DNA of 64,000 nt, taken from Prochlorococcus sp. AG-409-N21 (GTDB lineage Bacteria; Cyanobacteriota; Cyanobacteriia; PCC-6307; Cyanobiaceae). The stretch covers positions 1 through 64,000 of the forward strand of contig QCKK01000007.1 in the NCBI GenBank assembly GCA_003215415.1, given 5' to 3'. Below, in pieces: positions 1 through 64,000 of the stretch. The position numbers and the translations under genes were made by a program. Every line of letters starts with the position of its first letter. Position 1 is the stretch's first letter. The notes below the pieces were generated by a model. The model was not told the origin of the DNA and ran no database searches. It saw only the letters and a list, made by a program, of their open reading frames with translations.

Positions 1-76
1 CCTGCAGCTTTTTCGCTATTATGGCACCAGAAAGATCTTCACCGTGACCATTACTAACTAAAAGAATTTTTGCCAA
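1..76 (-). CDS. LpxB-related glycosyltransferase, N-terminal fragment (cut by window edge)
   Basis: Only the first 25 codons are inside the window. They read LAKILLVSNGHGEDLSGAII, with the NGHGEDLS signature found at the N-terminus of the cyanobacterial lipid-A-disaccharide-synthase-related family (GT19-like, GT-B fold). The start is a TTG lying one base after the stop codon of the upstream TPR gene, so the two are probably translationally coupled. Members of this family are presumed to transfer a nucleotide-sugar residue in envelope biosynthesis, but the cyanobacterial substrate is not established. The family call rests on the short motif alone. Confidence 0.6.
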   Translation of the reverse strand, partial: MAKILLVSNGHGEDLSGAIIAKKLQ

Positions 77-77
77 G

Positions 78-500
78 TCAAAGTCCCAACCAATTCTTTA
101 CTTTTTGCAGAGATTCCCAATTAGGTTTTCTAGCTAATCCATCTAAAATGGATTTTCTTAACTCTTCCTGAAACTCTGGGACTGTAAATATAATCCTTTT
201 TACAAAATCTATATGGTCTCGAACTCCTTTCGATTTGGTTTCTAATAAAGCCAAACTTAAATTAACCCTAGCCTGAGGATCCTTTGGATTTAATTTAACT
301 GCTATACGTGCCGAGCGTAATGCATCGTTAGGTGAATCACAAAGCAATTGGAGCCAAGCCAAGCAAGTCCAACCAGCAAAATTATTTGGCGCACTTTCAG
401 TAATTTCCTGAAAGTCCTTTAATACATCAGAAGGATCATCACAATTTTGATACTTAGCCATTGCGCTATCAAAAAGTGTTTCCTGTGAAGACATAATCAA
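78..500 (-). CDS. Small TPR-repeat protein
   Basis: This 140-residue soluble protein has helical pairs typical of tetratricopeptide repeats. Residues about 30-90 contain WTCLAWLQLLCDSPNDALRS followed by A-VKLNPKDPQARVNLSLALLE, matching the TPR pattern W-LG-x-Y-A-F-A-P. TPRs mediate protein-protein contacts, so a scaffold or assembly role is likely but no partner can be read from the sequence. No signal peptide is present. It lies directly upstream of the LpxB-related gene with one base between them, which suggests one transcript. The ATG start is preceded by an AT-rich spacer. Confidence 0.75.
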   Translation of the reverse strand: MIMSSQETLFDSAMAKYQNCDDPSDVLKDFQEITESAPNNFAGWTCLAWLQLLCDSPNDALRSARIAVKLNPKDPQARVNLSLALLETKSKGVRDHIDFVKRIIFTVPEFQEELRKSILDGLARKPNWESLQKVKNWLGL

Positions 501-545
501 ATCAAGATGTAAGCGTATTAATCTAAAAAAGAAATTTTTAGATCC

Positions 546-941
546 CTAAACTGCAAAAGAACTTCCACAACCACATGTTTGCGTAGCATTAGGATTGGTA
601 AAGTTAAATCCTCCTCCAATCAAAGCATTACTAAAATCTAGTTGCATCCCATAAATATAAAGCAAACTTTTTGGATCACATATCACTCTAAAAGACTGGC
701 CATTAGGAGGAAGATACTCGTAAGTCTCATCATCTTTTTCTATTTCTGAGCTATCTACAAAATCCATGGTGTAACTCATTCCACTACATCCACCAGAACG
801 AACCCCTACCCGCAAAACTTTGCCTGCTCCTTCTTCAAGGCATAGTCGAGACAACTGTTGCATTGCCGTTTCGGTTATTAGAATTCCTTTACCATCTGCT
901 GCGGTATGGGTTCCAGCAGGCGTTACAGATAAGCTGCTCAT
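546..941 (-). CDS. A-type iron-sulfur cluster carrier (IscA/SufA/ErpA family)
   Basis: The protein has 131 residues. The HesB/YadR fold is recognised from ITETAMQQL near residue 22, the first conserved cysteine in VRSGGCSGMSY, and the C-terminal pair in TQTCGCGSSF. These three cysteines bind an Fe-S cluster or iron that is delivered to apo-proteins. An N-terminal extension of about 20 residues precedes the fold. The gene is divergent from zds across about 100 bp and is far from the suf operon at 47-52 kb, but it is expected to work with it. SufA and ErpA-like roles cannot be separated from sequence. Confidence 0.9.
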   Translation of the reverse strand: MSSLSVTPAGTHTAADGKGILITETAMQQLSRLCLEEGAGKVLRVGVRSGGCSGMSYTMDFVDSSEIEKDDETYEYLPPNGQSFRVICDPKSLLYIYGMQLDFSNALIGGGFNFTNPNATQTCGCGSSFAV

Positions 942-1050
942 TAAGCCTTGATATGCCTTTATTCACTTTATTGATTTATTTCCATTTGTGCTTAGTTCAC
1001 TTTCTGGTTGCATGTTTCATAGAGTCAGAAAGTAGTCATTGGTCAAACGG

Positions 1051-2511
1051 GTGAAAGTTGCAATAGTTGGAGCCGGGCTTGCTGGTCTTACAGCAGCTGT
1101 AGACCTAGTGGATGCAGGGCATTCAGTAAGCATCTACGAAGCAAGACCATTTATAGGAGGGAAAGTTGGTAGCTGGGAAGACGCAGAAGGCAATCACATT
1201 GAAATGGGTTTACATGTGTTTTTTTTCAATTATGCAAATCTCTTCGCATTGATGAGAAGGGTTGGTGCAATAGAAAACTTGCTCCCAAAAGACCATACAC
1301 ATTTATTCGTAAACGAGGGTGGAGATCTGCGATCACTTGATTTCCGTTTTTTACTTGGTGCACCTTTCAATGGTCTGAAGGCATTCTTCACGACACCTCA
1401 ATTGAACTGGATTGACAAACTACGTAATGCGCTTGCACTTGGGACAAGCCCAATAGTTCAAGGATTAATTGATTACGAAGGCGCAATGAAAACAATTCGC
1501 GCTTTAGATTCATTAAGCTTTCAAGAATGGTTTCTCAGTCATGGAGGCAGTCTTAACAGCATTAAACGAATGTGGAATCCTATTGCTTATGCACTTGGAT
1601 TTATCGACTGTGAAGCCATCTCAGCACGTTGCATGCTGACGATCTTCATGATGTTTGCAGCAAAAACCGAAGCTTCCAAATTAAATCTCCTAAAAGGCTC
1701 TCCTCATAAATGGCTAACCAAACCCATTCTTGATTACATTACTAACAAAGGTGGAAAACTTCATTTACGTCATAGAGTTAGAAAGATACATTTCACTGAT
1801 GACAACGAATCTTTAATAACTGGTTTAACAATAGGTACTCCTGATGGAGACATAGTAGTTAATGCGGATGCCTACTTAGCAGCATGTGACGTTCCAGGAA
1901 TTCAAAAACTTCTTCCAAATGAATGGCGTCGATATCCTCAATTTGCAGCTATAGATGAACTCAAGGCTGTTCCTGTCGCAACAGTTCAACTTAGATATAA
2001 TGGTTGGGTTACCGAATTAAATGACGATAAATCAAGGCTTAATATTGATAGGCCTGCCGGCTTAGACAATTTGCTATATACCGCAGATGCTGACTTTAGT
2101 TGCTTTGCTGATCTGGCTTTAACCAGTCCAGCAGATTATAGGCACAAAAATACGGGCTCTCTCTTACAGCTCGTCCTTACTCCTGGAGATCCTTGGATCA
2201 GTAAATCAACTCAAGAGATTGTTAAACATACTGATTCCCAAGTAAGACATCTTTTCCCTTCTTCTCGTTCTCTCAAATTGGAATGGAGCAATGTAGTAAA
2301 ACTTGCACAATCTTTATATAGAGAGGCACCTGGAATGGAACCATTTAGACCTAATCAAAGCACACCCATTAACAACTTCTTTTTAGCTGGAAGCTATACG
2401 CGCCAAGATTATATAGATTCCATGGAAGGGGCCACGATGAGCGGGCATCTGGCTTCTGCAGCCATAATGAATACAGAAGTCAATCTCGCCAAAAATATAT
2501 CGGTGGCTTAA
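1051..2511 (+). CDS. zds: Zeta-carotene desaturase
   Basis: This FAD-dependent desaturase converts zeta-carotene to lycopene in carotenoid synthesis at the thylakoid or plasma membrane. The N-terminal dinucleotide-binding motif [20 protein letters not shown] is followed by the family blocks [56 protein letters not shown] and the C-terminal [19 protein letters not shown]. Length and order match cyanobacterial CrtQ/Zds. I chose the GTG at 1051 because it gives the N-terminus [13 protein letters not shown], as in homologues; an in-frame TTG at 1039 adds four residues. The SRPBCC gene follows after two bases. Confidence 0.95.
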
Positions 2512-2513
2512 AC

Positions 2514-2972
2514 ATGGGACGCTGGCTCGAACACACTGTTATTAGCAATATCAAGGCCCCTGTTCAACAAGTATGGACAGTATGGAGTGATCTAGATGCA
2601 ATGCCCCTTTGGATGAGCTGGATTGAATCAGTCAAAACAATAGATGAGGCAACGAAAACACTTCCTGACTTAACTGAGTGGACCTTGGCTGCAAATGGGT
2701 TTCGTTTTAAATGGAAAGCCAGGATTACAGAAAGAATTGATGCCCAAAAACTCAAATGGCAATCAGAAGGGGGTCTTCCAACGAAAGGAGCTGTTCGATT
2801 CTATTCTGAGAACGAAGGAGAGACAATTGTCAAATTAATTGTTAGCTATGAATTGCCAAGAGTATTAGCCCCAATCATGGAACCAAGTATCTTAGGGGGC
2901 ATGGTCACTAGTGAATTGCAAGCCAATATTGATAGGTTCAAGGATCTTGTAGAAAGTGGTTATGGGAGTTAA
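2514..2972 (+). CDS. SRPBCC (START/polyketide-cyclase-like) family protein
   Basis: The 152-residue protein opens with WLEHTVISNIKAPVQQVWTV, the typical first strand and helix of the SRPBCC ligand-binding fold, and continues with WSDLDAMPLWMSWIESV and a long C-terminal helix (residues about 120-150). Such proteins form a deep hydrophobic pocket for lipids or pigments. It begins two bases after zds, so the two form an operon; a link to carotenoid handling is inferred from this position only. No catalytic residues can be assigned. Confidence 0.8.
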   Translation: MGRWLEHTVISNIKAPVQQVWTVWSDLDAMPLWMSWIESVKTIDEATKTLPDLTEWTLAANGFRFKWKARITERIDAQKLKWQSEGGLPTKGAVRFYSENEGETIVKLIVSYELPRVLAPIMEPSILGGMVTSELQANIDRFKDLVESGYGS

Positions 2973-3018
2973 AGCGCTAACAATTTCAGATGATCTAATT
3001 AGATAATAAGACTAGAGT

Positions 3019-3822
3019 TCAGGAAGATGAAATATCTAAGCAAGCTTTTATTAATCCATTCATGTCATGAGGATCTGCTTCAATATCACATCTAGAGAAA
3101 TACTTGTAACAAGTAAGACTTGTCTGTGGTCCTATAGAAACTATCTTGATATGTCTAAACATTATTAACCATTTATCCCCAAACTCTCCCTTCATTAAAT
3201 TTACAGTATTAAGAACTGTCTTGCTACTTGTAAAAGCAATTATATTAACCTCTGAAGATAGAAATGCATTGGATGTCTCACTAGGAATATCATTAGGACA
3301 TCTAGATTCATAAGCAGAGACTTCTATAACAGAAGCTCCTAATTTCGAAAATCCTTCTGACAAAATTGTTCTCCCACCACTTTGGACACGAGGTAGAAGG
3401 ATCTTTAATCCAGAACAAGGGGTGGGGAAATTGCTAAGTAAACTATCTGCAACATAATTAGGCGGAACAAAATCTACGCTGACAGCTATTTGATTTAGAT
3501 AAAATGAGGTTTTTTTACCAACAGCGGCAACATTTAATGATTTTGAGAAGCTAGAAAGTTTTTTATCCATTAATCGAAGTCTCTCCTCCACAGCCTTGAC
3601 TCCATTGATACTCGAGAATATCAACCAATCGAAAGTTTCTAGATCTCGCAAAGCAAAATCCAACCCATTCCAATCGTCGGGAGGGCCAATTATGAGTGCT
3701 GGCAAATCAAGAACTCTGGCGCCTAAATTCTCTAGTAATTGACGAGGTTCTCTACTTTGCTCTTGTGCTCTAGTAATAACAATTGTCTTGCCCTTAATAA
3801 TGGTTGCTGAATTAAGATCCAT
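3019..3822 (-). CDS. hemD: Uroporphyrinogen-III synthase
   Basis: This enzyme cyclises hydroxymethylbilane to uroporphyrinogen III, the branch point for haem, chlorophyll and cobalamin. The 267-residue protein shows the two-lobe HemD pattern: N-terminal GKTIVITRAQEQSREPRQLLENLGARVLDLPAL, the inter-lobe segment DWLIFSSINGVKAVEERL, AAVGKKTSFYL, then VNIIAFTSSKTVLN and IKIVSIGPQTS in the second half. HemD is poorly conserved in general, but these blocks are diagnostic. It lies just downstream of the GH3 gene, 16 bases after that gene's ATG-side neighbour ends, on the same strand as the GH3-rbfA-ycf33 group. Confidence 0.88.
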   Translation of the reverse strand: MDLNSATIIKGKTIVITRAQEQSREPRQLLENLGARVLDLPALIIGPPDDWNGLDFALRDLETFDWLIFSSINGVKAVEERLRLMDKKLSSFSKSLNVAAVGKKTSFYLNQIAVSVDFVPPNYVADSLLSNFPTPCSGLKILLPRVQSGGRTILSEGFSKLGASVIEVSAYESRCPNDIPSETSNAFLSSEVNIIAFTSSKTVLNTVNLMKGEFGDKWLIMFRHIKIVSIGPQTSLTCYKYFSRCDIEADPHDMNGLIKACLDISSS

Positions 3823-3838
3823 GTCAGAAGAAAGAAAT

Positions 3839-5488
3839 TTAATCTGTAAAGGTTATACTTTTTTCTTGATCGAGATTTGGTTGGTTAAAATCAGAAATAA
3901 AGAAATGGCTTAGAATCTTTTCTTGTGCTTCTATTATTTGGCCAGGGCTATAAGCTGCAGGTATAGATGAATCTAGTACCTGATTTAATTGACTCCACAA
4001 ATAAGGACAACCGTAAACAACTAATCCATTCAGTAATTTGTACCTTTGCAACTGTTCCACAGCGGCAATCCATGGCTCCTGAAAAAAATGATTACCTTGA
4101 AAAGGATTACCTCTCAAAAAAATTTGCAAGAAAAAGGGTCCTTTACCTAAGTTGCTTAAGATAAGTGGTTCAGTTGCATTTTCTTGCCAAATATTAACTC
4201 CTAAATTATGTAAAATTACAGTTTTAAAACCAGCATTTTCTGGCAATGCAATTGCAGGAGAAGAGCTTGAAAGAAATTTAGATGAAAATATATTATCCAC
4301 TCTAATCAAATTAATACCAATATCCTTTAATTTAAAATCTTCTGTTAATCTTATTTCTGAAGACAAATCAACGAGCTCATTGGCAAATTTCATCTGCTCA
4401 TCTTGAATAAAATTAATTGTACTATTATTATCTTTATAGTTAATATTAGGGTTAATTTTTTTCAATCTTGACAAAGCATCTCTCCTTCTATTAAGCGAGG
4501 CTTCCAATCTTTCAATAGGCATTCTACCGGATTGAAAAGCTTGACATATTGACTCAATGGCTTCATAAGGATTCTCAGGCATCAAAAGCAAATCAGCTCC
4601 AGCCTCTATTGCCATTACAGCCGCTTCACCACTACCATATTGATTACTTATTGCCTTCATTAGAAGAGCATCAGTGACAACAAGTGACTGAAAATTTAAT
4701 CGCTCCCTAAGCAATTCTTTTATTATATTTTTAGACAAGGTTGCAGGATAATTCGAATCTATTTTATTTAACAATATATGTGCTGTCATTATGCTTGCAA
4801 CCCCATTATTAATTAATGCCTTAAATGGAATAAATGCATAATCTTCTAGTTCTGAAATATCGGTTTCTAAGACTGGCAACTGCAAATGCGAATCAACGCC
4901 AGTGTCTCCATGACCAGGGAAATGCTTTGCACAAGACAATACGCCTTCGGAATCAAGTCCTTTGTTAAATGCACAAACAAGTTCAGATACACTTTTGGGT
5001 GTTTCTCCCCAACTTCTAACGTTAATAACAGGATTCTTCGGATTATTATTCACATCACAGATTGGTGCTAATACCCAATTAAGACCACATCTTCTTGCCT
5101 CATTGCCAACACAACGTCCATATCTTTCAGCAAGACTTATGGCTCTTTGAGGATCCTTGAAATAAATCCGAGCAATAGCCATAGGAGGGACAAGCCAAGT
5201 TCCTCCTTGAAAACGCTGACCCACTCCTTCTTCTACATCTGCGGCCAAGAGAAGAGGATTAGAAGCCCATTCCTGAAGCATTGAACATCTTTTTTTTAGC
5301 TCAATAACACTCCCACCAAAAAGAATTACCCCACCCACACCATCAGAAAGAAACTTTTGTAATTCACTATTACTTAACTCCCACTCTGGATAATTCCTTT
5401 GCACATCTTCGATGTGACCACTGGCTCTTATAACCAACAGTTCCGCAACCTTTTTTCTAAGGATCTCTTCATTTCCCAAGAAGCTCAT
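3839..5488 (-). CDS. nagZ: Glycoside hydrolase family 3, beta-N-acetylhexosaminidase (NagZ-like)
   Basis: NagZ enzymes remove N-acetylglucosamine from peptidoglycan fragments during wall recycling. The catalytic motif [20 protein letters not shown] is present near residues 185-205, with the general acid/base His in DSH. The nucleophile Asp lies in [11 protein letters not shown]. Other family blocks are [16 protein letters not shown] and [18 protein letters not shown]. The protein has 549 residues against about 340 for proteobacterial NagZ; the extra C-terminal 200 residues resemble the extension of many cyanobacterial homologues. The start overlaps the end of rbfA by 4 bp. anmK is also in this window, consistent with a recycling route. 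Confidence 0.85.
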
Positions 5489-5883
5489 GATTCGCCATTT
5501 ATTGGAGAAGGGTCATCTCCTCGTCCCTTTCTTTCTTGTTCAAGTTTTCCTAGAAGATTTAACAAAGAAGTACCTTTCTCTAAACCAATATCCAATTTAA
5601 AAGTTACTTCAGGGGCTCTACGCATTTGAAGTCTTCTTCCCAATGCACCTCGGACAAAGCTAGTAGCTGCATCAAGACCAGCCAAGACGTCCTCTTTAAG
5701 GCTTGGATCGCCGAAAACACTTACAAAAATTTTGCAGTGCTGCAAATCGCCAGATACCTCAACATGGGTAATGCTTACCATTCCTCGATGTACTCTCTCA
5801 TCACGAATTCCATGTATAAGTAGATCACTCACTTCTTTGCGTATAAGTGCTGCAACTCTTTCAACTCGATGTCCATTAGTCAT
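5485..5883 (-). CDS. rbfA: Ribosome-binding factor A
   Basis: RbfA helps late maturation of the 30S subunit and 16S rRNA 5' end and is needed in the cold. The 132-residue KH-like protein has the standard opening [26 protein letters not shown], then [24 protein letters not shown] and the C-terminal [24 protein letters not shown]. The C-terminal end overlaps the GH3 start by 4 bp, indicating translational coupling, and the DUF751 gene lies two bases upstream. Confidence 0.95.
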
Positions 5884-5885
5884 AG

Positions 5886-6092
5886 CTATATAAGTGAAGT
5901 TGGAAAAACCATTGCACGTACAACAAACGCAAGAGTAATGATCCCGCTAATTAGTGCACCAATCAAAGTTATAGCGGTCACTGGATTTCCACTGCGACGA
6001 ACCAAAGGTTCTAAGAATGCAGCAAATACTCCAAGGACAATAGTGATTAGGTATTTGGGATACCTTGCAACATTGGAAAAAAATTCACCCAT
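5886..6092 (-). CDS. ycf33: Ycf33/DUF751 family small membrane protein
   Basis: This 68-residue protein has two predicted membrane helices (about residues 12-28 and 40-62) separated by [13 protein letters not shown]. The pattern [28 protein letters not shown] is typical of DUF751, the family containing plastid Ycf33. The function is unknown; the restriction to cyanobacteria and plastids suggests a thylakoid role. It sits two bases before rbfA in the same operon and is divergent from the GST gene. Confidence 0.75.
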
Positions 6093-6151
6093 GAGTCTTG
6101 CTGCTTGTTGTATGTGGTGGCTACTCTGCCTGTCTTATGGCGATTAAAGCC

Positions 6152-6877
6152 ATGTTGGAACTCCATCAATTCCGCCATTCAGCTTTTTGTTTAAAAGTAA
6201 GAATGGCTTTGCAGGCAAAAAGTATTGAATACAGCGCTATAGAAGTTACTCCAGGGATAGGACAAGTGGAGGTTTTCCGTCTCTCAGGACAAAAACAGGT
6301 GCCTATCATTGTTAATGGAAATAGAGTCATTGCAGATTCGACTGAAATTATTCGCTACTTAGAAACCCAAAAACCAGAACCTTCCTTAATCCCAAAAGAC
6401 CCAATACACGCAGCGCAAGCCTTGATAATAGAAGATTGGGCTGATACAACTTTCGCAAAATTAACCCAAACTGCACTTCTTCAAGCTGCTTCCATTAATC
6501 ATGATCTGCAAAAAGCTCTTTTACCAAATGGCATGCCTGATTTGTTAAAGCAGGCGATAGAAAGTATTCCGAGCGGATTTATCAATGGGCTAATCGAACT
6601 ATCACCAAAAAAAGAATATACTGAATTAATTAAAAGTCTTGAGTTAATTGCAAAATTACTTGCATCAAGTCCCTGGCTTGTCGGAAAGCAAATGAGCATT
6701 GCAGACATAGCAATAGCTGCACAATTATCATTACTAAAGTTTCCGCTATCATCTGATTATCCCCTTGCTGGTCAAGGTGTTCCTGGGATAAATGACAATC
6801 CCATCTTGATGGATTTGTTCAGATGGAGAGATAAACTTGATGAATCATTAACTGCCAATCAAAATATGAAAAAATAA
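6152..6877 (+). CDS. Glutathione S-transferase family protein
   Basis: The N-terminal thioredoxin-like domain reads LELHQFRHSAFCLKVRMALQ, followed by the cis-Pro block GQKQVPIIVNG and the glutathione-contacting ADSTEIIRYLE; an all-helical C-terminal domain follows with WLVGKQMSIADIAIAAQL. These support a GST that conjugates or reduces electrophiles with glutathione. I chose ATG 6152, which starts right at the beta-1 strand. In-frame ATGs at 6137 and 6098 would add 5 or 18 residues and the longer form would overlap the divergent DUF751 start region. The substrate is unknown. Confidence 0.8.
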   Translation: MLELHQFRHSAFCLKVRMALQAKSIEYSAIEVTPGIGQVEVFRLSGQKQVPIIVNGNRVIADSTEIIRYLETQKPEPSLIPKDPIHAAQALIIEDWADTTFAKLTQTALLQAASINHDLQKALLPNGMPDLLKQAIESIPSGFINGLIELSPKKEYTELIKSLELIAKLLASSPWLVGKQMSIADIAIAAQLSLLKFPLSSDYPLAGQGVPGINDNPILMDLFRWRDKLDESLTANQNMKK

Positions 6878-6910
6878 ATTATTTCACTCTTACATCCTAG
6901 GAGGATTCTT

Positions 6911-7174
6911 ATGTCAGATCCACTAATACGTAACATTAATAATTTTGTCATCCTCGAACCTGGCAAGCCAGAAGAGTTTCTAAGTAAAAATGAAACATTG
7001 ACATGGTTGGAAAACTGGCTTCAGAAGATTGATCAACTCCCCAAAGATATTAAGAGTCAACCCTCACTTTCTTCAGCAGCAAAACACCTATTAGATACTG
7101 CTTGTGATTTAGAAATTAGTCCAGGGATAAAAATCCAATGGTTTGCTGTGCGCATTAATCCTCCGAAGACTTAA
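6911..7174 (+). CDS. Probable CRR7-type NDH-1 assembly protein
   Basis: This 87-residue soluble protein has the pattern NFVILEPGKPEEFLSKNETLTWLENWL, an LPKDI turn, and the C-terminal AAKHLLDTACDLEISPG followed by QWFAVRINP. I read this as the chlororespiratory reduction 7 (CRR7) family, needed in plants for the NDH-like complex; the assignment is from memory of the family pattern, not a search. A strong AGGAGG ribosome-binding site (6899-6904) precedes ATG 6911. The 3' end overlaps the convergent aroK by 20 bp. Confidence 0.6.
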   Translation: MSDPLIRNINNFVILEPGKPEEFLSKNETLTWLENWLQKIDQLPKDIKSQPSLSSAAKHLLDTACDLEISPGIKIQWFAVRINPPKT

Positions 7175-7724
7175 TCAATACTAAAAGTTCTTTAATAATT
7201 TCATTTGAGATTTCTTCAGGTGATTGGCCTTGAATTAATAATTTCAAATCAGCTTCTGCATATAAAGGTTCACGGTCTGCGAATAAAGTATTCAATGCAG
7301 ATAATGGATCATTCACATCTAATAAAGGCCTTTTCACTTTATCTAGAGTCAACCTCTCAAACAAAATATCTCGATCAAGATTCAGCCATATCACAATCCC
7401 TTGATGAAGAATACCCCAATTTTCTGAACGTGTAACTACTCCACCTCCAGTAGAAACAACTAGAGAGTGTTGCTTCCCAATTTCTTGAAGAACCTGACTT
7501 TCTATAGACCTAAAAGCATCTTCACCTTCATCTTTAAAGATCTGATGAATTGATTTGCCTAGAAGTTCCTCAATTACTGAGTCTAAATCAACAGAGCGAT
7601 AACCAAGTGTCTTGGCAAGTGGCTTCGCAGTAGTGGTTTTCCCACTACCCATCATCCCTATCAGAAAAAGGTTTCTGCCCCCAAGCTTTTGTCTGACAGG
7701 ATGCAAATCTGAAAAAAAATTCAT
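7155..7724 (-). CDS. aroK: Shikimate kinase
   Basis: AroK phosphorylates shikimate with ATP in the route to chorismate and aromatic amino acids. The Walker A GMMGSGKTTTAKPLAKTLG (about residues 23-41), the shikimate-binding YRSVDLDSVIEELLGKSI, FRSIESQVL and STGGGVV motifs are all present, as is the lid region KVKRPLL. I set the start at ATG 7724, giving 189 residues; a longer open frame runs upstream to 7883 but it would overlap the divergent pterin gene and adds no recognisable sequence. The 3' end overlaps the CRR7-like gene on the other strand. Confidence 0.93.
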   Translation of the reverse strand: MNFFSDLHPVRQKLGGRNLFLIGMMGSGKTTTAKPLAKTLGYRSVDLDSVIEELLGKSIHQIFKDEGEDAFRSIESQVLQEIGKQHSLVVSTGGGVVTRSENWGILHQGIVIWLNLDRDILFERLTLDKVKRPLLDVNDPLSALNTLFADREPLYAEADLKLLIQGQSPEEISNEIIKELLVLIKSSED

Positions 7725-7778
7725 AAGATCATTTGGCAAAGAAATACTGATTATTATGGATATTGCTCTGAGCAAGCC

Positions 7779-8702
7779 ATGACTAATGTTTCTGCCCAGG
7801 CTAGTCACGGTAATGGTCGTAACTGTGTAATTACCAGACGTGCCTGTTTTAGTGCAAGTCATCGCTATTGGCTCCCCGAGCAATCAAAAGAAGAAAACGA
7901 GGCTGCCTTTGGTCTTTGTGCTTTAGCACCTGGCCATGGACATAATTACGAATTAATTGTTTCCATGGCAGGGGAGCTAGATAAAAATGGGATGGTTCTA
8001 AACCTTTCTGCCGTAAAGACAGCAATCAAAAATGAGATCACTAGTCAACTCGACTTTCACTTTCTCAATGAAACATGGCCAGAATTTGACTTATCTACAC
8101 CCAAAGGTTGCTTGCCGACCACAGAAGCACTTATTAAGAGCATATGGAATAGGTTAAAAAACCATTTGCCTCTAACGTCACTTCGCCTCTATGAACACAC
8201 AAACCTTTGGGCCGATTATCTGGGCAATCCAATGAATTCTTACCTAACAATTCGTACACATTTTGCTGCTGCACATCGATTAGCCAGAGCTGAGCTAAAC
8301 CAAGAGCAAAATGAAGCAATTTACGGGAAATGTGCGCGACCAAATGGTCACGGTCATAATTACTTTGTTGAAATTACAGTTAAAGGAGAAATAGATCCAA
8401 GGACAGGAATGATATGTGATCTTAGTGCTTTACAAGGCTTGATTGATGAGCTTATTGTCGAGCAATTTGATCATACTTTTCTCAATAAAGATATACCTCA
8501 CTTTCAAACATGTGTTCCTACTGCTGAAAATATTGCTCTATATATTTCTGACTCTCTAATAAAACCGATTAAAATTATTGGAGCAGAGTTGCATAAAGTC
8601 AAATTACAAGAAAGTCCAAATAATGCAGCGGAAGTATTCGCAGATCAATCAATGATGAATATTCCATCTAAAGTGCTAGAAGAAAGCATGTTCTCTCATT
8701 AA
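7779..8702 (+). CDS. Tandem 6-pyruvoyl-tetrahydropterin synthase/QueD-like protein
   Basis: The 307-residue protein holds two T-fold PTPS domains. Domain 1 (about 18-150) has zinc ligands H28 (FSASHR), H53 and H55 (GHGHNY) and C47. Domain 2 (about 155-295) has H166, H191, H193 and C185 (GKCARPNGHGHNY). The catalytic Asp-His pair is intact in domain 2 (D231-H232, FDHTFLN) but domain 1 reads LDFHFLN, with Phe93 where His is usual. Glu139 and Glu278 fit the substrate-pterin glutamate. Family members make tetrahydropterins or the queuosine precursor CPH4. The next gene is a RibD-C-type reductase, also of the pterin/flavin world. Confidence 0.85.
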   Translation: MTNVSAQASHGNGRNCVITRRACFSASHRYWLPEQSKEENEAAFGLCALAPGHGHNYELIVSMAGELDKNGMVLNLSAVKTAIKNEITSQLDFHFLNETWPEFDLSTPKGCLPTTEALIKSIWNRLKNHLPLTSLRLYEHTNLWADYLGNPMNSYLTIRTHFAAAHRLARAELNQEQNEAIYGKCARPNGHGHNYFVEITVKGEIDPRTGMICDLSALQGLIDELIVEQFDHTFLNKDIPHFQTCVPTAENIALYISDSLIKPIKIIGAELHKVKLQESPNNAAEVFADQSMMNIPSKVLEESMFSH

Positions 8703-8710
8703 GAAAAATT

Positions 8711-9400
8711 TTGCGGCATCCAATTGTGCGTCTAGTAATTGCTATAAGCATTGATGGTCGACTTGCACCGGCTTCGGGTAAAAAAACTAATCTTGGTGGC
8801 TGTGGAGATAGAAAAGCTTTAGAAAAATCTCTTGCATGGTCTGATGCTGCACTTATGGGAGGTGGGACACTAAGAACTCACAAAAGTACTTGCTTGATTC
8901 ATTCAAAAGATCTCATAAAGAAAAGATTATCAAAAGGGAAATCAGAGCAGCCAATAGCAATTGTCGCTAGCAGTCTTAAAGATGATTCTCCAGAATGGCC
9001 ATTCTTTCAACAACCAATCAAAAGATGGCTAATACATCCCAAATCATTAGCAAAAGGCCAAGATAATGATTATATAAATACATTTAATTTCGATAAAAAT
9101 CTGATTTCAGAGGATGATTGGACAAAAGATTTATCTAAGTTATTTGATCATGGAATATCAAGGTTAGTTCTTCTAGGTGGGACAAGGCTAATCACATCTT
9201 TTCTAAGATCTGATTATATAGATGAATTACAATTATCAATTGTACCAAAAATCCTAGGAGGATCTTATACTTGGACGGATCCAAAGCTTGATCACCTGGT
9301 AGAAGGCCTTGGCGATGGCAAGGCATGGAAACTTACAAAGATTAAAGAGCTTGGCGAAGAAGAAATCCTGCTTAAATATAAAAGAAATAGACCAATTTAA
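8711..9400 (+). CDS. RibD C-terminal domain (DHFR-fold) reductase
   Basis: This 229-residue protein matches the stand-alone reductase domain of RibD/DHFR type: VRLVIAISIDGRLAPASGKKTNLGG at the N-terminus, then SDAALMGGGTLRTHK, and LVLLGGTRLITSFLRSDYIDELQLSIVPKILGG. Such proteins reduce a ribosylamino-pyrimidine or a dihydropterin with NADPH. There is no deaminase domain. The start is TTG 8711, eight bases after the pterin gene stops; a GTG at 8726 is an alternative that trims five residues. The adjacency suggests shared pterin metabolism, which is inference; riboflavin synthesis is the other reading. Confidence 0.78.
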   Translation: MRHPIVRLVIAISIDGRLAPASGKKTNLGGCGDRKALEKSLAWSDAALMGGGTLRTHKSTCLIHSKDLIKKRLSKGKSEQPIAIVASSLKDDSPEWPFFQQPIKRWLIHPKSLAKGQDNDYINTFNFDKNLISEDDWTKDLSKLFDHGISRLVLLGGTRLITSFLRSDYIDELQLSIVPKILGGSYTWTDPKLDHLVEGLGDGKAWKLTKIKELGEEEILLKYKRNRPI

Positions 9401-9432
9401 GCAATTATTTAATGCTTCTCTCCCGAAAATAA

Positions 9433-10608
9433 ATGAGCAGACTTTCTTCAAAATGGCACAACTCTATTGCGGAGATTTCAAAAGAAGAATGGATTCATCT
9501 TGTTGGTGAAAAAACTATTCCATTCTTCGGTAGAGAGTGGTTAATTCAACTAGAGCAATCCAATAGCGTTTCAAATGCAACTGGCTGGCAACCAATACAT
9601 CTATCGATATGGCGCGACAATGTACCAATTGCTTTAGCACCATTGTATATTAAAGGTCATAGTTTTGGAGAATTTATATTCGACCATGCATTTAACCAGT
9701 TAGCTCTAGATCTTGGTCTCAAGTATTATCCAAAATTAATTGGAATGAGTCCGTTTAGCCCAATAGAAGGTTATAAATTTCACTTTGCGCCAGGAGAAGA
9801 TCAATCAAAATTAACAGCCTTAATTTTTCAACTAATTGATTCATTTGCTATTGATAATAATATTCTTAGTTGTAACTTTCTATACGTAGATCAAGAATGG
9901 AAAATACTTGCGAAAGAGAATGATTGTGCAGAGTGGATAAACCAAAAAAGTATTTGGACCTCAGAGGGTGAGAATAATTTTTCTGATTATTTAGATAAAT
10001 TCAATTCCAATCAAAGAAGAAATATAAAAAGAGAAAGGAAGGCTGTTAGCAGTCAAGGAATTGAGGTTACTGGCATGACTGGCAAAGATCTAAATATTGA
10101 TATTCTCAGACAAATGTACTTTTTTTATGAAAATCATTGCGCGAGATGGGGGACATGGGGCAGCAAATATTTATCAATAGAATTCTTTGAAGGTCTTTCA
10201 AAGACTAAACACGCGGATCAAATAATTATTTTTAATGCACATAGAAATAATCCATCCGCTCCAGTGGGTATGTCCCTTTGCGTTTCCGATGGAACAAGCC
10301 TATGGGGAAGATATTGGGGAAGCTCAGAAAATATTGATTGCCTCCATTTTGAAACTTGCTACTACTCCCCAATTGAATGGGCAATAAAGCACAATTTGCA
10401 TAGTTTTGATCCAGGAGCTGGTGGAACTCACAAAAGAAGAAGAGGGTTTATTGCCAAGCCAAGTACAAGCCTTCATAGATGGTATGAATTGCGCATTAAT
10501 TCGTTAATTCGCAACTGGTTACCTAAGGCAAATGAATTGATGTTGAAAAGGATAGAAGCAGAGAATTCTGAATTGCCTTTCAAATCTAAAAATCCAGAGT
10601 TTTTTTGA
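9433..10608 (+). CDS. FemAB-like N-acyltransferase (COG3146/DUF482 family)
   Basis: The 391-residue protein has the double-GNAT architecture of the FemAB-like family: WLIQLEQSNSVSNATGWQP, LSIWRDNVPIALAPLYIKGHSFGEFIFDHAF, FNSNQRRNIKRERKAV, MYFFYENHCARWGTWGSKYLS and FDPGAGGTHKRRRGFIAKPS. Members are predicted aminoacyl or N-acyltransferases; the natural substrate in cyanobacteria is not known to me. No signal peptide or membrane segment is visible. It ends 12 bases from the convergent unknown gene at 10620. Confidence 0.82.
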   Translation: MSRLSSKWHNSIAEISKEEWIHLVGEKTIPFFGREWLIQLEQSNSVSNATGWQPIHLSIWRDNVPIALAPLYIKGHSFGEFIFDHAFNQLALDLGLKYYPKLIGMSPFSPIEGYKFHFAPGEDQSKLTALIFQLIDSFAIDNNILSCNFLYVDQEWKILAKENDCAEWINQKSIWTSEGENNFSDYLDKFNSNQRRNIKRERKAVSSQGIEVTGMTGKDLNIDILRQMYFFYENHCARWGTWGSKYLSIEFFEGLSKTKHADQIIIFNAHRNNPSAPVGMSLCVSDGTSLWGRYWGSSENIDCLHFETCYYSPIEWAIKHNLHSFDPGAGGTHKRRRGFIAKPSTSLHRWYELRINSLIRNWLPKANELMLKRIEAENSELPFKSKNPEFF

Positions 10609-10619
10609 GAAACAAATCC

Positions 10620-10994
10620 TTAGCAATTAATAGTGTGCCGTCCATCATCCTTAGATTTGGCAAGAATGCCTAACCTTGCCAGCCTTAATTCAAGCTCCTG
10701 AAGACTAATCTGTTCCCGAATTCGCTGAATTCTTGGGGTTACAACCGGCTGGATGTTTTGCAATGGTCCCATTAAGGTCGTGCTCATATACTCCATTGGT
10801 TGAGTAAGGTTTGATTTCTCATTCACAAGTACCCCATATCTGGTGTCAATAGTAGCAAGGATATCTGAATTACAACAAGAGTAAACACTAGAAAAATCCT
10901 GCTTCATCAAGACCATGACTTCATGAAAATCCTTCAACTCTCGATTTTCAATTTCTTCGATCAGACCAAAATCGAAATGTTTTTGTAGTCTCAA
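10620..10994 (-). CDS. Hypothetical protein, 124 residues
   Basis: I do not recognise this protein. It is soluble, with a central segment containing a CC pair (YSCCNSDILATIDTRYGVL) and a C-terminal amphipathic helix rich in Leu and Arg (QRIREQISLQELELRLARLGILAKSK) that could form a coiled coil. The frame is complete from ATG to stop and is wedged between two real genes with almost no spacer, which supports it being coding. It is divergent from the DUF4346 gene across 32 bp. Confidence 0.65.
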   Translation of the reverse strand: MRLQKHFDFGLIEEIENRELKDFHEVMVLMKQDFSSVYSCCNSDILATIDTRYGVLVNEKSNLTQPMEYMSTTLMGPLQNIQPVVTPRIQRIREQISLQELELRLARLGILAKSKDDGRHTINC

Positions 10995-11026
10995 GAGACA
11001 ATTTCAGAGATTCACAGGGTTAATCG

Positions 11027-11455
11027 ATGACTAAGCAAATCGTCAAACCAACGAATGCAAGGAATGCAAGGAATGCAAGGAATGCAAGGAATGCAACAAA
11101 AAGTATCGACGATGAACTCTCAAAACGATTCATCGCACTAGATCCAAACGGTTATTTCATAATCCATGTAGACCAGGCAGCCAAAGAGCTCGTTGCGGAA
11201 CACTTCAGTAATGATCTAGATGAAGCAGGACGTGCAGTTGATCCAGAAACAGGAGAAGTGCTCGGTTGTAGCGGACATATACGAAAACCTATGAAAACCT
11301 TCAGAGCAAGAACTGCCAAGGAATTAGGGATTCAGCTGACTGAAGAGACAAAAAATAATCCCATTACAAGACTGGATCATGCCCTCTACATGGGTCGCGA
11401 GTTACAGAAAGCTGAATACTGCCTTTTGCAGCAAACAACCTATATTCAGGACTGA
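11027..11455 (+). CDS. DUF4346 domain protein with N-terminal Asn-Ala-Arg repeat
   Basis: This 142-residue protein carries a DUF4346-type domain (about 28-140): RFIALDPNGYFIIHVDQAAKELVAEHF, AVDPETGEVLGCSG and TAKELGIQL, then LDHALYMGRELQKAEYCL. The function is unknown; the family is mostly cyanobacterial and in some proteins is joined to a dihydropteroate-synthase-like domain. Residues 10-21 are four tandem Asn-Ala-Arg triplets encoded by a near-perfect 9-bp repeat, outside the conserved domain. The basic repeat may be neutral or may be a variable tail. Confidence 0.75.
   Translation: MTKQIVKPTNARNARNARNARNATKSIDDELSKRFIALDPNGYFIIHVDQAAKELVAEHFSNDLDEAGRAVDPETGEVLGCSGHIRKPMKTFRARTAKELGIQLTEETKNNPITRLDHALYMGRELQKAEYCLLQQTTYIQD
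11054..11098 (+). repeat. 9-bp tandem repeat in the DUF4346 gene
   Basis: The unit AATGCAAGG occurs four times exactly (11054-11089) and a fifth copy ends ACA instead of AGG (11090-11098). It keeps the frame and encodes Asn-Ala-Arg repeats. Slippage would change length by three residues without a frameshift. Confidence 0.95.
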
Positions 11456-11520
11456 AACAAAATCCCCTTTGACTAGGGTTTGCTATAACTTTGGTCAAAG
11501 TTCCTTCAACTGTTTTTTAA

Positions 11521-11613
11521 ATGGGAATCATTTTTTATCTCGCAATAGTTTCTGTGGGACTAATTGCAGCTTTTTCAATTAACAAGCTACTCAGAGCCGC
11601 CAAATTGATCTAA
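11521..11613 (+). CDS. petL: PetL-like cytochrome b6f subunit 6 (30 residues)
   Basis: The 30-residue frame from ATG 11521 to TAA 11613 encodes MGIIFYLAIVSVGLIAAFSI followed by a short basic tail ending RAAKLI. It is one membrane helix with a positively charged C-terminus, the design of PetL, a single-span subunit that stabilises the cytochrome b6f complex in thylakoids; plant PetL ends similarly (RLI). The downstream neighbour is rimO on the other strand. The identification is by length, topology and C-terminal motif only; another small photosynthetic subunit is the alternative. Confidence 0.6.
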   Translation: MGIIFYLAIVSVGLIAAFSINKLLRAAKLI

Positions 11614-11654
11614 TAGTGCCAGCCTAAAAAAGAATAATTACATGAATTAGGTTT

Positions 11655-13079
11655 CTACAGATCAGCCAAGGTTGCTTCTGCAGAAATAATGTCTTGAATA
11701 CCAATAAAATGACCAGTTAAATCATATAGATCTGAGCTAGTAATCAAAGCTGGTGCGATTATTCCTACTTCGACTTTCCTCCCTTCGATAGGCTGCTTTA
11801 AAATTACCTCACCATCTACTTCAGGGGCAAAGCGAGAGCATCTACCAATGATTAATCCTGATTCAGCATCCTGTTTCTCTACTAATACATCAACTATTTT
11901 TCCTACGCATTTTCTATTTTTTTCTGCCGAGATTGGTTGCTGCAAAGCAATTAATTGATCTTTACGCGCATCTGCAACGACTGTTGGTATTTGGTCAGGC
12001 AAAGAAGCTGCGACAGTCCCTTCTTCAGGTGAATAGGTAAAGATGCCAAGATGATCAAATCTTTGCTTTTCTACAAAAGAAGCAAGGTGTTCGAAATGTT
12101 CATTCGTTTCGCCTGGAAATCCAACTATCAAGGTTGTACGTAATACGGCATCTGGCAGTTCTTCTCTAATTCGATCTAGCAATGATTCATTAACACCAGC
12201 CTGCCAAGGACGATTCATTGCTCGCAAGACATCTGGATGACTATGCTGCAATGGGAGATCAAGATATGGTAAAACGTTTGGAACATCTCTGAAGGCTTTC
12301 AAAACTTCAGATGTCAACCCTGTAGGATAGGCATAATGAACACGAATCCAGGGGATATTTACCTCACCAAGAGCAAATAAAAGGTCGGCAAGCCTAGTCC
12401 TTCCATATAGATCTAGGCCATAGTTTGTTGTTATTTGACTAATTAATACCAATTCCTTTACTCCCTGCTTTGCGAGCAAATTAGCCTCAGCGATAATAGA
12501 TTCAATTGGACGACTTCTTTGTTTACCTCGGAGGTTAGGGATAATGCAAAATGCACAACGATAATCGCATCCTTCAGCAACTTTCAAATATGCAACTGGA
12601 TTTCCAGTTAATCGATGGCGAGGTAAATTTTCATCTCCTACAAATATAGGAATATCACTTACTTGATTAACTCTTTCACCTTTCTCAACCTTTTTTAAAA
12701 CCTCTACAATGTGTTGGTAATCGCCTGTACCAACAATTGCTTTTGCTTCAGGTAATGCCTCAAGCAACTCTTCTTTAAAGTGTTGAGCTAGACATCCCGC
12801 AATAATTATTTCTTTGCCTTGATCTGCCAAATTCACTAAATTCCTTACAGATTCTTCACGAGCTTCTTGTATAAAACTGCAAGTATTAACAACAACAAGG
12901 GAAGCGTCAGATTCATTGGTACTGACGCAATAGCCAGCCTGATCAAGTAAGCCAACCATATGTTCAGTATCTACACGATTTTTTTCGCATCCCAAATGAA
13001 CAAACGCAACTGAAAGCTTTTCTTCAAGCTGAACCGGAATTCCTTTGACTTGACCAGTATTCATCTTATTTTTAGTCAT
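11655..13079 (-). CDS. rimO: Ribosomal protein S12 methylthiotransferase
   Basis: RimO is a radical-SAM enzyme that adds a methylthio group to an aspartate of ribosomal protein S12. The 474-residue protein has the N-terminal MTTase domain ([22 protein letters not shown], with Cys ligands in GCEKN, VVNTCSF and IIAGCLAQ), the radical-SAM motif CDYRCAFC, the block [21 protein letters not shown] and a C-terminal TRAM domain. The SxxxLRxMxR-type block and GCEKN point to RimO rather than MiaB. Confidence 0.93.
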
Positions 13080-13189
13080 TGTGAGTCCTTTTTAATCAGC
13101 AGAGATAAAGAAAAAAATTCTCCTTTTAACCTTAGGTGACCAAATAAGACAAAGAACTGGCAAAATTAAAAATACATTTTTTGCTCTCA

Positions 13190-14131
13190 ATGGGCTCAAT
13201 TCGCCTGAAAAGCCGCCGCCGCAAAGACCAAGGTTTCAAATGGGCAAGAGTTGCAATTGCAATTCTTGCAACTGTTGGCGTAATTGATACGGGTTCAATC
13301 ACGCTGAGTCGGTGGGGTTTGCTGGGTCCGCTTTCTTGCCCAGGAAGTGCCGAAGGTTGCAACAAAGTTCTTAATAGTGCATGGGGCACACTTTTTCAAG
13401 GGGATAACTACTCCATTCCATTGTCATTAATGGGATTTCTTGCGTATTTGACCATTCTTCTATTGGCTATAGCCCCTTTAATTCCAGCATTATCGGAAAA
13501 TAAACTTAACCTTGCACGCAGATCATGGTGGGGACTTTTTGCTGTTTCTTGTGGAATGGCAGCGTTTAGTCTGGTGTTATTAGGGATAATGGCTTTAAAG
13601 ATTGAAGCCTTTTGTCTTTTTTGTTTCCTTTCGGCTTTTATTTCAATTATCTTACTGATTTTGTCCTTAATTGGAGGTAATTGGGATGATCTTGGGAAAT
13701 TGTTTTTTAGAGGATTTGTAATCTCAATTGCGGTGCTTTTAGGTGGCTTGGCTTGGTCATCTGCAGTTGATCCAAATCGATCCGAAGCATTGGTTGTCAA
13801 AGGAGGTGTTCCTCCAATTGTTTTGACACAAAGTTCAACAAAAACAATCGCCCTAGCTAAACATCTATCTTCTAATGGAGCTGTAATGTATAGCGCCTAT
13901 TGGTGTCCACATTGCCACGAACAAAAAGAAATGTTTGGCAAAGTTGCTGCTAAAGAACTCTCAATTATCGAATGTTCTGAAGATGGTCAAAATAGTCAGC
14001 GTTCTCTATGTGAAGAAAAAGGGATAGAGGGTTTTCCTACATGGGAAATTAATGGGGAATTCTTTGCAGGAGTTCAATCACTTAAAGAGTTATCAGAAAT
14101 CAGCGAATATCCAGGCATTAAAAACTTCTAG
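13190..14131 (+). CDS. Vitamin K epoxide reductase family protein with fused thioredoxin-like domain
   Basis: VKOR proteins oxidise thiols in the lumen or periplasm and pass electrons to quinone, driving disulfide formation. In this 313-residue protein the VKOR domain has loop cysteines C50 and C57 (LSCPGSAEGC) and the active CxxC at C142-C145 (FCLFC), spread over four or five membrane helices. The C-terminal thioredoxin-like domain carries C239-P-H-C242. This arrangement matches cyanobacterial and plant LTO1-type proteins needed for photosystem II assembly. I chose ATG 13190; an in-frame TTG at 13181 would add three residues. Confidence 0.92.
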   Translation: MGSIRLKSRRRKDQGFKWARVAIAILATVGVIDTGSITLSRWGLLGPLSCPGSAEGCNKVLNSAWGTLFQGDNYSIPLSLMGFLAYLTILLLAIAPLIPALSENKLNLARRSWWGLFAVSCGMAAFSLVLLGIMALKIEAFCLFCFLSAFISIILLILSLIGGNWDDLGKLFFRGFVISIAVLLGGLAWSSAVDPNRSEALVVKGGVPPIVLTQSSTKTIALAKHLSSNGAVMYSAYWCPHCHEQKEMFGKVAAKELSIIECSEDGQNSQRSLCEEKGIEGFPTWEINGEFFAGVQSLKELSEISEYPGIKNF

Positions 14132-14139
14132 GTAATTTC

Positions 14140-15807
14140 CTATTGCTTTACCAAACGTGTAGATATATCTTTATTGATATGTTGTATTGAGTGGCATTTC
14201 CAATAAGGTAATTTCAATGGATAATCAACTCTAAAATGTCCTCCTCTACTCTCACGTCTGAATAAACATGCCTTAAAAAGTAGAGAACTTGTTAGTTGTC
14301 TATTATTTAAATCTAATAAGATGTTGATATCTCTACGATTAATTTCATCTAGAATCTTAAAGTTATCTTTTGCCTGATTCTTTACTAATTGCAAAAGTGG
14401 CTGTTTAAGGATTGTCTCCATCTTCTTATTAATCATTGCAAGTGCTTGCTGCATGCCTTGTGGTGATCGATCGACACCAGCCTGTTCCCAACACAAATTA
14501 CGTAGTTCTTCAATTGCAAGAGTTAAAGAAGAGAAAGTTTCCCCTCGATCAAGCCTCTCACTACACTTTTCGATCCTTTTCTGTCTAACACCTGAAGAGG
14601 AAACGAGAGGGGAGAGATCAATCCGTGCCATTTGGCGGGCGAATACAAGACATTCCATTAATGAATTACTGGCCAAGCGATTGGCTCCATGAACTCCAGT
14701 GCAAGCGACTTCTCCCACTGCATACAATCCTGGCAAGTTTGTGGAAGCATTCAAATCAGTTGAGACACCTCCCATCCAATAATGAGCAGCAGGCGCAACA
14801 GGAATTAAAGACTTAACAGGGTCCAAGCCATACTCTCTACATCTTTGAAGGATTGTCGGAAAACGGGCTTCAAGTCTTGGTACTGGTATAGATCTCAAGT
14901 CCAAACTCAGATTATTGACACCTTGAAGATGCATGGATTTGAACAAAGCACGGCTTACTTGATCACGAGGAGCAAGATCTCCTCCCAACAAGTCAGAGAC
15001 CGGGCTTTGCCCCATTGAATCAACCAAAGCAGCGCCTTCACCCCGCAAAGCTTCCGAAAGAAGAAAGCTTGGTGCATTTTTCAATTGCAATGCTGTGGGA
15101 TGGAATTGAACGAACTCAAGATCTTCAATAGCTGCCCCTGCATTCCAAGCAAGGGCTATGCCTTCACCACATGATTGTGGAGGATTAGTTGTATTAGCAA
15201 ATAAATGACCACCACCACCACTTGCTAACACAACTGCTCGCGCAGATATCCAATGCAACAGAGGTCCTTCTAAAACTTGTACTCCACAACAGCGATCATT
15301 CTCTACCCATAGTTGACTAACTCTTACTCCGCGATGATGAAACAAGTTCTGTCTTTGTTCCACCTGATCTTGTAAAAAATCCACAAGAGCTCTTCCTGTT
15401 CGATCCTCAACATGCAAAACTCGCCTAAAACTATGCGCAGCTTCAAGAGTCGTTGATAAATTTTCCCCATCACGATCAAAATCCATTCCCAATTTCTGAA
15501 GGCGTTCAACACAATGAGGTGCTTCTCGAACTAATAATTGAACTGCATCTTTATCGCAAAGACCTGCACCTGCATTGAGAGTATCTTCTTGATGACTATG
15601 GACACTATCTTCTGATCTAGTAACAGCAGCAATCCCACCTTGTGCCCACCTACTAGAGGATCGCCGACTGGTATTACGATTTAGCAATAGGACATTTAAA
15701 TTTTCAGGGAGTTCAAGGCAGGTCATCAATCCTGCGACACCAGCCCCAATGACAATTACATCCCAAGAACCTTTGGGACTAGAACTCAATTGGGAATTGA
15801 CACTCAT
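14140..15807 (-). CDS. nadB: L-aspartate oxidase
   Basis: NadB oxidises L-aspartate to iminoaspartate, the first step of de novo NAD synthesis. The 555-residue flavoprotein has the FAD motif DVIVIGAGVAGLMTCLEL, the block SSSRWAQGGIAAVTRSEDSV, HVEDRTGRALV, VQFHPTALQL, LRGEGAALVDSMG and the substrate region LYAVGEVACTGVHGANRLASNSLMECL split around residue 370. The C-terminal helical domain ends with RRESRGGHFRVDYP. Aspartate rather than succinate is favoured by EALRGEGA and the domain length. Confidence 0.95.
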   Translation of the reverse strand: MSVNSQLSSSPKGSWDVIVIGAGVAGLMTCLELPENLNVLLLNRNTSRRSSSRWAQGGIAAVTRSEDSVHSHQEDTLNAGAGLCDKDAVQLLVREAPHCVERLQKLGMDFDRDGENLSTTLEAAHSFRRVLHVEDRTGRALVDFLQDQVEQRQNLFHHRGVRVSQLWVENDRCCGVQVLEGPLLHWISARAVVLASGGGGHLFANTTNPPQSCGEGIALAWNAGAAIEDLEFVQFHPTALQLKNAPSFLLSEALRGEGAALVDSMGQSPVSDLLGGDLAPRDQVSRALFKSMHLQGVNNLSLDLRSIPVPRLEARFPTILQRCREYGLDPVKSLIPVAPAAHYWMGGVSTDLNASTNLPGLYAVGEVACTGVHGANRLASNSLMECLVFARQMARIDLSPLVSSSGVRQKRIEKCSERLDRGETFSSLTLAIEELRNLCWEQAGVDRSPQGMQQALAMINKKMETILKQPLLQLVKNQAKDNFKILDEINRRDINILLDLNNRQLTSSLLFKACLFRRESRGGHFRVDYPLKLPYWKCHSIQHINKDISTRLVKQ

Positions 15808-15963
15808 AAAGTCTTCAAAAAAACCGTCGATTTGACCGACTGCTGAAATATAAAATTAAAGAAGTAAATCCAAATAAAGGCTAAGTCTTTTTGGGTGGCT
15901 AGGGGTGCCGAAACTTTACAAACAATATTTTGAAGGATTGAGAAAAAATAATTCCTATTAGGC

Positions 15964-16755
15964 CTAAATCAAACCACTGAGATCAGGCTGAACAATTGCT
16001 GTCACCAAGAAAAGGGCATCTACCCATAAAGTTGTAGTTAAAGCAGCACTAGCCACCAGCCAAGTATTAGAAAAAGGAGACTGGAAAGAAGCTCTTTTTT
16101 TCATGAAACGTGCGAGAACTGCTATCAAAGTCCCTGCTAGAAGTAACGATCCAATGGATTGTGGATTAATCAAAGACTCAGCAGTTTGATTTAACAAAGC
16201 AGGAGCGTCATCTAAAGAAGCTTCTACTACTACAGGCCATTGATCCATCAGACCAGTAACCAAAATCATCAAATCAGTAAAAGCAGTCCCAAGCAAGCAT
16301 GACAAATAGAATCCTGCTCCTACTCTCCATCTTGTCCTTAGTCCAATTAAGGCTATTGGCAAGGCAAAGGACTCAACCGGCAGGTGCCATACAGGATTAG
16401 CCCTCAACCACCCCCAGAACAAACAACCTCCCAACCAACTACCACTAACACCAATAAGTAAAGAACCTGCCAATTCCCACTTTTGCTGGCCAAACTTTGT
16501 TAATGAAATACCAAAAGCAATCAAGACGAAAGTAAAAATGGATGCCGTAAGAGGCTGCAACCTGACCCAAGGTGCCTGAAGAAAGACTGGCAAAACAACA
16601 AGCAGACTGCTCCAAAACTGCAAGACCCGAGGATTAGAAAGGTATGGAATTGACCCTTCTTGCTCAATTTTTTCAGAAGTTTTTTTCAGTGTTAATGCCT
16701 GGTTGGTTGGAGTTGGTCTTGTCAAGAGATAGTGTTTTGAAATAGCCAATAACAA
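15964..16755 (-). CDS. DUF3120-like multi-pass membrane protein
   Basis: The 263-residue protein has about six hydrophobic segments (starting near residues 49, 72, 96, 133, 158 and 205) separated by short loops, with LRANPVWHLPVESFALPIALIGLRTRWRVG as its most conserved-looking part. I associate it with DUF3120, a cyanobacterial family of unknown function, with moderate confidence. The first 40 residues are polar and may be an over-extended start; a TTG or ATG within them cannot be excluded. It is divergent from uppP across 119 bp. Confidence 0.65.
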   Translation of the reverse strand: MLLAISKHYLLTRPTPTNQALTLKKTSEKIEQEGSIPYLSNPRVLQFWSSLLVVLPVFLQAPWVRLQPLTASIFTFVLIAFGISLTKFGQQKWELAGSLLIGVSGSWLGGCLFWGWLRANPVWHLPVESFALPIALIGLRTRWRVGAGFYLSCLLGTAFTDLMILVTGLMDQWPVVVEASLDDAPALLNQTAESLINPQSIGSLLLAGTLIAVLARFMKKRASFQSPFSNTWLVASAALTTTLWVDALFLVTAIVQPDLSGLI

Positions 16756-16874
16756 AACCTTTAATCAAATGAAAATCATCAGCAATTGACCTTAGAAGAC
16801 TTAGGACAAAAGCAGGTGAACAAGTCTTGAATTTATCGCCTGACTCAATCACCTCGAATTAAAGGATCTATCTA

Positions 16875-17735
16875 ATGACTCATATAGAGGCAGAAATCAC
16901 TATTTTTGAATCCTGTTGGAGACACTTTGTTCTAGGAATAGTACAAGGCCTTACGGAGTTTCTACCAATTAGTAGTACTGCGCATCTTAAAGTGATACCA
17001 ATCATCCTCGGATGGGGTGACCCTGGCATATCAACAAGTGCGGTTATACAGTTGGGTAGTATTTTGGCTGTAATTACATATTTCAGGAAAGATTTAAAAG
17101 CCGCATTAAAAGGAATAACTTATGCAATCAAGCATGGTAAATGGCACGATAAAAACGCCAAAATTGGGATTGCATTAATAATTGGTTCCTTCCCAATTAT
17201 CCTTGCAGGGATGTCAATAAAATTATTATGGCCTAACTATGAAACATCTTTTCTAAGAAGTATTCCTTCAATAGGTCTGATTTCCATTGTTATGGCGATC
17301 TTACTTTTCATATCAGATAAAGTTGGCAGGAAAACAAAAACAATTGGCGATATAGAAAGCAATGATGGATTAGTAATTGGTCTTGGCCAGGCATTTGCTC
17401 TGATACCAGGCATATCAAGATCAGGAATAACCTTAACCACATCATTATTTTATGGATGGGAAAGAAAAGATGCAGCGAGATTTTCTTTCCTCCTCGGGAT
17501 ACCTGCCATTACATTGGCAGGTATTGTTGAACTAAAAGAAGCATTTCAATCAACTTCCTCAATTGAAACTCTGCCGATTGCTATTGGGATATCGTCAGCG
17601 ACAGTTTTTTCTTGGATAAGTATTCACTGGCTACTAAGCTATTTACAGACTCACAACACTTTCATTTTCGTAGCTTATAGATTGATATTTGGAATAATAC
17701 TTCTAGGATGGTGGAGTATTTTTATACCAAACTAA
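16875..17735 (+). CDS. uppP: Undecaprenyl-diphosphatase
   Basis: UppP (BacA) dephosphorylates undecaprenyl pyrophosphate to recycle the lipid carrier for peptidoglycan and surface sugars. The 286-residue membrane protein shows both signature motifs, GLTEFLPISSTAHL (about 24-37) and PGISRSGITLTTSL (about 178-191), and about eight hydrophobic helices. Length is close to family standard. It is followed 21 bases later by the PDZ/radical-SAM gene on the same strand. Confidence 0.94.
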   Translation: MTHIEAEITIFESCWRHFVLGIVQGLTEFLPISSTAHLKVIPIILGWGDPGISTSAVIQLGSILAVITYFRKDLKAALKGITYAIKHGKWHDKNAKIGIALIIGSFPIILAGMSIKLLWPNYETSFLRSIPSIGLISIVMAILLFISDKVGRKTKTIGDIESNDGLVIGLGQAFALIPGISRSGITLTTSLFYGWERKDAARFSFLLGIPAITLAGIVELKEAFQSTSSIETLPIAIGISSATVFSWISIHWLLSYLQTHNTFIFVAYRLIFGIILLGWWSIFIPN

Positions 17736-17756
17736 GGGAAAGCATTTCTTTTATTT

Positions 17757-19146
17757 GTGTGGAATGAACCCTCATCAGGCATTGCGGTTTCTATAAAAGA
17801 TGCGCAAGCTTCCAATCAGAAACCAGTCCCTGCAGTTGTCGCTTCTGTAGAACCGTTTTCTATCGGGGAGGATCTAGGGTTTGAGCCTGGAGATCAACTA
17901 CTTAGCATTAATGGGGTTCGTCCCCGTGACTTGATCGATTATCAATATCTAATTGTTGAAGAAGAACTGCATTTAGAAGTATTGGACTCCAACGGAGAGC
18001 TTCATGTCATTGATTGTGAAAAAGACTTGGATGTTGGACTTGGCCTGAGTTTTACAGAAGCTCTTTTCGATGGCCTCCGTCAATGTAATAACAATTGTCC
18101 TTTTTGCTTTATAGATCAACAACCTGAGGGAAAAAGGAAAAGCCTTTACTTAAAAGACGATGACTATAGATTAAGTTTTCTTTATGGCTCATACCTAACG
18201 CTCACTAACCTCAAAAATAGTGACTGGGAGCGCATAGAGAAACAAAGGTTATCGCCATTATTTGTATCAGTTCATGCAACTGATCCCACTCTCCGGTCTC
18301 ATTTGCTAAGGAATAAGCTTGCTAGCAATTTATTAGAGCAATTAAGATGGTTTCAAAAAAGAGAATTACAAATTCATGCTCAAGTTGTTGTATGCCCTGG
18401 CATTAATGATGGGAAAGCTTTAGCAAAAACTCTGCGTGATCTTGCAAAATTCAAAACAGATCGTTTCCCTACTGTTATTTCAACTGCTGTAGTACCAGTA
18501 GGGCTTACACGTTTTAGACCAATTGATGATGGATTAAAACCTGTTAGTTCTGTTTGCGCTAAAAAAATAATCAAACAGGTCGAATCCCTACAAAAGGAAT
18601 TTCTAGAAAATGTAGGTAGCCGCTTTGCTTGGTTAGCAGATGAATGGTATCTACTGGCAGGCAAACAATTGCCCGAAAGATTTGCCTATGAAGACATGCC
18701 ACAACAAGAAAATGGTGTTGGCAGCATTAGGAGTTTTCTAGAAGCAATGGATGAAGAAACTAAAAAAACTACCCTTAAAATTAGAAAGACCTCGAAGCTG
18801 TAGTTGGGTAGTTGGCAGTCTCGTAAAAAGATCACTGCAAGAATGTTGTAAAAGATTAAATGCTATTGATGGATTAAGTCTTAAATTATATGGATTGCCA
18901 AGTCCTTATTGGGGCCAAGAGCAAGTTGTGACTGGTCTTCTCACAGGAAACGATCTCTTGAAAGGCTTGCGGGGCAATGATCTAGGAGAAGAATTACTAT
19001 TGCCATACGTAATGCTTAAGCAGGGTGAAACTGTTTTCTTAGACGACATGTCTACAGAAGAACTTTCCGAATTACTGGATATATCAATAAGAGTTGTACG
19101 AGGAGCGGAAGAAATCGTGGCCGCAGCACTGGGCGATCACCAATAA
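17757..19146 (+). pseudogene. PDZ/radical-SAM DUF512 protein (TIGR03279-like), split by a frameshift
   Basis: Two consecutive frames together make one protein. The first (17757-18803, GTG start) has a PDZ-like segment (ASVEPFSIGEDLGFEPGDQLLSINGV), then CNNNCPFCFIDQQPEGKRKS with a CxxxCxxC cluster motif, and the DUF512 body. It ends abruptly in a non-conserved tail. The second frame resumes the conserved C-terminus (LYGLPSPYWGQEQVVTGLLTG, FLDDMSTEEL) to 19146. The break maps to an A7 run at 18762-18768; deleting one A restores a single frame of about 460 codons. It may be a real mutation, a sequencing error, or slippage-rescued. Members of this family are cyanobacterial oxidoreductase-like proteins of unknown reaction. 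Confidence 0.8.
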
Positions 19147-19179
19147 ATTCACTAAGATCCGCTCAGCTTTAGAAATACT

Positions 19180-20865
19180 TTGCGACGGATAACTGCAAAA
19201 AGTCTTTTGCTTGCCGGGGTCCTAATTCAGGGGGTACATACGGTAAATGCAAAACTTTCAAATGAGTTGTCTCCATCAAATCCAGCTAAAACATCTTTGT
19301 TCGAAAGAAGATTGGCTGGAGGTAGAGCACTTGTTCAAAAAGAATCTAATCAACAGCCGATAACAGAAGAGTCAATACCTTCTCAAGTGAATGTCTCGAC
19401 AGATAAAAGTAGTCTTATCAACACTCAAGACAGCCTATCTATTCCTAAACAATCAAGTGAAGTTCAAATCAAAGAGCTACGTCCATTGCAAATAGAAGAT
19501 ATTGGGGAATTGGTTGAAGCTAATAACCCACAGTTAAAAGCACTGTCAATTCAAATAGATGAGGCAAAGTCTCTTCTTTTGGCAGCATTATCAGCTCGGT
19601 ATCCCAAAATCAACCTTCTAGGAAATGGTTTACCGGAATATCTCTCTGGCAAACAATATAGAAATCCAGATTTCACCTCAACTCCAAATACAAAAAGTAA
19701 TGTTTGGAGAATGTCATTATCTTTCCAAGTAAAATGGGATGTTATAGATCCAGCAAGAGTACCAGAAATAGCAGCCGCGAGAGATAGTTACGAAAAAGCA
19801 ATTGATACTTATATGATTGGGCTAAGAAATACAAGATTAGTTGCAATCTCTCAATACTTCTTATTACAAAGAGCAGATGAAGGAGTAAGGATTGGAAAGC
19901 AATCAATCAAAGCTTCACTAATCAGTCTGCGTGATGCGCGAGCTCGATATGAAGCCGGTGTGGCTACCAAGCTTGAGGTACTACAAGCAGAAACACAACT
20001 TGCAAGAGATAAGCGGTTACTAACAAGTAAGCTAGGCGAGCAAAAAATAACAAGAAGAAAATTAGCAAGTATATTGAATCTGCCCGAACATATAACCCCA
20101 ACTGCCGCATCTCCACCTCAAGTCATGGGCATATGGCAACCAAGTCTTCAGGAAAGCATTGTCGCAGCATTCAAATTTCGAGAGGAGCTAGATAGCTTGC
20201 TTTTAGAGATATCAATTAATAATAGTAATGCAAATGCGGCTTTAGCATCAATACAACCAAATCTAAGTCTAGTCAATACATTTACAAGCTCAAGGTATAA
20301 AGGACAAGCTAACACCAAGGATGTAGATACGGATGATTATGGTTGGTCAAATGACAATGTTATAGGTTTAACATCTACCTGGAACATCTTTGATGGAGGA
20401 AGAGCAAAAGCACTGTACAAATATAATAAGCAAAAAGCAAAGGCTAGCGAACAAAGATTTGCCTCAAAAAGAAACGATATTCGAAAAGAAGTAGAAGAAA
20501 GTTTCTTTAATCTTGAAACATCTAACCAAGATATAGCAACAATGACTAGAGAAATATTAGCATCTAGAGAATCACTTAGATTAGCCAGACTACGTTTCCA
20601 AGCTGGTGTTACTACTCAAAGAGAAGTTGTAAACGCGCAACGAGATCTTACAGCTGCAGAAGTACGTTATTCTGATGCTATAACCTCTTACAATACTAGT
20701 CTTGCACAGTTAAGAAGAAGCACTGGTCTTGACATGGTCAAAGCATGCAAACCAATCGAATTGCCGGCTGAAAAAATATCTGATGATGATCTAACAGACA
20801 TACCAATTGATCCAATGCCAGTGATTCCTGCATGTCAGGCTTCAAAACAAAACGAACAAATTTAA
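19180..20865 (+). CDS. TolC-family outer-membrane efflux protein
   Basis: The 561-residue protein begins with a signal peptide (RRITAKSLLLAGVLIQGVHTVNA) and continues with two outer-membrane-efflux repeats, seen as ARYEAGVATKLEVLQAETQLARDKR and, about 260 residues later, LRFQAGVTTQREVVNAQRDLTAAE. These helical hairpins form the periplasmic tunnel of a TolC trimer used by type I secretion and multidrug pumps. A low-complexity polar linker (about 25-100) precedes the first repeat. TTG 19180 is the only start that includes the full signal peptide. No pump gene is adjacent. Confidence 0.9.
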   Translation: MRRITAKSLLLAGVLIQGVHTVNAKLSNELSPSNPAKTSLFERRLAGGRALVQKESNQQPITEESIPSQVNVSTDKSSLINTQDSLSIPKQSSEVQIKELRPLQIEDIGELVEANNPQLKALSIQIDEAKSLLLAALSARYPKINLLGNGLPEYLSGKQYRNPDFTSTPNTKSNVWRMSLSFQVKWDVIDPARVPEIAAARDSYEKAIDTYMIGLRNTRLVAISQYFLLQRADEGVRIGKQSIKASLISLRDARARYEAGVATKLEVLQAETQLARDKRLLTSKLGEQKITRRKLASILNLPEHITPTAASPPQVMGIWQPSLQESIVAAFKFREELDSLLLEISINNSNANAALASIQPNLSLVNTFTSSRYKGQANTKDVDTDDYGWSNDNVIGLTSTWNIFDGGRAKALYKYNKQKAKASEQRFASKRNDIRKEVEESFFNLETSNQDIATMTREILASRESLRLARLRFQAGVTTQREVVNAQRDLTAAEVRYSDAITSYNTSLAQLRRSTGLDMVKACKPIELPAEKISDDDLTDIPIDPMPVIPACQASKQNEQI

Positions 20866-20866
20866 G

Positions 20867-20876
20867 AGGATTTACA
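20867..20876 (+). promoter_or_regulatory. Shine-Dalgarno site deciding the start of the phosphatase gene
   Basis: AGAGGA lies six to eight bases before GTG 20877 and directly after the tolC stop. It favours that GTG over the in-frame ATG at 20832, which would overlap tolC by 34 bp and lacks a site. Confidence 0.7.
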
Positions 20877-21677
20877 GTGCCAAAAGGTTTAAGTCACAGT
20901 CAAATTAATTTAATAAATAGATTGCTTTCAAAAGTTTCTGAAAGGCAAATAAGAGATTTTGGGAAGATATCTGCAGACTACAAATCAGATGGAAGTTTAA
21001 TCACTAGTTGCGATCAATGGAGTGATAAAACACTTGTAGATGGGCTAGCAGAGATTGCTCCTGGTGAAGGAGTATTAAGTGAAGAAGGAAGCAAAATTGT
21101 CCCCGACACAGAAGCCTATTGGATTGTAGATCCGTTGGATGGAACAACAAATTTTACTGCAGGTATTCCTTTCTGGGCAATATCTGTTGCGAGGTTTCTC
21201 GATGGCAGGCCAGAGTCAGCATTTCTATATTTTCCAGCACTCCAACAAAGAATTTTTGCAGTCAAAGGTAAAGGTGTTTTGCTAAATGATATTCCTCTAA
21301 GTATTAAGAGCAGAATGAATTCTAAGAGTGCATGCACATCTTTATGCAGTAGATCTATACGAGTTCTCCAACAACGGCCAAATAAACCTTTCCCTGGAAA
21401 AATCAGATTGCTTGGAGTGGCAAGTTTAAACTTGGCAAGTGTTGCTCTAGGACAAACAATTGCAGCTTTAGAGGCAACACCAAAGATCTGGGACATAGCA
21501 TCTTCTTGGCTAGTCCTTAGCGAACTAGAGTGTCCAATTAAATGGCTAGATAATGATCCCTGCCATTTAAAGCCAGGAGAAGAAGTTGGCTCAACTAGTT
21601 TCCCAATGCTAGCGGCAAGTACACATGAAGAATTGGAAAAAATGCTTCCATGGGGGGAAACTCTATTAGACAAATAG
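20877..21677 (+). CDS. Inositol-monophosphatase family phosphatase
   Basis: The metal-binding motifs are EEGS (residue about 74 onward), DPLDGTTNFTAGIPFW and the C-terminal WDIASSWLVL, the standard set for Mg-dependent inositol monophosphatase-like enzymes. Family members act on inositol-1-phosphate, histidinol phosphate, PAP or fructose bisphosphate, and the substrate here cannot be named from motifs alone. I start at GTG 20877 (266 residues) because of the good ribosome-binding site; the longer ATG 20832 form overlaps tolC. Confidence 0.85.
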   Translation: MPKGLSHSQINLINRLLSKVSERQIRDFGKISADYKSDGSLITSCDQWSDKTLVDGLAEIAPGEGVLSEEGSKIVPDTEAYWIVDPLDGTTNFTAGIPFWAISVARFLDGRPESAFLYFPALQQRIFAVKGKGVLLNDIPLSIKSRMNSKSACTSLCSRSIRVLQQRPNKPFPGKIRLLGVASLNLASVALGQTIAALEATPKIWDIASSWLVLSELECPIKWLDNDPCHLKPGEEVGSTSFPMLAASTHEELEKMLPWGETLLDK

Positions 21678-21830
21678 TTCTATAGTATTAGTATAAATTA
21701 ATTTCAAAGACTATAAATTCAGAATCAAACTTTTATTAGGTATGAAAATTTGTAATTAGCAAGAATTTCTCATCATTACATTTCTAGCCTTAAAGCTGAA
21801 TGGGATATATCCTTAGATTTTAGTTGAGAC

Positions 21831-22760
21831 GTGCTTCATCGTTTACAACGACAAATCAAATGGCTTGTAGGGACATTATGGAGTGCCTTTGAACGTTGGA
21901 GTAGTTGTGATTGTGTTGATCTAAGTGCAGCTTTTGCTTATTACTCACTTCAATCCTTCTTCCCAATTTTATTGATCTCTTTGTCGGTTGCATCCTGGTT
22001 TCTAGGCACTCAACAAGGCCTGGATGAACTAATTATTAACTATGCAGCTCAAGTTTTGCCTCCCTCTGTCGTTGAATTAGTTGATACAACCTTAATCAAA
22101 CTGGTAAATCAAGGATTTGGAGCAGGATTGTTAGGCGCTATCTTTCTTATGGTCACAGCAGGCAATGCATATCTAACGTTACAACGAGGTGCGGATAGAC
22201 TATGGTCCGATGTTTTACCTTTGCCCACCTCACCAGCACCTTGGAAATTACAAGCATCGAGATTTTTACGTGCTCGCCTAGAAGCATTTCTCATAGTTTT
22301 ACTGGTAGGAATTTTTCTTGTTATTGATCAAATAAGCACTAATTTGAGAGTGATTCCAGGAGCACTATTAGAAGAAATCAAGCAAACTTCTCCATGGATT
22401 TCAAATTTTTTATCAGCTTTTCCAGTACTTGAAGTAGGTCAATTCATCATTCCATTAATTGGTTTATCAGGGATGGCTTTGCTCCTACAAGCATTATTAC
22501 CAAGTAGGCGTGTACCCATTCGACCTCTTATTCCAGGGGCAATCATGATTGGTATATTGCTGACCATACTGAACTTGGCCGTTAGTAGAAGTATTCTTTC
22601 CCTAGGATCGAGATTTCAAGCATATGGATTTATTGGAGGCGTCTTGGTCCTTACACTCTGGGTATGGATGGTTGGTGTCATTTTGTACTTTGGGCAATGT
22701 TGGAGCATTGTGATAGCAAGCACAAAAATGTCTAGAAAAAGCGTAACTTCAGAAATTTAG
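21831..22760 (+). CDS. YihY/BrkB-family membrane protein
   Basis: The 309-residue protein has six membrane helices and the family blocks AFAYYSLQSFFPILLISLSVASWFLG, LGAIFLMVTAGNAYLTLQRGADRLW and FQAYGFIGGVLVLTLWVWMVGVILYFG. This family was once called ribonuclease BN but is now regarded as a membrane protein of unknown transport or envelope function. The GTG start at 21831 gives the usual short N-terminus. It precedes the zinc-ribbon membrane gene by eight bases in an operon. Confidence 0.88.
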   Translation: MLHRLQRQIKWLVGTLWSAFERWSSCDCVDLSAAFAYYSLQSFFPILLISLSVASWFLGTQQGLDELIINYAAQVLPPSVVELVDTTLIKLVNQGFGAGLLGAIFLMVTAGNAYLTLQRGADRLWSDVLPLPTSPAPWKLQASRFLRARLEAFLIVLLVGIFLVIDQISTNLRVIPGALLEEIKQTSPWISNFLSAFPVLEVGQFIIPLIGLSGMALLLQALLPSRRVPIRPLIPGAIMIGILLTILNLAVSRSILSLGSRFQAYGFIGGVLVLTLWVWMVGVILYFGQCWSIVIASTKMSRKSVTSEI

Positions 22761-22764
22761 GAGG
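22759..22764 (+). promoter_or_regulatory. Strong Shine-Dalgarno AGGAGG before the zinc-ribbon gene
   Basis: The AGGAGG overlaps the stop codon of the upstream BrkB-family gene (TAG at 22758-22760) and lies four bases before ATG 22769. Such strong sites are uncommon in this window, so it marks the small gene as translated. Confidence 0.75.
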
Positions 22765-22768
22765 AATA

Positions 22769-23107
22769 ATGCAGCGATCATCAAGCTTTATCTGGCTTAT
22801 TCTTGCATTATTACTTTTACTTCCAACTGGGTTTGGGAGAGTGCTAATAGATCTTGCAGGGGGATTATTTTTAGCCTTCTTAACTTTACCAATTATAATC
22901 GCTGGTCTTGGTTGGGTCGGTTGGCGAATACTACAATCACAAATGAAAACATGCCCAGCATGTGGTGCAAATACTCTAACAAGTTCTAGTCAATGTCCAA
23001 TATGTGGATCGGAGATGAATGCCAATCAAAAAGTAAGCTTAGAAGAAAATAATGTTCCGGCAAGTTCGGCAACAATTGATATCAAAGCCGAGGAGGCTGA
23101 TCCCTAG
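22769..23107 (+). CDS. Membrane-anchored zinc-ribbon protein
   Basis: The 112-residue protein starts with two hydrophobic helices (about 7-25 and 28-50) and continues with a cytosolic zinc ribbon made of CPACG (65-69) and CPICG (80-84), followed by an acidic, probably disordered tail. Function is unknown. It is co-directional with and directly behind the BrkB-family gene, and convergent with xseB. Confidence 0.75.
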   Translation: MQRSSSFIWLILALLLLLPTGFGRVLIDLAGGLFLAFLTLPIIIAGLGWVGWRILQSQMKTCPACGANTLTSSSQCPICGSEMNANQKVSLEENNVPASSATIDIKAEEADP

Positions 23108-23154
23108 AATTAACCTCTCAAGCCTCTATTTATTAATCAGAAGTTATTATCAAG

Positions 23155-23475
23155 TTAGTCTTTAAGGCTTTCAGGATCAATTTGGATTAAAGACTGCTCA
23201 ACATCATTAAGTATACTTTCACAATGTTGGAGATAAATTTTACCCTTCATGTAATAATCCTCAAGCTTATCAATGCTAATATTTTCTTTTTTCAATTCAA
23301 CTATGAGCGCATCTAATCTTTCTATTGAATCTTCATATGTAAGTAGATCAATCTCTTGCTTAAGGATTTGATATGTATTTTTCACGGCATTATTCAACTT
23401 TTCATTACCTTTAATTGGATTACGATCAACATCATCTTTGGAACAATTTTTTTTAGAAGATATTTTTTTAGTCAT
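23155..23475 (-). CDS. xseB: Exodeoxyribonuclease VII small subunit
   Basis: The C-terminal half has the XseB pattern: LTYEDSIERLDALIVELKKENISIDKLEDYYMKGKIYLQHCESILNDVE, two antiparallel helices. XseB binds XseA to form ExoVII, which degrades single-stranded DNA from both ends. At 106 residues it is longer than the usual 70-80 because of a Lys/Asn-rich N-terminal extension of about 35 residues. It overlaps the end of xseA by 4 bp, the usual coupled arrangement. Confidence 0.88.
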   Translation of the reverse strand: MTKKISSKKNCSKDDVDRNPIKGNEKLNNAVKNTYQILKQEIDLLTYEDSIERLDALIVELKKENISIDKLEDYYMKGKIYLQHCESILNDVEQSLIQIDPESLKD

Positions 23476-24629
23476 AAATCGCTTTTATTGTAATTAATTT
23501 TATTAGTAGACGCTTCAAGATCTCCATCCTTCAACTGAATTCTTAATTTATCTCCTTCAGTTAGGTCATCGACACTAGCAATCAACTTTCCAAAATCATT
23601 CCTCAATATTGCAAAGCCTCTTTCTAGTGAATTTGAAACAGACAAAGCATGCAGTATTTGCTCTTTTTGCTGCAATAAAGACCTATAACGTTTAACAATC
23701 AACAATGGTGAGCAATCAGCCAGTCGGATTACTCGCTCTTTGAGTAACATTTTTTGATTGCTAATTAGCCAATGAAAATGATCAAATAAGCTTTGACGTC
23801 TTTGTAGAAGGTCACCCAATGCTACTAAACGACTTGGCAACAATGCCACAATAGCTGCTGTAGGCGTGGCAGCACGATAATCAGAAACTAAATCGGCAAC
23901 AGTTAAATCATCCTCATGTCCAAGACCAGTAACAACTGGTCTTGGGAAAGCTGCTAATTTTCTACAAAGATCCAAATCATCAAAAATCATTAGATCTTCT
24001 CGACTTCCGCCACCCCGTGCAAGAACAATTGCCTCAATTCCAAGCCGATTTAATTGAGTTGAAAGATTATTTAAAATATCCACAATCGTCTTAGCTAAAT
24101 TACCCTGAACAGGAATAGGTAAAATAATTATATTAGTCTTAGGCCATCGCTCTTTAGAAGTTCGCATCATATCTGCCAATGCAGAGCTCGGAACACTTGT
24201 GAGTATTGCGATAGTAGATGGATATGAAGGTAAAGCTCTCTTTCTTTCCTCAGCAATCAATCCTTCTTTCATTAAAAGATCTCTATTGATCTGAAATTTC
24301 TGTAAAACTGTCGTCAGGCTCGGTCGAATATCTAAAACTTGAACCGAAAGAGTTGCACGCGAAGTCCAAAAATTGAGTTTTCCAACAACTATTACTGCTT
24401 CTCCTTCAGAGGGTTTGTAATTCAACTTCTCCAATTGTGAGGACCAAATAACTGCTGTGATACTCGCCCCCTCATCCGAGAGAGTTAGCCATTGATGTCC
24501 TTTTCTGATAGCTGACTTTGTTATAGATGCATGCAATAGAAAACGAGGAGCAAAGCCTCTCTCCAACAAATTACCAATAGCCGCATTTAATTCACGGATT
24601 GAATAATTAGGTAGTGAATCAATCTTCAA
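23472..24629 (-). CDS. xseA: Exodeoxyribonuclease VII large subunit
   Basis: The 385-residue protein has an N-terminal OB-fold (WLTLSDEGASITAVIWSSQLEKL) and the ExoVII catalytic core: LPSYPSTIAILTSVPSSALADM, PIPVQGNLAKTIVDIL, EAIVLARGGGSREDLMIFDDLDLCRKLAAFPRPVVTGLGHEDDLTVADLVSDYRAATPTAA. These include the conserved GGGS and GHE-D residues. It forms the nuclease with XseB just downstream. It is slightly shorter than E. coli XseA because the C-terminal coiled coil is reduced. Confidence 0.93.
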   Translation of the reverse strand: MKIDSLPNYSIRELNAAIGNLLERGFAPRFLLHASITKSAIRKGHQWLTLSDEGASITAVIWSSQLEKLNYKPSEGEAVIVVGKLNFWTSRATLSVQVLDIRPSLTTVLQKFQINRDLLMKEGLIAEERKRALPSYPSTIAILTSVPSSALADMMRTSKERWPKTNIIILPIPVQGNLAKTIVDILNNLSTQLNRLGIEAIVLARGGGSREDLMIFDDLDLCRKLAAFPRPVVTGLGHEDDLTVADLVSDYRAATPTAAIVALLPSRLVALGDLLQRRQSLFDHFHWLISNQKMLLKERVIRLADCSPLLIVKRYRSLLQQKEQILHALSVSNSLERGFAILRNDFGKLIASVDDLTEGDKLRIQLKDGDLEASTNKINYNKSDL

Positions 24630-24795
24630 GATGCCTATAAGCTAAACCCCAATAAAGAGATACAAGAAGGCTGAAAGATGTTAAAAGCCTTCCCCAAACA
24701 TGATCAAGCTGGGTAGCGCCTATTGCAGAAATGACCAAAGCCATACTTAGCAATCTCGCACCATCACGCTTGTTGGTAACGTAGAAGCGAGCCAA
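24619..24795 (-). CDS. Small hypothetical membrane protein (58 residues)
   Basis: A 58-codon frame from TTG 24795 to TGA 24619 encodes a basic N-terminus (ARFYVTNKRDGARLL), a hydrophobic stretch (SMALVISAIGATQLDHVWGRLL) and a second one (TSFSLLVSLYWGLAY) before a short tail. It overlaps xseA by 11 bp on the same strand, as coupled genes often do. No homologue is recognised. The start is uncertain, since an in-frame stop lies about ten codons upstream and ATG 24744-ward would be much shorter. Confidence 0.45.
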   Translation of the reverse strand: MARFYVTNKRDGARLLSMALVISAIGATQLDHVWGRLLTSFSLLVSLYWGLAYRHLED

Positions 24796-24904
24796 AGAAA
24801 AATTGCTTTTACATACTTTGACTGAAAATCAGTCAAAAAAGAAATAAATTAAAAAACAAGCATAAATTTTCTTTCCTAAACCAAAGTTTTAAAGCCCCAA
24901 ACAA

Positions 24905-25054
24905 TCAACCAAGACCCATTTGCCTAAGAATCCCTTGACCAGTAAGTAACTCTGTTCCAAGGCCAACAAGAATACCCAACATTGCTAATCTGCCATTCCA
25001 GGTTTCTGCATAGTTAACGAAGCCAAAGCGTGGCTGGTTGTTGCTATTAGACAT
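24905..25054 (-). CDS. hli: High-light-inducible protein (HLI/SCP)
   Basis: The 49-residue, single-helix protein has the chlorophyll-binding motif of the LHC superfamily: E17-T-W-N20-G-R-L-A-M-L-G, in which Glu and Asn bind chlorophyll. HLI proteins bind chlorophyll and carotenoid at photosystem II and quench excess excitation, and they are amplified in Prochlorococcus. An N-terminal leader of ten polar residues precedes the domain. A GGAGG site lies shortly before the ATG. A second, longer HLI gene is at 57979. Confidence 0.9.
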   Translation of the reverse strand: MSNSNNQPRFGFVNYAETWNGRLAMLGILVGLGTELLTGQGILRQMGLG

Positions 25055-25109
25055 AAATCCTCCGAGTACAAATCAATTAAAGAAGCTATTAGGAAAAAGC
25101 TCAAGCAGT

Positions 25110-25511
25110 TCAACGAACATGTCTTGCTCCATCAACCGGATGATAATCCTCACCGGTCAATTCTTCATAAAGAATTGCAGGCAAACCAGTCTCAAACATA
25201 GTTTGAAGTGCTTCTTTTAAAAATGGGTTCCATCCTCCTGTACTGACATCCCCATGGCGGACTGTCCAATCCCAAGTTCCTTGTAAGTCTCTAGGAATTC
25301 TTCCTTCTCTATCTCGTCTTGCGACAAGATCTAAAGATTCAACCAAACCAACTTGAACTGGCTGTTTGCCATAAGCAGGTGTCAGACTTAGTTCAAGTCG
25401 AACAGGATCCTCCTTCAAAAGTCTCAAACGAAACCTTGGAGGTAATTTCACAGCCTTCACAACTGCAATAACGATTCGAGTTCTTGGATCCAACAGGGCC
25501 TCCCTCTTCAA
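25110..25511 (-). CDS. Conserved hypothetical protein (133 residues)
   Basis: I do not recognise a named domain. The protein is soluble and mixed alpha/beta in look, with ALLDPRTRIVIAVVKAVKLPPRFRLRLLKEDPVRLELSL, KQPVQVGLVESLDLVA and the C-terminal ALQTMFETGLPAILYEELTGEDYHPVDGARHVR. It looks well ordered rather than spurious and resembles conserved marine picocyanobacterial proteins I have seen. It sits between the hli and DUF2973 genes on the same strand. Confidence 0.7.
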   Translation of the reverse strand: MKREALLDPRTRIVIAVVKAVKLPPRFRLRLLKEDPVRLELSLTPAYGKQPVQVGLVESLDLVARRDREGRIPRDLQGTWDWTVRHGDVSTGGWNPFLKEALQTMFETGLPAILYEELTGEDYHPVDGARHVR

Positions 25512-25548
25512 GTCCTAAAAACAACCTCAACAAAACCTAATGCAAAAT

Positions 25549-25827
25549 TTATTCAGCTGAGGTTTCGTCAGACGGAGATACTTCATTATCGCCAGAGAAA
25601 CGAACGGTCAACAGATCTTCATCAGTAATACGTCCTTCTTGATCTAGCAACTCTGGATGAACAGTCAAGCGTCCTGTTCGATCTCCAGTTGCCTTCTGGC
25701 TATTCGCCGAATGAACAGTTGAATTCCCACCAGCAGCACGAAAACCCTTCGCCATTACGCGAAAAGCCTGCCAAAGCAGCAACAAAGCAGCTAATCCGTA
25801 AAAAACTGGGAAAAGAGTGGTGAGCAT
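25549..25827 (-). CDS. DUF2973-family small membrane protein
   Basis: This 92-residue protein has one N-terminal membrane helix (LFPVFYGLAALLLLWQAF) and then the block GDRTGRLTVHPELLDQEGRITDEDLLTVRF, which is the hallmark of the cyanobacterial DUF2973 family. Its function is unknown. The acidic C-terminus (PSDETSAE) is not conserved. It is divergent from htrA across 266 bp. Confidence 0.65.
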   Translation of the reverse strand: MLTTLFPVFYGLAALLLLWQAFRVMAKGFRAAGGNSTVHSANSQKATGDRTGRLTVHPELLDQEGRITDEDLLTVRFSGDNEVSPSDETSAE

Positions 25828-26017
25828 GTCTTCAATATGATTAATAAATGCCGTTATGGGGTAATCGAAAATTCAATTAATGATTTGCTTAATCAGAGAG
25901 ACTCATTCAAATCTCCTATTCTGAGAAGGTGTAGACCGATTTTACATGCAAAAACTTCCTGGATGACTAGCTGAAAATTTAGAATCCTTTTGTCGCAATA
26001 GTTAACTGATCAAGGTT

Positions 26018-26040
26018 CATTCAAGCAAGTTGCTTGAATG
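26018..26040 (+). promoter_or_regulatory. Perfect 10-bp hairpin upstream of htrA
   Basis: CATTCAAGCA and TGCTTGAATG are exact inverted copies around a 3-base loop AGT, ending 53 bases before ATG 26094. No T-run follows on either strand, so a terminator is unlikely. A protein-binding operator or a 5' UTR hairpin that controls htrA are the obvious readings; none is proven. The rest of the 266-bp spacer shows no gene. Confidence 0.6.
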
Positions 26041-26093
26041 AGGACTTTTCTTGAGATCACAAGGTTCGAATTGAAAAAATTTAGCTCCAAACA

Positions 26094-27317
26094 ATGTCAT
26101 CTAAATTAAATATCAAATCATTTCTAGCTATTCCAATGGATTTAGAAATAAAAAAAGAATCTAATTCCTTTCAAAATCTCTCCTTTCCTAAAATGCCAAT
26201 CTCAATAATCAAATCAAATTATAAAAGCCTCATATTAATTCTTGCTATCACATCATTACCAATATTATCCAACTTAAAACCAAAGTCACTAAATGCCTCC
26301 TCAACACAATTACAAATCAATAAAGAATCATTTGTATCTATAGCTGTCGCCAAAAGTGGACCAGCAGTGGTAACACTTGAAACTCAAAGAACAGTGCGCT
26401 CGCAAGGACCAGGAGGTCTACCTCCAAGATTGTTGATGGATCCTTATTTACAACGATTTTTTGGATTGCCAGAAATGGATATTCCACGCTCTCGAATAGA
26501 AAGAAGTCAAGGCAGTGGTGTAATTTTCTCTAGTAATGGATTAGTTCTGACTAATGCACATGTAGTGGAGAATATCGAATCATTAATTGTTGGCTTATCT
26601 GATGGAAGAAGAGTTACTGCAAAAGTTATTGGTCAAGATAGGCTTACAGACCTTGCTGTAATTCGTCTAGATGGATATGGCCCATGGCCAACTGCAAAAT
26701 TAGGAAACTCTGATGCACTTAATGTAGGTGATTGGGCTATCGCGGTTGGCAATCCCTTTGGGCTAGAAAATACAGTAACTCTTGGGATAATTAGCAATTT
26801 AAATCGCAATGTTGCACAGCTTGGTATATCAGATAAGAGGTTAAATTTGATCCAAACTGACGCAGCAATTAATCCTGGTAATTCCGGCGGGCCTCTACTT
26901 AATGCTGAAGGGGAAGTTATAGGTATAAATACACTTGTTCGCTCTGGACCAGGAGCAGGGTTAGGCTTCGCAATACCAATAAATCGTGCAAAAAGTATAG
27001 CGAAAGAACTTGTGGAGATGGGGCGTGCTAGTCACCCAATTATTGGAGTCAGTCTTTCTTCATTTCCACAAAATAACATTCAAGGCGTGATCATTCGTTA
27101 TGTAATACCAAAAGGTCCTGCTGCAAAGGGAGGGTTAAAAATTGGAGATATCATTTACTCGATAGACAATAGAAAGATGAATAAACCTTCTGATGTTATT
27201 GAGATCATCAATGAAAGTGGAGTAAACAAAACATTGAAATTCCTCCTAAAACGAGGGGGCCAGGAATTTTACGTGCTAATACGACCTGTTGATATAAATA
27301 AGATTGAAACACCTTAA
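26094..27317 (+). CDS. HtrA/Deg-family serine protease with one PDZ domain
   Basis: Deg proteases degrade or refold damaged periplasmic and lumenal proteins and matter for photosystem II repair. The 407-residue protein has the trypsin triad: His in VLTNAHVV, Asp in LTDLAVIRL and Ser in NPGNSGGPLLN, plus ERSQGSGVIFSSNG. A single PDZ domain occupies the last 90 residues (GVIIRYVIPKGPAAKGGLKIGDIIYSID). An N-terminal segment with a hydrophobic stretch (about 45-57, LILILAITSLPIL) serves as signal or anchor. The start codon within the first 45 residues is not firm. A hairpin lies upstream. Confidence 0.92.
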   Translation: MSSKLNIKSFLAIPMDLEIKKESNSFQNLSFPKMPISIIKSNYKSLILILAITSLPILSNLKPKSLNASSTQLQINKESFVSIAVAKSGPAVVTLETQRTVRSQGPGGLPPRLLMDPYLQRFFGLPEMDIPRSRIERSQGSGVIFSSNGLVLTNAHVVENIESLIVGLSDGRRVTAKVIGQDRLTDLAVIRLDGYGPWPTAKLGNSDALNVGDWAIAVGNPFGLENTVTLGIISNLNRNVAQLGISDKRLNLIQTDAAINPGNSGGPLLNAEGEVIGINTLVRSGPGAGLGFAIPINRAKSIAKELVEMGRASHPIIGVSLSSFPQNNIQGVIIRYVIPKGPAAKGGLKIGDIIYSIDNRKMNKPSDVIEIINESGVNKTLKFLLKRGGQEFYVLIRPVDINKIETP

Positions 27318-27344
27318 ATGAATTATATATTCACGAGAGAATAC

Positions 27345-29066
27345 TCAACTTGTCCTCTTCTTACTCTTGCGATGTCTTGCTTTTGATCTCTTCTCTAAAC
27401 GTTTAGCTTCCTTTTTTGCTAAGGCAATAGCTAACGCCTCTTTCTTACTTTCTTCTGATTTCTTCTCAAGAAAATATGAATAATCACCTTTATAAAGTAT
27501 TAAATCACCATCTCGAATTTCCACTATTCGATTTGCAACACGAGAGATAAAATACCGATCATGCGAAACAATCAATGCTGCGCCTTGATACTCTCTTAAT
27601 GCATCCTCAAGCATCTGCTTCGAAGAAATGTCAAGATGATTTGTTGGCTCATCAAGAACAAGTAAATTTGATGGTTTTACCAACATTAGTGCCAAAGCAA
27701 GCCTTGCCTTCTCTCCACCACTCAAGGAAGAAACTTCTTTAAAAACAGCATCATTGCTTAAGCAAAAACTCCCTAACAAAGAACGAACCTGAGTTTGAGT
27801 CCATCTAGGAACACGCTCAAACATGGTATCAATTACGGTTTTTTCAAGGTCTAATGCTTCTGCTTGGTTTTGCTCAAAATAGCCAGCTATAACATTATGT
27901 GATCCAAGACAAGCCCTGCCATCCTGAGGCTCTTCCATGCCCATAATTAAACGTAAAAGGGTGGATTTACCTGACCCATTTGGACCTATGAATGCAATAC
28001 GATCTCCAGCCTCAATATCTAAGTTAGCCCCGAGAAAAAGAATATTCTCTCCATACATATGAGTTAGATCGTCAATAATTGCAACCTGCCTTCCCGACCT
28101 AGGTGCAGGGGGAAATTCAAAATTTGGGCCAGTCAAATCTTGAATAGGTGCATCAATTTTCTCAATTTTGTCAAGCATTTTCTCTCTACTTTTAGCTTGC
28201 GTACTTCGTGTAGCACTTGCCCTAAAGCGATCAACATATGCTTGCTGAGAAAGCATATCCTTTTGTTGCCTTTCATAAGCAGACTTTGTGGCCTCTTTTT
28301 CAATTCTTCTCTGCTCTAAGTAATTGGTATAATTGCCAACATAAGACCTGGAAATTCCTCTTTCAATACTAACTATTTGAGTACATACCTTATCCATAAA
28401 TGTTCTATCATGACTAATTAAAACTATTGCAGAAGTTTGCTTAGTTAGATATTCCTCGAACCATTGAATTGTTTCTATGTCAAGATGATTTGTAGGCTCA
28501 TCAAGTAAAAGAATATCTGGATCTTGCAGAAGTATTTTTCCCAAGGCAATTCTCATTTGCCAGCCTCCTGAATATTCACGAACAAGCTTATCTGCAGAAG
28601 CAGTTGTAAATCCTATTGTAGGCAATAACTTCTCAATCTGTGCCTCTAATTGGTAACCATTTAATGATTCAAAATCACTCTGAAAATTACTAAGTTTCTT
28701 GATCAACTGGTTTAAGTATTCATTATCCTGCATTGCACGAAGAGATTCCATTTCTTGTTCAATTTCTCGTTGTTTAGCAAGCACTTTTGCAGCCTTAGAG
28801 AAAGCTTGAAAAAGCTCTTCTCTAACAGTGCGTGATAAATCAACATCAAATTCCTGCTTTAAATATGCAATCCTTGGTTCACCTTGTCTGACAATTTGAC
28901 CACTACTTACTTCTTCCAATCCAGCTATCAAACGTAACTGGGTGGATTTACCCGCTCCATTAACGCCAACAAGTCCAATGCGATCTCCTCGCCTAACCTC
29001 CCAAGTGATATCCCTAAGGACCTCACAATTGGGATAGATTTTGCTTACATGCTCAAGTCGTAGCAC
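27345..29066 (-). CDS. ABC-F family ATPase (translation factor type)
   Basis: The 573-residue protein has two ABC domains with no membrane part. Walker A motifs are GVNGAGKST (about 35-43) and GPNGSGKST (about 360-368); signatures are REYSGGWQMRI and SSLSGGEKARLAL; both domains have DEPTNHLD. A charged linker (about 240-310) and a Lys/Arg-rich C-terminal tail fit the ABC-F class, which act on the ribosome in translation or antibiotic resistance. It is an Uup/YheS-like member; the exact subfamily is unclear. Confidence 0.92.
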   Translation of the reverse strand: MLRLEHVSKIYPNCEVLRDITWEVRRGDRIGLVGVNGAGKSTQLRLIAGLEEVSSGQIVRQGEPRIAYLKQEFDVDLSRTVREELFQAFSKAAKVLAKQREIEQEMESLRAMQDNEYLNQLIKKLSNFQSDFESLNGYQLEAQIEKLLPTIGFTTASADKLVREYSGGWQMRIALGKILLQDPDILLLDEPTNHLDIETIQWFEEYLTKQTSAIVLISHDRTFMDKVCTQIVSIERGISRSYVGNYTNYLEQRRIEKEATKSAYERQQKDMLSQQAYVDRFRASATRSTQAKSREKMLDKIEKIDAPIQDLTGPNFEFPPAPRSGRQVAIIDDLTHMYGENILFLGANLDIEAGDRIAFIGPNGSGKSTLLRLIMGMEEPQDGRACLGSHNVIAGYFEQNQAEALDLEKTVIDTMFERVPRWTQTQVRSLLGSFCLSNDAVFKEVSSLSGGEKARLALALMLVKPSNLLVLDEPTNHLDISSKQMLEDALREYQGAALIVSHDRYFISRVANRIVEIRDGDLILYKGDYSYFLEKKSEESKKEALAIALAKKEAKRLEKRSKARHRKSKKRTS

Positions 29067-29142
29067 TATTGAAAAGCGCTTGTAATAAGAACATCATCCA
29101 GCTTGAAATAACGGCAGACTGGAAATCATCCATTCCTGGTCG

Positions 29143-29337
29143 ATGGCGATGGTGAGACTAGAACAAATTGCTGCCATATTTCTAGCCGCAGGACTAGCTA
29201 TACCTAGCTACTGGTTCTTCTGGAGCCTGGCAGGAGGCGGAGGCTATGACCGAAGAGGAATTGAAAAGCCAGTAATCAAGCAAACCAATACTTCTGAAAA
29301 AACAAGATTTTCTCTTAAAGCCCCCCCCGAGCTTTAA
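29143..29337 (+). CDS. Small membrane protein (64 residues)
   Basis: Residues about 6-28 (QIAAIFLAAGLAIPSYWFFW) form one hydrophobic helix, followed by a Gly-rich turn and a basic polar tail. No family is recognised. The frame is complete, but the 3' end overlaps the convergent gene at 29315 by 23 bp, so one of the two could be over-predicted. Confidence 0.5.
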   Translation: MAMVRLEQIAAIFLAAGLAIPSYWFFWSLAGGGGYDRRGIEKPVIKQTNTSEKTRFSLKAPPEL

Positions 29338-29545
29338 TCAACCATTGCTTAGTGTCCCCATCATCGAGACTAGATAAATAAGTTTTTACTTCGTCTGGAG
29401 TTACTGGCAATCCAACGCTATCCCCAATCTCACAGATTGACCTCAGGGCTCCTTGTGGGTCTTGGAGAGCTTGCCTAAATAGTATCTGAGCATCTTCAGG
29501 ATGCTCCTGAATACGTTTGTAAAGCTCAGCAGCGTTACTGCTCAT
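29315..29545 (-). CDS. Nif11-like small protein ending in a GG motif
   Basis: The 76-residue protein resembles Nif11-type leader peptides: SNAAELYKRIQEHPEDAQILFRQALQDPQGALRSICEIGDSVGLPVTPDEV has the spaced Ala, Leu and Gly-x-x-x-T-x-x-E pattern, and it ends LIKARGGL. In RiPP precursors a core peptide follows such a GG site, but here only one residue remains, so it is either a stand-alone Nif11 protein or a precursor without its core. No lanthionine synthetase or peptidase gene is nearby. The Nif11 call is by eye. Confidence 0.5.
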   Translation of the reverse strand: MSSNAAELYKRIQEHPEDAQILFRQALQDPQGALRSICEIGDSVGLPVTPDEVKTYLSSLDDGDTKQWLIKARGGL

Positions 29546-29583
29546 GGGAAATAGAAGGAAGGTTCTAAACAGAAGTTATTCAT

Positions 29584-29937
29584 CTATGCAGCAGTTGTCT
29601 CTATTTTCTGAGGCAACTGCTCATTACAGTGCTTCTCACGCATGCCAGATGCAGAAGCATCTTTCATGCTACGGGCATCCATGCAAAGCACTTTGCGCAA
29701 TTGTGCAAAATTCTCAGCTTGGGACAAGCGTCCATCTTTGGCTGCCCCATATTCAGCACGTTGAAGAACATGATGCAAATGGGTTAACAAATAAGTGCTA
29801 ATAACAGCAGAAATCAGGACATCACTGCTCTGATTAGAGCGACGCGGACGTCTACGGCGATAAACATTGTGTGTGTCTTGAGCATTTGATCGAGAAATTT
29901 TTGATTGTCTTTGTTTTGAAAGAATCTGTTTAGCCAT
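29584..29937 (-). CDS. Hypothetical basic protein (117 residues)
   Basis: No family is recognised. The N-terminal 35 residues are very basic (Lys/Arg/Ser/Asn, including YRRRRPRRS), then comes a hydrophobic helical segment (SDVLISAVISTYLLTHLHHVLQR), and the C-terminal half is polar and Cys-containing. The ATG lies next to a good ribosome-binding site (AAAGGAG, seven bases upstream in the minus sense). It belongs to a patch of small unknown genes between the ABC-F and anmK genes. Confidence 0.5.
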   Translation of the reverse strand: MAKQILSKQRQSKISRSNAQDTHNVYRRRRPRRSNQSSDVLISAVISTYLLTHLHHVLQRAEYGAAKDGRLSQAENFAQLRKVLCMDARSMKDASASGMREKHCNEQLPQKIETTAA

Positions 29938-29940
29938 TTG

Positions 29941-30138
29941 TTACTCCTTTGATCTGAATTGACTTGATTTGCGGACTTGTTCGAGAAAAAGCTGAAAACC
30001 CCAAAACGTGAATGCCTTGGTTGCCCACAAAGAAAGCCATAAAGAGACTGCTAAAGCATACTCCTGGATACTATCCTTGCATACCTCTGTACACTTGTTA
30101 TTAACAGGTACTTTTCTTGAGTCGTGGCTACCCGGCAA
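29941..30138 (-). CDS. Uncertain 65-residue ORF
   Basis: The central part (YALAVSLWLSLWATKAFTFWGFQLFL) is strongly hydrophobic and could be a membrane helix, and the stop is three bases before the next gene's ATG, with the ribosome-binding site of that gene embedded in its last codons. However, the only start is a TTG that lies inside the antisense coding start of the RHH gene. It may be a small membrane gene or chance. Confidence 0.25.
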   Translation of the reverse strand: MPGSHDSRKVPVNNKCTEVCKDSIQEYALAVSLWLSLWATKAFTFWGFQLFLEQVRKSSQFRSKE

Positions 30139-30423
30139 AACTCATCCAGCGGGAAACCAAAATCTCCAAGAGTTCAGGTGGTTTTACCTGAAGAATTGTG
30201 CGCAAGGCTGTCATCCTTGGCTGAACGAGAATCTCGAACTGTCAGCAATATGGCGAAAGTGCTTATTCAGCAAGGTGTTAATCAACTTGAGCAAAAGTTT
30301 TTCTCAGAAACAGCAAAGGCACCAATCAACAACACCGAAGGCTTTCGTACCGCATTAGAGGCTCAAACAATTAAAAGATTACAAGGAGCGCCACGGCGCA
30401 TAAGAATACATAGGCCTAACTAA
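30124..30423 (+). CDS. Ribbon-helix-helix DNA-binding protein
   Basis: The 99-residue protein has an Arc/MetJ-type ribbon-helix-helix fold: the strand RVQVVLPEELCARLSSLAERESRTVSNMAKVLIQQGVNQLEQ runs from residue 16 to 56, with the beta-ribbon VQVVLP and the helix pair around the E-R-SRT-SNM turn. RHH proteins bind DNA as dimers, often as autorepressors. GTG 30124 is the start. The C-terminus is basic (RRIRIHRPN). No toxin partner is adjacent; the target is unknown. Confidence 0.75.
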   Translation: MATRQNSSSGKPKSPRVQVVLPEELCARLSSLAERESRTVSNMAKVLIQQGVNQLEQKFFSETAKAPINNTEGFRTALEAQTIKRLQGAPRRIRIHRPN

Positions 30424-30610
30424 AAATTATTCATTGGTAATGATTATAAGTTGCCATTAATAACTCAAGAAATCATCTTAGCAACAAGATATATCATTTA
30501 ATCAAATCTTTGCCACTGGAATCTTAATCCATTCATAGATAATTATAGACTGATAGTTTATTGTAAATAACAGAAGAAAATAATCGCGATATATATGAAC
30601 ATATAATTAT

Positions 30611-31750
30611 TTAACCCGGGATTACTTTTACTCCAAGAACTGTAGAACGAATTGCTCCAGTAATATCTGGTGAGTTTCCTGGATGATTCATAAAGTGCCA
30701 CCAAGCGAGCAAGGCAAAAGCCATAGATTCCCTCGCCTTTGATGGCAAACCACATTGATCAATAGGCATTACATGAATACCTCTACAGCGTCGCCTTAAT
30801 TCAGCAAAAATGGTGCAATTTCTACTTCCTCCACCTGCAATCAACAGAGAAGAAGGACGCACTAATTTTTTTACATAAAGATTATCTAATTCTTGTGCAA
30901 TCACTGCAGCAGAAAATGCACTAATAGTTGCAAGTGAGTCAACTATTGATAAGTGCGACATTTCCTTATAGCGACGCTCCAGGTCAATAATTCCAAATTC
31001 TTCACGACCTGTAGATTTTGGTGGTTGTTTTTGGAAAAATGATTCTTGTAACCATCTTTGAATTACCGTTTCGTCAGCTTGCCCCTTAGATGCCATTGAT
31101 CCATCAAGGTCAAAGCTAGACTTCCCTTTAGTAATTTTATGGACAGCAAGATCTAACAGACTATTAGCTGGTCCACAATCCCAACCAAGTACATTTGCAT
31201 AGCGATCTGGTCCAAAACTTGGTGGTATAAGAGTCAAATTTGAAATGCCTCCAAGATTCAAAATAGCTCTCCAACTATTTACTCGACCTAACAAAGCCTC
31301 ATCAGCTTTTGGAACCAAAGGTGCTCCTTGACCTCCAAGAGCTAGGTCTAATGATCGAAAGTCATAAACAACAGGGCATTCAACCATTTGGGCCAATAAT
31401 GGTGCTTGCACAATTTGCCAACTTGCACCACGGGAAGAATTCATAGGAGGGCGATGAGAAACAGTTTGCCCATGGCAACCAATCAATTCAGCCAAAGAAT
31501 GTGGATCACATTCTTTGGCTGCGGCAACATGCACCTCAGTAATACTTTCTGATAACTCAAGCCACTCAAGACTGCTTAATTTCATTCCCTGGCCTACATC
31601 TACTAAGGCCTGACGCAAACGTGACGAATATGCAATAGAGATTTGATTAAGTATTGTCCATCGAGGTCGGCCAAGTGGTCCAGAGAAAGAAGCTAATACT
31701 GCATCAACTCCATCAGCACTGGTTCCACTCATTAAGCCCAACACACGCAT
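30611..31750 (-). CDS. anmK: Anhydro-N-acetylmuramic acid kinase
   Basis: AnmK phosphorylates and opens 1,6-anhydro-MurNAc released from peptidoglycan turnover. The 379-residue actin-fold protein starts with RVLGLMSGTSADGVDAVL, and has LIGCHGQTVSHRP, VYDFRSLDLALGGQGAPLVP, LNLGGISNLTLI, GWDCGPANSLLD and SLLIAGGGSRN. Length matches the family. With the NagZ-like GH3 at 3839 it suggests that this organism recycles its cell wall. Confidence 0.93.
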   Translation of the reverse strand: MRVLGLMSGTSADGVDAVLASFSGPLGRPRWTILNQISIAYSSRLRQALVDVGQGMKLSSLEWLELSESITEVHVAAAKECDPHSLAELIGCHGQTVSHRPPMNSSRGASWQIVQAPLLAQMVECPVVYDFRSLDLALGGQGAPLVPKADEALLGRVNSWRAILNLGGISNLTLIPPSFGPDRYANVLGWDCGPANSLLDLAVHKITKGKSSFDLDGSMASKGQADETVIQRWLQESFFQKQPPKSTGREEFGIIDLERRYKEMSHLSIVDSLATISAFSAAVIAQELDNLYVKKLVRPSSLLIAGGGSRNCTIFAELRRRCRGIHVMPIDQCGLPSKARESMAFALLAWWHFMNHPGNSPDITGAIRSTVLGVKVIPG

Positions 31751-31754
31751 AGTG

Positions 31755-32459
31755 TTAGGTCTTAGGAAGCTTTTGAAGATCGTCTAGTAATCCCATCACT
31801 ACTAATACATGCTCATTCTCCAGTACAAAAGTTGCAGGAGGATTTACTGTTAAGCGCTTTGCAGGACCAGCAGCTAAAACATTGACAAGGTAATTTTTTC
31901 GAAGATTAAGATCACGCAAAGAACAACCTACAAAATCATCTGGGACTTTGATTTCATCAATACATGTTTGATCATCTAACTCTAAGCGCTCTATCAAATT
32001 CGGACGAATTAACTCAAGCCCAAGACGTTCTCCTTGCATTCGAGATGGAAAAACAACCCGATCGGCCCCAACACGCTTCAGCATTTTTTCATGTAAATCA
32101 CTAGTTGCTCGAGCAATGACTTGGCGCACTCGACTGCCTTCACTATCTTTAGCTAATAGCGTAGTAGTAATACTTGCTTCAAGCGGTTCACTAATTCCGA
32201 CAACAACAGTTCCCATTTCCAAAACACCTGCCTCTCTCATTGCATCTTCATCAGTGCAATCAACAACACGAGCTTCTATTGAAGGCTCTTGTTGACGTAA
32301 TTCCTCAATTGCACGTTCAGAAAAATCAACCGCTAGAACATCAGCACCGTTTTGTAAAAGTTCGCGACAAACAGCGGTACCAAATCGACCTACTCCAACA
32401 ACAGCAAAGCCAAGCTCCTCTGTCTCAAGCTGACGTGACCAATGCCACCATTCCCGCAT
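31755..32459 (-). CDS. ktrA: Potassium uptake regulatory subunit (RCK/TrkA)
   Basis: The 234-residue cytosolic protein has the RCK_N Rossmann fold with GVGRFGTAVCRELLQNGADVLAVD and the acidic end of strand two, then an RCK_C domain (IKVPDDFVGCSLRDLNLRKNYLVNVLA). It binds nucleotide and gates KtrB. It sits 28 bases downstream of ktrB and four bases upstream of anmK in the same direction. The start is ATG 32459. Confidence 0.92.
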   Translation of the reverse strand: MREWWHWSRQLETEELGFAVVGVGRFGTAVCRELLQNGADVLAVDFSERAIEELRQQEPSIEARVVDCTDEDAMREAGVLEMGTVVVGISEPLEASITTTLLAKDSEGSRVRQVIARATSDLHEKMLKRVGADRVVFPSRMQGERLGLELIRPNLIERLELDDQTCIDEIKVPDDFVGCSLRDLNLRKNYLVNVLAAGPAKRLTVNPPATFVLENEHVLVVMGLLDDLQKLPKT

Positions 32460-32486
32460 AACTAATCCTCCTTGCTAAACAATGAG

Positions 32487-33890
32487 TCAGACATAAAGAT
32501 CTGCCCGTGGATAACCAATACGATTCTGATGGTGATTGCGATCTCTATTCAATGATTCCCAAATAGCGCTTAAAAGAAGAAGGATGCCAAGTCTTCCAAC
32601 AAACATCCCTACTATCAAGACAAGTTGGCCCATATGACCCAGTTGATTTGTTACACCCAAGTCAAATCCCACCGTAGCGAAAGCAGAGATACATGTGAAA
32701 AGCATTTCTATAAATGAATAAGGCTCTTCACCTCCCAAGCTTGTTGTGATTCCAAGCAATAAAGCCATAGTCAAGACAAACAGCAATGAGCCAACTGTTA
32801 TCCCAACAGCCTTCAATACAACTTTGTCTGAAATCTGTCGATTGCGCAAAACAACATCATCCTGACCTCGCAAGGTGGAACGAGTAGCCGCCATCAAGGC
32901 AGCCAAAGTCGTGGTTTTTATTCCTCCACCAGTTCCACCAGGACTAGCCCCTATAAACATCAAAGCCATTAATAGTAAAAGGCCAGAGTCTGAAATAGTG
33001 TTTATAGACAACGGAATCATGCTGAAGCCTGCTGTCCTAGCACTTATAGATTGAAAAAGGGCACTAAAAAGCCTTTCTGGCAAAGGCAATCCTGAAAAGA
33101 AATTCCTTTGTCCGATTGACTCTGTAAGCATTAGGCCAATAGTGCCAATCACTATTAATAAACTAGATGTGCGAAGAACTAGCCGAGTATGCAAACTCAA
33201 GTTACGTCGACTAAGAGATTTTCTATTACTCCAAAGATCACTTGTTACTCGCCAACCAAAACCTCCTAATAAGACAAGCATAATTATGACCAAGTTAACA
33301 ACCCAATTGTTGCGATAACTCTGCAAGCTCTCTGTCCACAAACCAAAGCCAGCATTGTTATATGCAGAAATGCTGTGAAACAATGCAGCCCAAATACGTT
33401 CACCTGTATTTGATATATCAGTAAATCCAAAATGATACAGAAATAAAGCGCCAATCAAGATCAATACAAGCGCAGTAACAGCAATCCCCCTGAACGTACG
33501 ACCAACTCCACCAACTCCAAATTCATCAAGAGTTCCCCCACGATCAAGCCTGCATCTAAGTTCAGTACCTCGAACTACAAACCCCTGAAGAAAAGTTGTA
33601 ATCGCCATAAGCCCAAGACCTCCTATCAAAAGCATTACTGCAAGAACTACTTGCCCAAATATTGTTAGGTCATTTCCCACATCAATCACCGTTAAACCTG
33701 TAACAGTGACAGCAGAAGTAGCTGTAAAAAGTGCTTCCCACAAACCCACTTCAGAGTGGGAGCAAAACGGCGAGGCAAGAACAAAAGTTCCCACCAAAAT
33801 TACAAGTATTCCTGTCACAACAGTGAACTGTGGAACGGTCAGGCGACGATACCGTTCTTGAGTTTTATAAACAGCTTTTGGAAATGACAC
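32487..33890 (-). CDS. ktrB: Potassium-transporting membrane subunit (TrkH/KtrB)
   Basis: The 467-residue membrane protein has the four-fold pore repeats of the Trk/Ktr family. Selectivity-filter-like segments are SAVTVTGLTVIDVGND, HSISAYNNAGFGLWTE, QSISARTAGFSMIPL and TCISAFATVGFDLGVT; the pattern [T/S]-x-G fits K+ filters. A glycine-rich stretch (GASPGGTGGGIKTTT) is the third-repeat gate loop. KtrAB in cyanobacteria takes up K+ coupled to Na+. The RCK partner is next downstream. Confidence 0.94.
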   Translation of the reverse strand: MSFPKAVYKTQERYRRLTVPQFTVVTGILVILVGTFVLASPFCSHSEVGLWEALFTATSAVTVTGLTVIDVGNDLTIFGQVVLAVMLLIGGLGLMAITTFLQGFVVRGTELRCRLDRGGTLDEFGVGGVGRTFRGIAVTALVLILIGALFLYHFGFTDISNTGERIWAALFHSISAYNNAGFGLWTESLQSYRNNWVVNLVIIMLVLLGGFGWRVTSDLWSNRKSLSRRNLSLHTRLVLRTSSLLIVIGTIGLMLTESIGQRNFFSGLPLPERLFSALFQSISARTAGFSMIPLSINTISDSGLLLLMALMFIGASPGGTGGGIKTTTLAALMAATRSTLRGQDDVVLRNRQISDKVVLKAVGITVGSLLFVLTMALLLGITTSLGGEEPYSFIEMLFTCISAFATVGFDLGVTNQLGHMGQLVLIVGMFVGRLGILLLLSAIWESLNRDRNHHQNRIGYPRADLYV

Positions 33891-34000
33891 TCTAATATTC
33901 CTTATTTAAGTCGCAAAGTCGCATAAAAGATTCTATATATGCATGACAATGCAAAATCAAGGCTGATAATTGATTTTGTAGGAGCATTCATAATCAAATT

Positions 34001-35815
34001 TCACCCATACTGCCAAAGGATTAAAGCTGGAATCATTAAAGACAAAAGAATTGTCAATCCAATGCCATATCGAGTGATATCAAGAAAGCGGTAACGTCCA
34101 GGACCAAAGACCATTAAATTTGTCTGATAACCCATAGGCGTAAGAAAAGATTGACTCGCTCCAAACAAAACAGTGATCAAAAGAGCTGTTGGAGGAAGAT
34201 TCATGCCTGATGAAAGTTGAATAGCAACTGGAGCTAACAAAGCTACAGAAGCTGCATTACTTAGTACTTGAGTCAAAAGAGTGGTTGCCAGGAAAATTAC
34301 TAGCAAGGCTGTATAAGTAGGTAATCCTTGCAACAAAGAACCAAGACTACTAGCCAATGCATCAGCAAGCCCAGTTTTTTGCATCGCAACACTAAAACTA
34401 GAAAGAGAACCAAGAAGAAGAATTACGTCTAATCGAATTGATCTCTGTACTTCGCCTGGGCGTAAACATCCTCCAATAACCATAGCCACAACAGCCAAAA
34501 GAACTGATGCGACAAGAGGTAGTGGGGTAATAGTAGGTACAACTAACATTGCAATAGCTATTGATATTGCAATTGGCTTTCGACGAACAGTAGGCATATC
34601 ATTTTCCAATTGATCTAACACAAGTAAGTCATTATTTGCTTGTAGACCTCTAATAGAATCCATTGGGGCTTGCAATAACAAAACATCTCCTTCTCGAAGA
34701 ACTGCCTTGCCAAGCCTTTCCTGTACTGTTTGTTGCCCACGTCTGAGGGCAAGAACAGTTGCATTATGTCTTTGACGAAATCTCAACTCTCGCAAACTAG
34801 CCCCAGCTAAAGTTGAGCCTGCAGGAAGCAAAACTTCTACAGTTTTTTGACCCTCTGTAGAGCCAGATAAAAGAGCTTGTGCTTGACCATCTTGAATTGG
34901 CTTGGCCATCTGAACAGTATGTTCCTGTTGAAGCCTCAAAAGATCTATTCGAGTAATCCGAAGTAATAAACGATCGCCGGGTTCAATTCTTCTATCTGCT
35001 AAAGGAGGTAAAAAGCGCTCTTTACCTCTCTGCAATTCCAAAACATCGACGTCAAATCGACGTTGCAATCGGCTGTTATGCAATGACTGACCTACAAGAT
35101 TAGAATTCTTTGGAATTGTTACCTCCGTAAAATATCCAAGCTGATCACTAGGTACACCCAATTCATTGGCATCTAAGCCTCTATCAGGTAACAAGCATTG
35201 TGGAGCTAACAGCAAATAAGCAGTTCCAACCAACCATATCGGGATTCCTATTGCAGTGAAGCTAAATAGTTGAAGAGATCCATAACCAAGTTGTTCACTG
35301 ATATCACTTACTAAAAGGTTGACAGAACTACCTAAGAGCGTAAGAGTCCCACCCAAAACAGTTGCGAAAGACAAAGGAAGCAATACTCGTGAAGGAGACA
35401 AATGGCGACGTCTACACCAAGCTTCAATTACTGGTAAAAGAGATGCAACTACAGGAGTATTAGGTACTACACCAGAAATCGGTGCAACTACTAAACCAAG
35501 AAGAGCTATCAAACGTCTTGGTGAACGAATGCTCTCAGATGCGATTAATTCTCTAAGCCGATCTAAAGCTCCACTACGAAACAAAGCAGCAGATACTGCA
35601 AATAATCCCATCAATGTAATGAGAGCCGGACTCCCAAAACCAACAAGTGCTTTCTGAGGCGAAAGCACTCCAAAAGCAATCAACAATGCCATGCTCAACA
35701 GCCCGGTCAGCTCTGGAGCGAGAACTCCTGTAATGAACAAAACCACCGCCAGAGCTAATACCGCCAAAGTAATGAGCGCTTGCGGATTCTGAAGAGCAAC
35801 TACTAGCTCATACAT
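34001..35815 (-). CDS. SLC13-type permease with two RCK_C domains
   Basis: The 604-residue protein has an N-terminal membrane half (ALAVVLFITGVLAPELTGLLSMALL, NTPVVASLLPVIEAWCR, GGTLTLLGSSVNLLVSDI), a cytosolic middle with two TrkA-C-like domains (about 215-295 and 310-395), and a C-terminal membrane half (PTITPLPLVASVLLAVVAMVIGG, SQSFLTPMGYQTNLMVFGPG). This is the DASS/SLC13 layout of cation-coupled anion transporters; substrates include sulfate and dicarboxylates. The RCK_C parts suggest ligand control. It precedes ktrB on the same strand, but whether it is in one operon is unclear from the 110-bp gap. Confidence 0.88.
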   Translation of the reverse strand: MYELVVALQNPQALITLAVLALAVVLFITGVLAPELTGLLSMALLIAFGVLSPQKALVGFGSPALITLMGLFAVSAALFRSGALDRLRELIASESIRSPRRLIALLGLVVAPISGVVPNTPVVASLLPVIEAWCRRRHLSPSRVLLPLSFATVLGGTLTLLGSSVNLLVSDISEQLGYGSLQLFSFTAIGIPIWLVGTAYLLLAPQCLLPDRGLDANELGVPSDQLGYFTEVTIPKNSNLVGQSLHNSRLQRRFDVDVLELQRGKERFLPPLADRRIEPGDRLLLRITRIDLLRLQQEHTVQMAKPIQDGQAQALLSGSTEGQKTVEVLLPAGSTLAGASLRELRFRQRHNATVLALRRGQQTVQERLGKAVLREGDVLLLQAPMDSIRGLQANNDLLVLDQLENDMPTVRRKPIAISIAIAMLVVPTITPLPLVASVLLAVVAMVIGGCLRPGEVQRSIRLDVILLLGSLSSFSVAMQKTGLADALASSLGSLLQGLPTYTALLVIFLATTLLTQVLSNAASVALLAPVAIQLSSGMNLPPTALLITVLFGASQSFLTPMGYQTNLMVFGPGRYRFLDITRYGIGLTILLSLMIPALILWQYG

Positions 35816-35975
35816 TTGAAACCTCTTCTACAGAATCTTCGCTGTATCCGGCAATTGACCTCAAAGCCAACTCTGCAGTTTTCGTAACCGAAAAAACAAC
35901 AATAAACAACAAAGTCCTTAAATACTAGGCTCCGTAGTAATGGCTGTGTGCAATTAGCAAGGAGAACTCATCAGA

Positions 35976-37175
35976 TTAATTACCCAATAGCCATGCACTG
36001 GTAGAACGCAGACCCAAAGAAAGACTAGGGAATTTAGTTAAATAAGCCATTCTGCGCATATGAAAAGCAAGAGGGCCTGAGAGAGTTAAACCCATTCCTG
36101 TAATCGAAGCATCTCCCAAGCCAAGGCTCAACATTTCCCCAAAATCATTAAATTCAAAAGAAGGGGCCTTCTGATTAGCTCGTAATGCTATTAAAACCTT
36201 GGCAGCTAATTCACCTTGCTGCATGGCTACTTGAGCAGTAGAAGGATAAGGATCTTCATAATGACAAGCTGAATCACCTAGAGCCAAAACATTGCTTAAG
36301 CCTCTGACCTGTAAAGAACGATCAATAGGCAGCTTTTCTGAGTCAAAATTCACTTCTGAATGAATTAATGGAAATACAGGCTTTGAACCCACGGTCCAAA
36401 CCAAGCCCAAATGATTCATAATTTTTGTTTGCGATTGCACTTTTGAAGCAAGTTGCAATTCAATTTGATCCGAGCTAATTGAAACAACTTTCGTACATAA
36501 ATGAACTTTTACTCCGCGCTTACAAAGTGCCTTTTCAGCCTGTTCCTGGTTAAAAGATTTGGAATTCGGTAGTACTCGATCCCCAAGCTCAATTAGATGC
36601 AATTCACAAATTTTATCTAATAAATCTGCCAATTTACATGCAAGTTCTACACCTGTTGGGCCAGCCCCAACAATTACAAATGCTTTATCGCTAACTTGTC
36701 TTAAGCGAAGAGCTTCGATTCTTTTGCGAAGTATTTCTACATCTTCAAAAGAGTGAAAAAATAATGCATGGTCTTTAACACCATGTGTTCCTAGATCAAC
36801 TGGTTTAGAGCCTGTAGATAAAACTAATTGGTCATAATGTAAACGAAGTCCATTAGCAGTTATCAAATGCTGTGCATTTGCATCAATGCTTATTACTCGA
36901 TCTTTTAACCATGAAATGCCAACTTTATTAATCAAGGAGGTATAAGCAGGAGCCACTTCCCAATCTTTCATCTCACCACTAAGCAATTCATAAAGCAGAG
37001 GTAAGAAAACGAATCTAGACCTAGGTTCAATCAAAATTACTGGTGGCTTCTCCTTATATCGATTCAACGCCAACGCCGTAGTCAACCCAGCAAAGCCACC
37101 TCCTACAAGAACAACACCATCAAAATTGGAATTACGAGGACGCATAGATGCTGAACCTGAGATGCTATTGATCAA
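35976..37175 (-). CDS. ndbB: Type II NADH dehydrogenase
   Basis: The 399-residue FAD protein has two Rossmann motifs: VVLVGGGFAGLTTALALNRY for FAD and FVIVGAGPTGVELACKLADLL for NAD(P)H, plus LPLLYELLSGEMKDWEVAPAY and the C-terminal FAD contact VLALGDSACHYEDPYPSTAQVAMQQGELAAKVL. NDH-2 moves electrons from NAD(P)H to quinone without pumping protons and in cyanobacteria may sense quinone redox state. It is not known which Ndb paralogue this is. Confidence 0.88.
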   Translation of the reverse strand: MINSISGSASMRPRNSNFDGVVLVGGGFAGLTTALALNRYKEKPPVILIEPRSRFVFLPLLYELLSGEMKDWEVAPAYTSLINKVGISWLKDRVISIDANAQHLITANGLRLHYDQLVLSTGSKPVDLGTHGVKDHALFFHSFEDVEILRKRIEALRLRQVSDKAFVIVGAGPTGVELACKLADLLDKICELHLIELGDRVLPNSKSFNQEQAEKALCKRGVKVHLCTKVVSISSDQIELQLASKVQSQTKIMNHLGLVWTVGSKPVFPLIHSEVNFDSEKLPIDRSLQVRGLSNVLALGDSACHYEDPYPSTAQVAMQQGELAAKVLIALRANQKAPSFEFNDFGEMLSLGLGDASITGMGLTLSGPLAFHMRRMAYLTKFPSLSLGLRSTSAWLLGN

Positions 37176-37219
37176 ACCCTAAGCAAACTTTCTGAACCGC
37201 AACATAGGAAAATAATGCC

Positions 37220-37993
37220 ATGACTAAAGCAACATCAGCAGCAATTCCACTCAATGAGGAGGAATTAGCATCAATCATCAAGATGCCTCTTAAAGAAGCG
37301 AGAGTTCATCTTGCAAGCTTGTCACCTCAAGAGCGTCTTATCTGGGCATATCAAAACTTCGGACTTGGCTTTGCATTAACGACCAGTTTTGGGATTCAAT
37401 CTTCAGTTTTATTACATATGATCAAATGCTTAGATGCAGGCTCAGAAATACCTGTGATTTGGGTTGATACAGGCTATCTCCCAAAAGAAACTTATTTATA
37501 TGCCAATCAACTCTCTGAAGAATTAAGCCTAAATGTGAAAGTTTTCCAAAGTCCCATTTCCCCTGCACGTATGGAAGCGCTACATGGACGACTTTGGGAA
37601 ACTGATTCTGTAAAAGACCTTGAGAAATATCATCTAATTCGCAAAGTACAACCCTTAGAGGAAGGGCTAGAAGATCTGAATGTCATCTGTTGGGCCAGTG
37701 GCGTTAGAGGGGGACAAACAGATGCAAGAAACTCAATGAGCTTGATAGATCCTATAAGAGGCAGATTTTCTGTAAGGCCATTACTTGATTGGACACCAAA
37801 AGATGTTTTTTATTACATGGAAAAACATCGCTTGCCTCAACATCCTTTGTTTGAAAAAGGTTATTCCACAGTCGGGGACTGGCATTCAAGTGGGCCAGAT
37901 AGCAACCAAACTCAAGGACGTAATACACGCTTCAGAGGACTAAAACAAGAATGTGGCATACATTTACCTGGAATGATGGGAGATGGAATCTGA
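37220..37993 (+). CDS. cysH: Phosphoadenylyl-sulfate reductase
   Basis: CysH reduces activated sulfate to sulfite in assimilation. The 257-residue PP-loop protein has TTSFGIQSSVLLHMIK, WVDTGYLPKETYLYANQL, the substrate block WASGVRGGQTDARNSM and the C-terminal catalytic cysteine in ECGIHLPG. Only single cysteines occur where the Fe-S-type APS reductases carry CC and CxxC pairs, so I favour the PAPS-specific, cluster-free class. It is divergent from the NDH-2 gene. Confidence 0.93.
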   Translation: MTKATSAAIPLNEEELASIIKMPLKEARVHLASLSPQERLIWAYQNFGLGFALTTSFGIQSSVLLHMIKCLDAGSEIPVIWVDTGYLPKETYLYANQLSEELSLNVKVFQSPISPARMEALHGRLWETDSVKDLEKYHLIRKVQPLEEGLEDLNVICWASGVRGGQTDARNSMSLIDPIRGRFSVRPLLDWTPKDVFYYMEKHRLPQHPLFEKGYSTVGDWHSSGPDSNQTQGRNTRFRGLKQECGIHLPGMMGDGI

Positions 37994-38001
37994 GATGAAA
38001 C

Positions 38002-38688
38002 TTGCTTAAGCGTTGCTTATTGATTGGCAATAGTCGCTGGCACTGGGCCGAGCGCGACAATGGATCATGGCAATACAGTCATACGAACCCTGATCCCCAA
38101 AAGGCGAAAGGTCCTCTTTCGGCCTGGGCAGCAGTTGGTCATATTCCTAACGACATTAATCTTGACCCAGCTAATCTTATGAAATTAAAGGATGTTCCTC
38201 TACAAAAATCTCCTCCATGGCTAGGAATTGATAGAGCCTTAGGCTCATGGAGTGCCTTCCTGAAATCACAAAAAGCTGGCAACAAATCCAATGGTTTTTT
38301 AGTTGTCGATGCAGGAACAGTTTTAAGTATTACCAGAGTTACTTCACAAGGTGAATTTAATGGTGGGCAGTTAGTTGGCGGATTAAGTCTTCAGTTATCT
38401 GCAATGGAATATGGCACCAAATATCTAAAAAACCCTGGCCTAAAAGAAGTCATCAACAATCCTTTCCCAATGAGCACAGCAGATGCAATGCGTCGAGGAG
38501 CTATTCAAGCTTTAATTGGTGTTGTTGTAGAAGCACAAAGCCTGTCACGGCTTCCTATATGGCTTTGCGGAGGAGATGCTCCTATGTTCGCTAAAGAGTT
38601 ATCCAAAAAAGGCATTGAAGTTAATCATTATCCAAACCTAGTATTAGAAGGAATGGTGGATGTTCTAGAGCGAATTAGACAAGATTAA
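38002..38688 (+). CDS. coaX: Type III pantothenate kinase (CoaX)
   Basis: The 228-residue actin-like kinase starts at TTG 38002, giving RCLLIGNSRWHW with the N-terminal phosphate-1-type motif (GNSR for the usual GNT-). The central block NGFLVVDAGTVLSITRVT and FNGGQLVGGLSLQLSAM is CoaX-like, and the C-terminus holds LPIWLCGGDA. CoaX makes 4'-phosphopantothenate, the first CoA step. The closing end overlaps the convergent bcp gene by 14 bp. Confidence 0.85.
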   Translation: MLKRCLLIGNSRWHWAERDNGSWQYSHTNPDPQKAKGPLSAWAAVGHIPNDINLDPANLMKLKDVPLQKSPPWLGIDRALGSWSAFLKSQKAGNKSNGFLVVDAGTVLSITRVTSQGEFNGGQLVGGLSLQLSAMEYGTKYLKNPGLKEVINNPFPMSTADAMRRGAIQALIGVVVEAQSLSRLPIWLCGGDAPMFAKELSKKGIEVNHYPNLVLEGMVDVLERIRQD

Positions 38689-39142
38689 GGTCGTTAAGAA
38701 TTTGATCTGCCATTATCTCAGCTTTTACTTTTCTATAAATTAATTCCAACAAACCATTAGGGTTAACTACAAAGGTGTGGCGCATCATGCCCATATACTC
38801 TCGCCCCATAAACTTTTTAAGTCCATAAGATTCATATGAACTGGCGACGGCACATGGTTCTTCATCTGTGAGCAAGATAAAAGGAAGCTGATATTTAGCA
38901 ATGAATTTGCTATGAGAAGAAGAAGCATCCTTGCTAATCCCTAAAACCTTGATTCCCTTATCAGCAAAGACATCCCAACGATCACGGAAATTACAAGCTT
39001 CCTTAGTACACCCAGGCGTGTCATCTTTTGGATAAAAGTAAATCACGACCCGTTGACCTTTCAATGATGAAAGAGTCACAGAATTACCATCTTGATTCGG
39101 GAGTGTGAAGTCCGGTGCAGGATCACCAATTTGCAAAACCAT
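38675..39142 (-). CDS. bcp: Peroxiredoxin, BCP/PrxQ type
   Basis: This 155-residue thioredoxin-fold peroxidase has the peroxidatic and resolving cysteines five residues apart in FYPKDDTPGCTKEACNFRDRW, the signature of atypical 2-Cys PrxQ. Also present are DFTLPNQDGNSVTLSSLKGQRVVIYF and GMMRHTFVVNPNGLLELIYRKV. It reduces peroxides with thioredoxin. The 5' end overlaps the divergent phosphopantetheinyl transferase gene by 28 bp. Confidence 0.94.
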   Translation of the reverse strand: MVLQIGDPAPDFTLPNQDGNSVTLSSLKGQRVVIYFYPKDDTPGCTKEACNFRDRWDVFADKGIKVLGISKDASSSHSKFIAKYQLPFILLTDEEPCAVASSYESYGLKKFMGREYMGMMRHTFVVNPNGLLELIYRKVKAEIMADQILNDLNLV

Positions 39143-39801
39143 GGCTACCTAAAGAGGTCAGGGATAACAGGTTAATAGCTCTTTGGTTATTTCCTGCAGA
39201 TAGCCCCCTTTTACCTATAAGCCAAGAAGAAGAAACAAAGGCATACCAATTGAACCCAAGGTTAAGAAAACAATTTCAGCACTCCAGAGGTTGCGTAAGG
39301 AAAGCTTTAGCAGATGTTTTACAAATCCCAGCACTAGATATTCCATTAAAAGCAAATTCCAATGAACCGCCTTCACTTCCTTATGGATGGGGATTTATTA
39401 GTTTCAGCCATTGCCGTGATGCACTCTTTATTGGCTGGTCTTCTGAGAGAATCGGGGTAGATATTGAACGTTCAGATAGATCAATTGCAGCTGAGGCTAT
39501 AGCCAAGAGATGCTTCACAAAAAAAGATCAACACTTACTATCAAGTCTAGGGAAGGAAGCTCTCAGAAAAAATGTACTAAAGCAATGGGTTATCAAAGAA
39601 TCATCGATCAAATGGCAAAGAGGCAAAATTTCAAAAGATCTAATTGATTGGCAGTGTTCTAATGATTATTTAAATGCATACCATTCATCAAAAAATCATC
39701 ACCTAAGAATAACAAGTTTGAATCATCAAGATTGGCAGATGAGCGTGGCAAGAGCATATAATCATATAACTTATGAACCCATACTTTGCATTGAAAATTA
39801 A
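39115..39801 (+). CDS. 4'-phosphopantetheinyl transferase (Sfp/HetI type)
   Basis: The protein has 228 residues and transfers phosphopantetheine from CoA to the serine of acyl or peptidyl carrier proteins. The motifs WGFISFSHCRDALFIGWSSERIGVDIERSDR and the metal-binding QWVIKESSIKWQRGKIS are the two diagnostic blocks. As a single Sfp-like enzyme it may serve fatty acid synthase. The start is GTG 39115; this places 28 bp inside the divergent bcp gene, and no closer ATG exists, so the start is not certain. Confidence 0.88.
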   Translation: MQDHQFAKPWLPKEVRDNRLIALWLFPADSPLLPISQEEETKAYQLNPRLRKQFQHSRGCVRKALADVLQIPALDIPLKANSNEPPSLPYGWGFISFSHCRDALFIGWSSERIGVDIERSDRSIAAEAIAKRCFTKKDQHLLSSLGKEALRKNVLKQWVIKESSIKWQRGKISKDLIDWQCSNDYLNAYHSSKNHHLRITSLNHQDWQMSVARAYNHITYEPILCIEN

Positions 39802-39847
39802 ATCTAATAGATACATTCTTCTTCTTAAAAAATTCCCGAATCAAAAG

Positions 39848-42058
39848 CTAACTATTAATGACCCGTTGCCCAATAAGCCGGTAATGGATTAACTTCTGAG
39901 GAAGAGATTGGCCAATAAAATTACCCGCTATTTCTACGAATTGATTTAGTAAATTAGTTGAAAATTGATCCTCTAAAAAATTTCTATATAGACTATTAGA
40001 GGTTAACCAGCGATCAACCAAATCCTTTTCAAGATTTAATGAAATCAGCTCTTCATATGAATCTATTGTAATCTTCCATCCTGATTTCTCTAATTGATCA
40101 GAAAATGATTTTACTTTGCAATGCTTAGCAAGCCAGACTTTTTCTTTATCACTGATTTTCACCAAAAGAGGATTCTTACCCTTACAATTGCTTTGGTTGT
40201 CTAACAATTGGATCAAAGCAGTTGCGGGTCCCAGCATAGGGCAACTAATTAAAAGCCTTAAGCCAGTTTGATCAGTAGTCCTTTGATTGATTGCAGCCCA
40301 CAAGGCTCTTGAATTTCGTCCTGAAATATCATCACCAAATAGCCTGCCTCCGATCCATTCAAATGTTTGATTTTTAGATATTTTTTGCAAAAGTTGGCTC
40401 ACATCATCAACAAATCTAGGTCTCATAAGAGAATCCATTAAGTCCAATTCCGCTAATAAGCGTTTAGGATTTTGACTCTTATTACTCAAAATTGTTACGC
40501 CACCTTCAGGCACTTCTCGCAGAGGATCAAGTAGCCAAATTAAGGATTGTTCCCCAATAATTAAAACACGATCATGTCGCTGCCAAGAAACTCCACTCCA
40601 TAAATATTTTCTAAGACTATCCAATCTTTCATTGTTTTGATTCAATTGCCGCTGAATCCATCTTTCTATATCAGGCAATTCAGGTCCATTTGAAACAACT
40701 AGTGGATAAGCCTTTGATAATTCCTTAGCAGCAGCTAATTGAATGGCTCTTCTATTTAACATTTTTAATCGACGCTTACCTTCCCATCCATGACGACTGG
40801 GTTTCCAAAAAACCTCGCCTTGCAAAGCATCAGGTAAATACTGCTGAGAAACCCAATTTTCTGCAAATGCATGAGGATAGCGATATCCAAGACCATCGCC
40901 AAAAGCTTCTTTATCTCGATGAGGGTCACGCAAATGATTTGGCACTTCTTGTTGATCAAACTCACGCACAGTGCGAACTGCCTCGAAAAAGGCTTGGAGA
41001 CTATTGCTTTTTTCAGCAGATGCCAGATACAACGCAGCTTGAGATAAGGGGTACAACCCTTCTGGCAGACCAATTCTCTCGAAAGCAGCCGCACAAGCCT
41101 GCACAACTACAATTGCTTGTGGATCAGCAAGGCCTATATCTTCAGCTGCAGCTATTAACATTCGTCGAAAAATAAAGCGAGGATTCTCACCGGCTTCAAT
41201 CATCCGAGCCAGCCAAAACATCGAAGCATCAGCATCTGATCCCCGCAAAGACTTTATAAAAGCACTGATAGTATCAAAATGAGCATCACCTTGCTTGTCA
41301 TAAAGAACTGCTCGCTCCTGAATTGACTCTTCTGCAATAGCCAAATTGATATGAATGACTCCCTGTGCATCGGGCATCGTACTCTCTACAGCTAATTCAA
41401 GCGCATTCAATAAACTACGTGCATCACCATTAGCAACTGAAACTAAATGGTCCGCTGCAATTTCACTTATCTCAACACGCCTCTCTCCATAGCCACGCTC
41501 GCAATCAGACAATGCACGCGTCAAAAGAGAGTTCAAATCAGCTGAAGTCAAAGGCTGAAGACGAAACAATCGAAAACGACTTACGAGAGCTTTATTCACC
41601 TCGAAATAGGGATTCTCAGTAGTGGCACCAATAAGAAATAAAGTTCCATTTTCTACCCAAGGCAACAATGCATCCTGTTGGGAACTGTTAAAGCGGTGCA
41701 CTTCATCAACAAAAAGGATTGTGCGCAAAGCATGGCGTTCTAAGCGAGATCGAGCAGCTTCCACTTCCACACGCAGTTCTTTCACTCCAGCCAAAACAGC
41801 ATTCAGGCTGCTGAAATGTGCACGTGTATGAGTAGCAATAATCCTTGCAAGTGTTGTTTTTCCAACCCCTGGAGGTCCATGCAAAAGCAAATTCCCAACA
41901 CGATCTGCCGAAATGGCTCTCCTTAAGAGACGTCCTTCAGCAATAATTGCGCTTTGCCCTACAAATTCATCAAGGCTCCTAGGGCGCATACGATCAGCCA
42001 ATGGAGCATGACGCTTAAGCTGTTGATCACCGTGATATGAGAAAAGATCTTGGGTCAC
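39848..42058 (-). CDS. rarA: RarA/MgsA-type AAA ATPase with C-terminal fusion domain
   Basis: The first half is Rar[17 protein letters not shown], Walker [17 protein letters not shown] (about 59-74), Walker [12 protein letters not shown], sensor [13 protein letters not shown] and the C-terminal [16 protein letters not shown] and [10 protein letters not shown] blocks. RarA acts at stalled replication forks. E. coli RarA is about 450 residues but this protein has 736; the last 300 (from about 430) include [38 protein letters not shown], which looks like a Rossmann-fold region. Such fusions exist in other cyanobacteria. The fused part has no known role. Confidence 0.88.
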
Positions 42059-42149
42059 AGGTCCTTCAACCGAAAGAAATTTTTATTCCACTGTTCATTG
42101 ACTAATTTATCTGAACAGGAAAGCCACAAAAATCAAATATCATGACTAC

Positions 42150-43793
42150 TTATGTAATGACTGTCGGGCGAGTCATCCCTGTCCTTTTTTGAATTTCTGC
42201 TAGATCATCAATTTCTTTAATCAAACCTGATAAAGCCTGTTGGGGATCTAGAAACAACTCGCCATTCGCAGAGGAATAACTTTCTAAATAAACTCGTAAT
42301 GTTGCTCCCTTTGTCCCTGTACCTGAGAGCCTAAGTATTACTCGACTGCCATCATTAAGCAAAATTCTTAAGCCCTGTTTTTGAGTAACAGAATTATCTA
42401 CAGGGTCTAAATAACTGAAGTTATCAGCCAGGGTTACTTCACGACCAGCAAACTTATTACCTACCATTTGAGATAAAGAGCTTTCAACTCGATCGAACAG
42501 ATTTTCAGCAATTACATTAGGAATTTCTTCATAGTCATGGCGTGAATAGTAATGCCTGCCAAATCGACTCCAGTGTTGCGCCATTATTTCAGAAACAGTT
42601 AATCCTTTCACCGCTAAGATCTGCAACCAAAAAAGAACCGCCCAAAGGCCATCTTTTTCGCGTACATGATCACTCCCAGTCCCAAAACTTTCTTCCCCAC
42701 AAAGAGTAATCAAACCTTTATCTAAAAGGTTGCCAAAAAACTTCCATCCAGTAGGAGTTTCAAAAGACAAAATCCCAAGTTTCTTGGCAACCACATCAAC
42801 TGCTGCACTTGTTGGCATTGAGCGTGCAACACCTACCAACCCATCTGCGTAAGCAGGAGCACATGTGGCATTGGCTGCCAAAATAGCCAGGCTGTCACTT
42901 GGGTTCACAAAACAAGCTTTACCAAGAATCATGTTTCTATCACCATCACCATCACAAGCAGCACCAAAAGCATAATTATTGCCTTCAAGAAGAAGGTTTG
43001 CGAGTTCGTGAGCATATGTCAGGTTTGGATCAGGATGGCCACCTCCAAAGTCCTCCAAAGGCACTGCATTTTTCACAGTCCCTAAAGGCATTTTTAAAAT
43101 CCCTTCAAAGAGTTGCTTTGCATAAGGACCAGTAACTGCATGCAATGCATCAAAAACGATAGGAAAATCCTTATTTAAAAAATTTCTAATTAAATCGAAG
43201 TCAAATAATTGCTGCATCAACGCAAGATAATCATCTACCCCGTCGATAACTTCAACTGTCATGCCTCCTATTAAATAATTACCCGCTTGATTAAGTGAAA
43301 TTGGCTCAGATTCAATAATGCTGTATTCAGAAAGATTTTGAGTGAACTCAAAAATTGCACTAGTTAAAGTCTCAGATGCTGGTCCGCCGTTAGATCCATT
43401 CAGTTTGACTCCAAAATCACCCTCAGGACCGCCAGGGTTATGACTGGCTGAAAGGATGATGCCTCCTATAGCTTTACGTGTGCGAATAAGATGAGAAGCT
43501 GCAGGCGTAGAAAGAATCCCATCAATTGTGGTAACAACTCGACTTATGCCATGCGCTGCAGCCATACGGAGGATTACGTCAATTGCTCTACGATTTCCAT
43601 AACGACCATCTCCTCCAAGAATCAAAGTTCCTCCACCAACCCCTGTAAGATTTTGAAAAATCGCTTCAATGAAACTTTCTAGATAATTAGGCTCTTCAAA
43701 CTGTTTACTGCTTTTGCGCAAACCAGAAGTACCTGGCTTTTGATCTGTAAAAGGTGTATTCAAACGTACGTTCTTCTTCATAGGTTGTTCCAA
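42150..43793 (-). CDS. pgm: Phosphoglucomutase
   Basis: Pgm interconverts glucose-1-phosphate and glucose-6-phosphate, feeding glycogen, sucrose and surface sugars. The 547-residue protein has the phosphoserine loop GGIILSASHNPGGPEGDFGVKLN, the metal-binding CDGDGDRNMILG, the sugar-binding CGEESFGTGSDHVREKDG and the phosphate-binding RLSGTGTKGATLR. Upstream sequence TTIDGILSTPAASHLIRTR matches the alpha-D-glucose-specific class. Family length is about 545, so it is complete. Confidence 0.95.
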   Translation of the reverse strand: MEQPMKKNVRLNTPFTDQKPGTSGLRKSSKQFEEPNYLESFIEAIFQNLTGVGGGTLILGGDGRYGNRRAIDVILRMAAAHGISRVVTTIDGILSTPAASHLIRTRKAIGGIILSASHNPGGPEGDFGVKLNGSNGGPASETLTSAIFEFTQNLSEYSIIESEPISLNQAGNYLIGGMTVEVIDGVDDYLALMQQLFDFDLIRNFLNKDFPIVFDALHAVTGPYAKQLFEGILKMPLGTVKNAVPLEDFGGGHPDPNLTYAHELANLLLEGNNYAFGAACDGDGDRNMILGKACFVNPSDSLAILAANATCAPAYADGLVGVARSMPTSAAVDVVAKKLGILSFETPTGWKFFGNLLDKGLITLCGEESFGTGSDHVREKDGLWAVLFWLQILAVKGLTVSEIMAQHWSRFGRHYYSRHDYEEIPNVIAENLFDRVESSLSQMVGNKFAGREVTLADNFSYLDPVDNSVTQKQGLRILLNDGSRVILRLSGTGTKGATLRVYLESYSSANGELFLDPQQALSGLIKEIDDLAEIQKRTGMTRPTVIT

Positions 43794-43967
43794 AGCAAAG
43801 ACAAATACTCAAGCTATGACAAACCCTATATGGAAGAGGTAAAAGCGGTGAATTAATGTTATGAAGTCGAAGGAATTGGATTCCTAAAGAACTTAAAACT
43901 ATATTAGTAAAAGTATTCAAATATAATTGCTCTGATTTGAAATATTGATTTAGCAGATAAATAAATA

Positions 43968-44138
43968 TCAATGTGGCATTTCAGAGGTTCTTAGCATCAA
44001 AACGAACCAAATCAAGCATAACAATAAGGACACGAAAATACCTGCTCCTACTCCCTGCCTAGCGAAAGTAATAGGTACAATAATTGGAAATAAAATAGCT
44101 CCAAATATTGGTGTGATTGCAACAAATGTACGTTGCAT
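43968..44138 (-). CDS. Small conserved-looking membrane protein (56 residues)
   Basis: A 56-codon frame from ATG 44138 to TGA 43968 encodes two hydrophobic helices (VAITPIFGAILFPIIVPIT and AGIFVSLLLCLIWFVLM) separated by a short basic turn, and ends MLRTSEMPH. The ending is very similar to other small marine cyanobacterial proteins I recall, but I cannot name a family. The gene is in the otherwise empty spacer between pgm and the DUF4912 gene. Confidence 0.6.
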   Translation of the reverse strand: MQRTFVAITPIFGAILFPIIVPITFARQGVGAGIFVSLLLCLIWFVLMLRTSEMPH

Positions 44139-44159
44139 AGTTAACTAATTAAAAACAAA

Positions 44160-45293
44160 CTAAAACCATTGCGGCTGAGCATTTTCTTTTGTAATACTAT
44201 TATCTTCTGGAGTAGAGCGTTCAAAATCCAACGTAACATTGCAAGATTGTTCACCATTAAATGCGCTGGCGGAAATTGCATATTTCTGTTGCCCATCGCG
44301 AAAAGGTACTTGCAAACGAAATGTTCCATCACTAGTTAAGGGGACTTCTTCGCCACCAATTGTTAGTCGAGCAGAAGGATCTGTGGCTCCATACACAATC
44401 AACTCAGCATCTGCCACAAGCCATAAAGACCTTTTCCGATTAGCAAAACTACCTACGCCAGACTCATTTCTTCCACTATCCCAAAGTCCTGCACCCGAAG
44501 CATGGTGCTCACTTTGATTAAATTGATGCTCTTGAAACTCTTCAGAGCCTATTGTTGTCTTACGAATATTAGTAGTGGCAGTCTGATAAAGACGCTCATG
44601 CAATCCATTGTCGGTGAATGAATCTGCAATAGGAGAAGGAGGCTCTAGGGGAGCATTTTCAACATTGGCATCCAGGCTGAATGGAACAAATTGATCCAGG
44701 ATCTGATTACTAGGAGCAAGAGAAGGAACTTTTGCCGGTGCAGAGAATGCTAAGGACATCCAATTAGCACCAAATCGATAACCAAGTTCAACTCGATAAT
44801 CTCTATCACTTAGTGGAATAGGTAAATACCATTCAGTGCTATGGCTATCTACAGATACCTCTTGAAGAGTATGTGGATGAGCTTTGCCATCTTCAATACC
44901 AGTCACATCAGACAATCTAATAAAAAGCCTATTTGCTCCACTCTCTAAAGCTCTCTCCCTATCTGATTCAGATATCTCCCAAAAAACATATGCCCACTCA
45001 GGATCTCTTGGTAGAAAAACAACCCTTGTAGAACCATCAGTAATCTCGGATGAATTAGCAGAATCCGCCTTAGAGGGTGCTCGCCAAAATGGTTGCTTCT
45101 GCAGTTGCTGGTCTACCTGTTTTTTTTTCTGATACATAGTGATTTCCTCAACTAAAGTTGCCTTACTTTTTCGGCTATATAACGGAACCCCTGCATCACT
45201 TGCTTTGCGACGAAGCTCACGAAGGGTAAGACGTGCCAAAGAATTCAATGATTCGGTCACGTCCCAAAAAACTCCGTTTTTATTCGGGATCAT
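44160..45293 (-). CDS. DUF4912 protein with Rho-N/SAP-like N-terminus
   Basis: The 377-residue protein begins with a Rho-N/SAP-like helix pair (LARLTLRELRRKASDAGVPLYSRKSKATLVEEIT, about 16-50), usually nucleic-acid binding. The DUF4912 domain follows (PRDPEWAYVFWEISESDRERALESGANRLFIRLSDVTG), and after a variable stretch a beta-rich end (AELIVYGATDPSARLTIGGEEVPLTSDGTFRLQVPFRDGQQ) resembles an Ig-like repeat. Function is unknown. It sits upstream of pgm on the same strand. Confidence 0.8.
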   Translation of the reverse strand: MIPNKNGVFWDVTESLNSLARLTLRELRRKASDAGVPLYSRKSKATLVEEITMYQKKKQVDQQLQKQPFWRAPSKADSANSSEITDGSTRVVFLPRDPEWAYVFWEISESDRERALESGANRLFIRLSDVTGIEDGKAHPHTLQEVSVDSHSTEWYLPIPLSDRDYRVELGYRFGANWMSLAFSAPAKVPSLAPSNQILDQFVPFSLDANVENAPLEPPSPIADSFTDNGLHERLYQTATTNIRKTTIGSEEFQEHQFNQSEHHASGAGLWDSGRNESGVGSFANRKRSLWLVADAELIVYGATDPSARLTIGGEEVPLTSDGTFRLQVPFRDGQQKYAISASAFNGEQSCNVTLDFERSTPEDNSITKENAQPQWF

Positions 45294-45352
45294 TCTGCAG
45301 CCTAAGCAGCTTTTCCTGACTTAGCGGTCAGCACCTACTGACACCCAAAAAA

Positions 45353-45550
45353 TCATCCATTAGCCACACTCGCTAAAAATGACTGCAAGGGAAAGGGTTT
45401 GCCAGGAAAAGAAATCCAAGTAATTCCATCCAATGTCTCTTTCGTATCCCCTACATGACAAAAACAAACCTCCTTAGTCCAAGAAAAATTGATACATGTA
45501 GTTGAAATATCCGCTACGCAAGAACTATGTGGTAAGTCAATGACAAAAAT
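45353..45550 (-). pseudogene. Protein-like ORF without a normal start codon
   Basis: A 65-codon open frame (stop at 45353) lies in the 307-bp gap between the DUF4912 and suf-side genes. The translation looks like a compact protein (DLPHSSCVADI, EVCFCHVGDTKETLDGI, WISFPGKPFPLQSF, LASVANG), but no ATG, GTG or TTG opens it: TGA bounds it at 45551-45553, another TGA lies two codons further upstream, and the first codon after the nearer stop is ATT. It could start at ATT, be joined to a short upstream ATG frame by frameshifting, or be a decayed gene. No conserved match can be claimed. Confidence 0.35.
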
Positions 45551-45599
45551 TCAATATCAGAAATTTTGAATTATGACTGAACTCATTTTTTTAACTGTC

Positions 45600-45950
45600 T
45601 CAACTAATTCCCCTAATTAACTCATCAATGGTTAATTCAAGTGGTGACATGTTAAATGAATTTGCTATAGCTTCTAATTGACTAGCTGCAGATTCCAACT
45701 GATCTAAAAAAACCACAATAAAATCCTTTTCTTTCGCCAGATTAACTTGTCTCAGGCACCATTCCTCTCTTAAAGTATTCTCAGGGAAAGGACCTTTACT
45801 GGGGTCTTTAGCAATCATTTTAAAACAAGCCAAACAATGAGCTAGCAATCTCAAATGATGTTTTTCTTTAGCCGATAAAGAGGTAGATTCAATCCGTTTT
45901 ATATCTTCCAAAAGTAAGGAATTGTCTGGTGCAAATGTTTGATTATCCAT
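45600..45950 (-). CDS. Hypothetical protein coupled to sufR (116 residues)
   Basis: No named family is recognised. The protein is helical and soluble: LLLEDIKRIESTSLSAKEKHHLRLLAHCLACFKMIAKD, then WCLRQVNL and a C-terminal amphipathic region (DQLESAASQLEAIANSFNMSPLELTIDELIRG). The ATG at 45950 overlaps the sufR stop by 8 bp, indicating co-translation, so a role around Fe-S homeostasis is plausible but unproven. A longer form from 45980 would overlap sufR further. Confidence 0.7.
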   Translation of the reverse strand: MDNQTFAPDNSLLLEDIKRIESTSLSAKEKHHLRLLAHCLACFKMIAKDPSKGPFPENTLREEWCLRQVNLAKEKDFIVVFLDQLESAASQLEAIANSFNMSPLELTIDELIRGIS

Positions 45951-46590
45951 GTTCATGAATAGGTTGAATATGAAATCCACAAGAATTACCGGATTCCACT
46001 CTCCACTTCAATCTATTAACCTTGCAATCAGGAAAAGCATAGCGAATTATTTGTAATTCCTGATCGCATACAAATGGATATTGCTCTGCAATCTTTGCCA
46101 TTGAACAATGAAATTCATTGATATACCAACCAACACCATCTGGACTCGGGTGACATTCTGACAAATGTCCATCCTTTTTACGCAACTGGACAAGCTTTTG
46201 CATTCTCTTACCTATAGGGCCTGTTCCTATCTGCATCTTGTAAAGATTACCTTTCTCCAAAACCTGCTTCTCCAAAAAAACCTTCAATCCTTCAGGAGAA
46301 AGATTTGCCTCTAACGAAGAAAGCAAATCAACTGCAAAACCCTCGTAGCCATAATTAAAGTGACTTTGACCTTTCGAAGTTAATTCCCAAATATTTGAAG
46401 GTCGGCCTAAGCCATTTTGATTAGTACTAGCCTGAACCAAACCATCAGTTTGAAGGCTTCGAAGATGTCTTCTCATTGCCTGAACTGAAACGCCCAATAG
46501 AGCTGCCAAAGTAGAAGCACTGCTTGAACCTTGCTTCAGGAGCAGCTCAAGAGCGGCTTCTTTAGTAGGAGGTTGAGCATGTACTGTCAT
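45943..46590 (-). CDS. sufR: Iron-sulfur cluster biogenesis repressor
   Basis: SufR represses sufBCDS when it carries an Fe-S cluster. The 215-residue protein has an N-terminal DeoR-like winged helix (ASTLAALLGVSVQAMRRHLRSLQTDGLV) and the C-terminal cluster motif. Its cysteines at about 162, 175, 189 and 204 are spaced C-x12-C-x13-C-x14-C, exactly the spacing reported for SufR. I start at ATG 46590 (MTVHAQPPTKE), shortening a longer open frame by seven residues. It is divergent from sufB, which it presumably controls. Confidence 0.93.
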   Translation of the reverse strand: MTVHAQPPTKEAALELLLKQGSSSASTLAALLGVSVQAMRRHLRSLQTDGLVQASTNQNGLGRPSNIWELTSKGQSHFNYGYEGFAVDLLSSLEANLSPEGLKVFLEKQVLEKGNLYKMQIGTGPIGKRMQKLVQLRKKDGHLSECHPSPDGVGWYINEFHCSMAKIAEQYPFVCDQELQIIRYAFPDCKVNRLKWRVESGNSCGFHIQPIHEHG

Positions 46591-47117
46591 GAAGGACCAA
46601 TTGCTGTACAAAAATTTCTAACCAAAAATTTCATTCCAGCTCATTGCACCTTTTCAACTCTAATCAAAACACCGAGAAAGGATTAATTTGGGAAAGACCC
46701 ATCAAATTCCATTCCCTTAATCAAAACATAAAAACAGCCTTCTGAAGCATGAGCATGCACTTGCATGTTTGAAAGAAGAATGCAAAGGAAGAGTTGAGCA
46801 AAAGTCACAAGGTCTTTCAATGTAAGGACAATGCTCTAGGCTCAATAAACGAAACACTTAGGTTTCCTTTTGGCAATCGAAACTTCCCAATCTTCATGAT
46901 TGACCCATTAGGCCCATAGAACAAAGCCAGATGCCTAACCCCCAGCTCAAGATGCAAATTTTCAGCATCGCTAGAGGCATGCAACTAAGCTTTGCTCAAG
47001 AATATCTATCCCTTGTGCCTTCCTCATGTCCAGAAGTTTTTCTTGATCACTCGACCAGGAAAAACAACATAATTAGACCTTGCCGCCTTGCATTCCACTG
47101 AAACGAGCCAATAAATC
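46591..47117 (+). other. sufR-sufB divergent regulatory spacer
   Basis: This 527-bp gap, long for this genome, holds no convincing gene. It should contain both the sufR and sufB promoters and any SufR operator. I saw no clear CAAC-N6-GTTG site. A short perfect inverted repeat lies at 46754-46767. A 56-codon ATG frame (46931-47101) was considered and rejected. Confidence 0.6.
46754..46767. promoter_or_regulatory. Inverted repeat in the sufR-sufB spacer
   Basis: CATGCA-CT-TGCATG is a perfect 6-bp inverted repeat between the two divergent genes. It could be an operator, but six-base palindromes occur by chance and its spacing to either start is long (about 165 and 350 bp). Confidence 0.35.
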
Positions 47118-48560
47118 ATGAGCAACCAAAACTCGATTGGCGAAATTGTGTCGAAGCCCTATAAATATGGCTTCGTAACTGATATTGAAACAGAAAAATT
47201 CTCTAAGGGAATAAACGAAGAAGTTATTAGGTTGATTTCAGAAAAGAAAAAAGAACCAAAATTTCTACTTGATTTTCGTTTAAGAGCTTATAAGCAATGG
47301 TCAAAAATGAATGAGCCAAACTGGGCAGAGCTTGGCTACCCAAAAATTAATTACCAAGACATTATTTATTATGCTGCTCCAAAAAAATCAGAAAAAAAAT
47401 CTAGCCTAGATGAAGTAGACCCGAAGCTTTTAGAAACTTTTGAAAAACTTGGTATTCCACTAAGTGAGCAAAAGCGTCTTTCTAATGTTGCTGTAGATGC
47501 AGTTTTTGATAGCGTTTCCATAGCCACTACTTACCAAGAAAAGCTTGCAGAGCATGGTGTAATTTTTTGCTCAATAAGTGAAGCAGTTATCAAGTATCCC
47601 GATTTAATTGAGAAATATTTAGGAAGTGTTGTCCCAATAAATGATAATTTCTTTGCAGCACTTAACTCAGCAGTATTCAGTGACGGATCTTTTGTTTTCA
47701 TCCCAAAAGGAATCGAATGTCCAATGGAATTATCATCTTATTTTAGGATTAATTCTGGGGATACGGGTCAATTTGAACGCACCTTAATTGTTGCAGAAGA
47801 AGCTTCCTCGGTAAGTTATTTAGAAGGATGCACAGCCCCAATGTTTGATACAAATACACTTCATGCAGCGGTAGTTGAATTAATCACTCTTGATGACGCT
47901 TCAATTAAATACTCAACAGTGCAAAACTGGTATTCTGGCAATGAGGAAGGTATTGGAGGGATTTATAATTTTGTCACTAAAAGAGGTCATTGTAGAGGCA
48001 AAAGAAGTAAAATTAGTTGGTCACAAGTTGAAACAGGCTCAGCTATTACATGGAAATATCCTAGCTGTATTTTGCAAGGCAAAGAATCGATAGGTGAGTT
48101 TTATTCAGTTGCTTTAACGAACAACTATCAAAAAGCTGATACAGGTACAAAAATGATACATATTGGGGAAAATACTCGTTCGACAATCGTTAGCAAAGGT
48201 ATTAGCGCTGGAAGATCTAGTAATAGCTATCGTGGACTGGTACAGATGGGTCCAAATTCCAAAGGTTCGAAAAATTATAGTCAATGTGATTCGATGCTCA
48301 TTGGAGATCAAGCTTCAGCCAATACTTATCCCTACATAAGATCTCAGCAGCCACAATCAAGTATTGAGCATGAAGCGAGTACTTGTAGAATATCAGAAGA
48401 ACAATTGTTCTATTTGCAAAGCAGAGGCATTGGATTTGAAGAAGCTGTTTCAATGATGGTTAGCGGATTTTGTCGAGATGTATTTAATGAATTGCCCATG
48501 GAATTTGCTGCAGAGGCAGATAAGCTCCTTGCTCTAAAACTAGAAGGGTCCGTTGGATGA
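47118..48560 (+). CDS. sufB: Fe-S cluster assembly scaffold SufB
   Basis: SufB is the scaffold of the SufBCD complex that builds Fe-S clusters. The 480-residue beta-helix protein has [42 protein letters not shown], the block [57 protein letters not shown] and [22 protein letters not shown], all typical. The C-terminus ends with [18 protein letters not shown]. It opens the sufBCDS operon. Confidence 0.96.
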
Positions 48561-48616
48561 TTAATCACAAATAAGCATCTTTTTCTTAATTCTCCAAATT
48601 TTATTTTTTTACCGAA

Positions 48617-49405
48617 GTGATTATTTCAGACTCAAAATTAATTCTTGAAATCAAAAATCTTCATGCGCGTATTGAAGATAAGCCAATACTTAAAGGAGTC
48701 AATCTTCAGGTCAAAGAAGGAGAAATTCATGCACTAATGGGAAGAAATGGAAGTGGAAAAAGTACATTGGCCAAGATACTTGCCGGCCATCCTTCCTATA
48801 AGATCACTGAAGGTCAAATCACTTTTCAAGATAAGAATCTTTTAACGCTAGAACCAGAAGAAAGAGCAAGAATGGGAATATTCCTAGGGTTTCAATATCC
48901 AGTGGAAATTCCAGGTGTAAGTAATTTGGAATTTCTTCGCGTTGCTACAAATACACGTCGAAGTGCAAGACAGCAAGAGGAGCTAGATACTTTTGAATTC
49001 GAAGACTTCGTTCATTCAAAGCTGGAAGTGGTTCAAATGGATCCTGTATTTCTTGAGCGCAGTATTAATGAAGGTTTCTCAGGCGGCGAAAAAAAACGGA
49101 ATGAAATTCTGCAAATGGCACTTCTTGAACCAATCATTTCTATACTTGATGAAACAGATTCTGGGCTTGATATTGATGCTCTGCGAATAGTCGCATCAGG
49201 CGTAAATCAACTTTCTTCTCCACAAACTGCGACGCTTCTAATTACACATTACCAAAGGCTCCTAAATGAAATAACACCTGATTTTGTACATGTAATGGCA
49301 GATGGTGAAATTCAGCGAACTGGTGGTTCTGAACTAGCATTAGAATTAGAAAAATCAGGGTATGAATGGATAGACAGAGCTGTGAAAGTGGGAGAATCTG
49401 AATAA
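48617..49405 (+). CDS. sufC: Fe-S assembly ATPase SufC
   Basis: SufC is the ABC-type ATPase of the SufBCD complex. The 262-residue protein has Walker [22 protein letters not shown], the SufC-specific Q-loop region [15 protein letters not shown], signature [18 protein letters not shown] and Walker [20 protein letters not shown] with H-loop ITHYQRLL. The start is GTG 48617, about 56 bases after sufB ends. It precedes sufD by two bases. Confidence 0.95.
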
Positions 49406-49407
49406 TT

Positions 49408-50652
49408 ATGCTGAACTCTAACGAGTGGTTAACATCTCTTCCCGATCCAAAAGGCAAGCTGAAAGAAGTACAAGTGCGTGGTCGCAAGTCTCTTCCAAAC
49501 ATCGATTCCCCTTCAAAGAAAAATGAAATATGGAGGCTTACAAATCTAGATAGACTAAAAGCTATTTTTGATCTTCCGATTGCATTTAAAGGATCAGAAT
49601 CTGAAGAAAACAGAGCAGAATATTGGCCAGATTCTCCAGAGCCTGTATTTAGAATTTCATTAGACCCTAATGAGGATTCAATAGAATCAATTAAATTGCC
49701 CGAGGGGATTCGACTTCTAAATAATAACGAAATAGAGCAAATATTAGGTCATGTTGTTAATCGTTGTGAATGCAATAATAACTGGCTAGTAACTATAAAT
49801 AAGGCGTCATCTTATCATTTGCTAGCCTTAAAGATACAAGGCAGATCTATACCTCCTCTTGAAATAATCATGCCTTCATATCGAGGAAGATTATCATCAA
49901 CTCGGGTTTTAATAATACTTGAAGAGAATACTGAACTAGATCTATTGCAAGTCTTTCTGGGTACTAATAATTCTGCACATAGTAACATAACAGAAATACA
50001 TTTAGACCAAGAGGCAAAGCTAAATCATGGAGTAATTGCAGATGGAGATGGATCATCAAGCTTGATGGGACAAATTTTAGTTGAGCAGAAAACAAGAAGT
50101 GAATATTATTTAACAAACGTACTTAAAGGCTTGTTTTTAGGTCGGCTTGAACCTTATGTCGTCCAATCTGATGGAAAAGCAAAAACATCCTTACGGGGTC
50201 TTCAGATCTCAAACAAACTTGAACAAATAGGTACTTATTCGAATATTCGTTTTGATGGACCTGAAGGAGATTTAGATCAACTGCAAAAAGCAGTTGCCAC
50301 AGATTCTTCACATTGTGTTTTTAACGGCCAAATAATAGTTCCTAGGCACGCACAAAGAACAAATGCATCTCAATTGAGTAGAAATCTACTTTTATCGAGT
50401 CGTGCAAGAATTGATACTAAACCAGAGCTAGCAATTGTTGCCGATGATGTGAGATGCACGCATGGAGCAACCGTGAGTCAACTTCAAGATGAAGAGCTTT
50501 TTTATATGAGAAGTAGAGGTATATCCATAAAAGAATCAATGCAAATGCTTCTTAAAGGTTACTGTGAGGATGTACTTTCATCATTACCATTAAAAGCTAA
50601 AAGATGGTTTGAAATCGATCAATTAATTACCAGCAGCAAAGAATCAACGTAG
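49408..50652 (+). CDS. sufD: Fe-S cluster assembly protein SufD
   Basis: SufD pairs with SufB and aids iron entry. The 414-residue protein is a beta-helix with RGRSIPPLEIIMPSYRGRLSSTRVLI, ITEIHLDQEAKLNHGVIADGDG, FDGPEGDLDQLQKAVATDSSHCVFNGQIIVPRHAQRTNASQLSRNLLLSSRARIDTKPELAIVADDVRCTHGATVSQLQDEELFYMRSRGI. It is shorter than SufB and lacks the scaffold cysteine set. Its stop overlaps the sufS start by one base. Confidence 0.94.
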   Translation: MLNSNEWLTSLPDPKGKLKEVQVRGRKSLPNIDSPSKKNEIWRLTNLDRLKAIFDLPIAFKGSESEENRAEYWPDSPEPVFRISLDPNEDSIESIKLPEGIRLLNNNEIEQILGHVVNRCECNNNWLVTINKASSYHLLALKIQGRSIPPLEIIMPSYRGRLSSTRVLIILEENTELDLLQVFLGTNNSAHSNITEIHLDQEAKLNHGVIADGDGSSSLMGQILVEQKTRSEYYLTNVLKGLFLGRLEPYVVQSDGKAKTSLRGLQISNKLEQIGTYSNIRFDGPEGDLDQLQKAVATDSSHCVFNGQIIVPRHAQRTNASQLSRNLLLSSRARIDTKPELAIVADDVRCTHGATVSQLQDEELFYMRSRGISIKESMQMLLKGYCEDVLSSLPLKAKRWFEIDQLITSSKEST

Positions 50653-51899
50653 TGAACAAAACCTTAGCCGAAATTACTCGAACGGATTTCCCTCTGCTGC
50701 AAAATTACTCCAGAGGAGATCAGAATTTGATCTATTTTGATCATGCAGCAACTAGCCAGAAGCCCTTTAAAGTGATCAAAGATCTAGAAACTTACTATAG
50801 CTATTGGAATGCAAATGTTCATAGAGGTGCACATCAACTAAGTGCAAAAGCGACACAAGATTTCGAGAAATCTAGAATCATAACGGCCAATTTTGTAGGC
50901 TCTAATTCACCAGAGGAAATTATATTTACAAGAAATGCTACGGAAGCAATTAATCTTGTATCAAGGTCATGGGGAGATAAAGAAATAAAAGAAGGTGACG
51001 AAATTATACTTACAATTATGGAACATCATAGCAATTTAGTTCCATGGCAATTACTTTCTGAAAGAACAGGATGCATTCTTAAATATGCAGGCATAACTGA
51101 GTCTGGAGAACTAGACATAGATGATTTAAAAAATAAACTAACTAACAGAACGAAATTAATTTCTCTTGTACATATCAGCAATGTACTGGGATGTTGTAAT
51201 CCAATTGCAGAGGTCAGCAAGCTTGCTAAAGCTGTGAATGCAAATGTTTTAGTTGATGCTTGTCAAAGTCTTGCTCATCAATCAATCAACGTTAGGAAAT
51301 TAGGTATTGATTTCCTTGTTGGTTCCTCCCACAAGTTATGTGGTCCGACTGGTATAGGGTTCCTTTGGGCCAAAGAAGAAATTCTAGAAGAAATGCCACC
51401 TTTTTTAGGTGGTGGGGAAATGATTCAAGATGTATTTTTAGAAAAAAGCACCTGGGCTGATTTACCACATAAATTTGAAGCAGGTACGCCTGCAATTGGA
51501 GAAGCAATTGGAATGGGATCTGCTCTGAAATATTTAGAGAAAATTGGAATGGACAATATTCAAGCATGGGAAAAAATATTAATTAATCATATGTTCAACA
51601 AATTGAGTAATATTAGAGATCTAACAATACTTGGACCAACTCCAACTATACAACCTAAAAGAGGTGCCTTGGCAACATTTCATATAAAAGGTGTACATGC
51701 CAATGATATAGCAGAGATTTTAGATGCTAAAAATATTTGCATAAGAAGTGGTCATCATTGCTGTCAACCTTTACATAGGTACTATGGAATAGCCTCTTCA
51801 GCAAGAGCAAGTCTTAGCTTTACTTCAACAATGGAAGAGATTGATACCTTCGTTGAAGAATTGATAGAAACAATCGACTTTCTAAAAAGTAATAGTTAA
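50652..51899 (+). CDS. sufS: Cysteine desulfurase SufS
   Basis: SufS takes sulfur from cysteine for cluster assembly. The 415-residue PLP protein has FDHAATSQKPFKVI, GAHQLSAKATQDFEKSR, TIMEHHSNLVPWQLL, the PLP lysine in FLVGSSHKLCGPTGIGFLW and the active-site cysteine in IRSGHHCCQPLHRYYG. The start is GTG 50652, overlapping the sufD stop by one base. The gene is convergent with the S9 peptidase, with a 4-bp overlap. Confidence 0.95.
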   Translation: MNKTLAEITRTDFPLLQNYSRGDQNLIYFDHAATSQKPFKVIKDLETYYSYWNANVHRGAHQLSAKATQDFEKSRIITANFVGSNSPEEIIFTRNATEAINLVSRSWGDKEIKEGDEIILTIMEHHSNLVPWQLLSERTGCILKYAGITESGELDIDDLKNKLTNRTKLISLVHISNVLGCCNPIAEVSKLAKAVNANVLVDACQSLAHQSINVRKLGIDFLVGSSHKLCGPTGIGFLWAKEEILEEMPPFLGGGEMIQDVFLEKSTWADLPHKFEAGTPAIGEAIGMGSALKYLEKIGMDNIQAWEKILINHMFNKLSNIRDLTILGPTPTIQPKRGALATFHIKGVHANDIAEILDAKNICIRSGHHCCQPLHRYYGIASSARASLSFTSTMEEIDTFVEELIETIDFLKSNS

Positions 51900-53854
51900 A
51901 GATTTAAGTGTTTACGAAAAAACTCTTCGGTAGCTTCTAGAACCAAGATTTGCACATCACCATCTCTAAACCCATGAGCCTCATCCGGAAAAGTTAATAG
52001 CTCTACTGGAACATTATTTTTACTTAACGCATCTACAATGAATTGCGATTGCTCTGGTAAAACAACCTTATCTTTCATACCTTGAAAAAAAATCACAGGA
52101 CAACTAATATTTTCTACATGAAATAGAGGTGAGCGTTGCTTATATAAGCTCTCATTTAAAGGCAAAGATCCAATTAAACTATCTAGATAGCCTGATTCAA
52201 AACGATGAGTCTCCTTAGCCAAAGAAAGTAAGTCACTAACACCATACCTACATGCACCAACTTGGAAGATATCTGTGAAACATAGGCAAGCCAATGTAGT
52301 AAATCCGCCTGCACTTCCTCCTTCTATTGCAATGCGGTCTGGTTGGGCCTTTCCACAAGCTATTAAAGATGATGCTGCTGCTGCACAATCATATACATCA
52401 ACTACGCCCCAACCTCCATTTAATCTTTCTCTATAAGAACGACCAAAACCAGTCGATCCTCCGTAATTAACATCAACTACGCCCCAACCTCTTGATGTCC
52501 AAAACTGAATTCCCAAACTCAATCCAGTCCTAGCCATACCAGTAGGTCCACTATGACTTTTTACTAGCAAAGGAGCTGCTTTATTTTTTTGAGTTTTTGG
52601 TGGGTAATACCATGCATGTGTAGGTTCACCTTTGAAACCATCAAACCAAAAAGCCTCAGGAGTACTTATTTGATCATCATGAAGTACTTTTTTGCCTGCT
52701 AATTGATTTGTCCATGTTCCATTGGAGAGATCTATTTCCAACAAACTTGAACCTTGAAAAGGATTGCTAGCTATACATACAGCCTTCTCTCCTTGAGCAT
52801 TTAAGCCAGAAAGATCATTAAAAGGTTGTTCCAAAGTTTGAATATTTCCTTTCATATCCAAAGATTTGATGCACCACTCTCCTTTCTCACAAGCAATTAC
52901 AAGTAGTCCTTCCCCAGTTGAGGCAGTTGTGCTCATTCCAAAAACCCACTGGGGGAATGCTGTTTCTGCAAGCATTGGCCACAAGCATCTCCAAGCATCA
53001 GTCTTCGTTGCTGTAATCCCAGAAGTCAAAATCATTAAATTCCACCATCCTGTGCTGTCTTCAGAAACTACTAAGTCTCCACTGGGTAGCCATATAGGTT
53101 GAAAAACAGACTTTTGTTTTTCTTTGCCAGATTTACTGCCTGCTAAAAATTTCTTTTCGCGAATTTGACCCAGATCATCTAAACAGCCCCACCAAAGCTG
53201 GCCAGAGTCCCATGGCATTGAGGGCCTTTGCCATTCCAGCCAAGCCAATTGCGACCCATCACAACTAAGCGCTGCATAACCAAGGAAATCATCCGCGCAA
53301 TAGAGAATCTTCGGGCTCTGGAGTTCTTTGGAAAGAGAAACCTCAACAAAAAAATCCTTTTGGTTCCTTTCCATAACACCTATCCATCGATTCCTCCGCA
53401 GATCAATCAATCCATCAGCAAAATTTGCTTCATTGTCCCGAGCAATACAAATAGGATTAGCTACAGGTGTAAACCATTGGCCTGGTTCATGCTTTTTGGG
53501 AACCATCCCGAACCAACGCTGAAACCAAAGAGCACCTTCAGTACTCTCATCAACCCAAACCATGAAGAGTTCATGTTTTTGAGAAGCTATTGAGACTGGA
53601 CCTCCGCCATATTCATGTACTCGACTACGCAGATTTATTGGCGAAGGAGTTAATTCTTGGGGAATTAACTGTGGGCATCCCCATGGTCGAATCAAAGCAG
53701 TTGTCCGACCTTTCTCAAAAGGTCTTTGTTCTAGCCAAAAAACCCAATCACCAATAATTCTCGGTTCTTTCAGCGTAGGAACTTTGCCTAAAGCAGTAGA
53801 AGCTGCAAGAGGTTGAGGACCATTTTGAATATCGTTGATACCACTACCAATCAT
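51896..53854 (-). CDS. S9-family serine peptidase (prolyl-oligopeptidase type)
   Basis: The 652-residue protein pairs a beta-propeller N-terminal part with an alpha/beta-hydrolase C-terminal part. The catalytic Ser sits in IAIEGGSAGGFTTLACL, the Asp in FFQGMKDKVVLPEQSQ and the His in LLTFPDEAHGFRDGD. Such enzymes cleave peptides after proline or act as acylaminoacyl peptidases. No signal peptide is visible. It contains two WGVVDV segments encoded by an exact 22-bp direct repeat 75 bp apart. The end overlaps sufS by 4 bp. Confidence 0.9.
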   Translation of the reverse strand: MIGSGINDIQNGPQPLAASTALGKVPTLKEPRIIGDWVFWLEQRPFEKGRTTALIRPWGCPQLIPQELTPSPINLRSRVHEYGGGPVSIASQKHELFMVWVDESTEGALWFQRWFGMVPKKHEPGQWFTPVANPICIARDNEANFADGLIDLRRNRWIGVMERNQKDFFVEVSLSKELQSPKILYCADDFLGYAALSCDGSQLAWLEWQRPSMPWDSGQLWWGCLDDLGQIREKKFLAGSKSGKEKQKSVFQPIWLPSGDLVVSEDSTGWWNLMILTSGITATKTDAWRCLWPMLAETAFPQWVFGMSTTASTGEGLLVIACEKGEWCIKSLDMKGNIQTLEQPFNDLSGLNAQGEKAVCIASNPFQGSSLLEIDLSNGTWTNQLAGKKVLHDDQISTPEAFWFDGFKGEPTHAWYYPPKTQKNKAAPLLVKSHSGPTGMARTGLSLGIQFWTSRGWGVVDVNYGGSTGFGRSYRERLNGGWGVVDVYDCAAAASSLIACGKAQPDRIAIEGGSAGGFTTLACLCFTDIFQVGACRYGVSDLLSLAKETHRFESGYLDSLIGSLPLNESLYKQRSPLFHVENISCPVIFFQGMKDKVVLPEQSQFIVDALSKNNVPVELLTFPDEAHGFRDGDVQILVLEATEEFFRKHLNL

Positions 53855-53887
53855 TTCTAAACATTTTAAGCGGGAAATTCATTAAAA

Positions 53888-54529
53888 ATGCTTAGAATCA
53901 TTGAAGCGGTAGTGAAACTTTCCTTGTCTAAAAGTTTTGCGCAATTAGCAAGAACTGCTGAGAAGAGCAAATCTTCGGTTGCAGTCTCTAAAGATCCACT
54001 GGAAATCCCTCCTTTAGAAATTCATACGCTAGGAAATAAGGGGTTGCGGCAAAATGCAAGGCGGATCAGCAAAGTAGACGAATCGATTCGAGAACTTGCA
54101 AGAAATATGCTGCGAAGCATGTATTCAGCAAAGGGTATTGGTCTAGCAGCGCCACAGATTGGTGTTCACAAACAACTTTTGGTTATAGACCTCGATCTCG
54201 AATCTTCTTCAACACCTCCTTTAATATTGATAAATCCTGAAATTTCTGGGGCCAGTGCAAGTTTAGAAACATATGAGGAAGGCTGCCTAAGTATCCCAGG
54301 TGTTTACTTGAATGTAGTGCGCCCTTCAGCAATAACCCTTAGCTATCGTGATGAAATGGGACGACCAAAAAAGATGAAGGCCGATGGTCTGATCGCAAGA
54401 TGTATTCAACATGAAATGGATCATCTAAATGGTGTTCTTTTCGTAGATAGGGTGTCTAATGAAGAAGAGCTTCAAAATGCTTTAAAAGAAAATGGTTTCA
54501 ATAATCAGCATGTAAATCCTATCCTATAA
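53888..54529 (+). CDS. def: Peptide deformylase
   Basis: Def removes the formyl group from new proteins. The 213-residue protein has the three motifs GIGLAAPQIGV (about 82-92), EEGCLSIPGVY and IQHEMDHLNGVLFVDRV, with metal ligands Cys in EGCLS and the two His of HEMDH. The N-terminal 45 residues are an extension typical of the cyanobacterial and plastid class. It is divergent from the S9 peptidase. Confidence 0.95.
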   Translation: MLRIIEAVVKLSLSKSFAQLARTAEKSKSSVAVSKDPLEIPPLEIHTLGNKGLRQNARRISKVDESIRELARNMLRSMYSAKGIGLAAPQIGVHKQLLVIDLDLESSSTPPLILINPEISGASASLETYEEGCLSIPGVYLNVVRPSAITLSYRDEMGRPKKMKADGLIARCIQHEMDHLNGVLFVDRVSNEEELQNALKENGFNNQHVNPIL

Positions 54530-54662
54530 ATAATATTTTTTGAGAACTATAGAAAAGACTCAGTAAATATTTTATTTGCTCAATTCATTAGCAATAGAAG
54601 GTTCTTAAACTATAGACTAAACAAATCAAAAATAATCAATAATTAGCCAATTTCTAAAATCA

Positions 54663-54872
54663 GTGAAATTACTCGCTGCACAATCTGCTAAAAAGTCGAA
54701 ACTAAAAATAGAAGCAATCAAGTCATCCCATGGCAAAAACTTTCAAGGCATTCGAGCTTGGCTAGCAGAAGCGCTGGAATTCACGATCGAGGCCTCAACT
54801 AACATCAAACGCCAACCTCCACCAATAGGCCCACAACCATATTCAGAGAAGCCAGAAAAAGGTCAATTTTAA
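54663..54872 (+). CDS. Small hypothetical protein (69 residues)
   Basis: The 69-residue soluble protein has a basic N-terminus (KLLAAQSAKKSKLKIEAIKSSHGKN), a Trp-containing helix (FQGIRAWLAEALEFTIEAS) and a Pro-rich C-terminus (KRQPPPIGPQPYSEKPE). It is preceded by a short spacer with a GTG start at 54663. No family is recognised. The complete frame and non-repetitive content argue for a real gene. Confidence 0.55.
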   Translation: MKLLAAQSAKKSKLKIEAIKSSHGKNFQGIRAWLAEALEFTIEASTNIKRQPPPIGPQPYSEKPEKGQF

Positions 54873-54981
54873 TCTAACTAGAAATCTCTTTTCAAACTAT
54901 TTTACTTAAAATCCACTAATTATAAAAAGAAGTAGAAGTAGAAGTATATAAACGAAGGTGGGTGTATTATTATAATCCAAA

Positions 54982-55335
54982 ATGAGTAATTTCATGACAG
55001 GTACTACAATTTTTGATAGCATACTTAAAGGAGAAATACCCTGTGATGAGGTATATAGTGATGAGCATTGCCTTGCCTTTCGTGATATACAACCTCAAGC
55101 ACCAGTTCATATACTTGTTATCCCAAGAACCCGATTAATTAATTTAAACTACGCAGAATTAGAGGATAAGGAATTACTTGGACATTTATTAATAATAGCT
55201 GCGCGGGTGGCAAAGCAAGAAAGCTTAGAAAACTGGAGGGCAGTTATTAATAATGGAGATAAAGCCGGGCAAACTGTTTTTCACCTTCATATTCATGTTA
55301 TTGGTGGAAGAAATCTAGCTTGGCCTCCTGGGTAG
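54982..55335 (+). CDS. HIT-family nucleotide-binding protein
   Basis: The 117-residue protein has the histidine triad HLHIHVIGG near the C-terminus, with DSILKGEIPCDEVYSDEHCLAFRDIQPQAPVHILVIPR at the N-terminus. HIT proteins of this class hydrolyse nucleotide phosphoramidates. The first ATG 54982 is used; a second ATG four codons later is an alternative. About 110 bp separate it from the upstream small gene. Confidence 0.92.
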   Translation: MSNFMTGTTIFDSILKGEIPCDEVYSDEHCLAFRDIQPQAPVHILVIPRTRLINLNYAELEDKELLGHLLIIAARVAKQESLENWRAVINNGDKAGQTVFHLHIHVIGGRNLAWPPG

Positions 55336-55539
55336 GAGACAAGTTTAAAATCCAACAAAATAGCTCAATTTAAATTAGTTCTTAAGAGGATATTTAAAGC
55401 AAGAGAAATCTTTCATTCCCAAAGCCAAGTTAGATGGAAAAAAGAATTTTCTTAAGAAAAAATATCGATAATTTCCAAGCTAGAGGGTTGCGTAAAAAAA
55501 TACTAGCGGGATGCTGGACAAAACTAGTAGTTCTATGGC

Positions 55540-55833
55540 ATGAGTCCTGAACGCAAGGTATTTCCAGCTGCCTTGGCTAAAAACAATCCAGTAACTTGGT
55601 TTACGACTTCAGAGCTACTCGAATACCTAGGCATTTCCCAGGAAGAATTAGATACATATCAAGACATGTTTATAGAAGATGTGCATTTTAGAAAGGTGAT
55701 AGTTTCCAATGCCCAAACCTCACTTGTATGGAGAATAGATCTAATTGATGAATTGCTGTGTCTTCCAATACCAGCTTTAGAGCGAGAAGCAATGCAGAAC
55801 GCAATCGAAAACCGTATTACATGTCAAAGCTAA
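55540..55833 (+). CDS. MerR/excisionase-like helix-turn-helix protein (97 residues)
   Basis: The central part (VTWFTTSELLEYLGISQEELDTYQDMF, about 18-44) has the layout of a winged-helix of the MerR or excisionase type: an SELLEYLGIS helix-turn, then FRKVIVSNAQTSLVWRIDLIDELL as wing and second helix. The function is unknown; the pattern often indicates DNA or partner binding. It could also be a novel family. It is preceded by about 200 bp with no clear gene. Confidence 0.6.
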   Translation: MSPERKVFPAALAKNNPVTWFTTSELLEYLGISQEELDTYQDMFIEDVHFRKVIVSNAQTSLVWRIDLIDELLCLPIPALEREAMQNAIENRITCQS

Positions 55834-55971
55834 AATTGGAAAAGAAGCAAAATTTTGCTTGAAAAGTAGGCGTAACAAACAAAGAGTCTGGAGATTGACA
55901 AATACTTTTCGTTAGACCTATACACTTGATGAAATCATAATTCAGACCAAATAAGTGTTGGAGATATTGCC

Positions 55972-57969
55972 ATGAGCAACAGCATCGCTAGAGCCCAAGA
56001 GAATCTAACGAATCAGCTCAGAAAGCTGAGAAGACTATCTCAACCATACTTTCTGCCTTATAGCAAAAATAATGGCTGGCTATTTCTCTTGCTTCTAGTA
56101 GCGATGCTGTTTTGCGTCGCAGGCACAGTTCTTTTTCTGCTGACAGGGTTAATGGGCTTGCTAGGCCAAGTGGCTCCTGACCTTACTGTTCAATTTTTAG
56201 GCGGCGTTCAAAAAGCCCTCCAAATTATTTGGTCCAACCCAGCAGGAATGGGAATCAGTGGCTTATTTCTTCTAGGCCTTTTATGTTTCTTTGCAGTCAG
56301 AAATCAACTAAGGCAACGTAGATGGTTGCCTTGGTTATTGTTAGGGCTGATAATTCTTATGCTGCTATCAGTTAATGGTATCAACGCAGGCATTACATTT
56401 TTAGTGCGGGATATTACAAATGCACTTATTCAAAAAAATGCCGATGATAGCTATAGAAATTTATGGATTTTAGGAATTTGCTTCATTGCTGCATTACCAA
56501 TTAGAAGTTTCCAATTTTATTTTGCAGCCAAGCTTGGATTATTATGGAGAGAATGGCTTTCCAAAAGCTTAATAACAGATTATCTAGATGAAAGAACATA
56601 TTATATCCTTAATCCAAATGACGAATCAAAAACAAATGTAGATAATCCAGATCAAAGAATAACAGAGGATGCTAGGGACTTCACTGCTCAAACACTTGAT
56701 TTATCTTTAAACATTTTTGATTCAATACTTACATTTTCACTAAATATACTAATTCTACTTAGCATCAGCAAAGATTTGACTATTGCTTTAATACTATACT
56801 CAATAGTGCTCTCAACATTATTAGTTTTTGCAAGTAGAAAATTATTTAGATTGAATTTTGATCAACTAAGATATGAAGCAGACTTTCGTTATGGTTTAGT
56901 TCATATAAGAAACAATGCAGAATCAATTGCATTTTATTCTGGCGAAAAACAAGAATCCAAAGAAGTCAACAGAAGGCTGGGCAAAGTGGTTAATAATTTT
57001 AACTTGCTAATAGTTTGGGAGGCAATGCTGCGTGTTTTACAAAGATCCGGAATATATGGAAGTGTTTTCATACCATTCATTATTTTAGCTGGCCCTATAT
57101 TAACTGGTGAAATGGACTATGGGCGCTTTCAACAAGCCAATCTAAGTTACAACCTTCTTGAAGGATCTTTATTCTTTATAATATATAAAATAGAGGCCTT
57201 AGCACGTTTTTCTGCTTCCATAGGAAGGCTAGAAGGTTTCCAAACAAGCATGGGGGAAGTAAGAAATGAAAAGAATAAAGACTTTTTTGCTAAAGTAAAA
57301 TATAGTGAATCAATTATTCTTAATAAGATAGCAGTAAAAACACCTGGGAAAGACAATATTTTAGTAAAAGATCTAAGTCTTAGTATTACTCCAGGAGATA
57401 GCTTATTGGTTACTGGACCATCAGGATGTGGGAAAACATCCTTGCTGCGAGTAATAAGCGGATTATGGGCTAATAATTCTGGAGAGGTCAGTTCACCATA
57501 CAACAAAGGAAGTAACGAGTTGTTATTTATTCCTCAAAAACCATATCTAACACTTGGTTCACTTAAAGAACAATTGTGCTATCCAATCGAGAACTCTCGT
57601 TTCAATGATGAAAATCTGAAGTCTGTTCTTGAAGAAGTTCTACTTCCTAACTTACTTGATAGATATCCTAATCTAGATATTAAACAAGATTGGTCTCGAA
57701 TTCTTTCTTTAGGGGAACAGCAAAGGCTCTCATTTGCACGACTACTTTTAAATTCTCCTAGGTATGTTGTACTAGATGAAGCAACCAGTGCTTTAGATAT
57801 CAAAACGGAAAAGCATTTATACAAACTTTTAAAAGATCGTGATCTAGCTATTATTAGTGTCGGTCATAGGCCAACTCTTATAGAATTTCATGATTCTGTA
57901 TTGGAATTGGTTGGAGATGGCAACTGGCATCTCCAACCAACATCCAGTTACGAACCTGACAGATCCTAA
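55972..57969 (+). CDS. SbmA/BacA-like ABC transporter (fused permease and ATPase)
   Basis: The 665-residue protein has an N-terminal membrane domain of six helices (FLLLLVAMLFCVAGTVLFLL, WLLLGLIILMLLSVNG, IAALPIRSFQFYFAAKLGL) with LSKSLITDYLDERTYYILNP and RITEDARDFTAQTLDLSLN, typical of the SbmA/BacA group. The C-terminal ATPase has Walker A GPSGCGKTSLLR, signature LSLGEQQRLSFARLLLNSP and Walker B YVVLDEATSALD. Members import peptides, or in some organisms cobalamin and long-chain lipids. The substrate here is open; the hli gene follows ten bases on. Confidence 0.88.
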   Translation: MSNSIARAQENLTNQLRKLRRLSQPYFLPYSKNNGWLFLLLLVAMLFCVAGTVLFLLTGLMGLLGQVAPDLTVQFLGGVQKALQIIWSNPAGMGISGLFLLGLLCFFAVRNQLRQRRWLPWLLLGLIILMLLSVNGINAGITFLVRDITNALIQKNADDSYRNLWILGICFIAALPIRSFQFYFAAKLGLLWREWLSKSLITDYLDERTYYILNPNDESKTNVDNPDQRITEDARDFTAQTLDLSLNIFDSILTFSLNILILLSISKDLTIALILYSIVLSTLLVFASRKLFRLNFDQLRYEADFRYGLVHIRNNAESIAFYSGEKQESKEVNRRLGKVVNNFNLLIVWEAMLRVLQRSGIYGSVFIPFIILAGPILTGEMDYGRFQQANLSYNLLEGSLFFIIYKIEALARFSASIGRLEGFQTSMGEVRNEKNKDFFAKVKYSESIILNKIAVKTPGKDNILVKDLSLSITPGDSLLVTGPSGCGKTSLLRVISGLWANNSGEVSSPYNKGSNELLFIPQKPYLTLGSLKEQLCYPIENSRFNDENLKSVLEEVLLPNLLDRYPNLDIKQDWSRILSLGEQQRLSFARLLLNSPRYVVLDEATSALDIKTEKHLYKLLKDRDLAIISVGHRPTLIEFHDSVLELVGDGNWHLQPTSSYEPDRS

Positions 57970-57978
57970 ATTGCTTAG

Positions 57979-58227
57979 ATGACTTCAACAAAGCCTGAAA
58001 TTCCAAGTAACGAAGATTTTATACAAAATCCTGATGAAGCTTCTGAGGCCTTTCCAAGCGAAACTAAAGCCACTAGTGCAACGACCAATGATGAACCTGC
58101 TTTTGGATGGAAAGCCTACGCAGAAAGAATAAATGGTCGTTTTGCAATGATTGGCTTTTTATCAGTTTTAATAATTGAGGCTTTAAGTCATGACAGTTTC
58201 CTGCACTGGTCTGGACTTATCCCTTAG
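57979..58227 (+). CDS. hli: High-light-inducible protein, longer form
   Basis: The 82-residue protein has a 40-residue polar, acidic N-terminus and then the chlorophyll-binding helix FGWKAYAERINGRFAMIGFLSV with E49 and N52 as ligands. It resembles HLI proteins that bind chlorophyll near photosystem II. It begins ten bases after the ABC transporter stop, so it may be co-transcribed. Its stop overlaps the convergent lipoprotein gene by four bases. Confidence 0.9.
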   Translation: MTSTKPEIPSNEDFIQNPDEASEAFPSETKATSATTNDEPAFGWKAYAERINGRFAMIGFLSVLIIEALSHDSFLHWSGLIP

Positions 58228-58724
58228 GGCCTAATTAAATCTATCTCCCATCTCCCATCTCGGCTAACTTGAACCGCCAAAAGTTTTCCAAACCCATCTA
58301 AGCTGACTTTTCCAGGAACACCTTTTGGGATGATTTCCAATCTTTGAAGAACACCTACATTACGTCTATAAAGAAATAACTCTGTTTGACCAGAAAGTTG
58401 GCTTACTAAAGCAATTCTTTCCCCATTAGCACTAATACTGACACTTATCGGCTGAGCATTAGGTCGATTAAGACCAGGGGTTGGAATACTTCTACGACTT
58501 CGAAGATCAATTAATTCAACTCTGTCTCTACCTTTATGGTTAGCAAGTGTTACTAACCATCTCATACCAAAAGATGGCTCTCGATGACTTCTGGCAGAAT
58601 CTTTTAATAGAACATTTAATTCATTGGCAGGACGTATCATTCCTAGAGAGCAACTAGCAAGTCCAATTGGGAAAAAAAGAATTAAAACACCACTTAAAAG
58701 AGATTTTTTTGAAAAATTAATCAT
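58224..58724 (-). CDS. TolB-like lipoprotein (166 residues)
   Basis: A signal peptide ends in a lipobox (FPIGLASC), so Cys25 is probably lipidated and the protein faces the periplasm. The rest has beta-propeller-like blades of the TolB/PD40 kind: WLVTLANHKGRDRVELIDLRSRR, ISVSISANGERIALVSQLSGQTELFLYRRN and KVSLDGFGKLLAVQVSRDGRWEIDLIRP. Only about three blades are present. It overlaps the start of the related gene upstream by one base. Confidence 0.7.
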   Translation of the reverse strand: MINFSKKSLLSGVLILFFPIGLASCSLGMIRPANELNVLLKDSARSHREPSFGMRWLVTLANHKGRDRVELIDLRSRRSIPTPGLNRPNAQPISVSISANGERIALVSQLSGQTELFLYRRNVGVLQRLEIIPKGVPGKVSLDGFGKLLAVQVSRDGRWEIDLIRP

Positions 58725-59290
58725 TAATTGACATCAAGTAAATTATTAGAGTTTCTTACTGGGCCTGGTGGCTGGTCTAATTCAATTAATCTTCTCAGGT
58801 CAAAAAGTTCTACACGCCACTTTCCTTTATAGGCAACTTGCACGGCAATTTGACTGGCATCTGGTGAAAGACTTAAACGTATGGGATCTCTATCTCCACT
58901 TATAGAGATAGGATGCATTCTCCCTGAAATACGATCTTCAATAATCACTAATCTTTTATTCCCCTTCTGAATAATTACAGCCAAGTATCTACCATTCCAA
59001 CTCAAAGAAGGAGAAGAATGAGGCTGATTTCTAGCAAGATGTTTAAGAGGTAAATTATTTCCACTGCGTAGATCCTTTAACTGAACAGTTGATCTACCAA
59101 ATAGATCAACTATTACTGCCATTTTTTCTCCATTCCCACTCAATGCGGGTTCTTGTTGATTTCGTTGGATGAAACTACTTGGAGCACGCGTAACTCGATT
59201 ATTTAGGAGCATGCAGCTCGAAAGGCTAAAGCTTCCAATGAGCAAAACTAAAAGCTGTCTATATCCTTTATCAAGCAAATTAATCGTCAA
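58724..59290 (-). CDS. TolB-like lipoprotein (188 residues), paralogue of its neighbour
   Basis: A signal peptide with lipobox FSLSSC is followed by propeller-like blades EPALSGNGEKMAVIVDLFGRSTVQLKDLRSG, PSLSWNGRYLAVIIQKGNKRLVIIEDR and LSLSPDASQIAVQVAYKGKWRVELFDLRR. The arrangement closely parallels the protein encoded next. Function is unknown; the family fold suggests a periplasmic binding or scaffold role. It overlaps the ycf66 gene end by 11 bp on the same strand. Confidence 0.7.
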   Translation of the reverse strand: MTINLLDKGYRQLLVLLIGSFSLSSCMLLNNRVTRAPSSFIQRNQQEPALSGNGEKMAVIVDLFGRSTVQLKDLRSGNNLPLKHLARNQPHSSPSLSWNGRYLAVIIQKGNKRLVIIEDRISGRMHPISISGDRDPIRLSLSPDASQIAVQVAYKGKWRVELFDLRRLIELDQPPGPVRNSNNLLDVN

Positions 59291-60224
59291 AGCGTGAATC
59301 GTTATCTCGAGGCCTAGAGCTACGAGGTGTTTTGCGATCAGAGGATTTCTCGGAAGATGATGTTCTTAACCCTTCTGAAGATCTAGTAGACCTTGTTGAT
59401 CCTTTGGAAGCTGGCCTAGAAGGAGAAAATGCAACATCTTCTGCTTTTGAACGAAAAGAAGAGCCTTTAGATGTGCCTGAGCGTCTAGCAGATAGGGAAT
59501 AGCCTCCTACATTTTCATTGCGTTCATCATTCTGAAAAGCTTCTCTTCTTGAACGGTTTTGCTCATTAATGGATGGGCGACTACCTCTGCGTTGATCTTG
59601 TCTCTGATTTCTTCTTTCTCCAAAAGAAGGTGAATTATCTTTTTCATCTTCTCTTGAAAATCTGGCCATTCGCCTAGATCTTTCAGAACCATCTTCAAAT
59701 GAATCTTCTCTTGTTCTGCTCCTACGATTCCTGCTTGCCGCTTGCTCAGGAATTGCGGCTCTTGAAGTCCTTCTAGGGCGATAAAAATCCTCCTCAGAAC
59801 GATCATTGTCAACGCGGTCTTGAGGAGAAAAACGCCTTCTCCGACTCAATGGTTCATCAAATTGCTCATAATTATCCTCCCAACCTCCTCGAGATCCACC
59901 ATTAGGTATGGATGGTTCAGGTTCATCATCGAAATAAGAAGAACGTCTTGCTTGGTCAGCCGCTACGCCTCTTAATCTAACGCTTTCGTAAGCGAAAAAG
60001 ACAGTAGTTCCAGCTAACAAAAATTGGCCAAATTGCAGTATTGGATCCAATCTCCATCCCTGGAAAAACAAAATTCCACCACAAAGCAAGCCTATTGCTG
60101 CAAAAAAAACGTCGTAATCTCGAGCTAAGGCTGGTTTAAAGGTCCGCATGAAATATAGGCCTGCCCCGCAAACCGCGAGAACAATGCCAACGATGCTGGC
60201 CCAGTTGAGACTGGCATTTACCAA
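59280..60224 (-). CDS. ycf66: Ycf66 family protein
   Basis: The N-terminal 100 residues match Ycf66: three membrane helices (WASIVGIVLAVCGAGLYFM, DYDVFFAAIGLLCGGILFFQGW, FGQFLLAGTTVFFAYESVRLRG). The last 210 residues are Arg/Ser/Asp/Glu rich and low complexity (SRRRRFSPQDRV, RSTRSSEGLR), typical of the long cyanobacterial form. The function is not established; ycf66 lies beside psbX here, as in other cyanobacteria. Confidence 0.88.
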   Translation of the reverse strand: MVNASLNWASIVGIVLAVCGAGLYFMRTFKPALARDYDVFFAAIGLLCGGILFFQGWRLDPILQFGQFLLAGTTVFFAYESVRLRGVAADQARRSSYFDDEPEPSIPNGGSRGGWEDNYEQFDEPLSRRRRFSPQDRVDNDRSEEDFYRPRRTSRAAIPEQAASRNRRSRTREDSFEDGSERSRRMARFSREDEKDNSPSFGERRNQRQDQRRGSRPSINEQNRSRREAFQNDERNENVGGYSLSARRSGTSKGSSFRSKAEDVAFSPSRPASKGSTRSTRSSEGLRTSSSEKSSDRKTPRSSRPRDNDSRFDD

Positions 60225-60306
60225 AGTTGAAACCCCTCAAAATGTCGGAGCTAGAAGCTGGGAATCAGCCTCATTGGTACCAGTCTAAGAAGCGCGCCAG
60301 TCTTAC

Positions 60307-60462
60307 TCAGCGAATACGATCTTTCTGGCTCACCCATATGAGGGCAGCAGCAGCTGGAACCACAATAAGAATGGCTGCCTGAATAAAGCTGCCAACCATT
60401 GCCTCAGCAGAAAGTCTTGAGGCTTGCAAAGAAACGTCGAGCAAAACTAAAGAAGATGTCAT
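60307..60462 (-). CDS. psbX: Photosystem II subunit PsbX
   Basis: PsbX is a one-helix photosystem II subunit near the plastoquinone exchange site. The 51-residue frame from ATG 60462 to TGA 60307 has a single helix ([18 protein letters not shown]) followed by VSQKDRIR, the conserved PsbX ending. It has about ten more N-terminal residues than the usual 39-41, which could mean an internal start; no in-frame ATG nearer the helix except M22. It lies between ycf66 and yggT, as expected. Confidence 0.85.
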
Positions 60463-60526
60463 GACAGCAGCTGTCAGGGGCAGAAGACATTATTGATCCT
60501 AATGATTAAGAGTAGCTTTCTACGAT

Positions 60527-60871
60527 ATGAGTACAGATGCTTTGAGCTTTGTGATGCCATTGATCGTTAAAGCCCTACCAGTTCTGCATGCTTCACTTGG
60601 TGTTCTACTGGCCACTTGGACCGTCACTTTCCTAATACGAATAGTTCTAACCTGGTACCCAGAAGTCAATCTGAAGCAAGGTTTCTGGGCTTTTGTTGCT
60701 TTGCCAACAGAATTCCTTCTCTCCTATACGCGTCGGTTTATAGCGCCTATAGGCGGTGTGGACATTACACCAGTTATTTGGGTTGGATTGATCAGCCTTT
60801 GCAGAGAATTAGTAGTTGGGCAACAAGGAATTTTGTCGCAAATCTTGCTAAAAAGTCAGTCTTTGGCCTGA
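60527..60871 (+). CDS. ycf19: YggT/Ycf19 family membrane protein
   Basis: The 114-residue protein has two or three helices (LGVLLATWTVTFLIRIVLTWYP, FVALPTEFLLSYTRRFIAPIGGVDITPVIWVGLISL) and the YggT signature PTEFLLSYTRRFIAPIGGVD. YggT/Ycf19 is linked to osmotic adaptation and, in plants (YLMG), to chloroplast nucleoid distribution and division. The ATG at 60527 is in a short AT-rich spacer. It is divergent from psbX. Confidence 0.9.
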   Translation: MSTDALSFVMPLIVKALPVLHASLGVLLATWTVTFLIRIVLTWYPEVNLKQGFWAFVALPTEFLLSYTRRFIAPIGGVDITPVIWVGLISLCRELVVGQQGILSQILLKSQSLA

Positions 60872-60890
60872 ATTTGATTTTTCAATCAGG
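60867..60890 (+). terminator. Possible bidirectional terminator hairpin
   Basis: The arms CCTGA..TTGA and TCAA..TCAGG pair over nine base pairs with a two-base bulge and a 4-base T loop, between the convergent yggT and accC genes. It starts within the yggT stop region. No strong T-run follows on either strand, so the call is tentative. Confidence 0.35.
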
Positions 60891-60902
60891 TTAGAAGGAA
60901 AT

Positions 60903-62249
60903 TTAATTCAGCATCTCCTGCTCAACAAATTTGGTATGGACATCTCCTTTCAGAAACTCATCACGATTCAATAAAACCAAATGAAAGTCAATTGTTGTAG
61001 GAATTCCAGTAACTGCACATTCGTTTAAAGCACGCTTCATTCGTTTTAATGCAGCATTGCGATCTTTTCCCCAAACAATCAATTTGCCTATTAGAGAATC
61101 ATAAAAAGGAGGTATGTCATAACCGGTATAAACATGGCTATCAACGCGTACACCAGGCCCTCCAGGAGGCAACCAGCCGGTAATACGGCCTGGAGAGGGT
61201 CTGAAATTATGAGTCGCATCTTCAGCATTTATGCGGCATTCAATCGCATGTCCCGATAATTGAATATCTTCTTGCTTAAAGCTAAGAGGTTCTCCCCCTG
61301 CAATATGAAGTTGCTCTGCTATCAAGTCAATCCCAGTAACCATCTCAGTGACGGGATGTTCCACTTGAATCCTGGTATTCATTTCCATGAAATAAAAACC
61401 ACCGTTTCGATCTAAAAGAAATTCAACTGTTCCAGCACCTTCATAATTAATGCTTTTGGCTGCTGCTACCGCAGCATCCCCCATACGTACTCGTAAATCA
61501 GGATCAAGAGCTGGACTAGGAGATTCTTCAAGTAGCTTCTGATGTCGTCTTTGAATAGAGCAATCCCGTTCTCCCAAATGAACAACATTCCCGTGACGAT
61601 CAGCTAAAACTTGTACTTCAACATGGCGAGGACGATCAATAAATTTCTCCATGTAAAGACCTGAATTACCAAATGCAGCCTCAGCTTCTCCTTGAGCGGC
61701 CTTAAAAAGAACCTCTAATTGATCTGCATCACTAACTAATCTCATTCCTCTTCCACCTCCACCAGCTGTCGCCTTAATCATTACTGGATATCCCATTTCT
61801 CTAGCCAATAAAGAGGCTTCTTTCACATCAGCTAGCAAACCTTCACTACCAGGAACAGTAGGTACACCAACTTGTTGCATAGTTATTTTTGCAGTCGATT
61901 TGTCTCCCATAGACCTAATTGCATTAGGCGAAGGCCCAACAAACGTAATTCCATGATCTCGGCAGATTTCTGCAAAACGATCATTCTCAGCAAGAAAGCC
62001 ATATCCAGGATGTATTGCATCAACTCCTCTAGAAGTAGCTGCCGCAAGGATATTTGGAATATTTAAATAACTCTTGTTGCTTGGTGCATCTCCAACACAT
62101 ACAGCTTCATCTGCTAATTGAACATGCAAAGCATTTCGATCAACAGTGCTGTAAACAGCGACTGTGGAAATGCCCATCTCTCGGCATGTGCGGAGAATTC
62201 TGAGAGCAATCTCACCACGATTAGCTATGAGTAGTTTGCCAATTGGCAT
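60903..62249 (-). CDS. accC: Acetyl-CoA carboxylase biotin carboxylase subunit
   Basis: AccC carboxylates biotin on BCCP with ATP and bicarbonate, the first half of fatty-acid synthesis. The 448-residue ATP-grasp protein has [41 protein letters not shown], the glycine-rich [55 protein letters not shown] and the C-terminal [11 protein letters not shown]. Length is standard. Confidence 0.96.
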
Positions 62250-62340
62250 CCAGCAACAAGGATTGTTTTGGCGGATCGTATCAGTGCCCCATACTTTTCG
62301 GTTAGCAAATCAATTCCTTTGCCCGTTATGATTCTTTGTG

Positions 62341-62359
62341 ACTAGCCGAAAAAGCTAGT
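62341..62359. promoter_or_regulatory. Small hairpin upstream of tRNA-Leu
   Basis: ACTAGC and GCTAGT pair over six bases around a seven-base loop (CGAAAAA), ending eight bases before the tRNA. It may be a leader structure for the tRNA precursor or a chance palindrome; no T-run follows. Confidence 0.3.
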
Positions 62360-62366
62360 AAAACAA

Positions 62367-62448
62367 GCGGATGTGGTGGAATTGGTAGACACGCACGTTT
62401 GAGGGGCGTGTGGCTTCGGCCTTGCGAGTTCAAGTCTCGCCATCCGCA
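62367..62448 (+). tRNA. tRNA-Leu (GAG)
   Basis: The acceptor arms GCGGATG and CATCCGC pair fully and the T-arm GCGAG-TTCAAGT-CTCGC is exact. The anticodon stem CACGT/GCGTG holds the loop TTGAGGG, so the anticodon is GAG, reading CUC and CUU. The long variable arm (GGCTTCGGCC) fits class II tRNA-Leu. CCA is not encoded; discriminator A is at 62448. Confidence 0.95.
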
Positions 62449-62463
62449 TTATTTTCAGAGAAT

Positions 62464-63765
62464 TTGGACCTTCATCCCTTAACACCATCCAATGACCTAA
62501 GTGAATTGGTGGTTTTAGTAACAAATGGTCCAGGAGAACTCACTACTTGGGTAAGACCTCTTGCAGAAAAGCTGCATCAAAAAATCTTGATGCAACCAAG
62601 AGCCAAGAATTCATCAACTGCTCTTCGTTTAGTGCTAGTTCCATGTCCCAATGGAACAGGGCAAGAAAAATCAGCCGCACAAAAATGGCAACAATTTGAG
62701 AAAATCAATGAAGCAAATCAATTCTGGGATCTTCTACTAAAACCTAAGAAATATGGTTTTTGGCCCAAGAAAGGCGTTGTTGTTTTTCTTGGAGGAGATC
62801 AATTCTGGAGTGTTCTGCTTTCAGCCCGATTGGGTTATAGACATATCACCTATGCGGAATGGATAGCGAGATGGCCTCAATGGAATGACCGCATTGCTGC
62901 TATGTCATTAAAAGTGAAGAATCAAATACCACCTCGTTTTAGAGAAAGATGCACCATTGTTGGTGATCTAATGGCAGATTTATCTGCTATAGCTAAAGCA
63001 ACTGAACCCTTACCAGAAGGTGAATGGATAGCACTTCTGCCAGGTTCGAAAAAATCAAAGCTTTCAGTAGGGGTTCCATTTCTCTTAGAAGTCGCAGACA
63101 AACTAAAAAGTATTAGGCCAAATTGTAAATTTCTCTTGCCTATTGCATCAACAACTAGCATTCAAGAACTGCAATATTTCAATAGCTCAAAGAATCCTAT
63201 TGCGAAAGTATATAAGTCTTCAATAAAATATATTTATCCGCCTAAAAGAGATTGTCCATGGAGTAAGTTAATAACAATGGCTGGTACTGAAATTCATCTC
63301 CAAGAAGAACAACCAGCACATGGATCTTTAAGTCAATGCTCGCTTGCTTTAACTACTGTAGGCGCAAATACAGCTGAACTGGGCGCACTTAATGTGCCGA
63401 TGATTGTGATTTTACCTACGCAACACATCAATGTAATGCAAGCCTGGGATGGATTAATTGGGATCATTTCAAGGCTCCCATGGATGAACTGGTGTATTGG
63501 TTTTTTATTAAGCGCCTGGCGATTAAGGAATAAAGGTTTCTTAGCTTGGCCAAATATTTCCGCAAGAAAAATGATAGTGCCTGAAAGAATAGGCAAAATC
63601 TCTCCTCTAGGCATTGCCAATGAAGCTTTTGATTGGCTTTCTTCTCCTGAAAGACTAAGAGGACAGCAAGAAGATTTAAAAAGACTTAGAGGCGAACCTG
63701 GTGCAATAAATGCTTTGGCCGATGAAGTGCAGTATTTATTATCAAAAACTATTCAAAGGAATTAA
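62464..63765 (+). CDS. LpxB-like glycosyltransferase (GT19-like)
   Basis: The protein has a GT-B shape: N-terminal LVVLVTNGPGELTTWVRPLAEKL, then VVFLGGDQFWSVLLSARLG, PPRFRERCTIVGDLMADLSAI and the LpxB-type WIALLPGSKKSKLSVGVPFLLEVADKL; the second half has CSLALTTVGANTAELGALNVPMIVILPTQHINV. It is likely lipid-A-disaccharide-synthase-like, but the substrate is uncertain. The longer frame from ATG 62410 runs through the tRNA, so I prefer TTG 62464; TTG 62506 is also possible. A separate LpxB-related start lies at the left end of the window. Confidence 0.8.
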   Translation: MDLHPLTPSNDLSELVVLVTNGPGELTTWVRPLAEKLHQKILMQPRAKNSSTALRLVLVPCPNGTGQEKSAAQKWQQFEKINEANQFWDLLLKPKKYGFWPKKGVVVFLGGDQFWSVLLSARLGYRHITYAEWIARWPQWNDRIAAMSLKVKNQIPPRFRERCTIVGDLMADLSAIAKATEPLPEGEWIALLPGSKKSKLSVGVPFLLEVADKLKSIRPNCKFLLPIASTTSIQELQYFNSSKNPIAKVYKSSIKYIYPPKRDCPWSKLITMAGTEIHLQEEQPAHGSLSQCSLALTTVGANTAELGALNVPMIVILPTQHINVMQAWDGLIGIISRLPWMNWCIGFLLSAWRLRNKGFLAWPNISARKMIVPERIGKISPLGIANEAFDWLSSPERLRGQQEDLKRLRGEPGAINALADEVQYLLSKTIQRN

Positions 63766-63804
63766 TTCCCACTAATTTTTAATTGACTCCATCAATCCTA
63801 CCTA

Positions 63805-64000
63805 ATGAACACAACAAGTAAGCAAAATTCTTCCAACAGGAATCAAATCAATTCCGATGACGGTAATTGGCAATCCAAACTCACTTCTGAGCAATACCAA
63901 ATCACACGCTTGGGAGGTACCGAAAGAGCCTTTACTGGGTGTTATTGGAACCATAAAGAAACTGGAACATATAAATGTATCTGCTGTAATAATGAATTAT
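63805..64000 (+). CDS. msrB: Peptide methionine-R-sulfoxide reductase (partial)
   Basis: The window ends after 65 codons. They include KLTSEQYQITRLGGTERAFTG and the first zinc-binding pair CICC, the N-terminal part of MsrB (SelR). MsrB reduces the R form of methionine sulfoxide in proteins. The N-terminal 15 residues are polar. It starts 40 bases after the LpxB-like gene. Confidence 0.85.
   Translation, partial: MNTTSKQNSSNRNQINSDDGNWQSKLTSEQYQITRLGGTERAFTGCYWNHKETGTYKCICCNNEL

Follow-up and report, generated by a model that had tools for sequence, protein, structure and literature searches.

An apparent frameshift at an A7 run in a TIGR03279 radical SAM gene of Prochlorococcus sp. AG-409-N21 is probably an artefact

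DUF512 is described as a domain that binds cobalamin in radical SAM methylases, and four DUF512 proteins bound cobalamin and made methylcobalamin, according to the portions of PMC11659888 used here. In csDUF512 of Clostridium sporogenes (PDB 9cg1) the middle Asp of a DDD motif ligates the iron-sulphur cluster, and Thr323 and Leu366 are contacts to the cobalamin (same portions of PMC11659888). The family model TIGR03279 (cyano_FeS_chp, NCBIfam) stands for a radical SAM protein on which our literature search found nothing under that name. A further system of comparison are genes with transcriptional slippage such as dnaX, in which, as stated in part of PMC5009743, the slippage occurs on runs of nine A or T.

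The window analysed here, a stretch of 64,000 nucleotides from Prochlorococcus sp. AG-409-N21, contains two overlapping ORFs in different frames, encoding 348 amino acids (17757-18803) and 131 amino acids (18751-19146). An earlier sequence-only reading had taken them for one PDZ/radical SAM gene, and this is borne out by the profile search, in which they matched consecutive stretches of the 433 positions of TIGR03279, the upstream ORF positions 2-320 and the downstream ORF positions 309-432. The locus differs from the family in that the frame is broken at an A7 run and neither ORF by itself reaches the curated cut-off of 574.7 bits. In Pfam the gene is composed of PDZ, Radical_SAM_2 and DUF512, of which DUF512 is split between the two ORFs (1-96 and 89-201). 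The features of the gene are:

17757 to 18803, plus strand: upstream part with the PDZ domain, the radical SAM domain and the first part of DUF512 (ORF, TIGR03279 and Pfam matches, alignment to 9cg1)
18084 to 18107, plus strand: codons of the iron-sulphur cluster motif CNNNCPFC (sequence position, alignment to 9cg1)
18156 to 18164, plus strand: codons of the DDD motif (sequence, alignment to 9cg1, homologue alignment; PMC11659888)
18561 to 18567, plus strand: another A7 run of this gene, across which the frame is intact (run count, TIGR03279 match)
18742 to 18803, plus strand: interval holding the indel (stop codons alone)
18751 to 19146, plus strand: downstream part with the rest of DUF512, the cobalamin-binding domain (ORF, TIGR03279, Pfam, alignments)
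18762 to 18768, plus strand: A7 run at the frame junction (sequence)
18811 to 18813, plus strand: Val codon aligned to Thr323 of csDUF512 (alignments; PMC11659888)
18937 to 18939, plus strand: Leu codon aligned to Leu366 of csDUF512, below the cobalt (alignments; PMC11659888)

The stop codons by themselves place the indel within 62 bases, which include the A7 run, bordered by T on its 5' side and C on its 3' side. The coincidence is mildly non-random, because a homopolymer of this class occurs in only 3.5% of the 62-base stretches of the window. That the run carries one A too many had also been claimed, and rightly so: with six A the two parts are joined in a frame of 462 amino acids which has the length and motifs of the TIGR03279 family and aligns with 77 distinct homologues without any gap at the junction, one homologue showing a one-residue insertion further on. 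Nine A would yield 463 amino acids. Five, seven or eight A lead to an early end; after five or eight A a stop codon follows within a few codons, and with the seven A of the assembly the upstream ORF continues for about a dozen out-of-frame codons past the run.

The order of PDZ, radical SAM domain and DUF512 is the same as in csDUF512, and the cluster cysteines, the DDD motif and the Leu below the cobalt are conserved. The cysteines of the cluster motif are likewise found in 76 of the 77 homologues, the remaining one having a gap there. The product is a putative binder of cobalamin and an iron-sulphur cluster, both of which are bound by four other DUF512 proteins (PMC11659888). Since the alignment to 9cg1 places the cluster motif in the upstream part and the positions of Thr323 and Leu366 in the downstream part, we infer that the enzyme would require both parts. 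A difference concerns Thr323, which in csDUF512 binds the lower base of cobalamin, its dimethylbenzimidazole tail, and which is replaced by Val here and in all 77 cyanobacterial homologues. Cyanobacteria make pseudocobalamin, which has adenine as the lower base, and the Val may therefore be an adaptation of the site to this cofactor. The assembly also contains intact copies of the cobalamin genes metH, cobN and cobQ, and a loss of cobalamin use is thus unsupported. Besides the full cobN gene (on contig C12), a second, partial CobN-like match covering model positions 555-1225 was observed in a 714-amino-acid open frame (G000:C21:16002-18116); it scores below the cut-off and may be a magnesium chelatase subunit H.

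Outside this genome both parts lie in one open frame across the site in all 82 homologous loci (77 distinct), 63 of which derive from named contigs and 19 from other genomes; two of these loci (L052 and L053) start at a contig end. Homologues that stop at the position corresponding to 18803 and encode the second part as a separate gene were looked for and are ruled out among these 82 loci. A survey of 400 genomes of the family gave a TIGR03279 match in 354, of which 346 were above the cut-off. The matches of seven of the eight remaining genomes (G011, G095, G200, G234, G350, G381 and G460) end a few bases from a contig end and were rejected as further broken copies, so that an internal break is found only in the genome studied here; as the survey is based on the best match rows, it would overlook a frameshift close to a gene's end if the score of that gene remained above the cut-off. 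Among near-complete genomes of the family, 243 of 251 carry the gene. At the junction the longest A run in relatives comprises five A, in one of the 77 homologues, and no comparable run was found among them. The search for relatives in 197 genomes, including this one, revealed no closer strain, the best DNA match being 69% and the genus consisting of this one genome. A second copy of the gene was not found in the assembly, which is 65.34% complete.

All 40 near-invariant residues are retained in the downstream part and 137 of 138 in the upstream part. When the identity of the downstream part is divided by that of the upstream part, the gene takes place 47 of 78, with the most diverged ranked first. 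By these comparisons the downstream part has diverged no further than the upstream part and shows no decay, so that the break is either very recent or absent from the cell. Selection on the downstream frame accordingly lasted until very recently, or continues.

From its completeness and its nearest named relatives this genome is probably a single-cell assembly; the AG-numbered Prochlorococcus records among these relatives are, we assume, single-cell assemblies as well. Within 344 kb of the genome (the window and 14 further stretches), 185 kb were covered by homology to proteins of relatives, and in these only one clear frameshift was detected, namely the one described here. The control stretches of three relatives, two of them single-cell-like and one a complete genome, contained no clear frameshift in the 224 kb covered of 276 kb. 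Three weak candidates in the controls (102-108 bits summed) were judged from their scores only to be shadow frames. In the window, antisense candidates near 7800, 17000 and 18800 were set aside collectively as shadow frames, and candidates near 29126 and 60828 were rejected, since each depends on a single short reference frame that crosses a gene with a better match, encoded in a different frame or on the opposite strand. At 29131-29307 the plus strand carries a short conserved frame, with 62% identity over 60 amino acids to one relative; it apparently encodes a small protein and runs divergently from the gene of an ABC ATPase at 27345-29066. The window holds 43 runs of at least seven A/T or six G/C, including 32 A/T runs of at least seven inside long ORFs. 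Because only one clear frameshift was found despite these 43 runs, runs of this class are tolerated in the genome.

Four explanations of the seventh A were weighed, and the probabilities worded in the following are our judgement and were not computed. We consider it probable that the seventh A is an artefact of amplification, sequencing or assembly and that the gene is intact with six A in the cell. There it would encode an ordinary TIGR03279 protein of 462 amino acids with PDZ, radical SAM and the cobalamin-binding DUF512 domain, and the additional base, not present in the cell, would stem from the whole-genome amplification, the sequencing or the assembly by which this partial and probably single-cell genome was obtained. 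An artefact is favoured because all 82 loci have one frame and the break is the only internal one among the 354 genomes, because the downstream part is conserved and the reading with six A needs no gap at the junction when aligned, and because one frameshift in 185 kb is within the indel rate of single-cell assemblies, given in part of PMC6122165 as 3.0 indels per 100 kbp on average for benchmark cultures in a picocyanobacterial single-cell workflow. Against it stand the control stretches, in which no clear frameshift appeared, and, in the portion of PMC5519541 drawn upon, a tendency of P. marinus single-cell assemblies to the fewest indels among the benchmarks; moreover, an equally recent real mutation would look alike. 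Such a mutation, in which replication slippage would have added one base to the A run in this cell or its close relatives, would truncate the protein inside the cobalamin-binding domain and represent a very recent loss of function. We regard it as possible but rather unlikely. It is supported by the fact that such indels usually arise in homopolymers (PMC3812077, in the part used), by the scarcity of such runs in comparable stretches of the window and by the solitary position of the frameshift in the covered sequence: a generally error-rich assembly is unsupported. It is opposed by the near-universal occurrence of the gene in the family, by the absence of any decay downstream and by the intact cobalamin genes.

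That the seven A are real and the RNA polymerase, or the ribosome, slips often enough for a useful amount of full-length protein is very unlikely. The conserved downstream frame speaks for it, as do frameshifts in short runs that were bypassed in laboratory drift (PMC3812077, as far as its consulted text goes), and because of the latter traces of the full-length protein may be made. Homopolymers are found at the frame junction in dnaX-type genes and here alike, but here there are seven A instead of nine, and the run is not conserved in relatives. E. coli RNA polymerase shows no detectable slippage below eight A (PMC6260861, in part), although the cyanobacterial limit may differ, a repair of the frame requires a one-base deletion, the rarer direction, or an insertion of two bases, and transcript deletions seldom occur in homopolymers according to the portion of PMC5574713 used. 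Furthermore, the second A7 run of the gene shows no shift, and the RNA fold downstream of the site is not unusual (z = -1.03), so that a stimulating fold is unsupported. We also counted in favour of slippage that cyanobacteria are not known to have Gre factors, a lack that could raise its frequency. This gene was not found treated in those parts of the literature on Prochlorococcus and transcriptional slippage that were available. Slightly less likely still is the more specific idea that the seven A are fixed in the lineage and slipped on to supply the cobalamin-dependent radical SAM enzyme, the run acting as a leaky, quickly reversible switch. The least credible explanation is a truly split gene, in which translation of the second part would start at a separate ATG, at 18751, and the two proteins would act together. 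This in-frame ATG is preceded six bases upstream by a weak AGAAG, and both parts are conserved; however, the break falls inside one domain, DUF512, and other split arrangements were found neither in the 82 loci nor, contig ends aside, in the 354 matching genomes.

The observation itself is thus correct, confirmed by this analysis, and the finding is an ordinary one. Among the explanations offered by the sequence-only reading, an error, the likelier one, and a strain-specific loss stand, and slippage is disfavoured because of the length of the run, the direction of the repair and the lack of a run at the site in relatives. Were the seventh A real and bypassed, it would show that slippage can be productive on fewer A than the limit for E. 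coli. For the artefact that we prefer, the case calls for caution, as a conserved enzyme seems split or lost through a single-base indel in a partial genome.
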